Below are positions 1 to 47,689 of a DNA stretch of 47,689 nucleotides, piece by piece. The stretch's first letter is position 1. The number at the start of each line of letters is the position of its first letter. The position numbers and the translations under genes are program-made. The notes under the pieces were generated by a model, which was not told the DNA's origin, made no database searches, and was given only the letters and a program-made list of their open reading frames with translations. Source of the DNA: a virus; IMG/VR virus record IMGVR_UViG_3300025300_001994, positions 1 through 47,689 of that record; one strand, given 5' to 3'.

Positions 1-2
1 CT

Positions 3-269
3 GCCAGCCGTGGCGGGCGTGATGATGATATGATTGACCGGGATAACCTACGGGAATCCGTGGTTGTATTTTCCGAAGACGAAGCGTATAATAAGAAAAT
101 GGAGATTGATCACGATGACAGCCATGCCGCTGTGCCAGAATGGCGGAACAATAGCTTTGCTCTGTTGGTTCACGGAGTACAGCCGAAAGGAAGTAAAGCC
201 GCCGAAGCGTTGAAAATTTTGAAGCGGGACAAAGTCAAACATTCCTACAATAGAAAGGTGACAGCATGA
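3..269 (+). CDS. Hypothetical protein, probably cut by the window edge
   Basis: The reading frame is open from the first bases of the window, so the true start probably lies upstream. The first in-frame ATG is at 30 but has no convincing Shine-Dalgarno sequence. The visible protein is acidic at first and basic at its end, with no recognisable domain, signal peptide or membrane segment. Its stop overlaps the start of the next gene (266) by four bases, so the two are translationally coupled in one operon. Function unknown. Confidence 0.6.
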   Translation, partial: ASRGGRDDDMIDRDNLRESVVVFSEDEAYNKKMEIDHDDSHAAVPEWRNNSFALLVHGVQPKGSKAAEALKILKRDKVKHSYNRKVTA

Positions 270-451
270 CGTGGGGCGAACTATTAGAATTTCTACATGA
301 CAGGGCGCTAGATGATCCGCTTTATTTACAGGACAACGTTACTATATATGATAAAAGTATGGGCGAATATTATCCATGTAACACACTAGAAACCACAGAA
401 GCAGATGATATACTAGACAAAGGCCATTTATTTCTATCAATCGAAAGCTAA
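266..451 (+). CDS. Small acidic protein of the M-x-W-x-E-L type
   Basis: This is a 61-residue acidic protein that starts with MTWGELLEFL and continues with a DDPLYLQDNVTIYD segment. A short protein at 10988 has the same layout (MKWRELREEL, then DLDSEVIVLN), so the two look like members of one small family often seen in phage and bacterial accessory regions. The purine-rich stretch GAAAGGTGA just upstream can act as the ribosome binding site, and the start overlaps the previous stop. Function unknown. Confidence 0.7.
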   Translation: MTWGELLEFLHDRALDDPLYLQDNVTIYDKSMGEYYPCNTLETTEADDILDKGHLFLSIES

Positions 452-455
452 CAAA

Positions 456-890
456 GTGAATAAACCACAAGTGAAATCGGGCGCAAATTGGTTTGAAACT
501 ATTTCTAAATACGTTAACAAAAACAAAAAAATCGACGTATACAGAAATTTGCATAATGATTGCTGGTCTGTTCGACAGGGTGCGCGGGTGGTGTGCCATA
601 CCAACTATATAACATTGCGGGATTGTGAATATATAGTTCAACCTGCGGGAAGGCGGCGCGTTTTAGTTGAGCGAAAAAAAAACGTCCATGCGTTTGTGCG
701 AGGTTATCTATGTAGTCCACGCGATTCGGATTGGACACCGCCATTTTCGTGGGAATATGTAAAATATAACCCATATAAAGCTGGCTCATTTTACTTTGAT
801 CACGAACCCGACCATTATATACACGAATCAAAATATGCGGATCTAGATGTGACGGATGATGATGGTATCTTAGCATGGGGATGGACGTAA
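456..890 (+). CDS. Hypothetical protein with conserved Arg-Lys-rich core
   Basis: A 144-residue protein with a GTG start only a few bases after the preceding stop; no ATG lies near the N-terminus and the ribosome binding site is weak, so the start is uncertain. The middle holds a HNDCWSVRQGARVVCH stretch followed by AGRRRVLVERKKNVHAFVRG. I recall a similar arrangement in uncharacterised plasmid and phage proteins, but cannot name a family. It has no membrane segment. Its stop codon lies inside the first 29-bp repeat of the regulatory module that follows. Confidence 0.6.
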   Translation: MNKPQVKSGANWFETISKYVNKNKKIDVYRNLHNDCWSVRQGARVVCHTNYITLRDCEYIVQPAGRRRVLVERKKNVHAFVRGYLCSPRDSDWTPPFSWEYVKYNPYKAGSFYFDHEPDHYIHESKYADLDVTDDDGILAWGWT

Positions 891-965
891 ACCCTTACTA
901 CCAAAGGACTTAGGGCGGCGCGGGGGCGCCCCGCTCGACGTAAACCCTTACCACATAAGGACTTA
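884..965 (+). repeat. 82-bp regulatory module, copy 1 (two 29-bp repeats around a GC-rich spacer)
   Basis: Two 29-bp direct repeats (884-912 and 937-965) share the start GACGTAAACCCTTAC and the end AAGGACTTA. Each is an imperfect dyad (TAAACCCTT against AAGGACTTA). They enclose a 24-bp GC-rich spacer containing GGGGGCGCCCC. The same module recurs at 2518-2599. A 14-bp motif, GCAAATACCATGCC, follows at 981-994, then a promoter at 1017. The position suggests operators or activator sites controlling the DUF932-like gene; replication iterons are an alternative. Confidence 0.8.
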
Positions 966-980
966 CGACGATTCTCCCCC

Positions 981-994
981 GCAAATACCATGCC
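981..994 (+). repeat. GCAAAT-N-N-CATGCC motif, copy 1
   Basis: This 14-bp motif lies between repeat module copy 1 and the promoter at 1017-1044. Near-identical copies lie at 2615-2628 and 2641-2654, in the same order relative to the second module and the second promoter. This makes it a likely protein binding site tied to these promoters. Confidence 0.6.
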
Positions 995-1016
995 GAAAAA
1001 AAGTTAAAGATATTGT

Positions 1017-1044
1017 TTGACATGGCCGATAACTATAGTATACT
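1017..1044 (+). promoter_or_regulatory. Sigma-70-type promoter for the DUF932-like gene
   Basis: TTGACA (1017-1022) and TATACT (1039-1044) are separated by 16 bp and lie about 45 bp upstream of the ATG at 1088. A TTTTTTTGGAGAG ribosome binding region sits directly before the ATG. The repeat module at 884-994 immediately upstream suggests regulation. Confidence 0.75.
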
Positions 1045-1087
1045 AAGGGGGTAGTTTACTGTTTCACTTTTTTTTTGGAGAGTTTGG

Positions 1088-2293
1088 ATGAGCGAGTACA
1101 AAAAGTTGCGGATGACGGCGGACAAGAGCGAAGGCGATTTTGTCAAGACGTTGGAAGGCCAAACCGGCACGGGTTTAGCCGACAATACCCACGTTCACAA
1201 GGACTGGTATGCCACTACCATATCCTACGATGACGCAATGGAAAATCTCCAGCGTGCGGCTGATGATCGCGAAGACATTTTGGCACCTGCTAAAAACATC
1301 GACGCAATTGTTGATGATTTTGATGGAGAATTCAAACTGCAAGTTAATGATAGGGTACTACGTCCAACCGACTGGGCACTACAGCAGTTTTCTATCCGCT
1401 CAAAAGTACCATCGTCCACTGTAATCCAGAAGCTACGTGCTCAAGAGGATGCCGATGAGCAGGATGCTGAGGTTATGATGCAACTCGCCAATAATGCCTT
1501 GCGACGATTAGAGCAGGATAAAGTTTTCCGTTTGCGCACCTATACCGACGACACTTGCCGCGCGTTTGTAACTGATAAGTATGCGCCAATTGACAACCGT
1601 TGGTATCTGGATGTGTTGAAAGATACCTTGCCCGGTGGTCGTTTGTCACACTGGCGAGGTGACGAGGATACCATTTTCGGGAACGTCTTACTGCCTGATA
1701 CTATCATCGATTATGGGCAGGACGACGATTCCGATTATGGTGGTATGTTGTCGATTGGAAACTGTGAGATTGGCAAACGTCGCATTTCACAAATCCCGTC
1801 TCTGTTTCGTTCGATCTGTCTCAATGGTTGCATATGGGGACAAGTAGCAGGGCAGCAGATTAAGAAACGCCACATTGGCGAGATTGATCTCACTACCTTG
1901 CGTCTGCAAATCGAGCAGAATATTGAGGCACAATTGCCATTGTTACCATTGGGCGTTCGGAAATTGTTGGACACTCAATCCATGGATGCGGATGGTGTTC
2001 GCATGAAAAATGTGATTGCCGCCGTGGCAATTGACAATAAGTTTTCCAAACGGGAAGCGAGCGAGGTACTTTCCCAATGGGCAACATACGAGCGGGAAGA
2101 TAAGAATCTGTTCGGGGTTGTCAACGCGGTGACTCGTGCGGGTCAAACATTTGACCCACAAAATTGGGTGCGGTTTGATCAGATCGGTGGTCAACTGTTG
2201 GAGATGTCGCCAAGCCGTTGGGATTCCACGGTAAAGCGTGCCGATTCTCTGGACGTGAAAGACTTCGACAAAGTTTTCGCGATGGCCTCATGA
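1088..2293 (+). CDS. DUF932-like phage/plasmid protein
   Basis: A 401-residue soluble protein resembling the DUF932 (phage/plasmid-like protein) family. Recognisable stretches are the middle FRLRTYTDDTCRAFVTDKYAPIDN block, then GNVLLPDTIIDYG and the later SICLNGCIWG region. DUF932 proteins occur widely on phages and plasmids; their biochemical role is not settled, although links to DNA metabolism have been proposed. The ATG follows GGAGAG by a good distance and a consensus-like promoter lies upstream. Base composition is clearly more GC-rich than in the later genes. The stop overlaps the start of a tiny membrane protein gene. Confidence 0.7.
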   Translation: MSEYKKLRMTADKSEGDFVKTLEGQTGTGLADNTHVHKDWYATTISYDDAMENLQRAADDREDILAPAKNIDAIVDDFDGEFKLQVNDRVLRPTDWALQQFSIRSKVPSSTVIQKLRAQEDADEQDAEVMMQLANNALRRLEQDKVFRLRTYTDDTCRAFVTDKYAPIDNRWYLDVLKDTLPGGRLSHWRGDEDTIFGNVLLPDTIIDYGQDDDSDYGGMLSIGNCEIGKRRISQIPSLFRSICLNGCIWGQVAGQQIKKRHIGEIDLTTLRLQIEQNIEAQLPLLPLGVRKLLDTQSMDADGVRMKNVIAAVAIDNKFSKREASEVLSQWATYEREDKNLFGVVNAVTRAGQTFDPQNWVRFDQIGGQLLEMSPSRWDSTVKRADSLDVKDFDKVFAMAS

Positions 2294-2376
2294 GCAACAA
2301 ACCGCTTTTGATTGCCGTGGTTGTGGCCTTCTTTGTTGGGATTTTTTCAGGGCTGCAAGAGTTGTTAAAAGATTAG
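2290..2376 (+). CDS. 28-residue single-span membrane peptide
   Basis: A very short ORF overlaps the DUF932-like stop by ATGA. It encodes MSNKPLL, then a run of about 15 hydrophobic residues (IAVVVAFFVGIFSGL), then QELLKD. The clean hydrophobic segment, polar ends and coupled start argue for a real small membrane protein. Function unknown. Confidence 0.5.
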   Translation: MSNKPLLIAVVVAFFVGIFSGLQELLKD

Positions 2377-2401
2377 CCATACAGCATAGGAGGTTACGCC
2401 A

Positions 2402-2437
2402 ATGGGCTACTACAGGGGTAGGGCTGCCGCCCGATAG
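2402..2437 (+). CDS. 11-codon mini-ORF with strong ribosome binding site
   Basis: ATG at 2402 is preceded at a good distance by AGGAGG (2390-2395) and opens an 11-codon frame (MGYYRGRAAAR) ending about 30 bp before a strong intrinsic terminator. It may be a leader peptide or a small basic peptide. The strong Shine-Dalgarno sequence is the only positive evidence. Confidence 0.3.
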   Translation: MGYYRGRAAAR

Positions 2438-2466
2438 ACCAAAAAACCCCCGGACGATGATGGTTC

Positions 2467-2493
2467 GCCCCCCCCGCAAGGGGGGCTTTTTTT
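2467..2493 (+). terminator. Strong Rho-independent terminator
   Basis: A GC-only hairpin (GCCCCCC stem, GCAA loop, GGGGGGC stem) is followed by seven T. It closes the DUF932 transcription unit just before the second repeat module. Confidence 0.9.
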
Positions 2494-2517
2494 GGCACAC
2501 GGTTTGCCCTAGTAAAT

Positions 2518-2599
2518 GACGTAAACCTTTACCAGCAAAGGACTTAGGGGCGGCCGGGGGCGCCGGGCCTGACATAACTACTTACTATCAAAGGACTTA
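2518..2599 (+). repeat. 82-bp regulatory module, copy 2
   Basis: Repeats at 2518-2546 and 2571-2599, each 29 bp, enclose a GC-rich 24-bp spacer with GGGGGCGCCGGG. They match the module at 884-965 in length, order and spacing, so the block is an ancient duplication kept by selection. The first repeat is nearly identical to copy 1; the second has diverged in its left half but keeps AAAGGACTTA. Confidence 0.8.
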
Positions 2600-2614
2600 C
2601 GTAAATATCTCCCT

Positions 2615-2654
2615 GCAAATATCATGCCAATTGAATGCCTGCAAATTTCATGCC
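2615..2654 (+). repeat. Two GCAAAT-N-N-CATGCC motifs
   Basis: GCAAATATCATGCC (2615-2628) and GCAAATTTCATGCC (2641-2654) are direct repeats 26 bp apart, each preceded by CCTor CCTGC-like bases. They match the single copy at 981-994 and lie in the same place between repeat module and promoter. Confidence 0.6.
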
Positions 2655-2666
2655 AAAACTTTAGTT

Positions 2667-2695
2667 GATATAAACCCTTATAGGTTAAAGACTTA
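2667..2695 (+). repeat. Fifth 29-bp repeat, adjacent to a promoter
   Basis: This diverged fifth copy (GATATAAACCCTTATAGG, then TTAAAGACTTA) ends 2 bp before the -35 box of the promoter at 2698. A protein bound here would touch RNA polymerase, which supports an operator or activator role for the family. Confidence 0.6.
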
Positions 2696-2697
2696 GG

Positions 2698-2726
2698 TTG
2701 ACATTGACCGAAGTATATGGTATGAT
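2698..2726 (+). promoter_or_regulatory. Sigma-70-type promoter reading into a region with no clear gene
   Basis: TTGACA (2698-2703) and TATGAT (2721-2726) are spaced 17 bp apart. Downstream there is no convincing plus-strand gene until 3549, so the product may be an untranslated RNA or a long leader. A 61-residue frame beginning at 2745 has low-complexity, proline-rich content and I do not accept it as a gene. Confidence 0.65.
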
Positions 2727-3485
2727 TGGACTTAGGGCAAAGAGATGCAGCAGAGACAACAACTCAGAACCACTGGGCGCCCAGAGCCACATCGTCCCCT
2801 TGTCTCTCCCCTCCCCCTCAGACTCGCTCCCATAGTGATAGTCAGCGAAAACAGTAAATTAAAAAAGTCAACAACAAAACCAAAAAAACAATTGGGCAGG
2901 CTAGTATTAATATTAGCTTTGGTAGGCTAGGCATAGGAATATGCATGTCCTTCCCCCCCTCTTCAGACTCGTGGTCATTGTGATAGTCAGCCCCTTTTAG
3001 AATCCGGGGCCTTCTTGTCTCACCCTTTCTTTTCAGACAAAAGAAAAGACCTACAGTCAGCAACTCTAGAAAATTTGGTCGATAAATCCCTGCGTTCTGA
3101 TGGCCGAAAGGGAAGGCTCCTTGGAGGGGGCGCAGACCGAATCAGCACCGGGACATGTCGGTAAGTCTCCCACACTAAGTATAGACACAACGATAGCGCA
3201 ATTCCAGTAACTAAACCGAATAAAAAATCTTTAACCATAATTTCTATCTGCCTGTAAAAAATAACCAAACGTTATTCAGATGCAGCAGAGGAAAGTTTAA
3301 GTATAAGTGTTAAATCTTACCTTTACTTATATTGATAATTCTTTTTCTGCTCCAATGAACTGAGATCAACCTTAATTTTTATAGTAATGTGTAATTATAA
3401 ATAAGATTAACTTTTTTTCTCATAACACCTTATGTTATCCAGTAGTGGTGAATTTTGCCCAGAAAAATAATAAAAAACATTGCGC
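2727..3485. other. Largely non-coding region with a thrice-repeated polypyrimidine motif
   Basis: Three related blocks, at about 2796-2846, 2947-2991 and 3011-3061, each run from a C/T-rich tract through CAGAC to a TCAGC end. The first two share CAGACTCG and GTGATAGTCAGC. The part from 3270 to 3480 is AT-rich with no gene that I can support. One possible minus-strand gene lies at 3020-3238 and is listed separately. Confidence 0.5.
3020..3238 (-). CDS. Possible minus-strand single-span membrane protein
   Basis: On the minus strand, the ATG at 3238 opens a 72-residue frame starting MVKDFLFGLV and continuing with a convincing hydrophobic span (about residues 4-22) and an Arg/Pro-rich tail. The ribosome binding site is weak (AGGCAG), and all other well supported genes here are on the plus strand. 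The end of the frame coincides with the third polypyrimidine repeat. A real small membrane protein is possible, but a chance frame cannot be excluded. Confidence 0.35.
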   Translation of the reverse strand: MVKDFLFGLVTGIALSLCLYLVWETYRHVPVLIRSAPPPRSLPFRPSERRDLSTKFSRVADCRSFLLSEKKG

Positions 3486-3513
3486 TTGACATTGCAAAAA
3501 GTCGATGTATACT
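3486..3513 (+). promoter_or_regulatory. Sigma-70-type promoter
   Basis: TTGACA (3486-3491), 16-bp spacer, TATACT (3508-3513). It lies about 35 bp before the gene starting at 3549, which rules out the upstream in-frame start at 3480 because that would precede the transcription start. Confidence 0.75.
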
Positions 3514-3548
3514 GTAGTAAACTTACTGGCCTTTATAAGGAGATGGAG

Positions 3549-3941
3549 ATGACAACTGTGACTAAGCAGAAACCAGCCAGACGCAAGAAGAGACTAGAAG
3601 CCCCTAAGCCAATTTTTAACAGGGACTTTGATAGTTATGTTAGAGCCCACATTAATCGTAACTTTGGGCGCCCTGATAATATAACTAGCGAGAATTTACT
3701 CTGGTACAAGGGTTGGGACCATGGAGGAGTACAGAGGGGCCGACTTGATGTATGGTTCAAGGTCATGAATAAAGATGACTATAAGGATGTCAAGATAAAT
3801 AGTTACTTTATTAAAGTTTACGAGACCACTATTTCAGTTTGGAGTACTTCTAAAGTCAGTAATGAGCCCGATTTCATGTTTAAGCAGCCAAGTGATGGGC
3901 AAAAAACCCCCTCCAGACCGGAAAAGGGACAAAGTAATTAG
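3549..3941 (+). CDS. Hypothetical basic soluble protein
   Basis: A 130-residue protein starts at the ATG six bases after AAGGAG (3537-3542); the ATG at 3543 is an alternative. The first 20 residues are strongly basic (KQKPARRKKRLE), followed by an acidic/aromatic core with WYKGWDHGG and RLDVWFKV and a Pro/Lys/Ser tail. The basic start could bind nucleic acid. It is expressed from its own promoter at 3486. I do not recognise the family. Confidence 0.65.
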   Translation: MTTVTKQKPARRKKRLEAPKPIFNRDFDSYVRAHINRNFGRPDNITSENLLWYKGWDHGGVQRGRLDVWFKVMNKDDYKDVKINSYFIKVYETTISVWSTSKVSNEPDFMFKQPSDGQKTPSRPEKGQSN

Positions 3942-3990
3942 TAAATAACCTTAGTATTATTACTTATTGCATAAAGAGGAAGTTGGAACA

Positions 3991-4146
3991 ATGTTTTACA
4001 ATGAGTCTTTAGCTGTTAATGTTCTCTTTTATATGTTATATAGTACTGTTATTATTAATAGTAGTATTTTAGCTTATTATGCTGGAAAAACACTATCTAA
4101 AGCTACAGTCAGGGCAGCCGCCCATTATCCAAAAAAGAGATATTAA
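3991..4146 (+). CDS. 51-residue membrane protein
   Basis: A short gene preceded by AGAGGAAG at a good distance. The protein has a long hydrophobic stretch (about residues 8-32, rich in Val, Leu, Ile, Tyr) followed by a basic tail ending HYPKKRY, consistent with one membrane span and a cytoplasmic C-terminus. Family not recognised. Confidence 0.5.
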   Translation: MFYNESLAVNVLFYMLYSTVIINSSILAYYAGKTLSKATVRAAAHYPKKRY

Positions 4147-4245
4147 TAGTCCTTTTCTGCTTGCTTTTTCTTGACTTCGAATACATCATATAAGTGTACG
4201 CTTTGGGAGTCAGCCAATTTAAAATAACATTTAGAGATAGAAAAA

Positions 4246-4431
4246 ATGAAAAAAATTGAGAAATGTACCAACTGTTCAGATAAGACATATAACTATTATA
4301 CTATTAAGACCAATAGGGGTGATCTGCATCAATGTAGAGACTGTTATGAGAGACTATTCATGCGGGCTCACCGAAATGATTATGCTCTTAACAGCACCAA
4401 GAACAAGAAGGATCGTTATTCAGGGGCCTGA
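4246..4431 (+). CDS. Small four-cysteine zinc-finger protein
   Basis: A 61-residue basic protein with CTNC near the N-terminus and CRDC about 20 residues later, a typical treble-clef or zinc-ribbon arrangement. The C-terminal half is rich in Asn, Lys and Arg. No strong Shine-Dalgarno sequence is visible, though AGAGATAG lies upstream. The last codons overlap the 5' end of the tmRNA at 4423, so messenger and tmRNA may come from one transcript. Function unknown. Confidence 0.6.
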   Translation: MKKIEKCTNCSDKTYNYYTIKTNRGDLHQCRDCYERLFMRAHRNDYALNSTKNKKDRYSGA

Positions 4432-4703
4432 AATGGTATCGACTGATGGTGGAGGTAATAACTGCATGTGCTGGTTGACCGAAGGGCCAGCTAAAAAATC
4501 GGTTAAACTATTTTACTTGCCGAGCCTAGCTTAGCACTCGCTGCCTAGCAGTGCGGGGTTGTCCTAGACCTTGTTACCCAATTAGGACGAGGGGTTACAT
4601 TTCCCGTATTAACTAAAAAATGATATTTTTTGTTTGCGGTTTAAACATGTAGATGTTATTATTGAAGTTAGACAGGACGCGGGTTCGATTCCCGCCGGGT
4701 CCA
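4423..4703 (+). ncRNA. ssrA: Transfer-messenger RNA (tmRNA), phage-encoded
   Basis: tmRNA rescues stalled ribosomes and tags the nascent protein for degradation. The 5' end (GGGGCCTGAAATGGTATCGAC) resembles the conserved tmRNA 5' end. The 3' end has a perfect T-arm (GCGGG, loop TTCGATT, CCCGC; 4679-4695) and an acceptor strand ending in discriminator A4703. The acceptor stem carries the G3-U70 pair (4425 with 4700) that marks alanine identity; CCA is not encoded. The tag frame runs from GCT at 4490 to TAG at 4532 and encodes AKKSVKLFYLPSLA. Helices follow it (for example GTCCTA with TAGGAC around 4560-4588). The acceptor stem has two mismatches in my pairing. The RNA array starts only four bases downstream. 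Confidence 0.85.
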
Positions 4704-4706
4704 CTT

Positions 4707-4783
4707 GGCTGGTTTGGTCAGCAGCCTTATTTTGCAGGTGGTATGAGTTTCCACACTGTACTGATCAACCCCGATAAAACTCA
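4707..4783 (+). ncRNA. Double-pseudoknot RNA element, unit 1 (first of dimer 1-2)
   Basis: Four helices are visible. P0 is GGCTG (4707-4711) with CAGCC (4722-4726). P1 is TTTGGTCAG (4713-4721) with CTGATCAA (4761-4768). P2 is TGCAGGTGG (4733-4741) with CCACACTGTA (4751-4760). A pseudoknot joins the P2 loop TGAGTTT (4744-4750) to AAACTCA (4777-4783). P0 and P1 interlock as a second pseudoknot. No U-tract follows; unit 2 starts on the last base. Confidence 0.8.
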
Positions 4784-4869
4784 GTTGGTTTGGTCAGCGA
4801 CTTTAATATGCAGGGGGTTTCGGGTTGTCCCCTCTGTACTGATCAAAGGCCCTAAAACCCGTTTTTTTT
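4783..4869 (+). ncRNA. Double-pseudoknot RNA element, unit 2, with U-tract
   Basis: P0 is AGTTG (4783-4787) with CGACT (4798-4802), changed on both strands relative to unit 1. P1 is TTTGGTCAG (4789-4797) with CTGATCAAA (4839-4847). P2 is TGCAGGGGG (4809-4817) with CCCCTCTGTA (4829-4838). The loop CGGGTT (4821-4826) pairs with AACCCG (4856-4861). Eight T follow directly (4862-4869), giving the downstream pairing strand the look of an intrinsic terminator end. Confidence 0.8.
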
Positions 4870-4877
4870 ATAAAGAT

Positions 4878-4954
4878 AGCTGGTTTGGTCAGCAGCTTTA
4901 GGATGCAGGTGGAAGGAGTTGCCACACTGTACTGATCAACGTCGATAAAACCCA
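4878..4954 (+). ncRNA. Double-pseudoknot RNA element, unit 3 (first of dimer 3-4)
   Basis: P0 is AGCTG (4878-4882) with CAGCT (4893-4897). P1 is TTTGGTCAG (4884-4892) with CTGATCAA (4932-4939). P2 is TGCAGGTGG (4904-4912) with CCACACTGTA (4922-4931). The loop-to-downstream pairing is the weakest of all units: loop AAGGAGTTG against AAAACCCA leaves mismatches, so this copy may be degraded. Unit 4 follows at once, without a U-tract. Confidence 0.75.
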
Positions 4955-5043
4955 GCCGGTTTAATCAGCGGCTTTAATATGCAGGTGGTTCGTGCGTTCC
5001 CACACTGTACTGATTAAAGAGGTTAAAACGCACTTTTGTTTTT
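4955..5043 (+). ncRNA. Double-pseudoknot RNA element, unit 4, with U-tract
   Basis: P0 is GCCG (4955-4958) with CGGC (4969-4972). P1 is TTTAATCAG (4960-4968) with CTGATTAAA (5010-5018), a double compensatory change. P2 is TGCAGGTGG (4980-4988) with CCACACTGTA (5000-5009). Loop GTGCGTT (4992-4998) pairs perfectly with AACGCAC (5027-5033). TTTTGTTTTT follows (5034-5043). Confidence 0.8.
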
Positions 5044-5052
5044 ATGAAGATA

Positions 5053-5141
5053 GCCGGTTTGGTCAGCGGCTTTAGTATGCAGGGGGTTTAACATTACCCC
5101 ACTGTACTGATTAACATAGATAAAATGTTTTTGTTTTTTTT
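5053..5141 (+). ncRNA. Double-pseudoknot RNA element, unit 5 (single), with U-tract
   Basis: P0 is GCCG (5053-5056) with CGGC (5067-5070). P1 is TTTGGTCAG (5058-5066) with CTGATTAA (5107-5114). P2 is TGCAGGGGG (5078-5086) with CCCCACTGTA (5097-5106). Loop AACATT (5090-5095) pairs with AATGTT (5124-5129), with a T-rich run to 5141. The TnpB-like gene starts about 100 bp further on. Confidence 0.8.
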
Positions 5142-5244
5142 ACTTGAGAGAAAGGAGGAATTAGAGGAGAGGAAGTTTAGTTTTGAAAAGTTGGCTTAAT
5201 GTTAAGTTAACTATTATACTAACTATGTTATATTGGAGATTATT

Positions 5245-6501
5245 ATGTATTGTACTAAGAAAAGAAATATAAAATGGCAACTTGATCTTGCAGACTCCCC
5301 TCTTGTGAGTCAGCTCAAGGGACATAATAAAACCTTGAATGATCTTTCTAGGCAAGTGTTTCAAGACCTTAACAGTGGGCGGCTCTCTAATATTCATGTT
5401 AGAGGAGGAGGTGACAAGAAAGATGTCATCTATGATGGTAAGCCTACAACTAAGAGTACCCTCAAAGATATCTATCGTCCTATTTTTGAACGAAATGGTT
5501 GGGCTCCGAAGATTGAAGCGTTTAAAACTGATAGTTTAGAACATGTTCTAAATAGATATCAGGGTTATATAAAACGCAACAAAGCTTTCAGTGAGCTTAT
5601 CACGTTTAAGCCTAAAGATATCCATTACAAGGGTCCTTTTGTAAAAGATGATGGAAGTAGTTTATGTTTTACTACTCCTGCTGGATCTTTTACTCACTCT
5701 GTTGGTTATAATACTAACAGTGGTACTCTTGTTAATAAGGTACATCTCAAAAAAATGAAGTTTGGAGGAAATCTAAACATTCAACAAGGGAGTTTTATCG
5801 CCGCCGTTGAAATTCCATACGAATCCGCATATGAGCCTGAGAGCTGGATTGGTATGGATATCAACAAACGTGATGAGTTTTGGTTGGTGATAGGATCTAC
5901 CGTTCACGCCAAGCCTGATCATATTGCTACCCTTGAGGATGCAATTTCCGAAGTTCAAGTGGAAATTAACAAACCCAAAGGACAACGACATAAGAAAGAG
6001 GGTCATTATGATTCTTCTCAGCGTCGAGGTCTTAGGAAAAGGTGGAAGAAGCTTCATAAAAAGCATAAGAAAGCCATTAAAAACTTTCTTGATCCTATTC
6101 TTGAGGAGATAGAGAGAAATCGTAGTGGCTTAGTTATTGATGGAGTTACGACCGGCGCTCAAAATGGGAGTTTCGGTCAGGACAAAATCATTGACTACCT
6201 TATTACTCAATGCGAAGACCGACGAATCCCATTCTATGTGCCACCAACCTCTTATACATCTCAAAGATGTGCCAAATGCGGACATGTAGAAAAGGATAAT
6301 CGTAAAAACGCAGACGAGTTTAAGTGTCAACAATGTGGACATGAGGCTCAGCCTGACTTGAATGCCGTGCAGAATTACCAGTTTATTGGTGAGACTCTCC
6401 ATTCTAAGGGCCATGCTTTTGGGTACTACGGTACGCCCAGAAGTAGAGACCCGAGGGTGATTCGTGTGTCCGATATCAAGTCTATATTTAATATAGATTA
6501 G
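5245..6501 (+). CDS. TnpB/Cas12f-like RuvC nuclease (IS200/IS605-type accessory nuclease)
   Basis: A 418-residue protein with the TnpB architecture: a basic N-terminal RNA/DNA-binding half, RuvC-I in WIGMDINKRDEFW (Asp205), RuvC-II in SGLVIDGVTTG, a four-Cys zinc finger (Cys342, 345, 361, 364) and RuvC-III in DLNAVQN (Asp371). TnpB family members are RNA-guided DNA nucleases. RuvC-II normally carries Glu; here Asp299 takes the place, which may weaken or alter catalysis. The ATG at 5245 follows TTGGAG; ATG 5233 is an alternative. No TnpA transposase lies nearby. Five structured RNA units precede the gene, and another begins on the last two bases of its stop codon. Confidence 0.8.
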   Translation: MYCTKKRNIKWQLDLADSPLVSQLKGHNKTLNDLSRQVFQDLNSGRLSNIHVRGGGDKKDVIYDGKPTTKSTLKDIYRPIFERNGWAPKIEAFKTDSLEHVLNRYQGYIKRNKAFSELITFKPKDIHYKGPFVKDDGSSLCFTTPAGSFTHSVGYNTNSGTLVNKVHLKKMKFGGNLNIQQGSFIAAVEIPYESAYEPESWIGMDINKRDEFWLVIGSTVHAKPDHIATLEDAISEVQVEINKPKGQRHKKEGHYDSSQRRGLRKRWKKLHKKHKKAIKNFLDPILEEIERNRSGLVIDGVTTGAQNGSFGQDKIIDYLITQCEDRRIPFYVPPTSYTSQRCAKCGHVEKDNRKNADEFKCQQCGHEAQPDLNAVQNYQFIGETLHSKGHAFGYYGTPRSRDPRVIRVSDIKSIFNID

Positions 6502-6585
6502 CTGGTTTAGTCGGCGACTTTAGTATGAAGGTGGTTTTTGTAAGAATTTTTCCACGCTTCACCGACTAAAGATACTAAAAAATTC
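6500..6585 (+). ncRNA. Double-pseudoknot RNA element, unit 6 (first of dimer 6-7)
   Basis: This unit starts inside the TnpB-like stop codon. P0 is AGCTG (6500-6504) with CGACT (6515-6519), one C-A mismatch. P1 is TTTAGTCGG (6506-6514) with CCGACTAAA (6562-6570). P2 is TGAAGGTGG (6526-6534) with CCACGCTTCA (6552-6561), changed on both strands relative to the other units. Loop GAATTTTT (6544-6551) pairs with AAAAATTC (6578-6585). There is no U-tract before unit 7. Confidence 0.8.
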
Positions 6586-6586
6586 C

Positions 6587-6674
6587 CCCTTGTTTACTCA
6601 GGAGGGTTATGGAGCAGGTGGTTTCGGGTAATCCACACTGTACTGAGTAAACTCGATAAAACCCGTTTTTTTTT
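6587..6674 (+). ncRNA. Double-pseudoknot RNA element, unit 7, with U-tract
   Basis: This is the most diverged primary sequence with the same fold. P0 is CCCTT (6587-6591) with GAGGG (6602-6606), a complete replacement. P1 is TTTACTCAG (6593-6601) with CTGAGTAAA (6643-6651). P2 is GCAGGTGG (6614-6621) with CCACACTGT (6633-6641). Loop CGGGT (6625-6629) pairs with ACCCG (6661-6665), then nine T. Genes for a zinc ribbon and a SpeD-like protein follow. Confidence 0.8.
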
Positions 6675-6691
6675 AAAAATAAGGAGCAGGA

Positions 6692-6826
6692 ATGACAATT
6701 TGGAACTATTGTGATTGTGGATCAATTGTAGATGAATTTGAAAAAGTGTGTAGTAATTGTGGTGAAGAGGTAATATTAAGTTGGGAGGCCGACGATGTGG
6801 AGAGACTTATCACCGACGATAACTAG
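6692..6826 (+). CDS. 44-residue zinc-ribbon protein
   Basis: A small acidic protein with two Cys pairs, CDC near residue 7 and CSNC near residue 20, spaced as in zinc ribbons. AAGGAGCAGG gives a good ribosome binding site. Its end overlaps the start of the SpeD-like gene in another frame (6795), so the two are probably translationally coupled. The gene sits immediately behind RNA unit 7 and could be controlled by it. Function unknown. Confidence 0.55.
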   Translation: MTIWNYCDCGSIVDEFEKVCSNCGEEVILSWEADDVERLITDDN

Positions 6827-7145
6827 ACAAAGACTGGTCATAGAGGCAACTCTTGAGCGTCCTATGCGCGCCATAGAGATATTACGCTATATTAAAAGTG
6901 TGGGTCCTCTTCTCGATATGACACCAGTAACCTCTCCAATCTTATCTCATGAGCCCGATTATGGGTGGTGCGGATACATGCATTGGAAAGAATCTGGGAT
7001 GCACATGTATACTTGGGATACTAAGCCTCCCTTTTTTATTAGTGTAGATATATATACGTGTAAAAAATTTGATCCGATGGACGCAGTAGAATTTACAAAG
7101 AAATTCTTTGGAGAAAACATTATTGATATAGTTTGGAAAGAATAA
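6795..7145 (+). CDS. speD: S-adenosylmethionine decarboxylase-like protein (SpeD family)
   Basis: SpeD enzymes self-cleave to form a pyruvoyl group and decarboxylate S-adenosylmethionine for spermidine synthesis. The C-terminal half fits the family: ESGMHMYTW matches the ESHLTIH(T/S)(W/F) processing region, followed by SVDIYTCKKFDP, like AID(V)YTCG in bacterial SpeD. The length (116 residues) is near the single-chain bacterial type. The residue after the processing serine is Gly, where His is usual, so autoprocessing may differ. GGGAGG precedes the ATG. SpeD genes are known in other marine phages. The second half is convincing, the first half less so. Confidence 0.65.
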   Translation: MWRDLSPTITRQRLVIEATLERPMRAIEILRYIKSVGPLLDMTPVTSPILSHEPDYGWCGYMHWKESGMHMYTWDTKPPFFISVDIYTCKKFDPMDAVEFTKKFFGENIIDIVWKE

Positions 7146-7149
7146 GGAG

Positions 7150-7160
7150 CCCGTGCGGGG
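7150..7160 (+). repeat. Left arm of inverted repeat flanking hsp20
   Basis: CCCGTGCGGGG here can pair along all 11 positions (one G-U) with CCTCGCACGGG at 7659-7669 on the far side of the hsp20 gene. This arm lies in the leader of hsp20. Confidence 0.5.
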
Positions 7161-7219
7161 TAGAAAATAGTCATGCCTTATAGGGTGACTAATTATTCTT
7201 GCTTTACAAGGAGAAAATT

Positions 7220-7651
7220 ATGAGTAACATAGTAAAACGACACGATCAGTTTATGCAGGACTTTTTTCCCTTTTCGATTGGTTTAGATGGTGTATTCAGC
7301 AGATTGGGCTCTATTAAGCGTGATAATCTGTGTAATACGTTCCCTCCTTACAATATTATTAAGGATGGAGATAAAATTTTAGTAGAAATGGCTCTCGCGG
7401 GCTATAGTAAAGATAACATTGAAGTAGTGGTGGAAGATGGTATTCTTTCTATCACAGGAGATAACAAGGACAGGAACAAGCCGGATAACCACATTCATCA
7501 GGGTATTGCTACTCGCAATTTTGTGAGGAAGTTTACTTTGGGCGAACAGGTGGAGGTAAATTCGGCAGAGATGAAGGACGGTATGTTAGTTGTGGAACTG
7601 GAGGAGATAGTGCCTCCAGAAAAACAACCAAAGCGTATCACTATTAATTAG
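7220..7651 (+). CDS. hsp20: Small heat shock protein, Hsp20/alpha-crystallin family
   Basis: A 143-residue ATP-independent chaperone that holds unfolding proteins. The alpha-crystallin domain is clear: PPYNIIKDGDKILVEMALAG, then DNIEVVVEDGILSITGD, and the closing GMLVVELEEIVPPEKQPKRI with the usual Ile-x-Ile-like tail (ITIN). AAGGAGAAAATT places the start at 7220 rather than at the in-frame ATG at 7199. Hsp20 genes are common in large T4-like marine phages and probably help virion assembly. The gene is flanked by an 11-bp inverted repeat. Confidence 0.9.
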   Translation: MSNIVKRHDQFMQDFFPFSIGLDGVFSRLGSIKRDNLCNTFPPYNIIKDGDKILVEMALAGYSKDNIEVVVEDGILSITGDNKDRNKPDNHIHQGIATRNFVRKFTLGEQVEVNSAEMKDGMLVVELEEIVPPEKQPKRITIN

Positions 7652-7658
7652 TTTTTCA

Positions 7659-7674
7659 CCTCGCACGGGTTTTT
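7659..7674 (+). terminator. Right arm of inverted repeat with T-run after hsp20
   Basis: CCTCGCACGGG (7659-7669) followed by TTTTT pairs with the leader arm at 7150-7160. Locally it has no good hairpin partner, so any terminator would need the distant leader strand. Confidence 0.4.
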
Positions 7675-7687
7675 ATTATGGAATAAC

Positions 7688-7954
7688 ATGAAAACAAAAT
7701 GGATTTTACTAGTAATATTTCACATGTTTATTATCATTGGTAATGCTGTATCCTTTTTTATCGCTCCATTTCTGGCTCCTTGGTATATCTCACTGCCTAT
7801 CTGTTCTTTTATTTTCCTGATTACTTTCAGTAAAGAAATCAAATGCCCCTTGACTAACTGGGAAAATAATATGCGAGCCAGTATGGGTAAAAAACAGATT
7901 GGTGGCTTTATTGGTCACTATGTTATTAAACCACTTAGTAAGTTATTGCCTTAA
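7688..7954 (+). CDS. Hypothetical two-span membrane protein
   Basis: An 88-residue protein with two hydrophobic segments (about residues 5-28 and 33-46) followed by a polar, partly basic C-terminal half. A weak ribosome binding site (TATGGAATAAC) precedes the ATG. It lies in the small-gene operon after hsp20. I cannot name a family; a holin-like or inner-membrane role is possible but unsupported. Confidence 0.55.
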   Translation: MKTKWILLVIFHMFIIIGNAVSFFIAPFLAPWYISLPICSFIFLITFSKEIKCPLTNWENNMRASMGKKQIGGFIGHYVIKPLSKLLP

Positions 7955-7999
7955 AAATGTGTATACCCACTATATCTTTTCTAATATGTGGAGATAAAA

Positions 8000-8434
8000 A
8001 TGGGTATGCCAATAGTTTCGACGGAGGTTATACAATCCACTTCAGCCTCAATGGCGCACGCCAGAAAACAATTTTGGAAAGATGTCACCCAGAAAATACT
8101 TCTTGAAAATCCTCTTGTCTATCAAATATTAACTATTAACGAATCGAGTGCTAAGGCTACGGATTTTAAAGATGGCTATAAGAGAGGGGCCTGTCTAATC
8201 TATGCTATTCTTTCCCGACAGGCTGAAGCCGACGATATGAATGAAATATGGGGTTTGGGTACTGAACTTGATCTGGAGAAAAAAGAAGTGATTAAGTGTT
8301 CATGTGGAAGTGTCAACTGGGAACAGAGTTTTAAGTGTCCTGTTGATCCAGCAAATGACAAATTTAACTGTAAAGACTGTGGACTTGTTTTTAAAAGATA
8401 CGATTCCCCCAACGAAGGAGAAAAGGATGCCTAA
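8000..8434 (+). CDS. Hypothetical protein with C-terminal zinc ribbon
   Basis: A 144-residue protein. The N-terminal two thirds look helical; the C-terminus holds CSCGSVNW, then FKCPVD and CKDCGLVF, a zinc-ribbon-like cysteine arrangement. The start at 8000 is chosen because GGAG lies seven to eleven bases upstream; ATG 7988 in the same frame overlaps that ribosome binding site. Its stop overlaps the next gene by eight bases. Function unknown. Confidence 0.6.
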   Translation: MGMPIVSTEVIQSTSASMAHARKQFWKDVTQKILLENPLVYQILTINESSAKATDFKDGYKRGACLIYAILSRQAEADDMNEIWGLGTELDLEKKEVIKCSCGSVNWEQSFKCPVDPANDKFNCKDCGLVFKRYDSPNEGEKDA

Positions 8435-8723
8435 GGTTACAGGAATTTATGAACACACTCTTGACATTAGCGATGTAAGAGGTAAAATGAAGTTAGCACT
8501 TGATGATTTACTTAAAGCCTTTGAGATGCAGGATATTTCAGTCATCGAGGAAAAAAATTATTTTAAATTTGAAGGAATAAGTCGAGGAGTCAACACAAAA
8601 GGGACGATAGATATTCATGACACAAATGTTGAAGTAACTATTGACCTCCCATTTTCTGCTTTAGCATTCAAGGGGCGAATTCAAAATGCTATTGATAAAA
8701 GAGTTCCTCTGTTTCTGGAATAG
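8427..8723 (+). CDS. Polyhydroxyalkanoate-system-type protein (PHA_gran_rgn-like)
   Basis: A 98-residue protein with the pattern of the small polyhydroxyalkanoic acid system proteins: a helical DISDVRGKMKLALDDLLKAF, then FKFEGISRGVNTKGTIDI, then VEVTIDLPFSALAFKGRIQ and a short C-terminal helix. In bacteria these are linked to PHA granules, but the molecular role is unclear. AACGAAGGAGAAAAGG sets the start at 8427, although the frame is open further upstream. It is unusual in a phage, and the assignment rests on pattern only. Confidence 0.5.
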   Translation: MPKVTGIYEHTLDISDVRGKMKLALDDLLKAFEMQDISVIEEKNYFKFEGISRGVNTKGTIDIHDTNVEVTIDLPFSALAFKGRIQNAIDKRVPLFLE

Positions 8724-8726
8724 GCC

Positions 8727-8993
8727 ATGTTAGATCTTTCACAATTAATTCCGCACGACAACCTAGTATGGTCTGAGGAAGAAAATAAATGGATTTGCTT
8801 TACATCTGAGGAACTGGATGCTATAATTGAATCAGCCCATAACTCTGGATTCAAAGAATTGGACAACGTGGTTAAGATTGTTAGATGGTGTGAAAAAGCT
8901 AGAATAGGGGCGCTCCTCATGGAGAGATTCATTGGGGGTCATATTAAAGTGGAAGAAATATCTGACGATAACGACCTTTATTTCACGACGTAA
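8727..8993 (+). CDS. Hypothetical acidic protein
   Basis: An 88-residue acidic protein beginning three bases after the previous stop, so part of one operon. It contains WSEEENKWICFTSEELDAI and a central helical part with Cys and Trp. No domain is recognised. No strong ribosome binding site is visible; coupling to the upstream gene is likely. Confidence 0.55.
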   Translation: MLDLSQLIPHDNLVWSEEENKWICFTSEELDAIIESAHNSGFKELDNVVKIVRWCEKARIGALLMERFIGGHIKVEEISDDNDLYFTT

Positions 8994-8995
8994 AG

Positions 8996-9388
8996 ATGAA
9001 AACACGAAAAACACCAACTAAAAAATGCCCCGAGTGCGAAACAGATTGTCATGTGCGATCTTCTGCCTGCAAGAACTGTGATCATGTATTCTACCTTAGA
9101 AAAAAAAAGAACCAAGTCATCGAAGACTGGCGAAATTTAAAGAAGGGGGATACTATCAGGTCTGTAGGTAGTAATGGTCCATACTGGGAAAATCCAGAAA
9201 CCATGGACAGACTCTATATGGGCCACTACGGCAAATTTATTGTGCAATCTGTGATGAAAGATGGTATCATGGCAGTAGAGGATAAGCGTCATTCACACTG
9301 CTATGAATTCATCTATATGGGTAAATATAAGAAGTCGCACCTTATGGATAATTATTATAATTGTCCTCACAAAATAGTTTATTGTTAG
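8996..9388 (+). CDS. Zinc-ribbon protein with C-terminal beta domain
   Basis: A 130-residue protein starting two bases after the previous stop. CPEC (about residue 14) and CKNC (about residue 27) form an N-terminal zinc ribbon, followed by a Lys-rich linker and a domain that begins WRNLKKGDTIRSVG and looks beta-rich. The C-terminus adds CPHKIVYC. The composition suggests nucleic acid binding, but no known family is recognised. Confidence 0.55.
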   Translation: MKTRKTPTKKCPECETDCHVRSSACKNCDHVFYLRKKKNQVIEDWRNLKKGDTIRSVGSNGPYWENPETMDRLYMGHYGKFIVQSVMKDGIMAVEDKRHSHCYEFIYMGKYKKSHLMDNYYNCPHKIVYC

Positions 9389-9414
9389 TTTGTTTCTTTA
9401 TTGGAGGTTTAGTT

Positions 9415-9621
9415 ATGGTTGATTGGAGTGGCATTTTGTCGAGTAAGTCTAGTGTGAGTACGATGAAGAGTTTTGCTACCGGCGAGATGAGTGGGCGCAC
9501 CTTGTATTCACAATTTGCGAACACGGAGAGCGGCGGCGCAGTCCGTCAGCTTTTGCGTCAGCATGGCGTTACCTATGGACGACGGTTGGCCCGCAAGGCG
9601 CTGACTCGACGTGGGTACTAA
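9415..9621 (+). CDS. Small basic hypothetical protein
   Basis: A 68-residue protein starting at 9415, preceded by a strong TTGGAGG (9400-9407). It is Ser/Gly-rich at the N-terminus and ends in an Arg-rich stretch (YGRRLARKALTRRGY). Codon use is more GC-rich than in its neighbours, which may reflect strong expression or recent transfer. A small structural or DNA-binding role is possible. Not recognised. Confidence 0.6.
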   Translation: MVDWSGILSSKSSVSTMKSFATGEMSGRTLYSQFANTESGGAVRQLLRQHGVTYGRRLARKALTRRGY

Positions 9622-9693
9622 CTCTCTGGTGTGTTTGGAGTGGGAGGCAACCAATTAACTTTCCCAATTTCTTAAACACTTTGATAAGGACGT

Positions 9694-10050
9694 ATGATGA
9701 ATAATAATCTCGTTAGTTTTGAAGGAAATTTGACTAAAGATCCTGAATACAAAACCGTTTCAGAAGATAAGGACTTGGCTGTATTTAGAATTGCTGTCAA
9801 CGAACGTCTCAATCGGGAAAAGGAAGAGACTCTTTATATTGATGTGAATGCTTGGGGATGGCACGTCCCTTACTGTAAAAACGTTAACCTTTCTAAAGGA
9901 GATAGAGTAATCCTGAAGGGTCGACTTCAGGAACGCAGCTGGAAAGATGGTCAGGGTAATAATCGCACGTCTGTTGTTGTTGTTCCTAATACCTTTTCTA
10001 AGGTAGTGCGACCAAAGAAGGCAGCCGTTACTGAAGCAGAACCCTTTTAG
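9694..10050 (+). CDS. ssb: Single-stranded DNA-binding protein
   Basis: A 118-residue OB-fold protein. NNLVSFEGNLTKDPEYKTV, FRIAVNERLN, the aromatic YIDVNAWG and KGDRVILKGRLQERSWKDGQG all follow the bacterial SSB pattern in order. The acidic tail is short (TEAEPF), and its final Pro-Phe matches the SSB C-terminal tip that recruits partner proteins. It protects single-stranded DNA during replication and repair. Start at 9694 or 9697 (two consecutive ATGs); AAGGA lies just upstream. Confidence 0.9.
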   Translation: MMNNNLVSFEGNLTKDPEYKTVSEDKDLAVFRIAVNERLNREKEETLYIDVNAWGWHVPYCKNVNLSKGDRVILKGRLQERSWKDGQGNNRTSVVVVPNTFSKVVRPKKAAVTEAEPF

Positions 10051-10062
10051 TTCTATATTAAA

Positions 10063-10242
10063 ATGAAGCAAGACAGAATCAAATCCAGAATTTCTCTAAT
10101 AGAAAATGAGCTGTTCCTTGTTGGTAACGCTTTGCACGAGCCTCAGCTCAATCCTCATGAACATAAGGAGTTAAAAAGAAAATCCAGTAAACTGAGCAAA
10201 GAAAAGAAAAAATTGGAAAAAAGACTTCAGACATTTAAGTAG
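10063..10242 (+). CDS. Small coiled-coil protein
   Basis: A 59-residue, strongly basic, helical protein. It reads KQDRIKSRISLIENELFLVG, then ends in a KRKSSKLSKEKKKLEKRL heptad-like run. The gene follows ssb closely, but no clear ribosome binding site is visible. It could be a small nucleic-acid-associated helper; not recognised. Confidence 0.45.
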   Translation: MKQDRIKSRISLIENELFLVGNALHEPQLNPHEHKELKRKSSKLSKEKKKLEKRLQTFK

Positions 10243-10265
10243 TATTGACGACATAGGAGATATGA

Positions 10266-10601
10266 ATGTACAAAATGATTTTGTCAGTTATGGTTGCGCT
10301 AAGTTTTAACTCTAGTGTATGGGCACATGAGCCTCGTGAAAGCGGTACTGTGTATGCAGTGTATCCTATCAGGGGTTGCTTGCATTCTGTAGGTGGATTT
10401 GTTCTCAACACAACAAAAGGAGTTGTTGGAGGAGCTGTCACAGTTCTAGAAGGTACGTGGGGCATTATTACGGCACCCTTCCACGTAAAGTGGAAGAAGC
10501 CACGAGCACGCTACCTTTTCTATCAGCCGCCCCGCGTTCATTATGAAGCGGGAAAGATCTACGAGGTTATGCCTCCAGATCTTGTGATAGAACTAGAGTA
10601 G
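10266..10601 (+). CDS. Exported small protein with signal peptide
   Basis: A 111-residue protein with an N-terminal signal peptide: MYKMILSVMVALSFNSSVWA is hydrophobic and ends in a likely cleavage site before HEPRES. The mature part holds GGFVLNTTKGVVGGAVTVLEG, a Gly-rich hydrophobic stretch, and an Arg/Tyr-rich C-terminus. AGGAGA at 10255-10260 sets the start. It is probably periplasmic or membrane-inserted. The function is unknown. A strong terminator follows directly. Confidence 0.65.
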   Translation: MYKMILSVMVALSFNSSVWAHEPRESGTVYAVYPIRGCLHSVGGFVLNTTKGVVGGAVTVLEGTWGIITAPFHVKWKKPRARYLFYQPPRVHYEAGKIYEVMPPDLVIELE

Positions 10602-10604
10602 CTT

Positions 10605-10630
10605 AAGGGGGATTTAATCCCCCTTTTTTT
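10605..10630 (+). terminator. Rho-independent terminator
   Basis: GGGGGATTTAATCCCCC forms a hairpin directly followed by eight or more T. It ends the operon that includes ssb and the exported protein. Confidence 0.9.
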
Positions 10631-10632
10631 TC

Positions 10633-10660
10633 TTGACTTCTTGTTATGCTGATGTACAAT
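10633..10660 (+). promoter_or_regulatory. Sigma-70-type promoter
   Basis: TTGACT (10633-10638), 16-bp spacer, TACAAT (10655-10660), directly behind the terminator. It drives the short gene at 10695 and the tRNA genes that follow. Confidence 0.75.
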
Positions 10661-10694
10661 GAGGATGTCAACTGCACTACATGGGAGAATCACG

Positions 10695-10883
10695 ATGGAC
10701 GTTAAAAAAGAGTTGCGACAAGAGATGATCAAAGATCCTGAGTTTTACACTCATTTTATTGGGGCGTTCAAGATGGCTCCTTTTAAATTTAGAACTCATC
10801 TTGCAGAATGTGGTATAGAATATACACCAGACCAACTACAAGATTTGGCTCTTCTATATGAAGAAGTATTATCTACCCTCTAA
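10695..10883 (+). CDS. Hypothetical helical protein
   Basis: A 62-residue protein. The ATG at 10695 is chosen because the frame's earlier ATG at 10659 lies on the -10 box and cannot be in the transcript; GGGAGA gives a ribosome binding site. The protein is helical with mixed charge (VKKELRQEMIKDPEFY, then QLQDLALLYEEVL). Function unknown. The tRNA-Arg gene begins four bases after the stop, so it is probably on the same transcript. Confidence 0.6.
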   Translation: MDVKKELRQEMIKDPEFYTHFIGAFKMAPFKFRTHLAECGIEYTPDQLQDLALLYEEVLSTL

Positions 10884-10886
10884 TAC

Positions 10887-10952
<66 letters not shown>

Positions 10953-10960
<8 letters not shown>

Positions 10961-10986
10961 CTACATATCTTCACAAGGGATAACAA
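10953..10986 (+). repeat. 34-bp direct repeat, proximal copy (tRNA-Arg 3' end)
   Basis: Thirty-four bases beginning with CGCGAGTACTACATATC and ending GGGATAACAA are identical to 13791-13824. This copy starts in the acceptor 3' strand of tRNA-Arg and provides the ribosome binding site of the gene at 10988. A tRNA-end repeat bounding about 2.8 kb resembles the att sites of an integrated element, though no integrase lies between the copies. Confidence 0.85.
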
Positions 10987-10987
10987 T

Positions 10988-11179
10988 ATGAAATGGCGAG
11001 AACTACGAGAAGAGCTGAACAAAATGAGCGACAAGGATTTGGATAGTGAGGTAATAGTATTGAATAATGTGCTTGACGGAACTTTACTTACAAATTGCTG
11101 GCTAACAAACAACATAGAGGATGACATTATTGATTGTGACACTCCCTTTCTAAGCTGTTGGAGTGAGTATGAAGATTGA
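10988..11179 (+). CDS. Small acidic protein of the M-x-W-x-E-L type
   Basis: A 63-residue acidic protein (MKWRELREELNKMSDKDLDS) with the same N-terminal plan as the protein at 266-451. Its ribosome binding site AAGGGATAA lies inside the 34-bp repeat. It ends in an acidic, Cys/Trp-containing tail. It lies between two tRNA genes and overlaps the next small gene. Function unknown. Confidence 0.6.
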   Translation: MKWRELREELNKMSDKDLDSEVIVLNNVLDGTLLTNCWLTNNIEDDIIDCDTPFLSCWSEYED

Positions 11180-11342
11180 TGACAAAGTTATTACCTTTCA
11201 ACAAGAGAAAGGAGTGATACTCAGACCTTGGAATAGAGATGACGGTCAGTATGATTGGTGGGTGGAACTGAAGTTTACTATTGACGATAAGGAATACACG
11301 AGTATAATTCCTTATAAAGAATCGGAATTGACGGGACTGTAG
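11169..11342 (+). CDS. Small hypothetical protein overlapping a tRNA
   Basis: A 57-residue frame that starts 11 bases before the end of the preceding gene and ends ten bases inside the tRNA-Ile gene. It resembles a small beta-rich domain (IDDKVITFQQEKGVILRPW, then YDWWVELKFTIDDKEYTSII). The upstream GGAGTGAG gives a ribosome binding site. Overlap with a tRNA is unusual but short; coding character is fair. Confidence 0.5.
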   Translation: MKIDDKVITFQQEKGVILRPWNRDDGQYDWWVELKFTIDDKEYTSIIPYKESELTGL

Positions 11343-11405
11343 CTCAGTGGTAAGAGCGCCGTTCTTATAAAGCGGTGGCCGAAGGTTCAATTCCTTCCAG
11401 TCCTA
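11333..11405 (+). tRNA. tRNA-Ile (anticodon UAU)
   Basis: A complete 73-nt cloverleaf: acceptor GGGACTG with CAGTCCT (first pair G-U), D-arm GCTC/GAGC, anticodon stem CCGTT/AGCGG around loop CTTATAA, T-arm GAAGG-TTCAATT-CCTTC. The anticodon UAU reads AUA directly. Bacteria normally read AUA with a CAU tRNA whose C is converted to lysidine, so this phage tRNA avoids that modification. CCA is not encoded. Confidence 0.93.
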
Positions 11406-11418
11406 CTTAGGAGAAAAA

Positions 11419-11967
11419 ATGAATAGACTAAAGAATACTATCTGTTATCTGTGTGGCCCAATGGATCGTGTGGCTGATGGTGGTGTAACATGGAGAAGGA
11501 ACCTCTCGCCTAAATTAAAAGAGATGGGCGTGGGCGTTCTTGACCCATCTAAGAAACCAACAGAGTTTGCCAAGGAAGATATTAATTTTCGGGAGACAAT
11601 AAATGAGCTAAAGAGGACACATCAGTTTGATAATATTAAAAGAGAGATGAAAGATATTGCTGCTATTGATCTGCGTATGGTAGACATCGCCCACTTTGTG
11701 GTAATGTATATGGATATAGATGTTCATATGTGCGGCTCATATCATGAAGCGTTTGTAGCTGTTAGCCAGAAGAAGCCAGTACTAATAGTATGTAAACAAG
11801 GTAAGCCTAGTGTGCCCAACTGGATGTTTGGAGTGATTCCACATCAACATATGTTTGACAACTGGAGTTTACTGTTGGAGTATTTGCATCATATTGACGA
11901 AGATGAAGATGTGGATCACCTCAAGCGGTGGAGATTTTTTAATTTTTCTGAAATATACGAGCAGTAA
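11419..11967 (+). CDS. Nucleoside 2-deoxyribosyltransferase-like protein
   Basis: A 182-residue protein of the nucleoside deoxyribosyltransferase-like Rossmann group, which handle nucleosides or nucleotides. The N-terminal YLCGPMDR (family motif xLxGPM), the later AIDLRMVDIAHFVVMYMD segment (family DxxxxxxxDxVVxxxD), and SYHEAFVAVSQKKPVLIV (family GTxxEhxxA-like region with catalytic Glu) all fit. A ribosome binding site AGGAG precedes the ATG. In a phage it may act in nucleotide salvage or NAD-related signalling. The exact substrate cannot be told. Confidence 0.65.
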   Translation: MNRLKNTICYLCGPMDRVADGGVTWRRNLSPKLKEMGVGVLDPSKKPTEFAKEDINFRETINELKRTHQFDNIKREMKDIAAIDLRMVDIAHFVVMYMDIDVHMCGSYHEAFVAVSQKKPVLIVCKQGKPSVPNWMFGVIPHQHMFDNWSLLLEYLHHIDEDEDVDHLKRWRFFNFSEIYEQ

Positions 11968-11987
11968 AACACACTGGAGAACAAGAT

Positions 11988-13868
11988 ATGAGTAAGTCAT
12001 TTGCTGAAGTTGCCATGGAGTTGAGTGGAAAAACAACTGACGAGTCTGAGAGTATAGGCAAAATAGATACAGCAGATGATCAGGTGGAGGGATTATTTCA
12101 GGAAAAATACCAAACTAAAAATAGCCCAGTGTATAGAGCTGTCTGGGATCATACATTTCCCTCCAACGAATTCTTTTCTTTTGATTTGACCAGACCTAAT
12201 TGGCATAAACTAGAAGATAGTATAAGTACTATTAATAGGCACAAAGCTACGGGTACGTGCCATAATTCTAGTGGCAAACTACATGAGGATCTGTTAACAG
12301 ATCTTTCTGAAGCTGGATATTTTGGATTACTTGTCCCACTTGCAGAAAAGCCACCAATAAAGTTTTCTGAATTCTCAGCATTTCTAACAGAAGTTGCGCG
12401 CATTGAAGCAAATGTCGCCGGTCTAGCTTCAGTACATGGATGTATTGGTGCTGTTGATCCAATTAAAACATTTGGTAATCAAGACCAGAAGGAGCGATAC
12501 CTTCCAAAATTAGCCAACGGTAAATTTCTTTCTGGGTTTGCCCTAACAGAGCCGGGCGCTGGATCTGATATGACTTCCCTAAAAACAACAGCCGTCTTGG
12601 ATGGTGATCATTATGTTGTTAATGGAGAAAAATTATTTATCACCAATGCGATATGTGGCCGTCTTATTTCTTTAGTATGTATGATAGATAGTAAACCACA
12701 GGTTCTTTTGGTAGAACTACCTGCGGCTGAGAATGATGAATTTCAAATCGTTAACTATGGACTGCACGCATTGAAGCGTCTTCATAATAACGGTTTGGTG
12801 TTTAAAAACTTCAGAGTCCCCAAAGAAAACCTCATTCAACTTGAGCGAGGTGATGGTCTTACAATAGCATATCATGGTTTAAACTTGGGAAGAATTTCCC
12901 TCTGTGCTAATGCATCGGGATGTATGAAGATGATGTTGGAATCTATGATACCGTGGGCACATTATAGAACAACATATGGGCAGCCCATAAAGAATAGAGA
13001 GCTGGTGCAGAATAGAATTGGAAAATTGGCTGGATATATTTTATCATCTGATGCTTTGGTGGCATGGTGCTCATCATTAATTGATAGCGGTTATCGTGGT
13101 GAGTTGGAATGTATTATAGCTAAGACCTTTGGGTCTGAATGCCAGAAAGAAGCTGCAATAGATCTATGTATGAAAACACATGGAGGTAGATCTTTTTTGG
13201 AGGGTCATGCAATTGGAGATAATATTCATGAGTTTCTTGCGCCTCTTATTTATGAGGGTGAGGGTGATATGTTAAACATGGCCTTCTTTAAATCCCTTGT
13301 TAAAGAACATGGTCTACAATACTTTGAACCTATTGGTCAAGCCCTAGCTAAGACTGGTAAAAAGAATATGTCTTTGGTGGATATGGCTAAAAATTATAAA
13401 CTATTCCTACCTTACGCTCAGTGGATGCTTAAGGAAACAACGTATCATAAAGGCGCTATGCGTATGGATGGCCTTCCTCTTACACTTCAAGCTTATGCGG
13501 CTTTTGCTGCTAAAAATCTTCAAGGGACAGGAAAAGAATTAAGCTCCTTAATGAGAAAATACCAATTGAAGTTGGGAGATAGACAGTGTAGAATATCTCT
13601 ATTGTCTAGAAAGATACAACATCTTGTAACAATTATTGTTACCTGTACCTACGCATCAATATTTGAAAATGATATCGTCATTAGAACTGCTGAAGTGTCT
13701 TGTGATAACTTGTATAACAATATTATTGGGCGCCATCCAACAGACCAGCAAATCAAACGCAGCGTCCTGTTGGGTAAAGAAATTAGTGAGCGCGAGTACT
13801 ACATATCTTCACAAGGGATAACAAGAAGAAGGGAAGTGAACTCTGATTCTATTTTAATGAGATATTAA
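11988..13868 (+). CDS. Acyl-CoA dehydrogenase-like flavoprotein
   Basis: A 626-residue protein with the acyl-CoA dehydrogenase plan: N-terminal helical domain, FALTEPGAGSDMTSL and YVVNGEKLFITNA in the central beta domain, then RISLCANASGCMKMM and HYRTTYGQPI in the C-terminal helical domain, and THGGRSFLEG followed by LIYEGEGDML near the usual catalytic Glu position. Such enzymes oxidise acyl-CoA with FAD; the length, with a roughly 200-residue extension, resembles the longer FadE-like members. The last two dozen codons are encoded through the 34-bp tRNA-linked repeat, so the C-terminus is probably a fusion product. It is unusual cargo for a phage. Confidence 0.8.
   Translation: MSKSFAEVAMELSGKTTDESESIGKIDTADDQVEGLFQEKYQTKNSPVYRAVWDHTFPSNEFFSFDLTRPNWHKLEDSISTINRHKATGTCHNSSGKLHEDLLTDLSEAGYFGLLVPLAEKPPIKFSEFSAFLTEVARIEANVAGLASVHGCIGAVDPIKTFGNQDQKERYLPKLANGKFLSGFALTEPGAGSDMTSLKTTAVLDGDHYVVNGEKLFITNAICGRLISLVCMIDSKPQVLLVELPAAENDEFQIVNYGLHALKRLHNNGLVFKNFRVPKENLIQLERGDGLTIAYHGLNLGRISLCANASGCMKMMLESMIPWAHYRTTYGQPIKNRELVQNRIGKLAGYILSSDALVAWCSSLIDSGYRGELECIIAKTFGSECQKEAAIDLCMKTHGGRSFLEGHAIGDNIHEFLAPLIYEGEGDMLNMAFFKSLVKEHGLQYFEPIGQALAKTGKKNMSLVDMAKNYKLFLPYAQWMLKETTYHKGAMRMDGLPLTLQAYAAFAAKNLQGTGKELSSLMRKYQLKLGDRQCRISLLSRKIQHLVTIIVTCTYASIFENDIVIRTAEVSCDNLYNNIIGRHPTDQQIKRSVLLGKEISEREYYISSQGITRRREVNSDSILMRY
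13791..13824 (+). repeat. 34-bp direct repeat, distal copy (inside the acyl-CoA dehydrogenase-like gene)
   Basis: Identical over 34 bases to 10953-10986. Here it is read in frame near the C-terminus and encodes REYYISSQGIT. Without the repeat the protein would end differently, so the recombination that made the repeat also changed this gene's end. Confidence 0.85.
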
Positions 13869-13964
13869 ACAAAGAAGTTGTCGTACCTTATCTCTTCCGA
13901 CTGTCTTTTCCCCCCGGAAAAAGACAACATTTTGATATACATGTGTATAACGTAAGGATTTGTC

Positions 13965-14126
13965 ATGACAAAAAAAACTAAGAAGCAGCGAAAAGCTGAA
14001 AAACATCGAAGGCGAATCCAGAGTGCTAAGGATAGAAGAGCGAAAAAAGAAACATGGAAAATGGAACAGGAGGTATTAAGAGTAACAGCCGAAAAATTAA
14101 AGGAAGAAAGTGATGAAACTACATAA
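13965..14126 (+). CDS. Small highly basic helical protein
   Basis: A 53-residue protein full of Lys, Arg and Glu (TKKTKKQRKAEKHRRRIQ start), predicted as one long helix. GTAAGGATT gives a ribosome binding site. It ends inside the next gene (14113). It may bind nucleic acid or act as a small scaffold; not recognised. Confidence 0.5.
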   Translation: MTKKTKKQRKAEKHRRRIQSAKDRRAKKETWKMEQEVLRVTAEKLKEESDETT

Positions 14127-14334
14127 ATATTATGTTTCCAATAGTCTTACAAACGCCGTTATTTTAGCAACCAATCCTCTTGATGCGTGTATCCGAACTT
14201 TCAAAGTATACGGAACTATGACGGTCGGTATTAACTGGAAGATATCGGAACGTGGGTTTGATATTCATTTGAACGATGTGTTTCTGGGTGATGACATTAT
14301 AACTGAAACTCTTAGGCACTTGGATGCATTCTAA
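14113..14334 (+). CDS. Hypothetical protein
   Basis: A 73-residue protein. The frame also allows GTG at 14110, but ATG 14113 is preferred, with AGGAAGAAAG upstream. The sequence looks like a small alpha/beta domain (MKLHKYYVSNSLTNAVILAT, later FDIHLNDVFLGDD). It overlaps the genes on both sides by one or more bases, as in a coupled operon. Function unknown. Confidence 0.55.
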   Translation: MKLHKYYVSNSLTNAVILATNPLDACIRTFKVYGTMTVGINWKISERGFDIHLNDVFLGDDIITETLRHLDAF

Positions 14335-14456
14335 TGAAAATACACCCCGATGCTGTGGCTAGAAGCAAGATGCTAGAAAAGATGCAGAAATCAACTGAGG
14401 CTAAATCGCAAAAAACAACAAAAAAAAATAAAGAAAAAGATTGCAAACCACGATAA
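14334..14456 (+). CDS. 40-residue basic peptide
   Basis: Starts on the last base of the preceding stop (TAATG) and encodes a Lys-rich, helical peptide (MKIHPDAVARSKMLEKMQKS start). The end of the frame overlaps the promoter of the rIIA-like gene. Its coding status rests on the coupled start alone. Confidence 0.4.
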   Translation: MKIHPDAVARSKMLEKMQKSTEAKSQKTTKKNKEKDCKPR

Positions 14457-14468
14457 CTGTTGTAGAAT
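14441..14468 (+). promoter_or_regulatory. Sigma-70-type promoter for rIIA-like operon
   Basis: TTGCAA (14441-14446), 16-bp spacer, TAGAAT (14463-14468), about 36 bp before the rIIA-like ATG at 14505. Confidence 0.6.
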
Positions 14469-14504
14469 GAGAGCGTATCATCCACGTTGCTAGGGAGAAA
14501 ATTG

Positions 14505-16535
14505 ATGAAGTTACACGAATCTGTTAATGTTGTTGAGCGTTCAGGCGAGTTTGAAGAGTCTAATTTTTCTATTCAGGCATCTGCTAAAGCGTTTTTTATT
14601 CTCTCAGATGGGCTTTATTCTAATAAGATTAAGGCGGTCATCCGAGAACTATCTACGAATGCATACGATGCTCATGTGGAGAACGGTAACGTGGATACAC
14701 CATTTGATATTCACCTCCCCAATCGGCTTGAGCCTTTCTTTTCTATTAGAGATTACGGGATCGGTATGTCCCATGATGAATGTATGCATCTCTACACCTC
14801 GTACTTCAATTCGACTAAGACACACCGCAATGATTCTGTTGGGTGTTTAGGGTTGGGAAGTAAATCTCCGTTCGCATATACCGATCAGTTTACTGTGGAG
14901 TCTTTCCAAGACGGGACCAAACGAACGTACACTGCGTACAAAAACGAGGAAGGGAATCCCGTATTTGCCCTACTGAATGAGCAGGAAACTGATGAGATCA
15001 ACGGTGTATTTGTAAATATTAATGTTGAAGAGGATGACTGTTGGAAATTTAAGGATGAGGCTGAAAATGTTTACAAATGGTTTAAGGTTAAGCCAAACGT
15101 TCAGGGTGGTAATCTCAATATGTCAGATAGCAAGCCGCTACTGAAAAAAGATAATTGGGAATTGGTATATGGGTGGGAAAATACTCTGGTGATGGGTAAT
15201 GTCGCCTATCCTCTTGATGAAGACCAAGTGGATAATCAAAAGTTGAGCGGCATTGTTTTACATGTTGACATTGGTGCAGTAGATATTACTCCCAGTCGGG
15301 AATCTTTATCCTATACCAAACAAACAAAAGATTTTTTATCTCAACAATTCAATAACATTACAAACAGTATTGTTGCAGCTATTCAGGAAGAAATAGACTC
15401 TGAAGAGACACTGTTTGATGCTCGCATGAAGTTCTTTAAGCTTTCTGATAAATTTGGTAGAACGCAAGCAGCAGCCATTCATGATAATATGAAGTGGAAG
15501 GAGCATGTATTATTTCCTAATCTTAATTATAATATTAGTATGGGAGAAAAGGGAGATAGTCGTAGATATTATGTGACTGGTAATGTTGTTGACACTGTTC
15601 GTCTCACAAGTGAGAGTGATATTCATCTGGATACTCAGTGCATATATGTATATGATGATCTCAAGAGGGGTGGAATTGGTAGAACTAAAGAATATATCAA
15701 AGATACCGCTCGTGTTAGGTCATGCTATCTCTTCAGAAACATTGCTATGGATAGCGTACTTGCTGCATTAGGATGTAGTAAAGAGAATTTGTTACTGACC
15801 TCGGAGCTTCCCGCTCCAGAATCACGTAGCCATAGTAGTTATGGTACAACTCTTGTTAAGAAATTAACAGTTACCAAAGATACAGATGGTAATTCAGTTG
15901 TAGAGTGGAAATCCGAGAAGGTTTCTGTAAAACAAGAAAATGCATATTATATATTTGAATCTCGCGGTAAACTTGAGTCATGCTGGAACACTAATATAAG
16001 ATCTGCCATGCAGTTACTGCATACCAATGACGTAGATCTTTCTCAATATAATGTTTATATAATGACACCATCCAAAGGAAAGACCATGAGGGTCACGGAA
16101 AGATCCAATTGGTCTAATTTTTATCAATTATTTCAATCTAAAACCAAGGAGATTTTCGAAAAGAACCAAGACGCTATTAACCGATATATTTCGGTTAGAA
16201 AATTTGACAAAGATAGTAGATTGGCAGACATAGCAGCCAAGTTGCCATCCTCACACAGGCTTAGTATGTTTTTTGAGGATGTTAATTCCATTACAAAAGA
16301 GTTTGGTTTGGTTAGTTCAAAACTTGACAAGATTGTCCGCGCTGCGCAGCAGACTGATGCCTATAAGGTTTCTAAGGTTGACTTTCAGGCAACGCTTGAT
16401 AATATATTGATTCAATATCCTATGATTGTATCCCTCATAAGCCATGGCTGGGGGGCGCTTAATGAAGATGAAATTAATAACACGGTAGACTACATTCATC
16501 TTATGGATAAAAGGGCTAGACATGAAGTGGTATAA
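14505..16535 (+). CDS. rIIA: rIIA-like protein with GHKL ATPase domain
   Basis: A 676-residue homologue of the T4 rIIA type. The N-terminal GHKL (gyrase/Hsp90/histidine kinase/MutL) ATP-binding fold is clear: N-box RELSTNAYDAH (Glu48, Asn52), G1 box RDYGIGM (Asp83) and G2 box GCLGLGSKSPFAY (113-125). In T4, rIIA and rIIB are membrane-associated, affect lysis timing and protect against Rex exclusion. GGGAGAAAATTG sets the start at 14505 rather than 14487. The rIIB partner lies five genes downstream, with a proton-channel-like cassette in between. Confidence 0.8.
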   Translation: MKLHESVNVVERSGEFEESNFSIQASAKAFFILSDGLYSNKIKAVIRELSTNAYDAHVENGNVDTPFDIHLPNRLEPFFSIRDYGIGMSHDECMHLYTSYFNSTKTHRNDSVGCLGLGSKSPFAYTDQFTVESFQDGTKRTYTAYKNEEGNPVFALLNEQETDEINGVFVNINVEEDDCWKFKDEAENVYKWFKVKPNVQGGNLNMSDSKPLLKKDNWELVYGWENTLVMGNVAYPLDEDQVDNQKLSGIVLHVDIGAVDITPSRESLSYTKQTKDFLSQQFNNITNSIVAAIQEEIDSEETLFDARMKFFKLSDKFGRTQAAAIHDNMKWKEHVLFPNLNYNISMGEKGDSRRYYVTGNVVDTVRLTSESDIHLDTQCIYVYDDLKRGGIGRTKEYIKDTARVRSCYLFRNIAMDSVLAALGCSKENLLLTSELPAPESRSHSSYGTTLVKKLTVTKDTDGNSVVEWKSEKVSVKQENAYYIFESRGKLESCWNTNIRSAMQLLHTNDVDLSQYNVYIMTPSKGKTMRVTERSNWSNFYQLFQSKTKEIFEKNQDAINRYISVRKFDKDSRLADIAAKLPSSHRLSMFFEDVNSITKEFGLVSSKLDKIVRAAQQTDAYKVSKVDFQATLDNILIQYPMIVSLISHGWGALNEDEINNTVDYIHLMDKRARHEVV

Positions 16536-16764
16536 AACAAAACCCGCTTGGGCTTCTGTCGATGAAGCTGAAGAAATTATTATGTGTAAAACACGAGACA
16601 ATAAAATTATCTTAGAGAGTCGCAAATCTGTATCGGAGTCCATGGATAAAAAAGAGATTATCGAGTGGGCTTTAGGCGAGTGGGCAAACAGTCATCACGA
16701 TGAAGTAAAATGGATGACGGAAGGTACGTCTCCCCATATGTCGCCACGTTCGGATTGTGGGTGA
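16522..16764 (+). CDS. Hypothetical protein overlapping rIIA-like gene
   Basis: An 80-residue acidic protein overlapping the rIIA-like end by 14 bp; AAGGG gives a ribosome binding site. It is helical with several Trp and His (WASVDEAEEIIMCKTRD; EIIEWALGEWANSHHDE) and no membrane span. It sits between the rIIA-like gene and the ExbB-like gene. Function unknown. Confidence 0.6.
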   Translation: MKWYKTKPAWASVDEAEEIIMCKTRDNKIILESRKSVSESMDKKEIIEWALGEWANSHHDEVKWMTEGTSPHMSPRSDCG

Positions 16765-16784
16765 ATCTTTTATGGAGTGGAAAC

Positions 16785-17291
16785 ATGATAAAGCACACAC
16801 TATTTTTAAAGTGGTGGCTATTTATGAGCATGGCGATGTTAGGCGCCCTGTACCTTGCAGGAAATGGTTGGCTGAGCACTATGTGGAATAAAGATGCTAC
16901 CAAGCTTAGTTTTTTACTGTTAACTATTTTTACTGTTATGTCCGGCTGGTGCGGATATAAAACTTGGACACTGAGTAAATTTCTTGATAACGACCAAACT
17001 GAAGATTACCTCGTAGAGAAAATTGAGCATCTTATGGAGGTAGGATGGTTTACAAGTGACCTCTGTCTAAGTATTGGTATGATTGGAACCGTGATTGGAT
17101 TCATCATGATGCTTTCTGGTTTTGCAGGCATAGATGTACAAGATATGGCTACCGTTCAAGATCTAATTAAAAATTTAGGGATTGGAATGTCAACAGCCTT
17201 GTATACTACACTCGTAGGATTGGGCTGTAGCGCCCTCCTGAAGATTCAGTACTTCAATCTGAGTCAGGCTATAGATAAGGCAAGAAAATGA
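16785..17291 (+). CDS. MotA/TolQ/ExbB-like proton-channel protein
   Basis: A 168-residue protein with four hydrophobic spans (about 9-27, 42-60, 94-112, 133-153). The third and fourth carry the family pattern: IGMIGTVIGFIMMLSGF, then LGIGMSTALYTTLVGLGCS, the Gly/Thr-lined helices that form the ion path in MotA, TolQ and ExbB. It would assemble with the next protein into an inner-membrane complex driven by proton or sodium flow. The ATG at 16785 follows TATGGAGTGG; earlier starts add an unlikely hydrophilic leader. It overlaps the next gene by ATGA. Confidence 0.75.
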   Translation: MIKHTLFLKWWLFMSMAMLGALYLAGNGWLSTMWNKDATKLSFLLLTIFTVMSGWCGYKTWTLSKFLDNDQTEDYLVEKIEHLMEVGWFTSDLCLSIGMIGTVIGFIMMLSGFAGIDVQDMATVQDLIKNLGIGMSTALYTTLVGLGCSALLKIQYFNLSQAIDKARK

Positions 17292-17905
17292 AAAGAAACT
17301 ATCATACCAACATGGCTTTTCTGGATTTGTTGTTCAATACACTTCTATGTTTTGCCGCGCTTTTTTCTCTGGCGTTTGTACTTATAAATCCAAATCAAAA
17401 AAATAAAACTGTAGATGCTAAAGCAGAATTTATAATCACTGTGATATGGTCATCTGATATGGATGATGATGTGGATACTTATGTAGAAGATCCTGAGGGA
17501 AATCTAGTGGCCTTCAATAGAAGAGAGCAAGGCCTGATGCACTTAGATCGCGATGACACGGGGGTAGCATTCGATACGATTTCTACGGCGTTTGGAGTTG
17601 TAGAATACAAGGAAAACCGGGAGATGGTCAGCATTAGAGGATATGTTCCGGGTGAATACGTAGTTAACGTTCACATGTATACAAAGAGAGAAGAAGCTGA
17701 AACTCCTGTAACTATTATTTTAGAGAAAATTAATCCATATAGCGTGGTGACAGGTAGAAATGTTGTATTAACAGCGAGGGGCGAGGAAAAAACAGCGTTT
17801 AGATTCACTGTTGATAGTGAAGGTAAAGTGATACACACAAATCAACTAGAGAAATCTCTGATCGTTACAAATCCTGCGCCTACTTTGCCCGGAGGCACAC
17901 CATGA
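17288..17905 (+). CDS. ExbD/MotB-like protein with periplasmic beta domain
   Basis: A 205-residue partner of the ExbB-like protein. A single N-terminal span carries an acidic residue at its start (MAFLDLLFNTLLCF, Asp13), the place of the proton-carrying Asp of ExbD and MotB. The periplasmic part is not OmpA-like. It resembles a DUF2135-type beta sandwich (DVDTYVEDPEGNLVAF; GEYVVNVHMY), so it may bind a different target than peptidoglycan. Start and stop overlap both neighbours by ATGA, consistent with fixed stoichiometry. Confidence 0.65.
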   Translation: MKRNYHTNMAFLDLLFNTLLCFAALFSLAFVLINPNQKNKTVDAKAEFIITVIWSSDMDDDVDTYVEDPEGNLVAFNRREQGLMHLDRDDTGVAFDTISTAFGVVEYKENREMVSIRGYVPGEYVVNVHMYTKREEAETPVTIILEKINPYSVVTGRNVVLTARGEEKTAFRFTVDSEGKVIHTNQLEKSLIVTNPAPTLPGGTP

Positions 17906-18513
17906 CAATCCCACTAGTATTTTTCAGTCTTACGGCTTTAATATTATGGTTTATTATTGGATCTAAGGGTCACTGGCTTCTAAAAGCTGCTGTTATATCT
18001 CTAACATTATACCTCTGTCTTTCTGTTGGTATGTCAATACCAAATTTTGCTGGATGGCCGTCTGCTGATAGTCTTCCCAATAAATTTTTAGTACATTGGA
18101 TTGTGGTAAAAGAGCCAGACAAAAGAACAAAAGAGGATGGTCATATTTATATTTGGGCAACTAATCTTAGTGGTACGCAGGAAGAAGAAGATATAGGATG
18201 GAGACAGTACCTTTTATCTTTTGCTATTCAGGATATGAAAGAGCCTCGTTCCTATCGCACTCCTTATTCTGTGGAAGGACATGAAAGGGCGGATGGTGCT
18301 CTTGGTAAAATTAGGGCCGGAGAATCCGTAATGGGAAAAAACAATGGAAAGCGGGGAGAAGGAGAAGGTGGAGAAAAGGGTGACGAAAAGGGTAAGGGTA
18401 AAGGTAAGGGCGAAGGCACTAAAGGAGAAGGAAAGGGAGGCGGTAGCTTCAGTAATAGTGATGATATAAGCTTTCATGACCTGCCTGATACAATTCTTCC
18501 TGAAAAAGATTAA
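17902..18513 (+). CDS. Third membrane protein of the ExbBD-like cassette, Gly/Lys-rich linker
   Basis: A 203-residue protein with two N-terminal hydrophobic segments (about 3-19 and 27-47), a soluble mixed domain with HWIVVKEPDKRTKEDGHIYIW, and a low-complexity Gly/Lys/Glu segment (about 145-180) before a short acidic tail. The ATGA overlap with the ExbD-like gene makes it part of the same complex. No known family is recognised. The flexible repeat could span the periplasm or act as a tether. Confidence 0.6.
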   Translation: MTIPLVFFSLTALILWFIIGSKGHWLLKAAVISLTLYLCLSVGMSIPNFAGWPSADSLPNKFLVHWIVVKEPDKRTKEDGHIYIWATNLSGTQEEEDIGWRQYLLSFAIQDMKEPRSYRTPYSVEGHERADGALGKIRAGESVMGKNNGKRGEGEGGEKGDEKGKGKGKGEGTKGEGKGGGSFSNSDDISFHDLPDTILPEKD

Positions 18514-18593
18514 AATTTTTAGGCTAAATAGGGCCACTTAGGATATATTAAGATGGATATTTCTCTCACCACTGTTTTTTAGGAAGGACAAAC

Positions 18594-19556
18594 ATGAAGA
18601 AAGCTCTATTGTCACTAATTATTGTTTTGTTTACAACCCATAATGTATTTTCTGATGAACTCTATCAGAAGTTACAAGAAATTTCTGTTACCGTAAAAGC
18701 GGGTATGAGTGAAGGGTCGGGAGTTATTATAACGCGAGAAGTGCGTGTATCACCTAATAAAACAGAACAGATTAATTTTGTGTGGACGGCTGGTCATGTT
18801 ATAGATAACCTGCGATCAGTTAGAAATGTTATTAATAATGGTCAACCTATGAAGGTGGTAGAATTTAGAGATGTATATATTGTTAAGGAGTTGGTGGAAA
18901 ATGGGCGACGTGTGGGTGAGCTTAAGATGGATGCTAAGGTTTTGAAATATAGTGACGCAAACGATGGAGAAGACTTGGCTCTTCTGATGGTTAGAAAACG
19001 AAGCTTCATTGCTAATAATTCTGAATTTTATGATGGTAAGGGAGTTCCTGTTCCTATTGGAACAGAGTTGTATCATGTAGGATCGCTACTGGGGCAGACA
19101 GGCTCTAATTCTATGACTCGTGGAATTGTTTCTCAGGTAGGTAGAGTTCTTAATCTGGGAACTGGTGATGGCACTGTCTTTGATCAAACCACGGTTACTG
19201 CATTTCCCGGAAGTTCAGGCGGTGGTGTTTTTCTTAGTGAACGTTCCGGTGATAAAGCTGGTCAATATATGGGGATGCTTGTGAGGGGTGCTGGAGAAAC
19301 TTTTAATTTGGTGGTTCCTATACGTCGAATGCGTGCGTGGTCTAAAAAGAATAATGTTCTTTGGGCATTGAGCAAGGACGTAGAAGTGCCTTCTTTGGAA
19401 GATATTTTGTCAATCCCACTGGAAGGAACTAAGTCTCAAAGTAAAACAGAGACTAAGAAGTCTGCGACTAAGGATTCCGTTCAATTTCCTACCCTAATAC
19501 ATATCTCAAAGGAAAAACCAGAAAAAATTAATGTAGATACTTTACAAATCCGATAA
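18594..19556 (+). CDS. Secreted trypsin-like serine protease
   Basis: A 320-residue chymotrypsin-fold protease (S1/HtrA-like) with signal peptide (MKKALLSLIIVLFTTHNVFS). The triad is visible: His68 in WTAGH, Asp127 in GEDLALL and Ser208 in FPGSSGGG. There is no PDZ domain; the C-terminal 60 residues are Ser/Thr/Lys-rich and probably unfolded. It should act in the periplasm or outside. It sits between the ExbBD-like cassette and the rIIB-like gene, preceded by AGGAAGGA. Possible roles are cleaving envelope proteins or processing the adjacent complex. Confidence 0.8.
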   Translation: MKKALLSLIIVLFTTHNVFSDELYQKLQEISVTVKAGMSEGSGVIITREVRVSPNKTEQINFVWTAGHVIDNLRSVRNVINNGQPMKVVEFRDVYIVKELVENGRRVGELKMDAKVLKYSDANDGEDLALLMVRKRSFIANNSEFYDGKGVPVPIGTELYHVGSLLGQTGSNSMTRGIVSQVGRVLNLGTGDGTVFDQTTVTAFPGSSGGGVFLSERSGDKAGQYMGMLVRGAGETFNLVVPIRRMRAWSKKNNVLWALSKDVEVPSLEDILSIPLEGTKSQSKTETKKSATKDSVQFPTLIHISKEKPEKINVDTLQIR

Positions 19557-19568
19557 GTGTGTTACAAT
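19541..19568 (+). promoter_or_regulatory. Sigma-70-type promoter for rIIB-like gene
   Basis: TTTACA (19541-19546), 16-bp spacer, TACAAT (19563-19568), about 38 bp upstream of the ATG at 19606. It overlaps the end of the protease gene. Confidence 0.6.
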
Positions 19569-19605
19569 CAAAGCGTTACTGGTATCTTCACCTCAGGAGA
19601 AAACG

Positions 19606-20490
19606 ATGAACTACATCATTTCAAATTCTGGAAACGTGTGCGCTATTGTTGACGGGACAACTTATGCTTTTAGTCAAAGTCACCCAAGCTACCATAAACT
19701 GCTTGCGTATCTTAAAAACAAGAACGTAGAATATTTTGAAGCAGAGTTTAATGTAGCACAAAATATCGCCAACTATTGTGATGGCTACATCCAGATTGAA
19801 AAGGGTCAATTTTTATGGAATGATGTGGAGATGCCAGAACTCTTTGCTGACCGCATTCTTCAGATGAAAAATGAGGGCGTAGGTTTTGAACCCATGCTTA
19901 ATTTCCTAGATAACATGGCACAAAATCCATCGGATAAATCCATTCTTGAACTGTTTGACTTCATGCAAAACAAGAATCTTCCTATCACTGCCGACGGACA
20001 TTTTCTTGCTTATAAAGCAGTTAGTAGTAGTAACAAGGATCTCTATACTGGTACGATTGATAATAATATCGGGGATACTCCAGAAGTTCCGCGTGAGTCA
20101 GTAGATGCTAATCGTTCACAACATTGTGGTAACGGTCTTCATGTTGGGGCGATTGATTATGTCACTTCATATGGTGGAATTGATTTGGATAATCCAGACC
20201 CTAACACTGACGATGAAAGTGGCGGAAATAAAATTATGATTTGTAAAGTTAATCCTCGTGACGTTGTATCAGTGCCTAATGATGTGAGATTTCAAAAGTT
20301 ACGATGCTGTCGATATGAAGTGGTAGCTAAATTTGATACTGTTTTTGACAAGTCTGTTTATTTTACTTCGACAGAGCTTGACAGATTTAAAACCTTGCAG
20401 TATACTCGTGAGTGGAATCATAAGATTACTGCTCGTCTGCGTGGTCTTGTAAATCTTCTAAACAACAGAAAAGAAAAGGTTGGTGTTTAA
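19606..20490 (+). CDS. rIIB: rIIB-like protein
   Basis: A 294-residue soluble protein resembling rIIB of T4-like phages. The typical features are the central NLPITADGHFLAYKAV stretch and the later CGNGLHVGAIDYV and NKIMICKVNPRDVVSVPND. rIIB acts with rIIA at the membrane and influences lysis and exclusion. AGGAGAAAACG places the start well, behind its own promoter. The stop is one base before the M28 peptidase gene. In T4 the two rII genes are adjacent; here about 3.1 kb of envelope-directed genes separates them. Confidence 0.75.
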   Translation: MNYIISNSGNVCAIVDGTTYAFSQSHPSYHKLLAYLKNKNVEYFEAEFNVAQNIANYCDGYIQIEKGQFLWNDVEMPELFADRILQMKNEGVGFEPMLNFLDNMAQNPSDKSILELFDFMQNKNLPITADGHFLAYKAVSSSNKDLYTGTIDNNIGDTPEVPRESVDANRSQHCGNGLHVGAIDYVTSYGGIDLDNPDPNTDDESGGNKIMICKVNPRDVVSVPNDVRFQKLRCCRYEVVAKFDTVFDKSVYFTSTELDRFKTLQYTREWNHKITARLRGLVNLLNNRKEKVGV

Positions 20491-20491
20491 T

Positions 20492-21367
20492 ATGAAACGG
20501 TTGATTCTGTGGGCACTATTACTCACGTCTTTTCCTGCGTCTGTAAATGCGCAACCGGCCATCACAGTAGAAAACTGTAAGGAGTCACTGTCGTATCTAT
20601 CGTCTGATGAGATGGAAGGGAGAAAGCCGGGGAATCCGGGAAACTTTCTAACTGTATCTTTTATTAGAAAAGAATTTAAATCTTATGGTCTTGAGACTCG
20701 CCTGCAAAAGTTTACTTATTCGTTTAGATGGAGAGTGGGTCTGTTTAGATGGAGAACCGTACAGGTAGAAACAATGAATGTCATTGGAGTACTCAAAGGG
20801 ACCAGTGACAAACATATGGTCATAGGGGCTCATATGGATCATCTGGGCGTTGATAGAGATGGTGATGTATACAATGGAGCGGATGACAATGCTTCTGGAA
20901 CAACCGCCCTACTTGAACTTGCTGAAGCGTTAGGTGACACTAAGCCAAAAGATACTATTGTTTTTATTGCTTTCAATGCTGAAGAGTTAGGTTTGCTGGG
21001 TTCTAAATATTATGTAAGAAACCCTCTCCTGCCTCTTGACAATTGTAAATTAATGATTAATTTAGATATGGTAGGAAGACTGAGAGGAACAACTGTTACT
21101 GCTCAGGGTGGTAATCTATCAAGATCAGTAACTCAATTAGTAGATAAATTAGATGATGACTATCCGTTTGATGTCAATATCACTGCCGCTGGAAACAGAT
21201 CAGACCATGCTCCATTCAACTGGAATGGTGTGCCTGTCCTCTTTTTCCACACAGGAACTCATCCTCAGTACCATCGGACCACTGATGACTCAGACTTAAT
21301 TAACTATGAAGGATTGGTACAAATTAGTAAATTTACTCTTGACTTAACTAGAAAGATGATAGAATAA
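20492..21367 (+). CDS. Secreted M28-family zinc aminopeptidase
   Basis: A 291-residue M28 peptidase with signal peptide (ILWALLLTSFPASVNA). Metal ligands of the two-zinc site are visible: His114 in GAHMDH, Asp131 in GADDNASG, Glu164/165 in NAEELGLLGS, Asp192 in NLDMVGR and His261 in YHRTTDD. Such enzymes remove N-terminal residues from peptides. The ATG at 20492 is one base after the rIIB-like stop. It is rare in phages; it could trim exported phage proteins or digest host periplasmic peptides. Confidence 0.85.
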   Translation: MKRLILWALLLTSFPASVNAQPAITVENCKESLSYLSSDEMEGRKPGNPGNFLTVSFIRKEFKSYGLETRLQKFTYSFRWRVGLFRWRTVQVETMNVIGVLKGTSDKHMVIGAHMDHLGVDRDGDVYNGADDNASGTTALLELAEALGDTKPKDTIVFIAFNAEELGLLGSKYYVRNPLLPLDNCKLMINLDMVGRLRGTTVTAQGGNLSRSVTQLVDKLDDDYPFDVNITAAGNRSDHAPFNWNGVPVLFFHTGTHPQYHRTTDDSDLINYEGLVQISKFTLDLTRKMIE

Positions 21368-21391
21368 TTATTACCCGCCGAGGGCAACATT

Positions 21392-21544
21392 GTGAGAATT
21401 AAACAATCCAACCTTTGTCTTTTCTTTGCAGTAACTAATTTTGCCTGTTTTTTTGCTCTAGAAAGTTGGCTTAACTTCTGGGTCGGTGTTATAATGTTAG
21501 TGTGCGCAGTATTGAATATTCTGTTTAACGAGCGATGGAGTTAA
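21392..21544 (+). CDS. Possible 50-residue membrane protein
   Basis: A GTG-started frame with GAGGGC upstream encodes two hydrophobic segments (LCLFFAVTNFACFFAL and VGVIMLVCAVLNILF) with few charges. A promoter-like sequence lies inside it, which weakens the case; the frame may be chance. Confidence 0.4.
   Translation: MRIKQSNLCLFFAVTNFACFFALESWLNFWVGVIMLVCAVLNILFNERWS
21466..21495 (+). promoter_or_regulatory. Possible promoter for the 21553-23656 operon
   Basis: TTGGCT (21466-21471), 18-bp spacer, TATAAT (21490-21495), about 58 bp before the ATG at 21553. The -10 is a perfect match, the -35 is weak. Confidence 0.5.
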
Positions 21545-21552
21545 TAAAATAA

Positions 21553-21885
21553 ATGACTGATCTAAAGATCATAGACGAACTTATAATTCTTATGAAGAAA
21601 CCGGATCAGTCTTGGGTAGAATTTGAAAATAGTTACAATATAACTCAAGAAGCTATGGATCGTTTAAGAAACGCTTATTTATCCGGTGAAATGGAACATA
21701 TTACTGCGAGTTTAGCGATTTACTTTGCGAATCATGAATGCCTCAAATGGGGGCGGGAAATGATTGATAAGATGGAAGAGGATAATGTTGATAGATCTGA
21801 CATGCTGGTAATCATAGAAAGATTAGCAGTTGAGATTGGTTTTACTTTGACTATGTTGAAGGACCGCGAAGGAGTTGATAAATGA
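21553..21885 (+). CDS. Hypothetical helical protein
   Basis: A 110-residue acidic, helical protein (DELIILMKKPDQSWVEFENS start). It ends in EGVDK, encoded by a stretch that also serves as the ribosome binding site of the next gene, whose ATG overlaps this stop. It begins an operon of seven tightly coupled small genes. Function unknown. Confidence 0.6.
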   Translation: MTDLKIIDELIILMKKPDQSWVEFENSYNITQEAMDRLRNAYLSGEMEHITASLAIYFANHECLKWGREMIDKMEEDNVDRSDMLVIIERLAVEIGFTLTMLKDREGVDK

Positions 21886-22073
21886 GTTCTGACGAACCTA
21901 AAGCCAATAGTGATATAGAACTTTGGAGGCAGGACAACGAAGACTTTTATTCGCCCTCAATACATGTAACCAAAGACGGAATAATTGGTATTCAGGTCGG
22001 TGGCGAGGTTATTTGCATGGGAATAGAAAATTGGTCTACAGCAGGTAGAAATTTTTTAGGAGTTGATAAATGA
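21882..22073 (+). CDS. Hypothetical small protein
   Basis: A 63-residue protein overlapping both neighbours by ATGA. Middle part looks beta-rich (IHVTKDGIIGIQVGGEVICM). It ends in GVDK, again encoded by the ribosome binding region of the next gene. Function unknown. Confidence 0.55.
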   Translation: MSSDEPKANSDIELWRQDNEDFYSPSIHVTKDGIIGIQVGGEVICMGIENWSTAGRNFLGVDK

Positions 22074-22528
22074 GGGAGATTAAATTTCGTTTTTGGGATA
22101 AACGAGTCAATAAATTTAGACATGAACTAGGGCATGACGTTCTGACAGCACGACTGATGGTAGTACTGCTTGGGAACGATCACGGTGGCATGTTCACTTC
22201 TGGTCTTGTAAAAGAAGACGTGTCTGATCACGTTGTTGTGCAGCAATACACCGGACTTAAAGATAAGAATGGAGTAGAGATTTATGAAGGGGATATAGTA
22301 GAAAGACGACGAGAAAGAGGTCTAGTTGACTTTAATGATAGAAACTATGGTGGTATTCTTGGTTGGAATCTTTTACAATATCAATACGTCCCATATAAAA
22401 AAGAAGGATGGGTTTATGCAGAAAAGGGAGAGGATGGAGAACTGCCAGAAATAGAATTTTATTACGGTTGCCCTCCTGATAAATCTTGGGAAGTAGTTGG
22501 AAATATCTTTGAAGGAGTTGACAAATAA
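22070..22528 (+). CDS. YopX-family phage protein (paralogue 1)
   Basis: A 152-residue protein with the YopX hallmarks: N-terminal REIKFRFWDKRVNKF and QYTGLKDKNGVEIYEGDIV, with WEVVGNIFEG near the end. YopX proteins are common in phages and prophages; the barrel-like fold has no settled function. A second copy lies at 22902. It overlaps the previous gene by ATGA and carries the EGVDK ending described for this operon. Confidence 0.8.
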   Translation: MREIKFRFWDKRVNKFRHELGHDVLTARLMVVLLGNDHGGMFTSGLVKEDVSDHVVVQQYTGLKDKNGVEIYEGDIVERRRERGLVDFNDRNYGGILGWNLLQYQYVPYKKEGWVYAEKGEDGELPEIEFYYGCPPDKSWEVVGNIFEGVDK

Positions 22529-22529
22529 G

Positions 22530-22751
22530 ATGGAAAACCTAATTAATTGGAAAATGTTTGTTGACAAAAAAACTGACCTGTGTTATATTCAAAATATCGC
22601 AGACGAGTGGTGGGAATGGTCTGACCATTACGATGAATGGCAGGCGGTTGACTGTGAAGAATCTAACCATGATTTTGTTGAAATTAAAGAGTTTATTGCG
22701 GAAGATGATGCTCACAGTTGGTATCCTCCTAGTTGGATAGAAAATGATTAA
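22530..22751 (+). CDS. Trp/Asp-rich hypothetical protein
   Basis: A 73-residue very acidic protein with many Trp (DEWWEWSDHYDEWQAVD). The start at 22530 follows GGAGTTGACAAATAAG, so earlier in-frame starts (22497) inside the preceding gene are rejected. No family recognised; it may mimic DNA charge, but that is a guess. Confidence 0.55.
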   Translation: MENLINWKMFVDKKTDLCYIQNIADEWWEWSDHYDEWQAVDCEESNHDFVEIKEFIAEDDAHSWYPPSWIEND

Positions 22752-22905
22752 AAAAACTAAATGTCGAAGAAAAGGTAAGTTTGTTGTATTGCATTTGGTG
22801 CGAATTATAGAGTCTTTAGTTACTGTTTTTTCGCTGGGTTTCTTAAAAGCAGATTGGTATAGTGATTTATTATTTTCAGATTGGGCAGAGGATATTGACA
22901 AATGA
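22744..22905 (+). CDS. 53-residue basic-then-hydrophobic protein
   Basis: Overlaps the preceding stop by eight bases and the next start by four. The N-terminus is basic (IKKTKCRRKGKF), followed by a moderately hydrophobic helix (VVLHLVRIIESLVTVFSLGF), possibly one membrane span, and an acidic tail ending EDIDK, encoded by the next gene's ribosome binding region. Function unknown. Confidence 0.5.
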   Translation: MIKKTKCRRKGKFVVLHLVRIIESLVTVFSLGFLKADWYSDLLFSDWAEDIDK

Positions 22906-23324
22906 GACTTCTAAAGTTTAGGGTTTGGCACAAACCAACTAATAAATATGTAACAATGTCTCAAGAGGATTGGGAATACGGAAAAGGACCAGTAAAGTAT
23001 AAAGACAGTGGAGACTTTTTGGCAATTTCTCACGATGGTTTTTTGTGCCATGAGGGGTATGGTAATGGTGCTGCCAATGTTGAAGATTCAGAGAATTATG
23101 TTGTTCAACAATACACCGGACTCAAAGATAAGAATGGTGTTGAGATTTATGAGGGGGATCTGATTCTTTCTGACCATTGGGCTTCACAGGAGACGATGGT
23201 TGTAAAATGGGATCAAGATGCCTGCATGTTTTATGCGTGTCTTCTATCCGGTGGAGATCGGATTAACATGGATGAAGCCGAGAAAACTGTCGTGGGTAAT
23301 ATCTTTGAAGGAGTTGGTAAATGA
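22902..23324 (+). CDS. YopX-family phage protein (paralogue 2)
   Basis: A 140-residue second YopX protein: RLLKFRVWHKPTNKY at the start, QYTGLKDKNGVEIYEGDLI in the middle and VVGNIFEGVGK at the end. The nearly identical central block shows that the two YopX genes in this operon arose by duplication and then diverged in the outer parts. Coupled by ATGA overlaps to both neighbours. Confidence 0.8.
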   Translation: MRLLKFRVWHKPTNKYVTMSQEDWEYGKGPVKYKDSGDFLAISHDGFLCHEGYGNGAANVEDSENYVVQQYTGLKDKNGVEIYEGDLILSDHWASQETMVVKWDQDACMFYACLLSGGDRINMDEAEKTVVGNIFEGVGK

Positions 23325-23656
23325 TTAGTCTTAGCGATGCGGCAGTCACAGAAGTAAAACGAGTCATGAAAGATGCTTCATATGATTCCGATCCCTATCT
23401 TCGAATAGGAGTAGCAGGAGGAGGATGTGCAGGATTTGATTATAAACTTTCTTTTGTTGATAAAAGCGAATATACAGAAGATATCTACAATAAATATAAT
23501 CAGGATGGCATCACAGTTATAGTTGATAAAAAATCTGAATTATATATAGACGGCACGACTATCGACTGGTATAATGACCTTATGAAACAAGGCTTTACCT
23601 TTAACAATCCTAACGCAAGTCGCACCTGTGGCTGCGGGGAAAGCTTTAGTGTCTGA
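23321..23656 (+). CDS. A-type iron-sulfur carrier (HesB/IscA/ErpA-like)
   Basis: A 111-residue A-type carrier, which delivers Fe-S clusters to apoproteins. All three conserved cysteines are present: Cys36 in GGGCAGFDY, and Cys103 and Cys105 in TCGCGESF. Length is normal for the family. It closes the YopX operon with an ATGA overlap. HesB-like genes are known in marine phages; the partner here might be an Fe-S phage or host enzyme. Confidence 0.9.
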   Translation: MISLSDAAVTEVKRVMKDASYDSDPYLRIGVAGGGCAGFDYKLSFVDKSEYTEDIYNKYNQDGITVIVDKKSELYIDGTTIDWYNDLMKQGFTFNNPNASRTCGCGESFSV

Positions 23657-23688
23657 TATTTGGGTTCTGGTACACGATTTAGGGAAAA

Positions 23689-24240
23689 ATGATAATGGAA
23701 AATATTGGGACATGGAATTCTGATCTGCTTTTTATTTTTACGGCTGCTCTTCTTGTGCCTATAGTTTTGTATTTTGTAGGAGCTATTCTGTCAAACATAG
23801 AATCTGGTCAGTACAATTCTGTTGAATCAGAAACAGAAGCGTGGACACAAATTAAACAGCGTACCATACAGAATGCTATTAACGGAGATGCTGATGCTAG
23901 AGACTGGGTTACAGAAAATGTATTTCAACCTAAGTCTCCATCAAAAACTCCTAAATCTTCACCCGTGACCAAACAAAGGCCACCGAAGACCGCTTCTTCG
24001 AAACCAAAACGAGCACCCTCAAAGCCAGTGTCTGCGAAACCAAAAGCTACTCCCAAACCAAAGGTAGAGACTCCCTCTCAACCAAAGCATAATACACCCC
24101 CGCAGGTGGCACGGGAAGCAATTCAGGGCCTTACTTCCCTTGGTTTTCGCAAAAAAGAAGCCACTGACACAGTAAAGGGGTTTCTCAAGGATAAATCTTA
24201 TACAGATGCGGGAAGTATAATTCAGGATGTATTTGGTTAA
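23689..24240 (+). CDS. Membrane-anchored protein with RuvA C-terminal-like domain
   Basis: A 183-residue protein in three parts: an N-terminal membrane span (about 10-32, LLFIFTAALLVPIVLYFVG), a Pro/Lys/Ser-rich linker (about 75-135), and a 45-residue C-terminal helical domain (VAREAIQGLTSLGFRKKEA, then a second helix pair). That last domain resembles RuvA domain III (UBA-like), which contacts RuvB. The combination with a membrane anchor is unusual: it could tether a DNA motor or Holliday-junction machinery to the membrane. Start 23689 or 23695. Confidence 0.6.
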   Translation: MIMENIGTWNSDLLFIFTAALLVPIVLYFVGAILSNIESGQYNSVESETEAWTQIKQRTIQNAINGDADARDWVTENVFQPKSPSKTPKSSPVTKQRPPKTASSKPKRAPSKPVSAKPKATPKPKVETPSQPKHNTPPQVAREAIQGLTSLGFRKKEATDTVKGFLKDKSYTDAGSIIQDVFG

Positions 24241-24280
24241 AAGTCATAATTTGTGTATATATTAAAATGGGGGTGAAACT

Positions 24281-24517
24281 ATGAGCCAGTTTGACACGTA
24301 CATAAATCACAGTCAGTATGGATTATATTGTAGTTCTTGTAAGACTGAATACGATTCCAGACTATGTAATCTTGTAGATATTGTTGAAACAAAATCTGGC
24401 AGATCATACATATTTGTATGTCCATTTTGTGGCACCCAACAAAAAGGTGATATTATCGAAATGGAAATAGACTATGGAAGAACAGATCCTACTCGCCGAA
24501 AGCGGCTACATAAATAA
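24281..24517 (+). CDS. Small zinc-ribbon protein
   Basis: A 78-residue protein with CSSC near residue 17 and CPFC near residue 50, separated by a beta-rich segment (LVDIVETKSGRSYIFV), typical for a zinc ribbon. It ends basic (TRRKRLHK). GGGGGTGAAACT precedes the ATG. It overlaps the PAP2 gene by 44 bp. Function unknown; nucleic acid binding is possible. Confidence 0.6.
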   Translation: MSQFDTYINHSQYGLYCSSCKTEYDSRLCNLVDIVETKSGRSYIFVCPFCGTQQKGDIIEMEIDYGRTDPTRRKRLHK

Positions 24518-25145
24518 TATTAAATACACTTATCCACCTAGCGCACATTACCGTAGGTTGTTGCGTAAAAGTGTATCTCAACTTGTCACTATTGACTGGA
24601 AAAATATCCTTCCAGCCCCTCCTCAAAACGATAGTGATATCACCAGAAATGAGCTTAAAAACGTATCTGAGGCTACGAGTAATCGTACAAAATTAGATAT
24701 AGATCTTATAAAGCTCGTGGATAAAGATCCCATCGATCTATTTCTGCCATTCTTAAAGAAACACAACCTTTCTTTTCCTCATAATATATTTAAGAAAGCT
24801 AACGATATCTTAGAAATTGTCGCCATTCAATTAAAATGGCAGTATTCACGACCACGTCCTTATCAGCTGGCTAAAATTTTTAATATCCCTCTAGATATTA
24901 TTAATACTGATACTCATCAAACTCCCGCTTATCCTTCTGGTCATGCTGCCTATGGTGCTCTGGTGGCTTCTATACTGAGCGATATATACCCAGAACATGC
25001 ACCTGAGTTCTACAGGATGGGATTACTAGCGGGTTATGCGAGAGTTTTACAGGGAGTTCATTATGCTTCTGATAACGATGCTGGTGTAGTTCTAGCAAAC
25101 GTACTGTGGAATAATGTTAAACAGCACTTACTAAAAGGAATCTGA
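24474..25145 (+). CDS. PAP2-superfamily phosphatase/haloperoxidase-like protein
   Basis: A 223-residue protein with the three PAP2 signatures in order: KWQYSRPRP (KxxxxxxRP), YPSGHAAYGAL (PSGH) and GYARVLQGVHYASDNDAGV (SRxxxxxHxxxD-like, with Ala at the usual Ser). PAP2 enzymes remove phosphate from lipid phosphates or related substrates. There are no multiple membrane spans, so it is more like the soluble acid-phosphatase branch. The start inside the preceding gene is the most upstream one; a later start cannot be excluded. It may modify host lipids or envelope precursors. Confidence 0.8.
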   Translation: MEEQILLAESGYINNIKYTYPPSAHYRRLLRKSVSQLVTIDWKNILPAPPQNDSDITRNELKNVSEATSNRTKLDIDLIKLVDKDPIDLFLPFLKKHNLSFPHNIFKKANDILEIVAIQLKWQYSRPRPYQLAKIFNIPLDIINTDTHQTPAYPSGHAAYGALVASILSDIYPEHAPEFYRMGLLAGYARVLQGVHYASDNDAGVVLANVLWNNVKQHLLKGI

Positions 25146-25146
25146 T

Positions 25147-25749
25147 ATGCCACTACCAACACCTAACAAAAACGAAAAAGAATCTGATTTTGTGCAAAGA
25201 TGTATGCCTATTGCCAGCAAAGAGGCTAAAGATAATAAGCAAGCGATTGCTATTTGTATGAGTCAATTCAGAAAAAAGAAATCTCAAGGCCTTCTCGGTA
25301 AAACTGATGATGAATATAGAGCTACTAAATATAGTGAAGAGCTTGATGGCACATCAGGCAAAACCAAAAAAGATTGGGATAAAATTGATAGAAAAGAACT
25401 CAAACGTGATACCAAAAAAGAAAAAAAAGAACATGAAAAGGACGCTATAAAAGACGATAAAGAAAAACTCAAAAAGCTTAAAAAAGATCCTCCTTCTGAT
25501 AAGAAAGAAAGAGAAACTAAAGATCTGAAAAAAGACGAGCGATACGACAAGAGAGATGCTTCTGATCGTCAAAGACATGAAAGACTAGATCGAGACGAAG
25601 ATCATCAAGACAAGAAAGAAATGGATAGTGAAACACTTCGTGAACGCCTAAAGCATCACAAGGACGCTATCAAAAATATCGAAAGAGAAATTCGAGATTT
25701 GGAGAAAGATAAAAGAGAAGACAAGAAAGATGTTAAATACGAAAGGTAA
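25147..25749 (+). CDS. Lys/Asp/Glu-rich coiled-coil protein with MPLPTP head motif
   Basis: A 200-residue protein. The first 45 residues (MPLPTPNKNEKESDFVQRCM, later AKDNKQAIAICMSQFRKKK) form a compact Cys-containing motif that I know from the N-termini of several phage virion- or prohead-associated proteins. The rest is an extremely charged coiled-coil of Lys, Asp, Glu and Arg. The head motif recurs in the protein at 27508. A scaffold-like role is possible. Confidence 0.6.
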   Translation: MPLPTPNKNEKESDFVQRCMPIASKEAKDNKQAIAICMSQFRKKKSQGLLGKTDDEYRATKYSEELDGTSGKTKKDWDKIDRKELKRDTKKEKKEHEKDAIKDDKEKLKKLKKDPPSDKKERETKDLKKDERYDKRDASDRQRHERLDRDEDHQDKKEMDSETLRERLKHHKDAIKNIEREIRDLEKDKREDKKDVKYER

Positions 25750-25752
25750 AAT

Positions 25753-26181
25753 GTGAGAAAATATCCAGAGATACATGTGCAGTGGGTGCCGCCTTCTGGT
25801 ATTCATCATCAGGAATTTGAAATAAACGTTTTAGGATTAATGCCTAGCGGTGTACCATATGTCAGTGAAATTCTTGGTCCCACTCAGAACGAATGGAGGG
25901 GCAGTCTTCCGCTGTGGAATAAAGACGGTAAGGTATGGAACCCTAAATACACTGATGATGTACATGTATCTATTACGTCTGTAAATGAAATCGAAGGGCA
26001 CGACTTTAAATCTAAGGGAGCTTCTGTGGTTCTTACCGTAAAAGATTTGGAATGGATTCCTGACGCTCCCACGGAGGTGCGAGCCGAGGTTTCTCCCTTT
26101 CTATATCCAATGTCTGATGATCATTTGGAAGATGTTGAAACAACTGTTCGGGGTAACTTAAATATCTTATTCAGTGATTGA
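25753..26181 (+). CDS. Hypothetical protein, probably beta-rich
   Basis: A 142-residue protein with GTG start just behind the preceding stop (AAAGG upstream). The sequence suggests a beta-sandwich or virion-type domain (IHVQWVPPSGIHHQEFEINV; ASVVLTVKDLEWIPD). Its stop overlaps the dipeptidase start region. Not recognised. Confidence 0.55.
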   Translation: MRKYPEIHVQWVPPSGIHHQEFEINVLGLMPSGVPYVSEILGPTQNEWRGSLPLWNKDGKVWNPKYTDDVHVSITSVNEIEGHDFKSKGASVVLTVKDLEWIPDAPTEVRAEVSPFLYPMSDDHLEDVETTVRGNLNILFSD

Positions 26182-26182
26182 T

Positions 26183-27409
26183 ATGAACTGGCAAAATCTA
26201 CATAAAGAATCTACGCTTGTAGATCTACATACGCATCCAGCCCTCAAGGCTATTATTTTGGAAATCAGTCTAGACTCATCCAAAAGAAATTGGCTATCTA
26301 GAATGTTTGACAAGAAATTTTGGCCACTTAGTAATCGAGTTACGTTTCCCAAGATGGACAAGGGTGGTGTAGATGTAATACTATCTACTGCTTATATTTT
26401 AGAACAAGAGTGGATTAAAGAAATCTCCCTTATAAGGTGGCTCTTTAGAATATTCCCCAGTGTACGACGCGCCATCGTAGATCCTCCCTATTTTGATGCT
26501 ACAAATTTTATGTTAGATGAAATGGAACGTCAGATTATTTCATATAACAAGAAGAAGCCTTCTAGAAAAGTATGTTTGTCTGATTCTGTTTCAACATTGA
26601 ACCAAGGTCTTGAGGCTGGAGATATGTGTGTTGTGCATTCTGTGGAAGGAGCCCATTCTCTTAATGGTATAGAGGGCGGAAAAACCGTGGAAGATGGAGC
26701 GTGTGCCGATTCAGTTGAAAAAGAATTATTATCTAATCTGGTATACCTTTTCAATCGGGGTGTGGCCTATCTCACTTTGGCTCATTTCTATCCTAACCAT
26801 GTGGCTTATCCCGTGTTTCCTTATCCAGAATATTCTAGCAAGATGCTTGACTGGCGTAAAGTAACTGGCAGTTGGGATATGAATAAAGGGTTGACATCCA
26901 TAGGCGAAAAGGTAGTAGAAAGAATGCTGGAGTTGGGGATGCTGATAGACATCACACACTGTACGCCCAGTGCCAGAGCTAAGGTTATGGATATCGCCAA
27001 GCACCATCGCAAAAAGAATTGTATTATAGCTAGTCACATGGCCTCCTTTGATATTAACCGTGACCCTATCAACCTAACCAATAAAGAAATTAAATGGATT
27101 GCTGATAATGGAGGGGTTATTGGTGTAATACTGATGACTTATTATTTATCTAATTCGCACAGTGGATTAGGATTAAAGCATATAGAAAATAATATTAATC
27201 ATATGATAAATGTAGGTGGAATAGAAGTAGTAGGAATAGGTAGTGACTTGGATGGGTTTACTGATCCTCCAGACGAAATTGTAGATATGTCAGAAATGCC
27301 TCGACTTACGAGTTATTTATGCGCGTTAGGGTACACGGAAAAACAGATGGAACACATACTAGGGGGTAATGCCTTACGTGTATTACGAGAGGGTTGGGGA
27401 AAAAAATAG
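26183..27409 (+). CDS. M19-family (renal/membrane-type) dipeptidase
   Basis: A 408-residue TIM-barrel metallopeptidase of family M19, which splits dipeptides including some D-amino-acid ones. Metal and active-site regions are all present: VDLHTHP (His16, His18), VVHSVEGAHSL (bridging Glu), LIDITHCTPSA (His), IIASHMASF (His) and IGSDLDGF (Asp). No signal peptide is seen, so it probably works in the cytoplasm. The true start is the ATG at 26183. M19 genes are very unusual in phages; peptidoglycan-peptide recycling is a possible use. Confidence 0.85.
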   Translation: MNWQNLHKESTLVDLHTHPALKAIILEISLDSSKRNWLSRMFDKKFWPLSNRVTFPKMDKGGVDVILSTAYILEQEWIKEISLIRWLFRIFPSVRRAIVDPPYFDATNFMLDEMERQIISYNKKKPSRKVCLSDSVSTLNQGLEAGDMCVVHSVEGAHSLNGIEGGKTVEDGACADSVEKELLSNLVYLFNRGVAYLTLAHFYPNHVAYPVFPYPEYSSKMLDWRKVTGSWDMNKGLTSIGEKVVERMLELGMLIDITHCTPSARAKVMDIAKHHRKKNCIIASHMASFDINRDPINLTNKEIKWIADNGGVIGVILMTYYLSNSHSGLGLKHIENNINHMINVGGIEVVGIGSDLDGFTDPPDEIVDMSEMPRLTSYLCALGYTEKQMEHILGGNALRVLREGWGKK

Positions 27410-27428
27410 TTGCTAAATTTGGAATTTA

Positions 27429-27497
27429 TGTCTAGTATAGAGTGTGACGATGGCTATTGCGATTCAATGAGTTATCTAGTTCAGTATAACTTTTAGA
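27429..27497 (+). CDS. Possible 22-residue peptide
   Basis: ATG at 27429 opens a short frame (MSSIECDDGYCDSMSYLVQY, then NF) with two Cys. The spacing to the next gene fits a small operon member, but there is only a weak TTGGAA upstream. Coding status uncertain. Confidence 0.25.
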
Positions 27498-27507
27498 GGA
27501 GAAAGCT

Positions 27508-27735
27508 ATGCCTCTACCAACGCCAAGCAAAAATGAAAACGAATCGGATTTTAGGAAAAAATCTAAAAGTCTTTTTGAAAAGGCTGATGAAGAATATCAA
27601 GCATCTATGTGTGAGGAAGAGTCAAGTGCTGACTATAAATACCGAAATCCTAAAACAGGCGAAGTATTTACTTATACACGAAGAGGTTTGTATAAAAAAG
27701 ACGGTGTTGTTTTAGTATATAAGGGAAAAACTTAA
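27508..27735 (+). CDS. Small protein with MPLPTP head motif
   Basis: A 75-residue protein whose start, MPLPTPSKNENESDF, nearly repeats the first 15 residues of the protein at 25147, also at DNA level. After that it continues differently (KSKSLFEKADEEYQAS, then a small basic beta-like part with NPKTGEVFTYTRRGLYK). TAGAGGAGAAAGC gives a strong ribosome binding site. It looks like a shuffled head module on a new body. Function unknown. Confidence 0.6.
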   Translation: MPLPTPSKNENESDFRKKSKSLFEKADEEYQASMCEEESSADYKYRNPKTGEVFTYTRRGLYKKDGVVLVYKGKT

Positions 27736-27753
27736 AAATAAAAGGAGAATGAT

Positions 27754-28086
27754 ATGTCTGTCTTTCCTGAGTGGCATCGTGAACCGAACGAGCCCGTACC
27801 TGAGGTCCCTGTGGTTGTACATAATGACGAATGGGATGAGGATGTAGAAGATGGTGAGTTCGGCGGCGATCCCGTAAAACTCAACCTTCCCCATGCAACA
27901 GACGATGGATATATCGTCCACGCTAAAAATCCACAAGGAACTGTAGTGCAACTACATCTCCTTAGATCACATTTTAATAATAATACTGGTGGCCCAGTAA
28001 ACGATAAGAGTAATGAAAGATATTGGTATCAAAAAATAGTGGCGTTAGGTTTAAATGTAGAAGAGGAAGATGATACTGAGGACTAA
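27754..28086 (+). CDS. Hypothetical acidic protein
   Basis: A 110-residue acidic protein with a strong ribosome binding site (AAAAGGAGAATGAT). A Pro/Val/Glu-rich first part (EWHREPNEPVPEVPVVVHND) is followed by an acidic stretch and a mixed domain with GYIVHAKNPQGTVVQLHLL. Ends in an acidic tail. Not recognised. The ThyX gene follows three bases after the stop. Confidence 0.55.
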   Translation: MSVFPEWHREPNEPVPEVPVVVHNDEWDEDVEDGEFGGDPVKLNLPHATDDGYIVHAKNPQGTVVQLHLLRSHFNNNTGGPVNDKSNERYWYQKIVALGLNVEEEDDTED

Positions 28087-28089
28087 TTG

Positions 28090-28728
28090 ATGGAAGTAAA
28101 GCTCGTTAGTATAACAGCTCCGTTAATTGAAGATCTAGCTTTGCCAGAGGAGCTGATAGTATATTGTGCTAGGGTCAGTAATCCTGAAAATCAGTCTAAC
28201 AATGAAACTGCTCCTCGTCTTATTAAATATTTAATTAAACATAAGCACTGGTCTCCATTTGAAATGGTAGATATGTGCGTGGAGATAAAAACTAGTAGGG
28301 CGATAGCCGCACAAATTTTGCGGCATCGCTCTTTTTCTTTCCAAGAATTTTCCCAAAGATATTCAGTAGCCCAAGAAATAGAGGACCTAGAACTGCGTAA
28401 CCAAGCCAAAAGTAATCGGCAGAGTAGTACGGATATTGCTGATCAAAAATGGCACGCCCATGCAAAACAAGCAATGGATAGATGTCTTCAGGTTTATGGT
28501 GACATGATTGCTATGGGTGTAGCAAAAGAATCCGCTAGAATGATTCTTCCATTGGGAATACAGACTACTATGTATATGAAAGGAAGTATTAGGAGTTGGG
28601 TACATTACTTGCAACTAAGATGTAAGGAGGAGACACAAAAGGAACATAGGGAGGTCGCAAACGGAATCAAAAAAATATTTCAAGAAAACTTTTCTAACGT
28701 GTCAGCAGCACTGGAATGGGAGGATTAA
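28090..28728 (+). CDS. thyX: Flavin-dependent thymidylate synthase ThyX
   Basis: A 212-residue ThyX, which methylates dUMP to dTMP using FAD, NADPH and methylene-tetrahydrofolate. The signature RHR-x7-S is exact: RHRSFSFQEFSQRY (78-91). YMKGSIRSWVHYLQLR near the C-terminus holds the second dUMP-binding region. The ATG at 28090 is used rather than the TTG at 28087. Together with dCMP deaminase and NrdJ further downstream it supplies thymidylate for phage DNA replication. Confidence 0.95.
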   Translation: MEVKLVSITAPLIEDLALPEELIVYCARVSNPENQSNNETAPRLIKYLIKHKHWSPFEMVDMCVEIKTSRAIAAQILRHRSFSFQEFSQRYSVAQEIEDLELRNQAKSNRQSSTDIADQKWHAHAKQAMDRCLQVYGDMIAMGVAKESARMILPLGIQTTMYMKGSIRSWVHYLQLRCKEETQKEHREVANGIKKIFQENFSNVSAALEWED

Positions 28729-28729
28729 T

Positions 28730-29131
28730 ATGTCATCCGAACAAACACTTATAGTAGATTGTGATGGTGTGATAGCCGACAAAGCACATGGTGGAGAATA
28801 TGCAAAAGCTGGGCCGTTGCTTCACGGTATAGCTCAAGTTAATAAGTTATATGATATGGGATATAAGATTACTCTTTATACTGCTAGATATGGAGATAGG
28901 GAAAAGGGTAACCTTCATAAACAATACGAACGAGGGTATAGAGAGTGGACTGATTGGTTGGCTAAGCATGGTGTAAAATATCATCATGCATTTATGGGAA
29001 AACCAGCGGGAGTAATGTATATTGATGATAAGGCTGCAAGAGTTAATGGAAATAGCGAGGAAGGCTGGACACAGGTATGGGATGAAATTGATAATTTACA
29101 AGGCCGTGATCGGTATGGGAATAAAATATGA
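28730..29131 (+). CDS. HAD-like phosphatase
   Basis: A 133-residue small HAD-superfamily protein. Motif I is IVDCDGVIAD (DxD) near residue 9, ITLYTARYGDR fits motif II, and MYIDDKAARVNG fits motif IV. Related small HAD proteins are found next to sugar-nucleotide and capsule genes. It opens the glycan island, and the ATGA overlap couples it to the next gene. Substrate unknown. Confidence 0.7.
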   Translation: MSSEQTLIVDCDGVIADKAHGGEYAKAGPLLHGIAQVNKLYDMGYKITLYTARYGDREKGNLHKQYERGYREWTDWLAKHGVKYHHAFMGKPAGVMYIDDKAARVNGNSEEGWTQVWDEIDNLQGRDRYGNKI

Positions 29132-29997
29132 AACAAATTGAAATATTTGTTATACCAAACAAACATACAGTTAAGGAAAACAGTATACGACAAAAGGACA
29201 CCGTTTTGGAATCGTGTACAGACTCCCTTCAAAAACAAGCTACCCAATTTGGTATTGATGCTATAGTTACTCTTGTAGATGTAGAGAATATCCCTACAAC
29301 TAGTGATGCTTCGTTAGTGGGTATATTAGATGAAAATATGTTTATTAGAAGTGATTATTTGGCGGCTGTTGTTTCTATAAATAATTTACATAGAGATGCA
29401 GCCGTGTTATGTGGACCAATTTGTACTCGGCATAAAAATAATTCCGATTGGTTTACAAAGGCGATTGAGGAAAATTATAAAAACTATAGTATACCAGTTA
29501 CAGAAGAGATGTTGTTGATTGACATATCAGATGAAGAACATAATTTTCCGCCCATTAATGGATGCTTCTTTTCTGGTAGAATATACAATGAAATAGGTGG
29601 CTATACACCAATCGCTTCTCCTAGAGGATATTTACGCAATAATAAACATTTTATAAAAATGATGTCCACAAAGGGCCGGATAATACATTCGTCTTCTTTA
29701 AAGAGTATATATTTTATATCAGAGGCTGAATTTGATATAGAAAGTATTTCTGAATATTATTATGACTTAGGATATCAAGACGGTATACTTATATCTTATA
29801 AGACAGACAAGGAAAGACTGGCAGAAACATGGCATAGATTTATTGAATCTCCAGAAATGTTTGATAATACATCTCCTCGTTGGCTACTGTCTGATGACGA
29901 GGAAACAAATTATAGCTATGCTGAAAAGTTAGTATTTCTTAAGTGTAAATACCAAGTGGGCTTTTTTGAAGGAATGTTAGGCAGAAAGATAATATGA
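29128..29997 (+). CDS. Glycosyltransferase-like protein (GT-A fold)
   Basis: A 289-residue protein resembling family-2-type glycosyltransferases. An N-terminal alpha/beta part with GILDENMFIRSDYLAAVVS is placed where a DxD-type segment lies, and the FPPINGCFFSGRIYNEIGGY region is the typical acceptor-side part of GT-A enzymes. The DxD motif itself is not clear. It is the first of three putative glycosyltransferases in the island, ATGA-coupled to both neighbours. Substrate unknown. Confidence 0.5.
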   Translation: MKQIEIFVIPNKHTVKENSIRQKDTVLESCTDSLQKQATQFGIDAIVTLVDVENIPTTSDASLVGILDENMFIRSDYLAAVVSINNLHRDAAVLCGPICTRHKNNSDWFTKAIEENYKNYSIPVTEEMLLIDISDEEHNFPPINGCFFSGRIYNEIGGYTPIASPRGYLRNNKHFIKMMSTKGRIIHSSSLKSIYFISEAEFDIESISEYYYDLGYQDGILISYKTDKERLAETWHRFIESPEMFDNTSPRWLLSDDEETNYSYAEKLVFLKCKYQVGFFEGMLGRKII

Positions 29998-30965
29998 TAT
30001 CTTTAAACCTGTCTCAGTGCAGCGGGTTCACTCATCATAGAAGTGGATGGGCTTATTGTATAAACGCGCTGCGTCCATTTCATTCTAAGGCGGGTATTAT
30101 TCTTGATGATTTCATGGAAAGAAGTTTCTCATGGAAACTAAACGAATATTACTGTGGAAACAATCCACACAATCTGCCCTACAAACAAGATTGGATTGGG
30201 TTCTTACATAATCCTCCAAATCCTCCTGATTGGTTTGAAATATATAATTCGCCACAGGCCATACTGGATAGGCAGGTATTTAAGGAATCTTTATCTACCT
30301 GTAAATGCTTTGTTACGCTATCGGAGTATCTTGGTAAGTGGCTTCGTAAAAGGGTAGAGGTGCCAGTGATATCAATCAAGCATCCTACACGAATCCCTTT
30401 GATCAAATGGTCACCTTCTAAATTTTTATCTTGTCACCCTAAAAAAATTATTCAAATAGGTTATTGGTTAAGAAAATTGGAATCCATATTTGATTTACAA
30501 TCGCCGCCACAATTTTGTAAAGTTTGGCTTCCTAGTGAGAAGGATCACGCGATAGGTTTATTTGATAAATACAAGTCACTACTACCTCAGCCTCATAGCT
30601 ACCTATTTAAAGACTCTTCAGTGGCGATATGTGACACCGTAACAAACGAAGAGTACGACTATCTAATGTCATCATCTGTTGTCTTTTTAGATCTGTACGA
30701 TAGTTCTGCTAATAACGCCGTAATTGAATGTGTGGCCAGCAATACTCCCATTCTAATAAATAAGATAGACGCAGTTGTAGAATACCTAGGAGAAGATTAT
30801 CCCTTGTATTTCAATAATCTTAATCATGCGGCCCAATTGCTATCGAATACTAACAATATAATAAAAGCCCATACTTATCTTAAGCAAATGGATAAAAGGT
30901 GGCTTAGTGGCCATTTGTTTTCGCAATCATTAGTAAAGTCGTTATCATATATTGTGAGCGGGTAA
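29994..30965 (+). CDS. Glycosyltransferase-like protein (GT-B type)
   Basis: A 323-residue protein with a two-lobed alpha/beta pattern. The second half resembles GT-B enzymes: YDYLMSSSVVFLDLYDSSAN and IECVASNTPILINK match the E-x7-E-type donor site region (NNAVIECVASNTPIL). The first half reads WIGFLHNPPNPPDWF. It probably transfers a sugar to a phage or host glycan. Similar proteins occur in glycan clusters of large phages and bacteria. The family assignment is a pattern guess. Confidence 0.5.
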   Translation: MISLNLSQCSGFTHHRSGWAYCINALRPFHSKAGIILDDFMERSFSWKLNEYYCGNNPHNLPYKQDWIGFLHNPPNPPDWFEIYNSPQAILDRQVFKESLSTCKCFVTLSEYLGKWLRKRVEVPVISIKHPTRIPLIKWSPSKFLSCHPKKIIQIGYWLRKLESIFDLQSPPQFCKVWLPSEKDHAIGLFDKYKSLLPQPHSYLFKDSSVAICDTVTNEEYDYLMSSSVVFLDLYDSSANNAVIECVASNTPILINKIDAVVEYLGEDYPLYFNNLNHAAQLLSNTNNIIKAHTYLKQMDKRWLSGHLFSQSLVKSLSYIVSG

Positions 30966-30966
30966 C

Positions 30967-31692
30967 ATGATATTACTATTTGGAACAACTCCCAGATGTG
31001 GAAGTACATCAATAAACAAATCTTTAAACAAGTCTACGGACATTAATATTTTAGTAGAACCCTTTAATCCAGACTGCAACAAGAATATTAAAAAGGGGCC
31101 AGATAACCTTATTGTGCATGAGGATATTGAATCTGTATTTGAGATGTTAGCAACTATGTCAAACGAAGGTATCAAACATTTGTCTCACCAAATCCCAATG
31201 GCTGATTTGAAGAGACTGTTTGACATCGCTCACAAAATTGTTTTTATACACAGAGAAGACCAGCTGGAGGTTGCTTTATCAGAATGGATGTCTATTAACT
31301 ATAAACAAAAAACTGGACACTCATTTTGGAATGAATGGGACAAGGCCGAAGGTGGTCATACGAAAAAAGATTTTTCAGATTTCCATACTCTCATGAGAGA
31401 CCCGATGCCTATGGGTCTTGTCAACCATAGGCACAGGCTGCTGAATAAAAATTTAAAAATATACCGTAGAATGGCACAACGTAAACAGACATATTATATA
31501 ACTTATGAAAAATGGTACAATGAAAATGTGCAAAAAAATTTTCTTGGACTTTGTAATTTTCTAGAGTGCCGCATAAAGAATGATCAGTGGAAGCAATTCC
31601 TCTCGCCTGCTGACAAATTTAATTTAGGTAATATTAAATATGAATTAATACCCAACGCAACCGAACTTAGAAACACCATAGGAAATAATTGA
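30967..31692 (+). CDS. Sulfotransferase-like protein
   Basis: A 241-residue protein with a sulfotransferase pattern: an N-terminal P-loop-like TTPRCGSTSINKSL, which binds the 5' phosphosulfate of PAPS, and IVFIHREDQLEVALSEWM matching the 3' phosphate-binding segment (R and S). Such enzymes move sulfate from PAPS to sugars or other hydroxyl groups. It starts one base after the preceding stop, in the glycan operon. It may decorate a phage- or host-surface glycan with sulfate. Confidence 0.7.
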   Translation: MILLFGTTPRCGSTSINKSLNKSTDINILVEPFNPDCNKNIKKGPDNLIVHEDIESVFEMLATMSNEGIKHLSHQIPMADLKRLFDIAHKIVFIHREDQLEVALSEWMSINYKQKTGHSFWNEWDKAEGGHTKKDFSDFHTLMRDPMPMGLVNHRHRLLNKNLKIYRRMAQRKQTYYITYEKWYNENVQKNFLGLCNFLECRIKNDQWKQFLSPADKFNLGNIKYELIPNATELRNTIGNN

Positions 31693-31693
31693 G

Positions 31694-32527
31694 ATGCTAG
31701 ACTACGGATACTATCAAAAAGAAGACCCTTGGTTTAATTATGAAATATGGCATTCCAATAGGCATCCCTTTAGGGGTCCTGCTCCTATGTTAGAGAAAGA
31801 TTATATTTCGTTTTTGGGGGCTGGACAAGTTTTTGGAAGATATGCGTCGTTCCCTTTTCCGACACTTATTCATAATTTTTTAGGTGTTGAATGTGCAAAC
31901 TTTGGAACTGCTGGCCATGGGCCTTCCAGTCCCTTTTTTGTGGATAATTTAGATGTTATTAATAGAGGTCAGTTGGCGGTTGTAACAGTTATGTCTGGAA
32001 GAAGCGTGAGTAATAAATATTGGACAGCGTGGTCTAATCATGGAAAAAATGAAATAACCGGTGAGCACTGTGTAGGACAAGTCTTTTGGGAATATATAAT
32101 TAATAAATTTGAAACGGATAAAATTATAGAATTAGTTTTGGAAACTCGTGTGCAATACATGAAGGAGTTCAAAGAACTTTTTAGGGCTATTACTGTGCCA
32201 GTCATATTTTTATTCATGTCAAAATTTGGATATTCAGATAACACTATAGATACAACTGATACAAATACTTTATTTGGTAGGTTCCCCCAATTGATTGACA
32301 AAGACACCATAATGAATATTGCTGAAGAAGCCGACGAATTCGTAGAAATAATATATCAGTCTGAGCCCGAAAGATTCCCTTTTCCCCAAGAAAATAAGTA
32401 CGCACAAGAGTTTTTAGGGGAGCCAAAACGAGTTATGACCCATAATAGTTATTATCCCACTACAGAAGAACATTTTGCGGTATATGATACGTTGGCTCCG
32501 GTAATAAAAAAAATACTAGATAATTAA
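31694..32527 (+). CDS. DUF6473-like protein
   Basis: A 277-residue protein resembling DUF6473, a family often found next to sulfotransferase genes: HPFRGPAPMLEKDYISFLGA and GRYASFPFPTLIHNFLGVEC fit the conserved start, and AVVTVMSGRSVSNKYWT fits the conserved middle. The fold may be SGNH-hydrolase-like. The gene starts one base after the sulfotransferase-like stop, which supports a shared role in glycan modification. Function unknown. Confidence 0.6.
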   Translation: MLDYGYYQKEDPWFNYEIWHSNRHPFRGPAPMLEKDYISFLGAGQVFGRYASFPFPTLIHNFLGVECANFGTAGHGPSSPFFVDNLDVINRGQLAVVTVMSGRSVSNKYWTAWSNHGKNEITGEHCVGQVFWEYIINKFETDKIIELVLETRVQYMKEFKELFRAITVPVIFLFMSKFGYSDNTIDTTDTNTLFGRFPQLIDKDTIMNIAEEADEFVEIIYQSEPERFPFPQENKYAQEFLGEPKRVMTHNSYYPTTEEHFAVYDTLAPVIKKILDN

Positions 32528-32604
32528 GGTATGTCCTACCTCTTCTTTTCCGACTGAGTCCTTTCTTCTCCAAGATTTAAGAACACACACACAAAGGCAT
32601 AGAC

Positions 32605-33081
32605 ATGAGCCCCCCCATAGTTTACACCAGAGGCACATTTGATTTGTTCCATTACGGACATGTCAAATTTCTTAGAAACATCAAAAGATATTTTAGAAAA
32701 AAAAATCGCGCCTATGTTTTCAGTCAGAGCTGCAAGCTGATTGTGGCTATTGAAGGAGATCATTTTTCTGAGGAAAATACGCCAATTATGCATGGTAATG
32801 AGCGCCTAGAAGTCGTTCAAGCATGTCAATATGTAGACGAAGCGTTTATAGTTCCTTCTGAACACAACCAGCGATATCTTATAGAACAGGTGTGTAAGCC
32901 CCATTACATTGTTTTGGGGTCAAACTGGAAAACAAAAAATTATTTGAGTTATTTAAATCTAACACAAGAATTACTGGACGATATGAAGTGTGAAATTTTG
33001 TTTATTCCTTACGCTAAAGCGATATCTACTACTGTAATAACGCAAAGGATCAAAAATGATAAATTTAACAGCCCCAATTAA
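32605..33081 (+). CDS. Cytidylyltransferase-like protein (TagD/RfaE type)
   Basis: A 158-residue nucleotidyltransferase with RGTFDLFHYGHVKFL, the HxGH signature (HYGH), and ISTTVITQRI, the second conserved STT-x-I-x-x-RI segment of the cytidylyltransferase superfamily. Such enzymes make CDP-glycerol, CDP-ethanolamine or ADP-heptose-type donors. Unusually it also has the short KLIVAIEGDHFSEEN part in the middle. It overlaps the next gene by 26 bp and likely supplies an activated precursor for the glycosyltransferases around it. Confidence 0.8.
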   Translation: MSPPIVYTRGTFDLFHYGHVKFLRNIKRYFRKKNRAYVFSQSCKLIVAIEGDHFSEENTPIMHGNERLEVVQACQYVDEAFIVPSEHNQRYLIEQVCKPHYIVLGSNWKTKNYLSYLNLTQELLDDMKCEILFIPYAKAISTTVITQRIKNDKFNSPN

Positions 33082-34111
33082 TAATTTGGGATATGGTATT
33101 GCTGGCTATAACATTATGAAAGAGCTACACAAAAATAATGGTGTTGCCCTGTATCCCATTGGGCAACCAGAACAAATGCCCGATATGGCAATAGTAGAAA
33201 AATGCCTTAGTAACCAACAATCGGTTAGCACGTCTTCTCCTTCTGTGCGATTATGGCATCAGCATGAGCTACATCATCATGTAGGTAAAGGGGTGCATGT
33301 TGGCTTTCCCGTTTTTGAATTAACTAAATTTAGTCCTACTGAAGTTGCCAGTATGTTACACTGTGATAAAATATTTGTTTGTTCTAGGTGGGCCAAGGAA
33401 ATTGTTGCTCAAAATACAAGTTTTAACGGTGACAATATTCACGTTGTGCCTTTGGGTGTTGATAGAAATATTTTTAAGGAAAAACCATCTTCCCGACAAC
33501 AGACTATTTTTTTTAATTGTGGAAAATGGGAAGTTAGAAAGGGACATGATGTTTTGGTGGATTATTTTAATGAAGCATTTAACTATAACGATAATGTGGA
33601 ATTGTGGATGATGTGCGATAACCCATTTCCTAATGTTGATAATCAAAAATGGATTGATACATACAAATCGTCTCCTCTCGGAGACAAAATCCGCGTCATT
33701 CCCCGTCAAAAAACACAAAAAGATGTGTATAATATTATGACACAAACAGATTGTGGTATTTTTCCCGCCAGAGCGGAGGGCTGGAACTTAGAATTACTTG
33801 AAATGATGAGTTGCGGTAAACACGTTATAGCTACCAATTACTCCGGTCACACGGAATTTTGTACCACAGAAAATGCCCATTTGATAAATATTGATAACCT
33901 AGAAACCGCCTATGATGGCGTTTGGTTTCACGGTGACAGAGGTTTTTGGGCGGAAATATCTGAAAATCAAAAAGACCAAACCATAGAACATATGAGATCA
34001 ATATATCACAAAAAAAATGAGGGCTCCTTATCACCTAATACATCAGGCATCAATACGGCTGTAAAATTTTCGTGGAAAAATTCGGCTAATGAGTTACTGG
34101 GTGGTATTTGA
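33056..34111 (+). CDS. Glycosyltransferase family 4-like protein
   Basis: A 351-residue GT-B glycosyltransferase. The C-terminal lobe is clear: FNCGKWEVRKGHDVLVDYF and the donor-binding segment PARAEGWNLELLEMMSCGKH, with the E-x7-E pattern (EGWNLELLE). The N-terminal half has WHQHELHHHVGKGVHVGFPV. It probably adds a sugar from a nucleotide sugar to a lipid or glycan acceptor. Last member of the glycan island. Its start overlaps the cytidylyltransferase-like gene. Confidence 0.8.
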   Translation: MINLTAPINNLGYGIAGYNIMKELHKNNGVALYPIGQPEQMPDMAIVEKCLSNQQSVSTSSPSVRLWHQHELHHHVGKGVHVGFPVFELTKFSPTEVASMLHCDKIFVCSRWAKEIVAQNTSFNGDNIHVVPLGVDRNIFKEKPSSRQQTIFFNCGKWEVRKGHDVLVDYFNEAFNYNDNVELWMMCDNPFPNVDNQKWIDTYKSSPLGDKIRVIPRQKTQKDVYNIMTQTDCGIFPARAEGWNLELLEMMSCGKHVIATNYSGHTEFCTTENAHLINIDNLETAYDGVWFHGDRGFWAEISENQKDQTIEHMRSIYHKKNEGSLSPNTSGINTAVKFSWKNSANELLGGI

Positions 34112-34128
34112 TAAAATGAGGAAATATA

Positions 34129-34323
34129 ATGGCATCATTTGCAGAAAAGGCAGAAAAACGTAGGGAGGCCTATAGAAAACGAGTAGATAGATATAGAGAG
34201 TGGAGAATAAAGCGACCCAGACCACTTCGTGATTTACTTTTAGCTCTAGCGAGTGTATTTAAGTGGTTTGCGATAGCTGCTGCCGTTGCTGTAATTGCAT
34301 ATGGCGTTTTTAGGGTGTTTTAA
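34129..34323 (+). CDS. Small protein, basic N-terminus and one membrane span
   Basis: A 64-residue protein, very Arg-rich at the start (EKRREAYRKRVDRYREWRI) with a C-terminal hydrophobic span (about residues 39-61, LALASVFKWFAIAAAVAVIA). GAGGAAATATA precedes the ATG. Tail-anchor-like topology with a positively charged cytoplasmic helix; a holin/antiholin-type or membrane-structuring role would fit, without further support. Confidence 0.6.
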   Translation: MASFAEKAEKRREAYRKRVDRYREWRIKRPRPLRDLLLALASVFKWFAIAAAVAVIAYGVFRVF

Positions 34324-34351
34324 TTAATTTCCTGTTTACAAAGGGGTAATC

Positions 34352-34534
34352 ATGGGTTTTGACGAAAAAAAACCGTTACGAAGCCTAATTTATGGCCTCA
34401 CGCATCCCCTCGAATTAGCAAACCGTCGACCGTTGCTCTTTTTGGCTTGTGTCGGCGCTGGTGTGTTTTTCGGTGGTGTGTGGCAGGGATGGTGGTCTGT
34501 AGATTCTTTCAAACAGCTGTTTGTAAAAGACTAG
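34352..34534 (+). CDS. Small single-span membrane protein
   Basis: A 60-residue protein with a hydrophobic segment (about residues 27-45, PLLFLACVGAGVFFGGVW) between a mixed N-terminus (DEKKPLRSLIYGLTHPLEL) and a short polar tail. CAAAGGGGTAATC is a good ribosome binding site. It is close to the similar small protein at 34129; a terminator follows. Function unknown. Confidence 0.6.
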   Translation: MGFDEKKPLRSLIYGLTHPLELANRRPLLFLACVGAGVFFGGVWQGWWSVDSFKQLFVKD

Positions 34535-34544
34535 GATGTAAACT

Positions 34545-34583
34545 CTAAGGCTCTCAATGGATTGGGGGCTTTAGTGCTTTTTT
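34545..34583 (+). terminator. Rho-independent terminator
   Basis: CTAAGGCTCTC (34545-34555) pairs with GGGGGCTTTAG (34564-34574) over 11 pairs with G-U wobbles. It is followed by TGCTTTTTT, ends the preceding small-gene operon, and lies just before the matrixin-like gene. Confidence 0.7.
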
Positions 34584-34594
34584 AGGGGGTTACG

Positions 34595-35242
34595 ATGAGA
34601 AGAAGAAAATTTTGTGCTGGTACCTTGTCGGCATTTTTAGGTTTTTCAATATATAATCAAAACGAAGCATACTCGATATCAAAAAACTATCCAAGATGTG
34701 GCGTTAAAGATTCAATAGAGGATGTATCTGGAAAAAAATCAAAATGGGGAAAAAATAATCTTTCTTATCATATGCAAGGCAGGGACACGAGAGAATTAGA
34801 AAGAGATGTATGGGATCACGAATTTAAGCTCGCTTTTGACGCTTGGTCTGCAATAACTCCACTTGTTTTTGAGCACACCAACCGTTCAAATGAAGCCGAT
34901 ATTATCATTAGCGTGGGACGTAGATGGCGTGAGGGTTTCGGTAGAAGGGGAGGCATATTAGCTTGGGCACAAATGCCGAATGACAAAGATTTTGATGGTC
35001 AGCTGTTGACTAAGTTTGACCTCGCTGAAAAATGGGTAATACCTGAGGATTATCTTCAGGGTATCGTATTACGATCTGTAGCCGCTCATGAAATCGGACA
35101 TTTATTAGGTCTCGACCATTCTAATGATGAAAATGCGTTAATGTTTCCTTATATAAATAACTCTTTGGGGCCACAGGCAGACGATATACAAAAAATACAG
35201 AAACTGTATGGACCTAGTATTTGTGTGAACACGGACGGCTAA
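34595..35242 (+). CDS. Matrixin-like zinc metalloprotease (M10 type)
   Basis: A 215-residue protease with the metzincin signature HEIGHLLGLDHS (His165, His169, His175; catalytic Glu166) and a Met-turn (ALMFP, Met183). The N-terminal RRRKFCAGTLSAFLGFSIY is a signal-like hydrophobic segment with Arg start, so the protein is probably exported. There is no long propeptide with a cysteine switch. It cleaves proteins in the periplasm or outside. It adds to the other exported hydrolases in this window and is followed by a holin-like gene. Confidence 0.85.
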   Translation: MRRRKFCAGTLSAFLGFSIYNQNEAYSISKNYPRCGVKDSIEDVSGKKSKWGKNNLSYHMQGRDTRELERDVWDHEFKLAFDAWSAITPLVFEHTNRSNEADIIISVGRRWREGFGRRGGILAWAQMPNDKDFDGQLLTKFDLAEKWVIPEDYLQGIVLRSVAAHEIGHLLGLDHSNDENALMFPYINNSLGPQADDIQKIQKLYGPSICVNTDG

Positions 35243-35267
35243 AATTTTACTTTATAGGAGAACTGTT

Positions 35268-35447
35268 ATGAAAGATAAACTTGTTTCGTTGCTTAAATCG
35301 CGTCGTTTTTGGGTAGCCGCTGCTGGCGTTATCGCTGTGGTTGGCTCAGAAATTTTTGGTATGGAATTCGACACTGAGCAAATTGTGGGTGTTACGACTA
35401 TTGTCGCTGCATGGATTATTGGCGACACGGTACGGGAAACCGTCTGA
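35268..35447 (+). CDS. Holin-like small membrane protein
   Basis: A 59-residue protein with two hydrophobic segments (about 15-30 and 38-53) and a short charged C-terminus (GDTVRETV). The start MKDKLVSLLKSRRFWVAAAG and the spacing of the two spans resemble a common class of small phage holins with LKSRKFW-type N-termini. Strong ribosome binding site TAGGAGAACTGTT. It may form lysis pores in the inner membrane; no endolysin is visible nearby. Confidence 0.6.
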   Translation: MKDKLVSLLKSRRFWVAAAGVIAVVGSEIFGMEFDTEQIVGVTTIVAAWIIGDTVRETV

Positions 35448-35498
35448 ATAATATAGGTAAGTCAATTCCAAGTTACTTTCAAAAAAAAGTAAAAAAAA

Positions 35499-35527
35499 TT
35501 GACATATTGAAGGTGAGTTGCTATAAT
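35499..35527 (+). promoter_or_regulatory. Full-consensus sigma-70 promoter
   Basis: TTGACA (35499-35504), 17-bp spacer, TATAAT (35522-35527). Both boxes and spacing match consensus exactly. It drives the operon starting at 35570. Confidence 0.9.
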
Positions 35528-35569
35528 GGAGTATAGCGACTCACTTTTTCTTTTTTATTGGGAGAAAAC

Positions 35570-35824
35570 ATGAATAATTTTTTGAACGCTGCCGAATCAC
35601 TCTTTAAGGCTCTTATGGATGAGCACGCTCTTACTCTTAATCTCTACATGACCAGTTCGGTAGGTATTGGTGAACACCCCGATGTTTTTGGGGAATTTGT
35701 AAATGCCGTTAAGAAGTATGAATCGGCCCAAAGCAATTTTAATGTGATTCAAGAGATGAAGTCACAAATGATGCAACAGTTACAGTCAGCACAAGATCTC
35801 GATGAGTCAACAAATGAAGATTAA
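35570..35824 (+). CDS. Small acidic helical protein
   Basis: An 84-residue helical, acidic, Met/Gln-rich protein (NNFLNAAESLFKALMDEHAL start; EMKSQMMQQLQSAQDLDEST end) with TTGGGAGAAAACA as ribosome binding site. The consensus promoter upstream predicts strong early expression. Not recognised. Confidence 0.65.
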   Translation: MNNFLNAAESLFKALMDEHALTLNLYMTSSVGIGEHPDVFGEFVNAVKKYESAQSNFNVIQEMKSQMMQQLQSAQDLDESTNED

Positions 35825-36206
35825 AATTAGTTATCTTGTGATAACAATGAATAAATCTCTGTTTCCTACCGATGATAATTACATTAAGACCCTCCTAACT
35901 AATGAGGGGTTTTTACCTTCCGCATATATGGGAACAGGAGATGAGTCATCCACCCTTCGCTCTATACATGAAAAATATTTAAATGTAGACTATGAATGGG
36001 CTACAAAGATGTTGTGCGGTTTCAGAAAATTAAACCTATCTGAGGCCGAAGTGATTTACATAACAACACTATCTCTTTCTGGTGTAATAGAAAAAAAGGG
36101 TGATTTTTATACTTTTGATAAAATGGAAAAATCCCACCTACCGGAGCTGGACCCTTACTATGTCGAACTTATCTCAAAATTCGGATCTTCCACCTTCAGA
36201 AGATGA
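35802..36206 (+). CDS. Hypothetical protein
   Basis: A 134-residue protein whose start is uncertain: ATG at 35802 or 35814 overlaps the preceding gene, ATG at 35847 (MNKSLFPTDDNYIKTLLTNE) is the next choice. The body is mixed alpha/beta with no recognised domain (STLRSIHEKYLNVDYEWATK). It overlaps the next gene by about 47 bp. Function unknown. Confidence 0.55.
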   Translation: MSQQMKIKISYLVITMNKSLFPTDDNYIKTLLTNEGFLPSAYMGTGDESSTLRSIHEKYLNVDYEWATKMLCGFRKLNLSEAEVIYITTLSLSGVIEKKGDFYTFDKMEKSHLPELDPYYVELISKFGSSTFRR

Positions 36207-36501
36207 CGAAAAAAGCTGTTTCGTAACAGTATCTACGGATCACGAAGGTATGGTTTTTTTTGAATGTGGGTGGCAAGATGGAGAAGTAAACATTGATTTT
36301 TTAGCTACCATATTGTATAAATTAAAATATGATAATTTGGTTACTATTCTATTAGAGGATCTTTATGAAAAATGTGTGTCTGGTGGTAGACAAGAAGAAT
36401 TCAATAAACTCTTAGTTAAATATACCCAATTACAGGAACTTCATGTGTCAAATAAAAATAAGGATGATGTGGCAGTATCTCCACTACAAGTCAAGCCATA
36501 A
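36160..36501 (+). CDS. Hypothetical protein
   Basis: A 113-residue acidic protein, start at 36160 after CCGGAGCTGG, overlapping the previous gene. N-terminal SNLSQNSDLPPSEDDEKS is disordered-looking; the middle CFVTVSTDHEGMVFFECGW is beta-like, the rest helical. Its order with the neighbouring genes suggests one operon, but the family is unknown. Confidence 0.55.
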   Translation: MSNLSQNSDLPPSEDDEKSCFVTVSTDHEGMVFFECGWQDGEVNIDFLATILYKLKYDNLVTILLEDLYEKCVSGGRQEEFNKLLVKYTQLQELHVSNKNKDDVAVSPLQVKP

Positions 36502-36549
36502 TGTGTATACTTGATAGTATATATAGTCCTAGCTTTAAGGAGATATATG

Positions 36550-37182
36550 ATGTCCACATCTAAAAAAATAGGCTGGGAGAGCTGGAATGCCAAAATAGAA
36601 GAAATATTAAGAGAAGAGAAACCCCAACCAGAAGAAGAAAACGAAGAATTTGGTATGATGGACACTGATCCAGAAGGACTTTTGAAAGAATATTTTGTTC
36701 CCGTCAAACAAAAGGTAGTGTACACCCCATATGGGCCTTACCCAGCAGAGTCCTCACTTAAACCATCCGATAGGTGGGATTGTTGGATGTGCTATACCAA
36801 TTTTGATTTAACTAATGAAATAATTGAAGTGCTAGAAGATGTTAACGGTATTGAGGCCTTAAAACCTCTTGGAAGATATACATTTTTTGTGGGTATTGCA
36901 AAAATGTTCAATACTTCCGAAGTCAGAAAAGAAATAGAAGATACAATATGTAATTACACCGTGAGCGAAGTTCTCGACGACGCAGAAATAATGTTGGCTG
37001 TTGATTTGGTTAAAGAACAACTGGACACCAATAGATATTGGTCTATATTTGTTTCACCACAAGGAGAAATAGATTATATAGTTTCAGACGATATGAATAA
37101 ACAGTATTTAGATGAACTTAGTGAATTGGAAGCCCTCAAGCAAAAATTAGGTGGTGTTATATTAAGGAGCACGAATGGATAG
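36550..37182 (+). CDS. Hypothetical acidic protein upstream of sigma factor
   Basis: A 210-residue acidic protein. AAGGAG (36537-36542) allows ATG 36547 or 36550. It contains a Glu-rich N-terminal linker (IEEILREEKPQPEEENEE), a Trp/Cys segment (SDRWDCWMCYTNFDLTNEI) and a helical C-terminal half. It overlaps the sigma-factor gene by eight bases, so both are coupled. It could be a sigma partner (co-activator or anti-sigma), as suggested only by position. Confidence 0.55.
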   Translation: MSTSKKIGWESWNAKIEEILREEKPQPEEENEEFGMMDTDPEGLLKEYFVPVKQKVVYTPYGPYPAESSLKPSDRWDCWMCYTNFDLTNEIIEVLEDVNGIEALKPLGRYTFFVGIAKMFNTSEVRKEIEDTICNYTVSEVLDDAEIMLAVDLVKEQLDTNRYWSIFVSPQGEIDYIVSDDMNKQYLDELSELEALKQKLGGVILRSTNG

Positions 37183-37627
37183 AACTTTTGAAGAATCCTT
37201 GAGCAATATTGATAATATTAAGGTTATGAATAAGGTTTGCGCAAGATATTCTACTGCTTTAAGCGCAGACGATTTGTATTCACTAAAATTAACTACACTT
37301 TGGAGATGTCTTAACAGATATGATCCATCTAAAAAAACTAAGTTTACTACGTTTCTATATCAACAGCTTGACTATGCTATAAAAAATACTATGAAAAAAA
37401 AGAAAAGGGAGTTCAGCTGTAAAAATATCGAAAAGTCTAGTGAGGTTATAGACGATATAGATCATGTGCTAGACGGTTTAAGTGATGAATATACTATTTT
37501 GATTAAACAAAAATATGTATACGGCATGACCATGGAAGAAATGGGACGGCAAAACGGTTACAGTCGAGAAACCGCTAGAAGAAGATTTAAAAAAGCCTTA
37601 AAATCATTTGAAAAAATAAACCGATGA
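37175..37627 (+). CDS. Small sigma-70-family factor (phage late-type)
   Basis: A 150-residue sigma factor with two domains. Region 2 is seen in DDLYSLKLTTLWRCLNRYDP and TKFTTFLYQQLDYAIKNTM, region 4 in EYTILIKQKYVYGMTMEEMG and YSRETARRRFKKALKSF (helix-turn-helix). It would direct the host RNA polymerase to phage promoters, comparable in role to T4 gp55. No promoter motif for it is obvious. It lies just upstream of a virion-type gene with strong signals, consistent with late control. Confidence 0.8.
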   Translation: MDRTFEESLSNIDNIKVMNKVCARYSTALSADDLYSLKLTTLWRCLNRYDPSKKTKFTTFLYQQLDYAIKNTMKKKKREFSCKNIEKSSEVIDDIDHVLDGLSDEYTILIKQKYVYGMTMEEMGRQNGYSRETARRRFKKALKSFEKINR

Positions 37628-37717
37628 GACGGCTTTTTGTGTATTGTTAGATAGGAACCGGACCGTTTTTGGATATTGTAGGAACATATATTTATTTCCA
37701 TTATGGAGGCTTATCTA

Positions 37718-38416
37718 ATGGCAGTTCCTACATCTACAAGTGCTTATTTAGTTAACACGACGGGCGGCGCTTTTATTTTTGCAGTAGAAGGTGGATGCAT
37801 TCTACAGAATTCAGCTGTGACCAGCGGACTTGGTGCAGTTATCACCAAAGCGCTCTCTCTTAAAGATGGCGTATCGCTCGCCGCAGACTCTAACACGCTA
37901 CCTAGAATTATTACTGGTAATGGCGCTTATAATGCTCAAAAGGCTTTAAGCGCTGGTACGTTTGCCTACGAAGCTGAGGGCAAATATGTTATTGCTCGTC
38001 AATCCACCACCCTTTCTGGTGTGGCTAAAACAAACTTGCTATTCATGGGCGTTGGCACCTCGAATCAAGCGATTCTTCAATTCCAGCATGATTATGGGGC
38101 TAAGATTGTCACGGCATTCCGTGCTGATCGGTTTAGCTGGACACATACCACACGTACTGGAGCCAAAATGACCGACTCCAGAATTAACTGGCTAGACGTG
38201 GCTACTGGTGGTATGGATACCGCGACTGCTCCAGACACCCTGTCTACTACCAATATGTGGGACCCGATTGCTGGTGCTACTGGTGCTAGAACAGACAAGG
38301 CTGCTAATCCAACTAGAGCCATTCCGGGTGAGTTGGTAATGAAAGTTGATTTCGTTGATCTTACTGTCGCAACTGGCGGTGACTTCTTCGATTATTCACC
38401 AATTACTGGTATGTAA
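37718..38416 (+). CDS. Probable virion structural protein
   Basis: A 232-residue Ala/Thr/Gly-rich protein with few charges (MAVPTSTSAYLVNTTGGAFI; SRINWLDVATGGMDTATAPD), typical of phage structural proteins. The gene has a strong ribosome binding site (TTATGGAGG), GC-richer codons than neighbours and a strong terminator, all signs of high expression. It could be a tail tube, decoration or other abundant virion protein; no family is recognised. Confidence 0.65.
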   Translation: MAVPTSTSAYLVNTTGGAFIFAVEGGCILQNSAVTSGLGAVITKALSLKDGVSLAADSNTLPRIITGNGAYNAQKALSAGTFAYEAEGKYVIARQSTTLSGVAKTNLLFMGVGTSNQAILQFQHDYGAKIVTAFRADRFSWTHTTRTGAKMTDSRINWLDVATGGMDTATAPDTLSTTNMWDPIAGATGARTDKAANPTRAIPGELVMKVDFVDLTVATGGDFFDYSPITGM

Positions 38417-38430
38417 TCTAAACTTATAAG

Positions 38431-38464
38431 AAGGGGGAGGGAATTTCTCTCCCCCTTTTTTTTT
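38431..38464 (+). terminator. Strong Rho-independent terminator
   Basis: GGGGGAGGGA and CTCTCCCCC form a long hairpin with an AATTT loop, followed by nine T. It ends the virion-type gene. Confidence 0.9.
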
Positions 38465-38485
38465 ATTTTATATGAAAGGCTTGTT

Positions 38486-38794
38486 ATGACTGATACATGG
38501 CAACTGCTTAAAAGTATAGCTGAAGTTGTCGGTATGGTATTTATACCCTTAATGGGCTGGATGTTGTTTACTATTATGACTCATGGTAAAAAAATTATTT
38601 TACTGGAGGAGAGAGTGAACGATTCATTAAATAGAAGATTAACATCTTTAGAAAATAAAGTCGATAGCCTAGAAGGCAAAATAGAAACAAAAATAGACAA
38701 CCTAGAAAGTAGCGTGGCAGACTGCAAACTACACTTAAATGATAAACTTAATGAAAAGTTTGATGTTATGATTAATACATTGAGAAACCGATAG
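38486..38794 (+). CDS. Membrane-anchored coiled-coil protein
   Basis: A 102-residue protein with one N-terminal span (about residues 11-32, IAEVVGMVFIPLMGWMLFTI) and a long heptad-repeat coiled coil (ERVNDSLNRRLTSLENKVDS onward). Such anchored spring-like proteins occur in phage lysis or membrane-remodelling modules (spanin-like, holin partners), but no signature fixes this. No strong ribosome binding site beyond AAAGGC. Confidence 0.6.
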   Translation: MTDTWQLLKSIAEVVGMVFIPLMGWMLFTIMTHGKKIILLEERVNDSLNRRLTSLENKVDSLEGKIETKIDNLESSVADCKLHLNDKLNEKFDVMINTLRNR

Positions 38795-38811
38795 TTTTTA
38801 CAAAAAAATGT

Positions 38812-38840
38812 TTGACAAAAGCTAGATAATTGTAGATAAT
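38812..38840 (+). promoter_or_regulatory. Sigma-70-type promoter for nucleotide genes
   Basis: TTGACA (38812-38817), 17-bp spacer, GATAAT (38835-38840), upstream of the dCMP deaminase and NrdJ genes. Confidence 0.75.
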
Positions 38841-38876
38841 GTAAGTGTCAGGCTATCTCTTAATTTGGAATAAACA

Positions 38877-39332
38877 ATGGACAGACCGTCTTGGGATCAG
38901 TATTTTATGGGTATGGCTCATTACGCATCCATCCGTAGTCACGATAGCGAGACTAGGGTTGGGTGCGTTTTAGTTAATACACTTAATCATGTAGTAGGTA
39001 TGGGTTACAATGGTTTTCCAGCAGGTTGTAACGACTCTGTCCTTCCTACTTTTCGTCCAGAAAAATATCCGTTTATGGTTCATGCTGAAGAAAATGCCGT
39101 ATCTAATATGGAACGCAGATATTTTGGTCCCCTTAAAGCGTATGTCACACATTATCCATGTTTTCGGTGTGCTAAACTATTATGGCAAAATGGCATTAAT
39201 AAGTGGTACATAGAAAAAGATTCTTTTGTATCTTCCAAGAATGATAACGATACATCTGTACATCAATTTTTAGTTAAGAACGGTCTAGAGATCTACAATG
39301 TTAAAACAAATCTTGATTTAAAGATTACCTAA
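38877..39332 (+). CDS. dCMP deaminase-like enzyme
   Basis: A 151-residue zinc deaminase of the dCMP/CMP type, which turns dCMP into dUMP as substrate for ThyX. The zinc site is complete: His69 and Glu71 in HAEENAV, Cys95 and Cys98 in PCFRCAK. The substrate-side YNGFPAGCND is typical for dCMP deaminase. It starts after a consensus-like promoter and is followed by NrdJ with a 15-bp gap, an operon for DNA precursor synthesis. Confidence 0.9.
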   Translation: MDRPSWDQYFMGMAHYASIRSHDSETRVGCVLVNTLNHVVGMGYNGFPAGCNDSVLPTFRPEKYPFMVHAEENAVSNMERRYFGPLKAYVTHYPCFRCAKLLWQNGINKWYIEKDSFVSSKNDNDTSVHQFLVKNGLEIYNVKTNLDLKIT

Positions 39333-39347
39333 AGGAAAATATATTTC

Positions 39348-41528
39348 ATGTCGATCAAATCGCTGATGGATTATACTTTTGTCGCTAAATATGCCCGATG
39401 GATATCAGACAAAAAAAGAAGAGAAACATGGCATGAAACTGTAGATCGTGTAAAAAAAATGATGCTCAAAAAATACGAAGATATTTCAGAGATACATGAG
39501 GATATCGAGTGGGCATATGATATGATGAAGAAGAGACGTGTTTTAGGATCTCAACGTGCCTTACAATTTGGTGGAAAACCCATTCTTAAACATAACATGA
39601 GGATGTATAATTGTATTTCCTCCTTCTGTGATCGCCCACAATTCTTTCAAGAATGCATGTATCTCCTTCTTTGTGGGTGTGGGACTGGATTTTCTGTACA
39701 GAAACATCATGTAGCTAAGTTACCTAATTTAGTAAAAAATAAAGAAGGCACCAAAAGGTTTACGGTAGAAGATAATATAGAGGGGTGGTCAGATGCAGTT
39801 GGTGTGTTGGTTAATTCTTATTTTAATAGACCAAAAGATTTTAAAGAATACTCCGGTAAAAATGTAGTATTTGATTTTACAAAAATAAGAGAAGCGGGCG
39901 CCCCTCTTTCTCATGGGGGAAAGGCTCCGGGACCGGAACCTCTTAAAAAGTCACTTAAAAATATAAAGAGTCTTTTAGATGAAACAGTTAAACATGGTAA
40001 TAAACAACTTAGTCCAATTGATGCTTATGATATTGTTATGCATTCTGCTGACGCTGTTATTAGTGGTGGTGTTAGGCGAAGCGCTACTATATGCCTGTTT
40101 TCACCAGATGACACAAAAATGGCGTCCGCAAAAACAGGTAACTGGTTTCATGAGAATCCTCAAAGAGGACGTTCTAATAACTCAGCCTTACTGCTTAGAG
40201 AGACTACGACGCCAGAACAATTTTCTGACTTGATGCAATCAGTTAGAGAGTTTGGCGAGCCCGGTTTTGTTTGGGCAGACTCCACTGAGTTTTTAGTGAA
40301 TCCCTGTGTAGAAATAGGATTTTGGCCTGTTGATCAAAAAACTGGTCAGTCTGGATGGCAGGCCTGTAATTTGTCTACAATTAATTGTGCCCGAATTAAG
40401 AGTGAAGAGGATCTTTATGAGTCAGCAAGGGCTGCTGCTATTATTGGGACTCTACAAGCTGGTTTTACTGATGTGGGCTATTTGGAACATGCCAGCAAAA
40501 ACATTATGGAACGGGAAGCGCTTATTGGCGTTTCTATGACTGGTATAATGGAGGCACACGAGGTATGTCTATCTCCTGAGTTCCAAAGAAGAGCAGCTAG
40601 AACAGTAAAGCAAGTGAATAAAGAATTAGCCCAAAAAATTGGTATTAATCAAGCTGCCAGATGTACGTGTGTTAAGCCAGAAGGTACTGCTAGTTGTATA
40701 CTAGGAACTAGCTCTGGAATACACCCACATCACGCAAAAAGGTACATTAGGCGCGTTCAGGCTAACAAAATGGAAGATATATATAAGCATTTTAAAAAAA
40801 TTAATCCTAGAGCCTGTCAGGAGTCTGTGTGGTCCGCTAATGATAGCGATGACGTGATATCCTTTTGTATTGAAGTGGCAGCAGGCTCAAAAACCAAGAA
40901 TAAAGTGGGGGCTTTAGACCTCCTAATCGCTGTAAAATCTACACAACAAAATTGGGTGATTACTGGTACAAATCAAGATTTATGCACTCAGCCATGGCTT
41001 AGCCATAATGTTAGTAATACTATTAATATCAAAGAGAGTGAATGGGATGATGTAGAAAAATTTATTTACAGAAATAGAAAATGGTTCTGTGGGATTTCTC
41101 TATTACCTGTTACCGGCGATAAAGATTATCCTCAGGCCCCTTTTACAACCATCTATTTGCCTAGTGAAATGGTGTCCCATCATGGGGATGGCGTAATGTT
41201 TGTAAGTGGGCTAATCGAAGTAGCTTTAACGCTTTGGGAAGATAATTTGTGGGCTGCATGTGATACCCTACTCAATCTAGGGGGTCCGGTTAAAGGGTCC
41301 TCTAAAAGAAATTGGGTAAAAAGATGCCATAGATTCACTAAAAAATATTTTGATGATGACATCAAGAAGTTGACTTATTGTATGAAAGATGTGTATAATT
41401 ATAAGTTGTGGACTGAATTAAACCGGGAATATCAGGATGTAGATTATATTTCTGTAGTGGAAAAAGAAGACAACACCAAGCTGCAACAAGAATTAGCTTG
41501 TTCCGGTGGAACCTGTGAGATCCTGTAA
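39348..41528 (+). CDS. nrdJ: Class II (B12-dependent) ribonucleotide reductase, monomeric type
   Basis: A 726-residue class II enzyme reducing ribonucleotides with adenosylcobalamin. Features include RMYNCISSF with the N-terminal active-site Cys, GGVRRSATICLFSPDD, NPCVEIGF with the radical Cys and Glu, WQACNLSTINC, CVKPEGTASCILGTSSGIHPHH and a C-terminal redox pair, Cys718 and Cys723, in CSGGTCEIL. The length fits the monomeric RTPR-like type. Dependence on B12 means that the host must supply cobalamin. The last base of the stop is shared with the next start. Confidence 0.95.
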   Translation: MSIKSLMDYTFVAKYARWISDKKRRETWHETVDRVKKMMLKKYEDISEIHEDIEWAYDMMKKRRVLGSQRALQFGGKPILKHNMRMYNCISSFCDRPQFFQECMYLLLCGCGTGFSVQKHHVAKLPNLVKNKEGTKRFTVEDNIEGWSDAVGVLVNSYFNRPKDFKEYSGKNVVFDFTKIREAGAPLSHGGKAPGPEPLKKSLKNIKSLLDETVKHGNKQLSPIDAYDIVMHSADAVISGGVRRSATICLFSPDDTKMASAKTGNWFHENPQRGRSNNSALLLRETTTPEQFSDLMQSVREFGEPGFVWADSTEFLVNPCVEIGFWPVDQKTGQSGWQACNLSTINCARIKSEEDLYESARAAAIIGTLQAGFTDVGYLEHASKNIMEREALIGVSMTGIMEAHEVCLSPEFQRRAARTVKQVNKELAQKIGINQAARCTCVKPEGTASCILGTSSGIHPHHAKRYIRRVQANKMEDIYKHFKKINPRACQESVWSANDSDDVISFCIEVAAGSKTKNKVGALDLLIAVKSTQQNWVITGTNQDLCTQPWLSHNVSNTINIKESEWDDVEKFIYRNRKWFCGISLLPVTGDKDYPQAPFTTIYLPSEMVSHHGDGVMFVSGLIEVALTLWEDNLWAACDTLLNLGGPVKGSSKRNWVKRCHRFTKKYFDDDIKKLTYCMKDVYNYKLWTELNREYQDVDYISVVEKEDNTKLQQELACSGGTCEIL

Positions 41529-42724
41529 TGGTAAATAATAATAACAGGATATTTTATGCCTGTCAAGGGGTTTTGTACAAGAAAGTAAGCCCCACATCTT
41601 ATATTAGTGATCCCACTGACGCTACATTTCTAAGTGGGATTCAATCTGTAGGCGTAAATGTCGATACGCCCTCTTATAGTCTTCCCGATATCGGAAGATC
41701 CCAAAGAAATTATTTATGGTATGAACAACCAAATATAGAAATAACTATTGAGCGTGTCCTAGACGAAAATACTACACCCTTTTACACGCCTACTACATCT
41801 CCTCCTGTAGCCTATGACGCCAGTTATTTTCTGAATACTGCTAACTTTGGGATGTCAGGCAACGAATTACCTCAATATAATATAGTTCTACTATACGGGG
41901 CAGACGCGGCTGCTTATATAGGTAAAGTTATTGATCCGACTGACCCAACTCCAGACTTAGTCGAATCTATTACCTATGAATATTGCCTTTTAACAAATGT
42001 ATCATATAATATATCTGTAGGACAAGCAGTTACAGAATCATTAACATTTATTACTAAAAGTACGCGCAGAAATATAGATTATTTGGAAGTAGCAGATTAT
42101 ACTAATCTTCCTACGTTTCCAGAAAGCGCTAGTTTAGTAAAATGGAGTCACATTACAGGAGGCACTTATCCAGATGAAGTGACACAAACCTTTACTCCAA
42201 TTGCTAGTTTGCAGGGTCTTCAAAGTATAGATATTTCTGTGGGTGTAACTTATTCTGAACTTCCTGATATGGGAAATTGGCGTGGGTCTGAACTTGATGC
42301 TGGTACTGACCTTAAGGCTAATGAATTGAATAAATGGAAATATATTAATATGCCATTGGAAATTACATGCTCATTCAATGGGATTGCTGCGCAGGGGTTT
42401 CGGTCAGGAGAAACAACTTTTAATAGGGCTGTTAAAAATGTAGACACGAACTTCAATACTAATGCAAATGCTGCGCCGGGACAAACAGCAGATTGTCCGA
42501 TTAAGATAGCAGCGACAATTCCAACCACCAACCCACTTATTTATACATATTTTGTTTGGGATCTTAGTACAAAAAATTATCTATCTTCTATATCATACAG
42601 CGGAGGAGACACTGGAGGCGGTAATACGGAACTCACTTTAGAATATGCCAATACATTTAATGATTACGTTCCTTACAGGCATACAGCTATTCAAAGTATA
42701 ACGCGAGGAGCCGATATCTACTAG
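41528..42724 (+). CDS. Tail-tube-like virion protein
   Basis: A 398-residue Thr/Ser/Asn/Tyr-rich, beta-strand-rich protein with VGVNVDTPSYSLPDIGRSQR and YEQPNIEITIERVL, a pattern seen in tail tube proteins of large phages, repeated in a second half with SLQGLQSIDISVGVTYSELP. Two related halves suggest a duplicated tube fold. Probable structural virion protein. It has no signal peptide. The gene lies between NrdJ and the DUF1501 genes. Confidence 0.6.
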   Translation: MVNNNNRIFYACQGVLYKKVSPTSYISDPTDATFLSGIQSVGVNVDTPSYSLPDIGRSQRNYLWYEQPNIEITIERVLDENTTPFYTPTTSPPVAYDASYFLNTANFGMSGNELPQYNIVLLYGADAAAYIGKVIDPTDPTPDLVESITYEYCLLTNVSYNISVGQAVTESLTFITKSTRRNIDYLEVADYTNLPTFPESASLVKWSHITGGTYPDEVTQTFTPIASLQGLQSIDISVGVTYSELPDMGNWRGSELDAGTDLKANELNKWKYINMPLEITCSFNGIAAQGFRSGETTFNRAVKNVDTNFNTNANAAPGQTADCPIKIAATIPTTNPLIYTYFVWDLSTKNYLSSISYSGGDTGGGNTELTLEYANTFNDYVPYRHTAIQSITRGADIY

Positions 42725-42736
42725 AAGGAGGAAAGC

Positions 42737-43987
42737 ATGTTAGATTTTTATTTTAATAGGCGTGATTTTTTACGTATGGGAAGTATCGGAGCTGGAATGT
42801 CTACGATAGGTCTATCCGATTTAGCATTATCGGAAGAAGAGGAGCTGGCTCTAAAAGACAAATCAGTAGTATGGCTGTGGCTGGGTGGTGGACCCACTCA
42901 ATTTGAAACGTTTCATGCTCCCACTGATTTCAATGTTCCTGATCAATTTAGACCTGTGAATGGGTTGTTATATGACAGCGCTACTAATATATCATTAGGG
43001 GCTGATTGGCTTCAAACATTTAAACATAAAGATAAAATTGTAACTGTTAATTCTTTTACGCACGGTGACTCATCTCATCGTCAAGCAACTCACTGGATGA
43101 TGACGGGTCACTACAACGGCGAACGAGCCCAAACATCCAACCCAAAATATCCGGGTTTTGGCTCTATCGTTTCTTCCATCTATGGAGCTAATACTTCTAC
43201 GGGAATTCCAACTTATATTAAACAAGGTGGTATTTCGGGAGAGGGACCTTCATGGTTAGGTGGAGCGTATAAACCATTTGATCCTTCCAACAAGGACAAC
43301 CTCAGTCCTAGAGTAGAAATAGGTAGATTCAAGTCGCGCGGTGAATTACTGGCGGCCTTGGATAAGCAGCATGAAATCGTTAGTAATGCAGCTAATTCCA
43401 TAGGTAAATATACTACACAGGCTTATGATACTATTCTCGGCACTGCTAAGCTGGCATTCAATATCGATAAAGAGCCAACTAAAACTAGAGATGCATATGG
43501 TAATACCGATATTGGAAAGCAAATGTTACTAGCACGTAGACTTTCAGAGTATGGTACAAAATTTATTACGATGCACTACGGGGGTTGGGACATGCATGGT
43601 AATATTTCTAATGCTCTTAAGGGTAGAGTTCCTCCTGTTGATCAGGCTATTGCGGCTTTCTTGCAGGATGTCTGGGAAAAAGGATTAAATGAAAAGATTT
43701 TACTGGTGGTCACCGGAGAGTTTGGCCGAACTAAACTTAATGGCAACGCAGGTCGCGACCACTGGCCCGCGATGTCACCTATGCTTATGGCTGGAGGAGA
43801 ATATGAGTTAGGAAGAACTGTAGGTAAGGCTGATAAGTCGTATACACCTAAAGAAAACCCATATGGTCCGTTGGATGTGTGCGCAACACTATTTGACCAC
43901 TTTAATATTCCTATGAGTATTCAGAAAGTGGATAATGGCGGAAGGCCGCGTTACTTGTTAGAGGGTGAAGCCCAATCAATTTTATGA
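42737..43987 (+). CDS. DUF1501 protein with Tat signal (paralogue 1)
   Basis: A 416-residue DUF1501 protein (sulfatase/alkaline-phosphatase-like superfamily). The N-terminus carries a twin-arginine signal (NRRDFLRMG followed by a weak hydrophobic run), so it should be exported folded. Family blocks are present: SVVWLWLGGGPTQFETFHAP, HYGGWDMHGN, VVTGEFGRTKLNGNAGRDHW and MLMAGGEYELG. Function of DUF1501 is not established; metal-dependent hydrolysis of phosphate or sulfate esters is a guess. It has AGAAGGAGG upstream and pairs with the next gene. Typical for Planctomycetes, unusual in a phage. Confidence 0.85.
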   Translation: MLDFYFNRRDFLRMGSIGAGMSTIGLSDLALSEEEELALKDKSVVWLWLGGGPTQFETFHAPTDFNVPDQFRPVNGLLYDSATNISLGADWLQTFKHKDKIVTVNSFTHGDSSHRQATHWMMTGHYNGERAQTSNPKYPGFGSIVSSIYGANTSTGIPTYIKQGGISGEGPSWLGGAYKPFDPSNKDNLSPRVEIGRFKSRGELLAALDKQHEIVSNAANSIGKYTTQAYDTILGTAKLAFNIDKEPTKTRDAYGNTDIGKQMLLARRLSEYGTKFITMHYGGWDMHGNISNALKGRVPPVDQAIAAFLQDVWEKGLNEKILLVVTGEFGRTKLNGNAGRDHWPAMSPMLMAGGEYELGRTVGKADKSYTPKENPYGPLDVCATLFDHFNIPMSIQKVDNGGRPRYLLEGEAQSIL

Positions 43988-44000
43988 TTAGGAGATTAAG

Positions 44001-45269
44001 ATGTTTAGACTATCAAGAAGAGGATTCTTATCGGTGGGCGGTTTTGGTATGTTGTCTTTGCCTAATATTTTACAGGCACAACAACAAAACGGCACCCAAC
44101 ACAAAGCTGTTATTAATATATTTTTAGGAGGAGGTCCTCCGCATCAAGACATGTGGGACATTAAAACAGATGCTCCCGCAGAAATTAGAGGCGAATTCCA
44201 GCCTATCGATACGTCAGTACCCGGTATCCAGATTGGAGAAAGTTTTCCTAAGATCGCCTCTATGATGGATAAGTTTGTTGCTATTCGTTCAGTGATCGGT
44301 TCGGCTGGTGGTCATGACGGCTATCAATGTATGAGCGGATGGGGACGAAATGAAAAGATCGTTGGAGTTGGCTATCCTAGTATTGGATCGGTTGCTTCAA
44401 AGATTCAAGGTCCCGTAGACGTATCAGTTCCAGCCACTATTGGTCTGGCAGCTAAAACCAAACATAGCCCGTGGTCTGAGTCTGGTAGTGAGGGCTATCT
44501 CGGTATCTCCCATAGACCTTTTAAACCTAATGGCGAGATGATGTCTGACCTCACCCTTAATGGTATTACTAAAGATAGGCTACAATCTAGAAAAGAATTG
44601 CTAACAGGCCTTGGTAATATTAAGCCTGAAGGAGATGTTTTCATTGATGAGGCTTTTGATGTACTTACTTCTAGTAAACTTGTAGACGCTCTGGATTTAA
44701 GTCAGGAGGACCCTAAAATCCGTGAACGTTATGGAGATGGTAAGCCTTTTAAGTATCAGTATGACGGTGCTCCTACTGTTAATGAACACGTCCTCATGGC
44801 ACGCCGTTTGGTTGAGGTAGGAGTGCGTTCTGTGAGCCTTTCTTATGGTAGATGGGATAGTCATGGCGCTAACTTTGATCTCGTTAGAGATCATGGTGGT
44901 AAGCTTGATCAGTGTGTCAGCGCATTGGTTGAGGATCTGGATGAAAGAGGGATGCTTGATGATGTGACTGTTGTGGTATGGGGCGAGTTTGGTCGTACAC
45001 CCAAGATTAATAAGGGTGCTGGCCGAGATCACTGGCCACAAGTTAGTTGCGCTCTATTGGCTGGTGGCGGTATGAAGCTTGGTCAAACGATTGGCGAAAC
45101 AAATCGTCTTGGTGAACACGCTGTCGAGCGCCCAGTTCATTTTCAGGAAATTACTAGTACGATTTATTATAATCTTGGAATTGATCCTAGAGACACAACG
45201 GTTATCGACACAGGTGGACGACCTCAGTATCTTCTAGATCACCGAGATCCCATGACAGAGCTGGTTTGA
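44001..45269 (+). CDS. DUF1501 protein with Tat signal (paralogue 2)
   Basis: A 422-residue second DUF1501 protein, 13 bp downstream. Tat signal LSRRGFLSVGG is followed by MLSLPNILQAQQQ. The same family blocks appear (INIFLGGGPPHQDMWDIKTD, YGRWDSHGAN, VVWGEFGRTPKINKGAGRDHW, LLAGGGMKLGQ), but overall the two have diverged strongly, so they may form a heteromeric pair or act on different substrates. The stop codon lies inside structured RNA unit 8. Confidence 0.88.
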   Translation: MFRLSRRGFLSVGGFGMLSLPNILQAQQQNGTQHKAVINIFLGGGPPHQDMWDIKTDAPAEIRGEFQPIDTSVPGIQIGESFPKIASMMDKFVAIRSVIGSAGGHDGYQCMSGWGRNEKIVGVGYPSIGSVASKIQGPVDVSVPATIGLAAKTKHSPWSESGSEGYLGISHRPFKPNGEMMSDLTLNGITKDRLQSRKELLTGLGNIKPEGDVFIDEAFDVLTSSKLVDALDLSQEDPKIRERYGDGKPFKYQYDGAPTVNEHVLMARRLVEVGVRSVSLSYGRWDSHGANFDLVRDHGGKLDQCVSALVEDLDERGMLDDVTVVVWGEFGRTPKINKGAGRDHWPQVSCALLAGGGMKLGQTIGETNRLGEHAVERPVHFQEITSTIYYNLGIDPRDTTVIDTGGRPQYLLDHRDPMTELV

Positions 45270-45346
45270 TCAGCAGCTTTATTATGCAGGAGGTTTCGGG
45301 TTCTCCTCTCTGTACTGATCAATTCAGTTAAAACCCGTTTTCTTTT
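45259..45346 (+). ncRNA. Double-pseudoknot RNA element, unit 8 (isolated copy), with U-tract
   Basis: Same fold as the array near 4.7 kb. P0 is AGCTG (45259-45263) with CAGCT (45274-45278). P1 is TTTGATCAG (45265-45273) with CTGATCAA (45315-45322). P2 is TGCAGGAGG (45285-45293) with CTCCTCTCTGTA (45303-45314). Loop CGGGTT (45297-45302) pairs with AACCCG (45332-45337), followed by TTTTCTTTT. It overlaps the DUF1501 stop and lies just ahead of a Cys-rich secreted protein gene. Confidence 0.8.
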
Positions 45347-45358
45347 CTGGAGGATAAA

Positions 45359-45844
45359 ATGAAACACTTAATTATTACTACGGTACTATTTTTAATGATG
45401 GCTACCCCTTCTTTGGCGGCCACTCCCCGTAAACATAAAGATTGTGAGTGCGACGAGCAAGGATGTATTGATAGCTGCAAGGCATGTGATAAGTGTAGGG
45501 CGTGTATCAAAAGAGAAATTCGTAAAAAAATTAAAGAAAGAGCCGCAGAAGAGGCGAAGAGAAGAAAAGATAGGATACACAGATCTAAGATCAAACCCCG
45601 TATTATTATTATTTTTGGTAATGGAGGCATAAACCAATATCGTCATCATCCCAACTGTAGATGTAACAGATGTTGGTGGTCAGTACGCTATCGACCACGT
45701 CGTCAAGTAGATGTTTTTATTAATGTGCATCCTAGAGCGCACGCTCATCATGATCGCCACAATAGAAAACGTGTTGACAATCGACGTAAACTATGGTATG
45801 ATGGACTTAGAACTCGCACTGATCGTCCCACCTTCAGAAGGTAA
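45359..45844 (+). CDS. Secreted Cys/His/Arg-rich protein
   Basis: A 161-residue protein with a signal peptide (MKHLIITTVLFLMMATPSLA). The mature part has a Cys cluster with CxCx4Cx3CxxCxxCxxC spacing (DCECDEQGCIDSCKACDKC), a Lys/Glu/Arg helix, then a second Cys/His-rich part (HHPNCRCNRCWW) and a very basic tail. Metal binding or disulfide structure are likely. TGGAGGATAAA gives a strong ribosome binding site directly behind RNA unit 8, so the gene may be controlled by it. Not recognised. Confidence 0.65.
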   Translation: MKHLIITTVLFLMMATPSLAATPRKHKDCECDEQGCIDSCKACDKCRACIKREIRKKIKERAAEEAKRRKDRIHRSKIKPRIIIIFGNGGINQYRHHPNCRCNRCWWSVRYRPRRQVDVFINVHPRAHAHHDRHNRKRVDNRRKLWYDGLRTRTDRPTFRR

Positions 45845-45854
45845 ACCAAATTTA

Positions 45855-46529
45855 ATGCCTAGAAGAAGAAAACAACCAAAGTCACCACACCAACCTTTAC
45901 ATTATAGGAAACAATTAAAACCAAAAACAGAAAATCAACGAGAATATATTATATCCATGGTGGAATCAGAAATTACTTTCTGTTCTGGTCCAGCTGGGTC
46001 TGGTAAAACAGCCGTTGCGGTAGGTTTAGCATCTGAATATCTTTTAAGTAAAAAGGTTGACAGAATTATAGTATCAAGGCCAGTCGTAGAAGCGGGGAGA
46101 GGCTTAGGCTATCTACCCGGTTCACTCACTGAAAAAGTACAGCCTTATTTAATGCCTATAATAGAAGAGTTAAATCTTTTTCTCAGTAGGGAAACTGTTA
46201 ATAGTTTCAGATCACAGGGTAAAATTGAGTTATGCCCCCTAGAATATATGAGGGGAAGAAATTTTCATGACTGTTTTATGATTCTTGACGAGGCACAAAA
46301 TGCCACCTATGAACAAATAAAAATGTTTATTACCAGAATTGGTCAAGAATCTAAAGCAATTATCAACGGTGATCTCTATCAAACAGACTTGGTCAGTAAC
46401 GAAGCAGGTGCTCTTTCTCGCTGTATGGATAAACTAAAGAATGTCGATGGAGTGTCAGTTTGTGAATTGGATAATTCAGATATAGTTAGGAATAATATAA
46501 TAGCTAAGATCTTAATTGAACTATCATGA
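45855..46529 (+). CDS. phoH: PhoH-like ATPase
   Basis: A 224-residue PhoH-family P-loop ATPase, common in marine phages. Walker A is CSGPAGSGKTAVA (45-52), and Walker B is CFMILDEAQNAT. IVSRPVVEAGRGLGYLPG and AIINGDLYQTDL fit the family. The biochemical role is unclear, with links to RNA metabolism and phosphate stress. Start is uncertain: ATG 45855 has AAGG at a rather long distance; ATG 45801 inside the previous gene is an alternative. Basic N-terminus MPRRRKQPKS. The stop overlaps the next start. Confidence 0.9.
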   Translation: MPRRRKQPKSPHQPLHYRKQLKPKTENQREYIISMVESEITFCSGPAGSGKTAVAVGLASEYLLSKKVDRIIVSRPVVEAGRGLGYLPGSLTEKVQPYLMPIIEELNLFLSRETVNSFRSQGKIELCPLEYMRGRNFHDCFMILDEAQNATYEQIKMFITRIGQESKAIINGDLYQTDLVSNEAGALSRCMDKLKNVDGVSVCELDNSDIVRNNIIAKILIELS

Positions 46530-46852
46530 CAACACTTAAAAACATAACATTCAACGCTATGATAATTATTATCGTAGTCATTGTTGCGGTGGATTGCTTT
46601 TGGACTATAGAAACCCAAGAAATTATTTTGGAAAATGAGCAAAATCCTGTAGCAAAGTTTATAATAACACATAGCGGCGGAAAAGTTTCCTTATTGATAG
46701 CGTTAAAATTTATAAATACATTCTTTATAGCTACCTTTTTACAAAAATTCTATTTGATAGATAAACTAAGAAATAAAACATTTGCAACCGCCGTGGGCAT
46801 ATTGGCGTTCCACTTTTGGTTGCTTTATTATTTACTTTATGCAAAATATTAA
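46526..46852 (+). CDS. Three-span membrane protein
   Basis: A 108-residue hydrophobic protein with spans at about 11-25, 52-72 and 85-105, overlapping the PhoH stop by ATGA. It contains WTIETQEIILENEQNPVAKF between the first two spans, a layout that resembles DUF5658-type small membrane proteins. It has no known role. The next gene follows one base after its stop. Confidence 0.6.
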   Translation: MTTLKNITFNAMIIIIVVIVAVDCFWTIETQEIILENEQNPVAKFIITHSGGKVSLLIALKFINTFFIATFLQKFYLIDKLRNKTFATAVGILAFHFWLLYYLLYAKY

Positions 46853-46853
46853 C

Positions 46854-47192
46854 ATGATAACATATGATTATGAGTGCTCATCGTGTGACCACAGCTTTTC
46901 GGTTTCGCAAAGTATTAAAGATGATGCATTATCTAAATGTCCTGAATGCAAAAAGAAAAAATTACAACGAGTAACTTTAGAGGCCCCAATTGCATTCGTA
47001 GTTGGGGAGCCTACTACGGTGGGACAAATGGCCGATAGAAACAAATCTAAAATGGGAAAATATGAACTGGACAAAAGACGAAAAGAAGACAACGCCGTCG
47101 AAGACAAGCAAAATAAAGAAAAATCTGATCTGTACAGAAAAATTAATAAAATGACTCCGAAACAAAAAGCCAAGTGGATTAGGGAGGGCTAA
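46854..47192 (+). CDS. FmdB-type zinc-ribbon protein
   Basis: A 112-residue protein starting MITYDYECSSCDHSFSVSQS with CPEC about 20 residues later, the classical FmdB-family zinc ribbon (YxYxCxxC, then CPxC). The rest is a Lys/Glu-rich helix ending QKAKWIREG. FmdB proteins are small regulatory or nucleic-acid-binding proteins, often encoded by phages. The start at 46854 is chosen because it gives the canonical FmdB N-terminus. Confidence 0.8.
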   Translation: MITYDYECSSCDHSFSVSQSIKDDALSKCPECKKKKLQRVTLEAPIAFVVGEPTTVGQMADRNKSKMGKYELDKRRKEDNAVEDKQNKEKSDLYRKINKMTPKQKAKWIREG

Positions 47193-47194
47193 CA

Positions 47195-47425
47195 ATTATA
47201 GAAAAAGATCCTATAAGAGCGAACTGTCCTCATCATGCAACTATACGATTCACTGTAGAAATAGTTAAAAGAAATACAGATGGAAGCTTAGACACAACAC
47301 CATTAAGCACTAAAACTTTTAACAAATACGGTATTTCAAACGCGGCTGAATTTACTTTAGACGGTCTAAATGAGGCCGATTGTCTTAAACAAGTTAAAGA
47401 TAAACTGGAGAGTTTAAATGGCTAG
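47195..47425 (+). CDS. Hypothetical protein with probable AUU start codon
   Basis: A 76-residue open frame that has no ATG, GTG or TTG near its beginning. AGGGAGGG (47181-47188) is a strong ribosome binding site six bases before ATT at 47195, which is the probable initiator. The protein reads ATIRFTVEIVKRNTDGSLDT and later NAAEFTLDGLNEADCLKQVK, with good alpha/beta character. Its stop overlaps the start of the next gene. Function unknown. Confidence 0.5.
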   Translation: MIEKDPIRANCPHHATIRFTVEIVKRNTDGSLDTTPLSTKTFNKYGISNAAEFTLDGLNEADCLKQVKDKLESLNG

Positions 47426-47689
47426 GTGGGAAAATGAAGATCTTTCAGGATTAAATATTCCTGAACCTCCTAAAACCACAGAAGTCTTCTATGGTAACGG
47501 AGGAAAGACGGCTGAACAAAAAATGGCATTTGCTAAATTAATCATAAAAGGTGATGCTGAAATTTATTATGTAAAATATGGAAGAGGAGATCTTCTCGAT
47601 CCATATCACGCAGACAGGCTTACGTATAACAGGCCTTATTTTGATTTCAAAAAAGTTAAAAAAAATGTATTTGATTTGTATATAGAATA
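47418..47689 (+). CDS. Hypothetical protein, cut by the window end
   Basis: The ATG at 47418 overlaps the preceding frame, with GGAGAG upstream. The visible 90 residues (MARWENEDLSGLNIPEPPKT start, then FYGNGGKTAEQKMAFAKLII) have no stop before the window ends. Mixed alpha/beta; no family recognised. The C-terminal part is missing. Confidence 0.6.
   Translation, partial: MARWENEDLSGLNIPEPPKTTEVFYGNGGKTAEQKMAFAKLIIKGDAEIYYVKYGRGDLLDPYHADRLTYNRPYFDFKKVKKNVFDLYIE

What the first reader, a model, noticed from the sequence alone, without database searches (positions are those of the whole stretch)
4707..6674. Array of seven structured RNAs with two interlocked pseudoknots, supported by compensatory changes
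Seven units (4707-4783, 4783-4861, 4878-4954, 4955-5033, 5053-5129, 6500-6585, 6587-6665) share one fold. The helix order is P0, P1, P0', P2, loop, P2', P1', loop partner. All four helices change on both strands between units: P0 GCTG/CAGC, GCCG/CGGC, CCCTT/GAGGG; P1 TTTGGTCAG, TTTAATCAG, TTTAGTCGG, TTTACTCAG with matching partners; P2 TGCAG or TGAAG; loop pairs CGGGTT/AACCCG, GTGCGTT/AACGCAC, GAATTTTT/AAAAATTC. This is strong evidence for a selected RNA structure. I cannot assign it to a known riboswitch or ribozyme family, although dropping P2 leaves a topology like the pistol ribozyme.
Basis: seen in the sequence. Interest (0 to 1): 0.93.

Follow-up and report, generated by a model that had tools for sequence, protein, structure and literature searches.

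The report
Phage pseudoknot RNAs linked to TnpB-like protein
A marine virus of bacteria carries eight copies of a small folded RNA unlike any catalogued family; the same kind of RNA sits, usually in pairs, at the end of a gene for a CRISPR-like (TnpB/Cas12) protein in three distantly related viruses, which points to a new and possibly guide-less protein-RNA machine.

Summary
The seven units are at the stated places, and an eighth lies 40 kb away (45259-45344). Helices P0, P1, P2 and the loop pseudoknot are covariation-supported (99% of cells paired, 11 of 22 pairs changed on both sides, 0/500 shuffles; loop pseudoknot 44/48, 0/5000). Rfam 15 has no match.

(1) The array brackets a TnpB/Cas12f-like gene (5245-6501). 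In two other phage lineages a TnpB relative (26-34% identity) also ends in a tandem pair of the same fold, the first overlapping the tnpB stop codon. (2) The conserved core is P1-P2 with a one-base bulge plus the loop/3'-end pseudoknot; P0, hence the second pseudoknot, was seen only in the window's lineage. (3) Pairs also occur as stand-alone genes behind sigma-70-like promoters and as the intervening sequence of a permuted tmRNA.

No unit carries a TnpB-type 3' guide. No Y1 TnpA was found, and three of four homologs have lost the third RuvC Asp. Best reading: an omegaRNA-like partner of a domesticated TnpB-like protein, amplified and probably guide-less (0.45). An exactly 6-nt, sequence-free linker is the only candidate address. 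Binding is untested.

The parts
4707..4783 (+). unit 1, starts 2 nt after the tmRNA 3' end; first half of dimer 1-2
   Evidence: R1 covariance model 79.8 bits; P1-P2-PK descriptor score 55
4783..4868 (+). unit 2, second half of dimer, pseudoknot strand followed by T8
   Evidence: 98.3 bits; descriptor 58
4878..4954 (+). unit 3, first half of dimer 3-4; loop pseudoknot imperfect
   Evidence: 78 bits; missed by the strict descriptor
4954..5039 (+). unit 4, followed by TTTTGTTTTT
   Evidence: 93.2 bits; descriptor 59.5
5052..5136 (+). unit 5, single, T-rich tail
   Evidence: 88.5 bits; descriptor 50.5
5245..6501 (+). TnpB/Cas12f-like protein P0001, 418 aa, inside the array; RuvC D205, E->D299, D372 kept; Zn ribbon
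   Evidence: PF07282 48.3 bits; NF040570 guided_TnpB E=2.2e-14, below its cut-off; Foldseek PDB top 25 all TnpB/Cas12/Fanzor, low-confidence model
6500..6585 (+). unit 6, begins at the tnpB stop codon; first half of dimer 6-7
   Evidence: 73 bits; descriptor 62
6587..6672 (+). unit 7, followed by T9
   Evidence: 84.6 bits; descriptor 57.5
45259..45344 (+). unit 8, overlaps the stop codon of a DUF1501 gene, T-rich tail; conserved at this place in seven IMG/VR records
   Evidence: 101.6 bits; DUF1501 relatives at 92-93% aa identity lack it
4424..4704 (+). tmRNA gene (tag AEPSLALAA) that the array abuts
   Evidence: ARAGORN; Rfam RF00023 83 bits

Best explanation
The units are one new family of small structured RNA modules. 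The core is helix P1 enclosing hairpin P2 (a one-base bulge on the 3' side, four pairs below the loop), with the P2 loop pairing to the RNA's 3' end. They most likely descend from, and still serve as, the RNA partner of the TnpB/Cas12f-like protein encoded among them: an omegaRNA-like scaffold that was duplicated into dimers and dispersed as stand-alone small RNAs. Shown: the fold, its covariation, the tandem dimer at the 3' end of tnpB in three divergent phage lineages, and promoter-like sites with start points at P1. Inferred: the protein binds the module through its pseudoknot, as TnpB and Cas12f bind theirs. Because the RNA ends at a U tract, or abuts a tRNA or tmRNA 5' end, right after the pseudoknot, it carries no ordinary guide. 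Because catalytic residues are eroded in most homologs, the complex is probably a non-cleaving RNP that acts by binding (repression, sequestration or protection of RNA).
For: TnpB relatives in G011 (34% identity) and G051 (26%) have a unit dimer at the 3' end, first unit overlapping the stop codon: L215 2574-2635 with the stop at 2616, L225 2510-2576 with the stop at 2550. In the window unit 6 begins at the stop. A dimer descriptor gives 0 hits in shuffles. It finds dimers in the window, G011, G051 (its only dimer in 125 kb, both strands, is the one at tnpB) and L242. It finds none in about 630 kb of other related phage sequence scanned, and only one doubtful hit (G034) among the records without the protein (TnpB absence). 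Covariation. Stand-alone dimer genes: 12/12 and 10/12 sigma-70 hexamers with the start at P1. A pseudoknot next to the guide is the feature shared by TnpB and Cas12 guide RNAs (PMC10097598), and overlap of omegaRNA with the tnpB 3' end is typical of IS200/IS605 TnpB (PMC11061315). No Y1 TnpA was found. The RuvC-III Asp is lost in three of four homologs and RuvC-II Glu is Asp in all four. The tnpB-like gene is under purifying selection (38/896 changes at codon positions 1-2 versus 62/448 at position 3).
Against: No binding or expression data exist. Units occur in records where no TnpB relative is seen (G001-G006, G015, G054); all may be fragments, but G005 is 103 kb. A fourth homolog (L222/G052, 26-28% identity) has no recognisable unit. 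Units also sit where no TnpB is near: after DUF1501, between the pieces of a permuted tmRNA, next to tRNAs. The window's own protein keeps two of the three catalytic residues and has Asp for the Glu, so it may be active. ISDra2 omegaRNA has four stems plus the pseudoknot, so only the pseudoknot principle is shared, not a proven homologous fold.
Confidence: 0.45

Rival explanations
1. The units are phage small RNAs or 3'-UTR modules that bind a host or other phage protein (for example a decoy or stabiliser). The TnpB-like gene is a neighbour only because both live in the variable tRNA/tmRNA region. Many copies with diversified sequence but one structure give dosage without recombination between copies.
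For: Copies outside the TnpB locus, in the DUF1501 3' end of seven records and in stand-alone promoter-driven dimers. They lie among tRNAs and tmRNA. Structure is conserved while sequence diverges.
Against: Chance adjacency does not explain why a dimer overlaps or abuts the tnpB stop codon in three lineages whose proteins are only 26-34% identical, nor why it is the only dimer found in G051.
Confidence: 0.28
2. The units are pseudoknot-type transcription terminators or RNA-processing spacers at gene ends and inside tRNA/tmRNA transcripts.
For: Units 2, 4, 5, 7 and 8, L007, L026, the G011 dimer at 36.0 kb and L242 end in T-rich tracts directly after the pseudoknot strand. Units 6, 8 and L026 begin at a stop codon. 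Units abut mature tRNA or tmRNA ends.
Against: Several dimers in G011 have no U tract and must be read through to reach tRNA-Leu, tRNA-Ile or the tmRNA 5' piece. Ordinary hairpin terminators would not need P1, P2, the bulge and a fixed linker length. The terminator scan finds no hairpin terminator at the array's T-rich unit ends.
Confidence: 0.14
3. The units are true guide RNAs whose address is the 6-nt single-stranded linker between P1' and the conserved Y-AAA, presented by a constant scaffold to the Cas12-like protein.
For: The linker is exactly 6 nt in all window-lineage units and, in all but one of the G011/L242-type units, 6 nt plus a fixed C. Its base composition by column is near random, unlike nearly all other unpaired positions. 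It changes 4/6 versus 3/78 elsewhere between u8 and L007, and 5 of 12 in the G051-type pair L297/L300, where third codon positions change at 14%.
Against: Six bases is far below TnpB guide lengths of 16-20 nt. No target sites in the window clearly exceed chance. A length-constrained but sequence-free linker is what any pseudoknot crossing a groove would show.
Confidence: 0.1
4. Self-cleaving ribozyme (pistol- or HDV-like) or riboswitch.
For: Nested pseudoknot topology; tandem copies; size of 60-86 nt.
Against: No Rfam ribozyme or riboswitch match at any useful score. P0 is missing in relatives. The genes downstream have unrelated functions.
Confidence: 0.03

Closest known systems
TnpB-omegaRNA (OMEGA), e.g. 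ISDra2 (PMC10097598) and IS607/RAGATH-18 reRNA (PMC11061315)
   Same: TnpB/Cas12f-type protein; structured RNA at and overlapping the 3' end of tnpB; a pseudoknot formed by a hairpin loop and the 3' end of the scaffold
   Different: No 3' guide; tandem dimers and genome-wide copies; stand-alone promoters; no Y1 TnpA found; RuvC residues eroded; P1-P2-PK fold matches no Rfam family
TldR, nuclease-dead TnpB repressors of phages (PMC13418256, abstract only)
   Same: Phage-encoded TnpB-like protein, probably mostly catalytically dead, outside an IS element
   Different: TldR has a gRNA with a guide to a host gene (from general knowledge: its promoter); no such guide is seen here, and the RNA is multi-copy
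Type III toxin-antitoxin RNAs (ToxI and kin; from general knowledge)
   Same: Tandem pseudoknot RNA repeats upstream of a protein gene with a T-rich tract between
   Different: Units are 60-86 nt, diverse in sequence, also downstream and unlinked; the protein is TnpB-like, not a ToxN-type RNase
Pistol ribozyme
   Same: Hairpin whose loop strand pairs outside it (P0/P1)
   Different: No Rfam match; P0 is lineage-specific; no sign of the pistol core

Membership tests
TnpB-omegaRNA (OMEGA) system | TnpB/Cas12-type fold with RuvC and Zn ribbon | tested here: met
   PF07282, NF040570 below cut-off, Foldseek top 25 all TnpB/Cas12/Fanzor on a low-confidence model
TnpB-omegaRNA (OMEGA) system | intact D-E-D RuvC active site | tested here: not met
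   E->D in all four homologs; third Asp kept only in the window protein, N/G/H in the others (position by motif alignment)
TnpB-omegaRNA (OMEGA) system | structured RNA at the 3' end of tnpB with loop/3'-end pseudoknot | tested here: met
   window, G011, G051; not seen in L222/G052
TnpB-omegaRNA (OMEGA) system | guide of about 16-20 nt after the pseudoknot | tested here: not met
   RNA ends in a U tract or abuts a tRNA/tmRNA 5' end
TnpB-omegaRNA (OMEGA) system | lies in an IS200/IS605 element with TnpA | tested here: not met
   no PF01797 in G000, G011, G051, G005 (records may be fragments)
TldR RNA-guided repressor | nuclease-dead TnpB plus gRNA whose guide matches a promoter | tested here: inconclusive
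   active site eroded, but no guide recognised and no target clearly above chance in the window; host unknown
Pistol ribozyme (Rfam) | match to the family model | tested here: not met
   no match at gathering or E up to 10
Type III toxin-antitoxin | ToxN-family toxin downstream of the repeats | tested here: not met
   the downstream gene is TnpB-like
Type III toxin-antitoxin | RNA neutralises the protein's toxicity | not testable with these tools
   needs expression
CRISPR array | near-identical repeats separated by unique spacers | tested here: not met
   units diverge with compensatory changes and abut each other
Rfam families in general | score above a gathering threshold | tested here: not met
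   only tRNA and tmRNA in the window; tRNA and permuted tmRNA in the G011 loci

The most novel reading that the evidence does not exclude
A phage-borne, multiplexed Cas12-like RNP that does not use a long guide. A domesticated TnpB-like protein binds many copies of one pseudoknot scaffold, each displaying a different 6-nt address at a fixed position, so the array is a set of miRNA-seed-like specificities.
Probability: 0.1. Interest if true: 0.93.

Novelty: new variant of a known kind. Interest (0 to 1): 0.74.

Why it matters
TnpB is the ancestor of Cas12 and is normally an RNA-guided nuclease. A phage lineage in which the protein appears domesticated and its RNA has been multiplied, stripped of a guide and spread through tRNA, tmRNA and 3'-UTR positions would show a route by which such an RNP becomes something else. 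The RNA family is new whatever its function, has strong covariation from independent lineages, and offers compact test objects (60-86 nt modules, about 130-nt stand-alone dimers).

Tried and rejected
Rfam at gathering and permissive thresholds: nothing credible. Guide hypothesis with the 3' tails against the window: no matches clearly above chance; one 11/13 antisense match inside tnpB near 5790 is not convincing. GTDB genomes: no exact core match, and no relative of the G011 TnpB-like protein. INPHARED phages: no DNA match to the array or dimer, only Zn-ribbon-level or low-identity TnpB matches. P0001 as a single query, and an alignment query, found few homologs in viral contigs. A broad RNA pattern gave mostly chance hits, filtered with the model. 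Insertion/empty-site comparison at DUF1501: relatives lacking the unit also differ in the downstream gene, so boundaries could not be set. Minimum-free-energy z-scores of single units are unimpressive (1.0 to -2.8), as expected because the pseudoknots are not modelled. Promoter scan of the window array: no better than shuffles.

Full report
WHAT IS THERE. The window is an IMG/VR virus record of 47.7 kb, a phage with rIIB-like, tmRNA and tRNA genes. Right after its tmRNA come five tandem structured units, then a 418-aa TnpB/Cas12f-like gene (5245-6501), then two more units, the first beginning at the tnpB stop codon. A covariance model finds all seven plus an eighth at 45259-45344, at the end of a DUF1501 gene. 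The units form pairs: 1-2 (T8), 3-4 (T-rich), 5 alone (T-rich), 6-7 (T9).

STRUCTURE AND SELECTION. On ten sequences 99.1% of P0, P1 and P2 cells pair; 11 of 22 pairs carry changes on both sides; no shuffle reaches this and slid registers drop to 32-51%. The loop/3'-end pseudoknot pairs in 44 of 48 cells among eight distinct forms, against 32.4 expected (0/5000); unit 3 is imperfect. Between the DUF1501 copies of the window and L007, the unit changes at 3 of 78 positions outside a 6-nt linker, while 122 of 314 third codon positions of the adjoining gene change. The RNA, not just the locus, is therefore conserved.

RELATIVES. The DUF1501-linked unit is in seven IMG/VR records; G005 has a second one elsewhere, and that type also occurs in G015. 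DUF1501 relatives at 92-93% and below lack it. Searching related phages for the TnpB-like protein gave homologs in G011 (174 kb, 34%), G051 (125 kb, 26%) and G052 (26-28%). G011 and G051 have RNAs of the same design at the tnpB 3' end: P1 enclosing P2, P2 with four upper pairs and a one-base bulge on the 3' side, and the P2 loop pairing with the 3' end. A near relative of G051's locus (L300, gene 93% identical in protein) differs in its unit pair only at bulged bases, linkers and one pseudoknot base. An independent alignment of G011 and L242 units shows 14 of 19 pairs with two-sided changes. P0, and so the second, interlocking pseudoknot, was not found outside the window's lineage.

TANDEM PAIRS AS A TEST. 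A descriptor for two adjacent units has no hit in shuffled sequence. It hits the window (2), G011 (3), G051 (1, exactly at the tnpB 3' end), L242 (1) and once, doubtfully, G034. About 630 kb of further related phage sequence gave none. A model from the G011 type finds nine units in G011, including the pair in its tmRNA, and two in L242, and nothing convincing elsewhere. One G011 pair stands alone behind a perfect TTGACA-16-TATAAT with the start at P1; L242 has the same layout with a 10/12 promoter. One pair is the intervening sequence of a permuted, two-piece tmRNA. Others flank tRNA-Ile and tRNA-Leu.

THE PROTEIN. Family models and folds place it with TnpB/Cas12f, although the model is of low confidence (pLDDT 62). 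RuvC-I Asp is kept. RuvC-II Glu is Asp in all four homologs. RuvC-III Asp is kept in the window protein but is Asn, Gly or His in the others. No Y1 transposase is found. The G051-type gene is under purifying selection. This looks like a domesticated protein, in most lineages unlikely to cut DNA; the window copy could be an exception.

HOW IT MOST LIKELY WORKS. [quoted passage not shown] Here the placement and the pseudoknot are alike but the guide is missing: the RNA stops at a U tract or runs straight into a tRNA or tmRNA 5' end. I therefore infer an omegaRNA-derived scaffold that still binds the TnpB-like protein and has been multiplied. The complex probably acts by binding rather than cutting. 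The module's only free segment is a linker of 6 nt, constant in length and random in sequence in both well-sampled families (one G011 unit has a longer one), evolving at or above the synonymous rate. It could be a bare spacer or a very short address; I cannot tell.

ALTERNATIVES. Generic phage RNA or decoy with TnpB as a neighbour remains plausible because units also occur away from tnpB. Terminator or spacer function fits the U tracts but not the units that must be read through to reach tRNAs. Ribozyme or riboswitch has no support.

NOVELTY. The RNA family is absent from Rfam 15, from GTDB species genomes (one core pattern only) and from cultured phages, and no paper describing it was found in the held library. 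As a system it is best filed as a new variant of TnpB-RNA partnership, not as an OMEGA system proper: three defining features (3' guide, intact D-E-D, IS element with TnpA) were tested and not met.

Noticed in passing
L216 17194-17623 (G011): Permuted two-piece tmRNA in a phage whose intervening sequence is a pair of the structured units.
   Followed up: partly
window 42737-45269: Two consecutive DUF1501 genes in a phage; relatives of the second are in 50 viral contig loci.
   Followed up: partly
window 11988-13868: Acyl-CoA-dehydrogenase-like gene in a phage genome.
   Followed up: no
window 26174-27409: Membrane dipeptidase (peptidase M19)-like gene in a phage genome.
   Followed up: no
window 6795-7145: Small S-adenosylmethionine-decarboxylase-like gene shortly after the array.
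   Followed up: no
L297/L300 5307-5455: Between two near-identical phages the unit pair differs almost only at bulged bases and linkers, with 5 changes in one 12-nt linker.
   Followed up: yes
L222 499-2079: A TnpB-like homolog next to tRNA-Arg with the same E->D change but no recognisable unit.
   Followed up: partly

Follow-up and report, generated by a model that had tools for sequence, protein, structure and literature searches.

A repeated double-pseudoknot RNA element at gene ends in one phage lineage, possibly of the intrinsic-terminator type

The stretch of DNA analyzed here (the window) is a 47.7-kb phage fragment from IMG/VR that holds eight copies of an RNA element of about 78 nt, with units u1–u5 arranged in tandem after the tmRNA gene, u6 and u7 after a TnpB-like gene and u8 after a DUF1501 gene (Table 1). 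At the level of sequence comparison, the units are established as a structured RNA that is new to description and specific to one phage lineage. Since each block either begins where the tmRNA ends or overlaps a stop codon, a portable gene-end or terminator element fits best and appears the most economical reading; that the units are of the intrinsic-terminator type, with a pseudoknot helix (PKb) serving as the stem, we consider an even call. R1, a covariance model built on the eight window units, returns just these eight when searched against the 47.7 kb (worst E 8.7e-18), which, given that R1 was trained on them, reveals no further copy and lends no independent significance. A ninth copy was matched by R1 in the 103-kb record G004 (24621–24699, minus strand).

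Table 1. Positions of the RNA units, their U-tracts and adjacent features in the window
Feature	Position	Strand	Basis
Phage tmRNA gene, tag AEPSLALAA	4424-4706	+	Rfam RF00023 83 bits; ARAGORN 4424-4704
u1, first of dimer 1-2, without U-tract; PKb TGAGTTT/AAACTCA	4707-4783	+	R1 84 bits; pairing table
u2, last of dimer 1-2; PKb CGGGTT/AACCCG	4783-4861	+	R1 91.1 bits
U-tract after u2, T8, zero spacing from PKb	4862-4869	+	sequence
u3, first of dimer 3-4, without U-tract; weak PKb	4878-4953	+	R1 83.3 bits
u4, last of dimer 3-4; PKb GTGCGTT/AACGCAC	4954-5033	+	R1 90.6 bits
U-tract after u4, TTTTGTTTTT	5034-5043	+	sequence
u5, single; PKb AACATT/AATGTT	5052-5129	+	R1 83.7 bits
U-tract after u5, TTTGTTTTTTTT	5130-5141	+	sequence
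Promoter-like site TTGGCT-18-TATACT, between array and TnpB-like gene	5191-5220	+	consensus match only
TnpB/Cas12f-like gene between the two unit blocks	5245-6501	+	Pfam PF07282 E 1.1e-12
u6, first of dimer 6-7; PKb GAATTTTT/AAAAATTC	6500-6585	+	R1 77 bits
u7, last of dimer 6-7; compensatory changes throughout P1 (CCCTT/GAGGG), also in PKa	6587-6665	+	R1 77.8 bits
U-tract after u7, T9	6666-6674	+	sequence
u8, single	45259-45337	+	R1 95.3 bits; ortholog in sister species
U-tract after u8, TTTTCTTTTCT	45338-45348	+	sequence

Covariation supports a predicted fold of four helices, namely P1, PKa (P1 loop with a downstream strand), P2 and PKb (P2 loop with the strand before the U-tract), arranged on comparative sequence grounds in the order P1(5′)–PKa(5′, P1 loop)–P1(3′)–UUA linker–P2(5′)–PKb(5′, P2 loop)–P2(3′)–PKa(3′)–8–10 nt linker–PKb(3′)–U-tract. 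Counted in a MAFFT alignment, 96.7% of the cells of P1, PKa and P2 hold standard pairs and 10 of the 23 pairs of these helices have changed on both sides; none of 500 shuffles scored as high, and slid controls were paired to at most 49%. PKb scores 131 with its own partner strands and 91 with shuffled partners (none of 20,000 permutations reached the own-partner value), u3 being the exception with GTT/AAC plus one mismatch, so that strong loop pairing is not universal. Pairing between units was considered as a general rule and rejected: for each loop, again except that of u3, its own partner is the best or equal best. Wobble pairs on the + strand amount to 17 G·U against one A·C, which shows + strand RNA to be the functional form, and the unpaired G6, the UUA and a UAAAA within the PKa–PKb linker are invariant across the eight units. 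In an idealised A-form model the 8–10 nt of this linker can span the roughly 40 Å of the stacked PKa–P2 helix, so that geometry would allow both pseudoknots to form together. Single units have folding-energy z-scores that for the most part do not stand out, because the nested predictor used cannot form pseudoknots.

The dimeric layout and the placement of the T-runs given in the preliminary description were both borne out. Thus, 1-2, 3-4 and 6-7 are fused back to back (u1 and u2 share base 4783, u3 and u4 abut with 0 nt and u6 and u7 are 1 nt apart); u1, u3 and u6 have no T-run and each passes into the next unit, and u2, u4, u5, u7 and u8 are followed, 0 nt past the loop-partner strand, by 8–12 nt of mostly T. 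The ninth copy likewise ends in T9, bringing zero-spaced U-tracts to 6/6 block-final copies as against 0/3 block-first copies. T-rich tracts (at least 8 T in 10) number 57 on the + strand of the window, or about one per 840 nt, and the five zero-spaced tracts are therefore not a matter of chance, with the proviso that the units are paralogs whose U-tracts spread jointly with the array by duplication, so that the tracts within the array are not independent events; u7, u8 and the ninth copy are located outside the u1–u5 array. Positions 4708–4876 and 4879–5047 are 78% alike over 169 nt, and u1 and u3, both in first position, are the most similar paralog pair at 86%, which supports a duplication of dimer 1-2 as dimer 3-4.

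Four of four blocks start at the end of a gene (tmRNA, TnpB-like, DUF1501 and zinc-ribbon genes). The start of u1 lies 0–2 nt past the tmRNA 3′ end, the first two bases of u6 belong to the TAG stop of the TnpB-like gene, the first 11 bases of u8 encode the final codons and TGA stop of DUF1501 gene 44001–45269, and the ninth copy overlaps the TAG stop of the zinc-ribbon gene in G004. The DUF1501 ending encoded inside u8 reads E-L-V and matches the E-L-I of a 57%-identical ortholog in record G044 that is without a unit, which indicates that the overlap altered the protein end little. On the other side, the U-tract of u7 is followed by the Shine–Dalgarno-like AAGGAG and at once by ORF 6692, and that of u8 by GGAGG and the start of ORF 45359. 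In three of the four blocks the next start codon comes some 8–18 nt past the U-tract with no obvious promoter between, a position that, taken alone, is compatible with a leader role; genes are closely packed in this genome in general, with a median gap of 12 nt in a hand-picked ORF set. The promoter-like site between the array and the TnpB-like gene belongs to a type whose count does not exceed that in shuffles, and its 14-mer TAACTATTATACTA recurs upstream of the tmRNA. The genes downstream of the units (TnpB-like, zinc ribbon/AdoMet decarboxylase, Cys-rich secreted protein and VOC-like protein) have no common pathway, and neither do those upstream.

From about 21.7 kb rightwards G004 is 99.9–100% identical to the window and it keeps u8, while its left side is recombined; the left arm, compared with 1–21400 of the window, is sharply so, with shuffled orthologs (tmRNA, AdoMet decarboxylase, tRNA-Arg). 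The tmRNA ortholog of G004 is followed by an ordinary Shine–Dalgarno sequence and ORF without a unit, and its AdoMet decarboxylase ortholog has no unit upstream. By eye, the gene 3′ of the G004 tmRNA resembles window ORF 7988–8434 in a common C-terminal Cys motif, which places the array and the TnpB-like gene in a stretch absent from G004. In a sister species (G008; DNA about 85% alike at u8) u8 occupies the corresponding position with every helix kept, a P2 G·U changed to A-U, the linker altered and a U8 tract retained, and u8 is the sole unit with an ortholog from another species. An R1 search of 50 records with related DNA polymerases matched this species only, the other 49 including many fragments and one short piece of the same phage. 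At the gathering threshold Rfam 15 gave no family for the units in the window, and at E ≤ 10 on 4380–5260 only the tmRNA and weak tmRNA-end matches; INPHARED phage DNA searched with 4400–6000 gave short matches only, mostly to the tmRNA end. Pattern scans of IMG/VR returned the same phage and one sister species only, one further G+C-rich match being chance, and searching the fetched loci with a structural descriptor gave the known units and chance matches only. A loose 3′-half pattern hit 103 contigs and was discarded, the best newly fetched one (R1 E 0.27) being chance. In related phages, G041 and G042 (L131, L132), eight T's immediately follow the tmRNA acceptor strand, as if the tmRNA end were itself a terminator.

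Like intrinsic (Rho-independent) terminators, the units combine a paired element with a zero-spaced U-tract of 8–12 nt at gene ends; they differ in that the stem adjoining the tract is a pseudoknot, made of hairpin loop and downstream strand, in a fold of about 78 nt that is often doubled. In u2, u4, u5, u7, u8 and the ninth copy a U-rich tract directly follows the 3′ strand of PKb, the only conserved stem adjoining the U-tracts. The stable G+C-rich simple hairpin of such terminators is not in evidence: a conserved nested hairpin before the U-tract is lacking in u2, u4, u8 and the sister u8, where the best hairpins are ad hoc or amount to nothing more than PKb closing a loop of about 30 nt, and a terminator scan calls none of the unit–U-tract junctions. 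The phage also carries ordinary hairpin terminators that end in U-tracts (10624, 35545 and 38456), which shows U-tracts to serve as terminator parts there. At 35499–35548 the sequence TTGACA-17-TATAAT, which matches a sigma-70-type promoter perfectly, overlaps a terminator hairpin of 17 pairs with a U-tract, with a Shine–Dalgarno sequence and start codon directly after. With polymerase at the U-tract, the P2 loop would capture the just-transcribed 3′ strand of PKb, the resulting pseudoknot helix would do the work of a terminator stem, and the released RNA would keep a 3′ end that is folded and resists exonucleases; the copies in first position, which lack a U-tract, would not terminate and would be either extra 3′-end folds or leftovers of duplication. 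PKb is the stronger in units with a U-tract, by a mean of 3.9 kcal/mol, a trend only (exact permutation 5/84). The preliminary description proposed tandem sensors sharing one terminator with a pseudoknot stem, or processed RNA ends; PKb indeed adjoins each U-tract, and a shared terminator would fit this anatomy. The three U-tracts downstream of the tmRNA, however, succeed one another within 280 nt and look like serial terminators as much as like one shared expression platform. Several points count against the terminator reading. The PKb of u5 is A-U rich and, at about −7 kcal/mol, weak as a terminator stem; the conserved G6, UUA and UAAAA together with P1 and PKa exceed what a terminator needs, so that something else also appears to be selected; and the close, promoterless start codons behind three of the four blocks make the next gene dependent on read-through, so that termination ahead of a gene without a promoter of its own would have to be partial. 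No description of a pseudoknot terminator was found in the literature searched.

On a second reading, the units are riboswitch-like or protein-responsive attenuators that form the leader of the gene behind them: a ligand would stabilise the double pseudoknot, PKb would form and stop transcription, and tandem copies would act cooperatively. We think this unlikely, and it would be rather unlikely that tandem sensors with one shared U-tract per block use the double pseudoknot itself, stabilised by a ligand or a protein, as terminator stem, which would make a new class of regulatory RNA in phages. The conserved unpaired core common to all units is aptamer-like and accompanied by covarying helices, PKb is variable yet covarying and followed by the U-tract, and the nearby start codons suit a leader. 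Riboswitches with two similar domains and one expression platform have precedent (PMC9481103), and the HMP-PP aptamer lies within a terminator (PMC6478431). As in tandem glycine-type riboswitches, two homologous domains are fused and a terminator-like feature follows the second only (PMC9481103), whereas here a related regulon is lacking, the fold is unrelated and the position is at the ends of upstream genes. The HMP-PP (thiS) riboswitch shares with the units a conserved fold with a U-tract terminator, small size and a possible pseudoknot; there, however, the possible pseudoknot belongs to the ON state and the terminator a classic hairpin (PMC6478431), whereas in the units the pseudoknot helix itself adjoins the U-tract and pathway-specific genes are lacking. 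Leaders of functionally coherent genes were not found, and the sensor function proposed in the preliminary description finds no support in neighbouring genes that share no pathway, in tmRNA and AdoMet decarboxylase orthologs in G004 that do without a unit, or in unit starts at upstream gene ends. Nor is there a covariation-backed antiterminator helix; the only candidate is an invariant GGUUU/AAACC complementarity, which is beyond the reach of covariation.

A stable-RNA gene followed by five pseudoknotted copies in tandem, with terminator-like tracts upstream of a gene that has its own promoter-like site, also recalls processed tandem small RNAs, that is, a decoy or antitoxin-like array of the kind found in type III toxin–antitoxin systems and phage ToxI mimics, the U-tracts being the 3′ ends of accumulated RNAs. 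ToxI and CptI arrays show the same order of tandem pseudoknots, terminator-like tract and gene. The units are larger (about 78 nt) and hold two interlocked pseudoknots, however, the downstream gene is TnpB-like without a ToxN, CptN or TenpN match, and u8 and the ninth copy stand solitary at unrelated genes, all of which makes such an array quite improbable.

Self-cleavage by a ribozyme that trims the 3′ end of the tmRNA would explain why u1 starts where the tmRNA stops and would suit a compact double-pseudoknot RNA. HDV-like ribozymes have the strand order P1-P2-P3-P3′-P1′-P4-P4′-P2′, which differs from the A-B-A′-C-D-C′-B′-D′ of the units. Like the units, theta ribozymes, which are HDV-like, are phage structured RNAs with a double pseudoknot that start from the 3′ end of a tRNA-like gene and lie at most 5 nt from phage tRNA 3′ ends (PMC10879173). 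Most unit blocks come after protein genes instead, 4380–5260 gives no Rfam ribozyme match at E ≤ 10, and the G004 tmRNA ortholog has no unit, so that we hold this reading very improbable. That the units are omega RNA guide scaffolds of the TnpB-like protein is the hardest to credit: the two blocks flank its gene, and u6 starts from the stop codon, the place of omega RNAs, but G004 retains u8 and the ninth copy although no TnpB domain was found in its 103 kb, and the unit 3′ ends are PKb and a U-tract, not variable guides. The TnpB-like gene itself is found in the window record and in none of the 17 others among the 18 tested, and the protein gave no relatives in IMG/VR. TnpB usually has an E in its RuvC-II motif; the corresponding motif here reads LVIDG, which leaves TnpB-like activity uncertain.

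Some further features of the window are recorded here. An iteron-like repeat of about 32 nt (TGACGTAAACCNTTACNANNAAAGGACTTAGG-like) occurs in five copies at 883–967 and 2517–2697, on both sides of ORF 1088–2293, in two blocks of about 111 nt that are 75% alike, and the region is possibly an origin or a protein-binding region. Over 6795–13868 and 42737–45269 the phage genome has two tandem DUF1501 genes as well as acyl-CoA dehydrogenase-like (11988), AdoMet decarboxylase (6795) and Hsp20 (7199) genes. For RIIA no relatives were found in IMG/VR.

Returning to the terminator reading, if PKb is the terminating helix, then a pseudoknot closing on the nascent strand can drive intrinsic termination, a mode outside what standard terminator finders look for. 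The nine paralogs with their differing PKb are a ready natural series for testing pseudoknot termination. If PKb does terminate transcription, the units would be portable gene-end cassettes that separate the shuffled gene modules of the phage.
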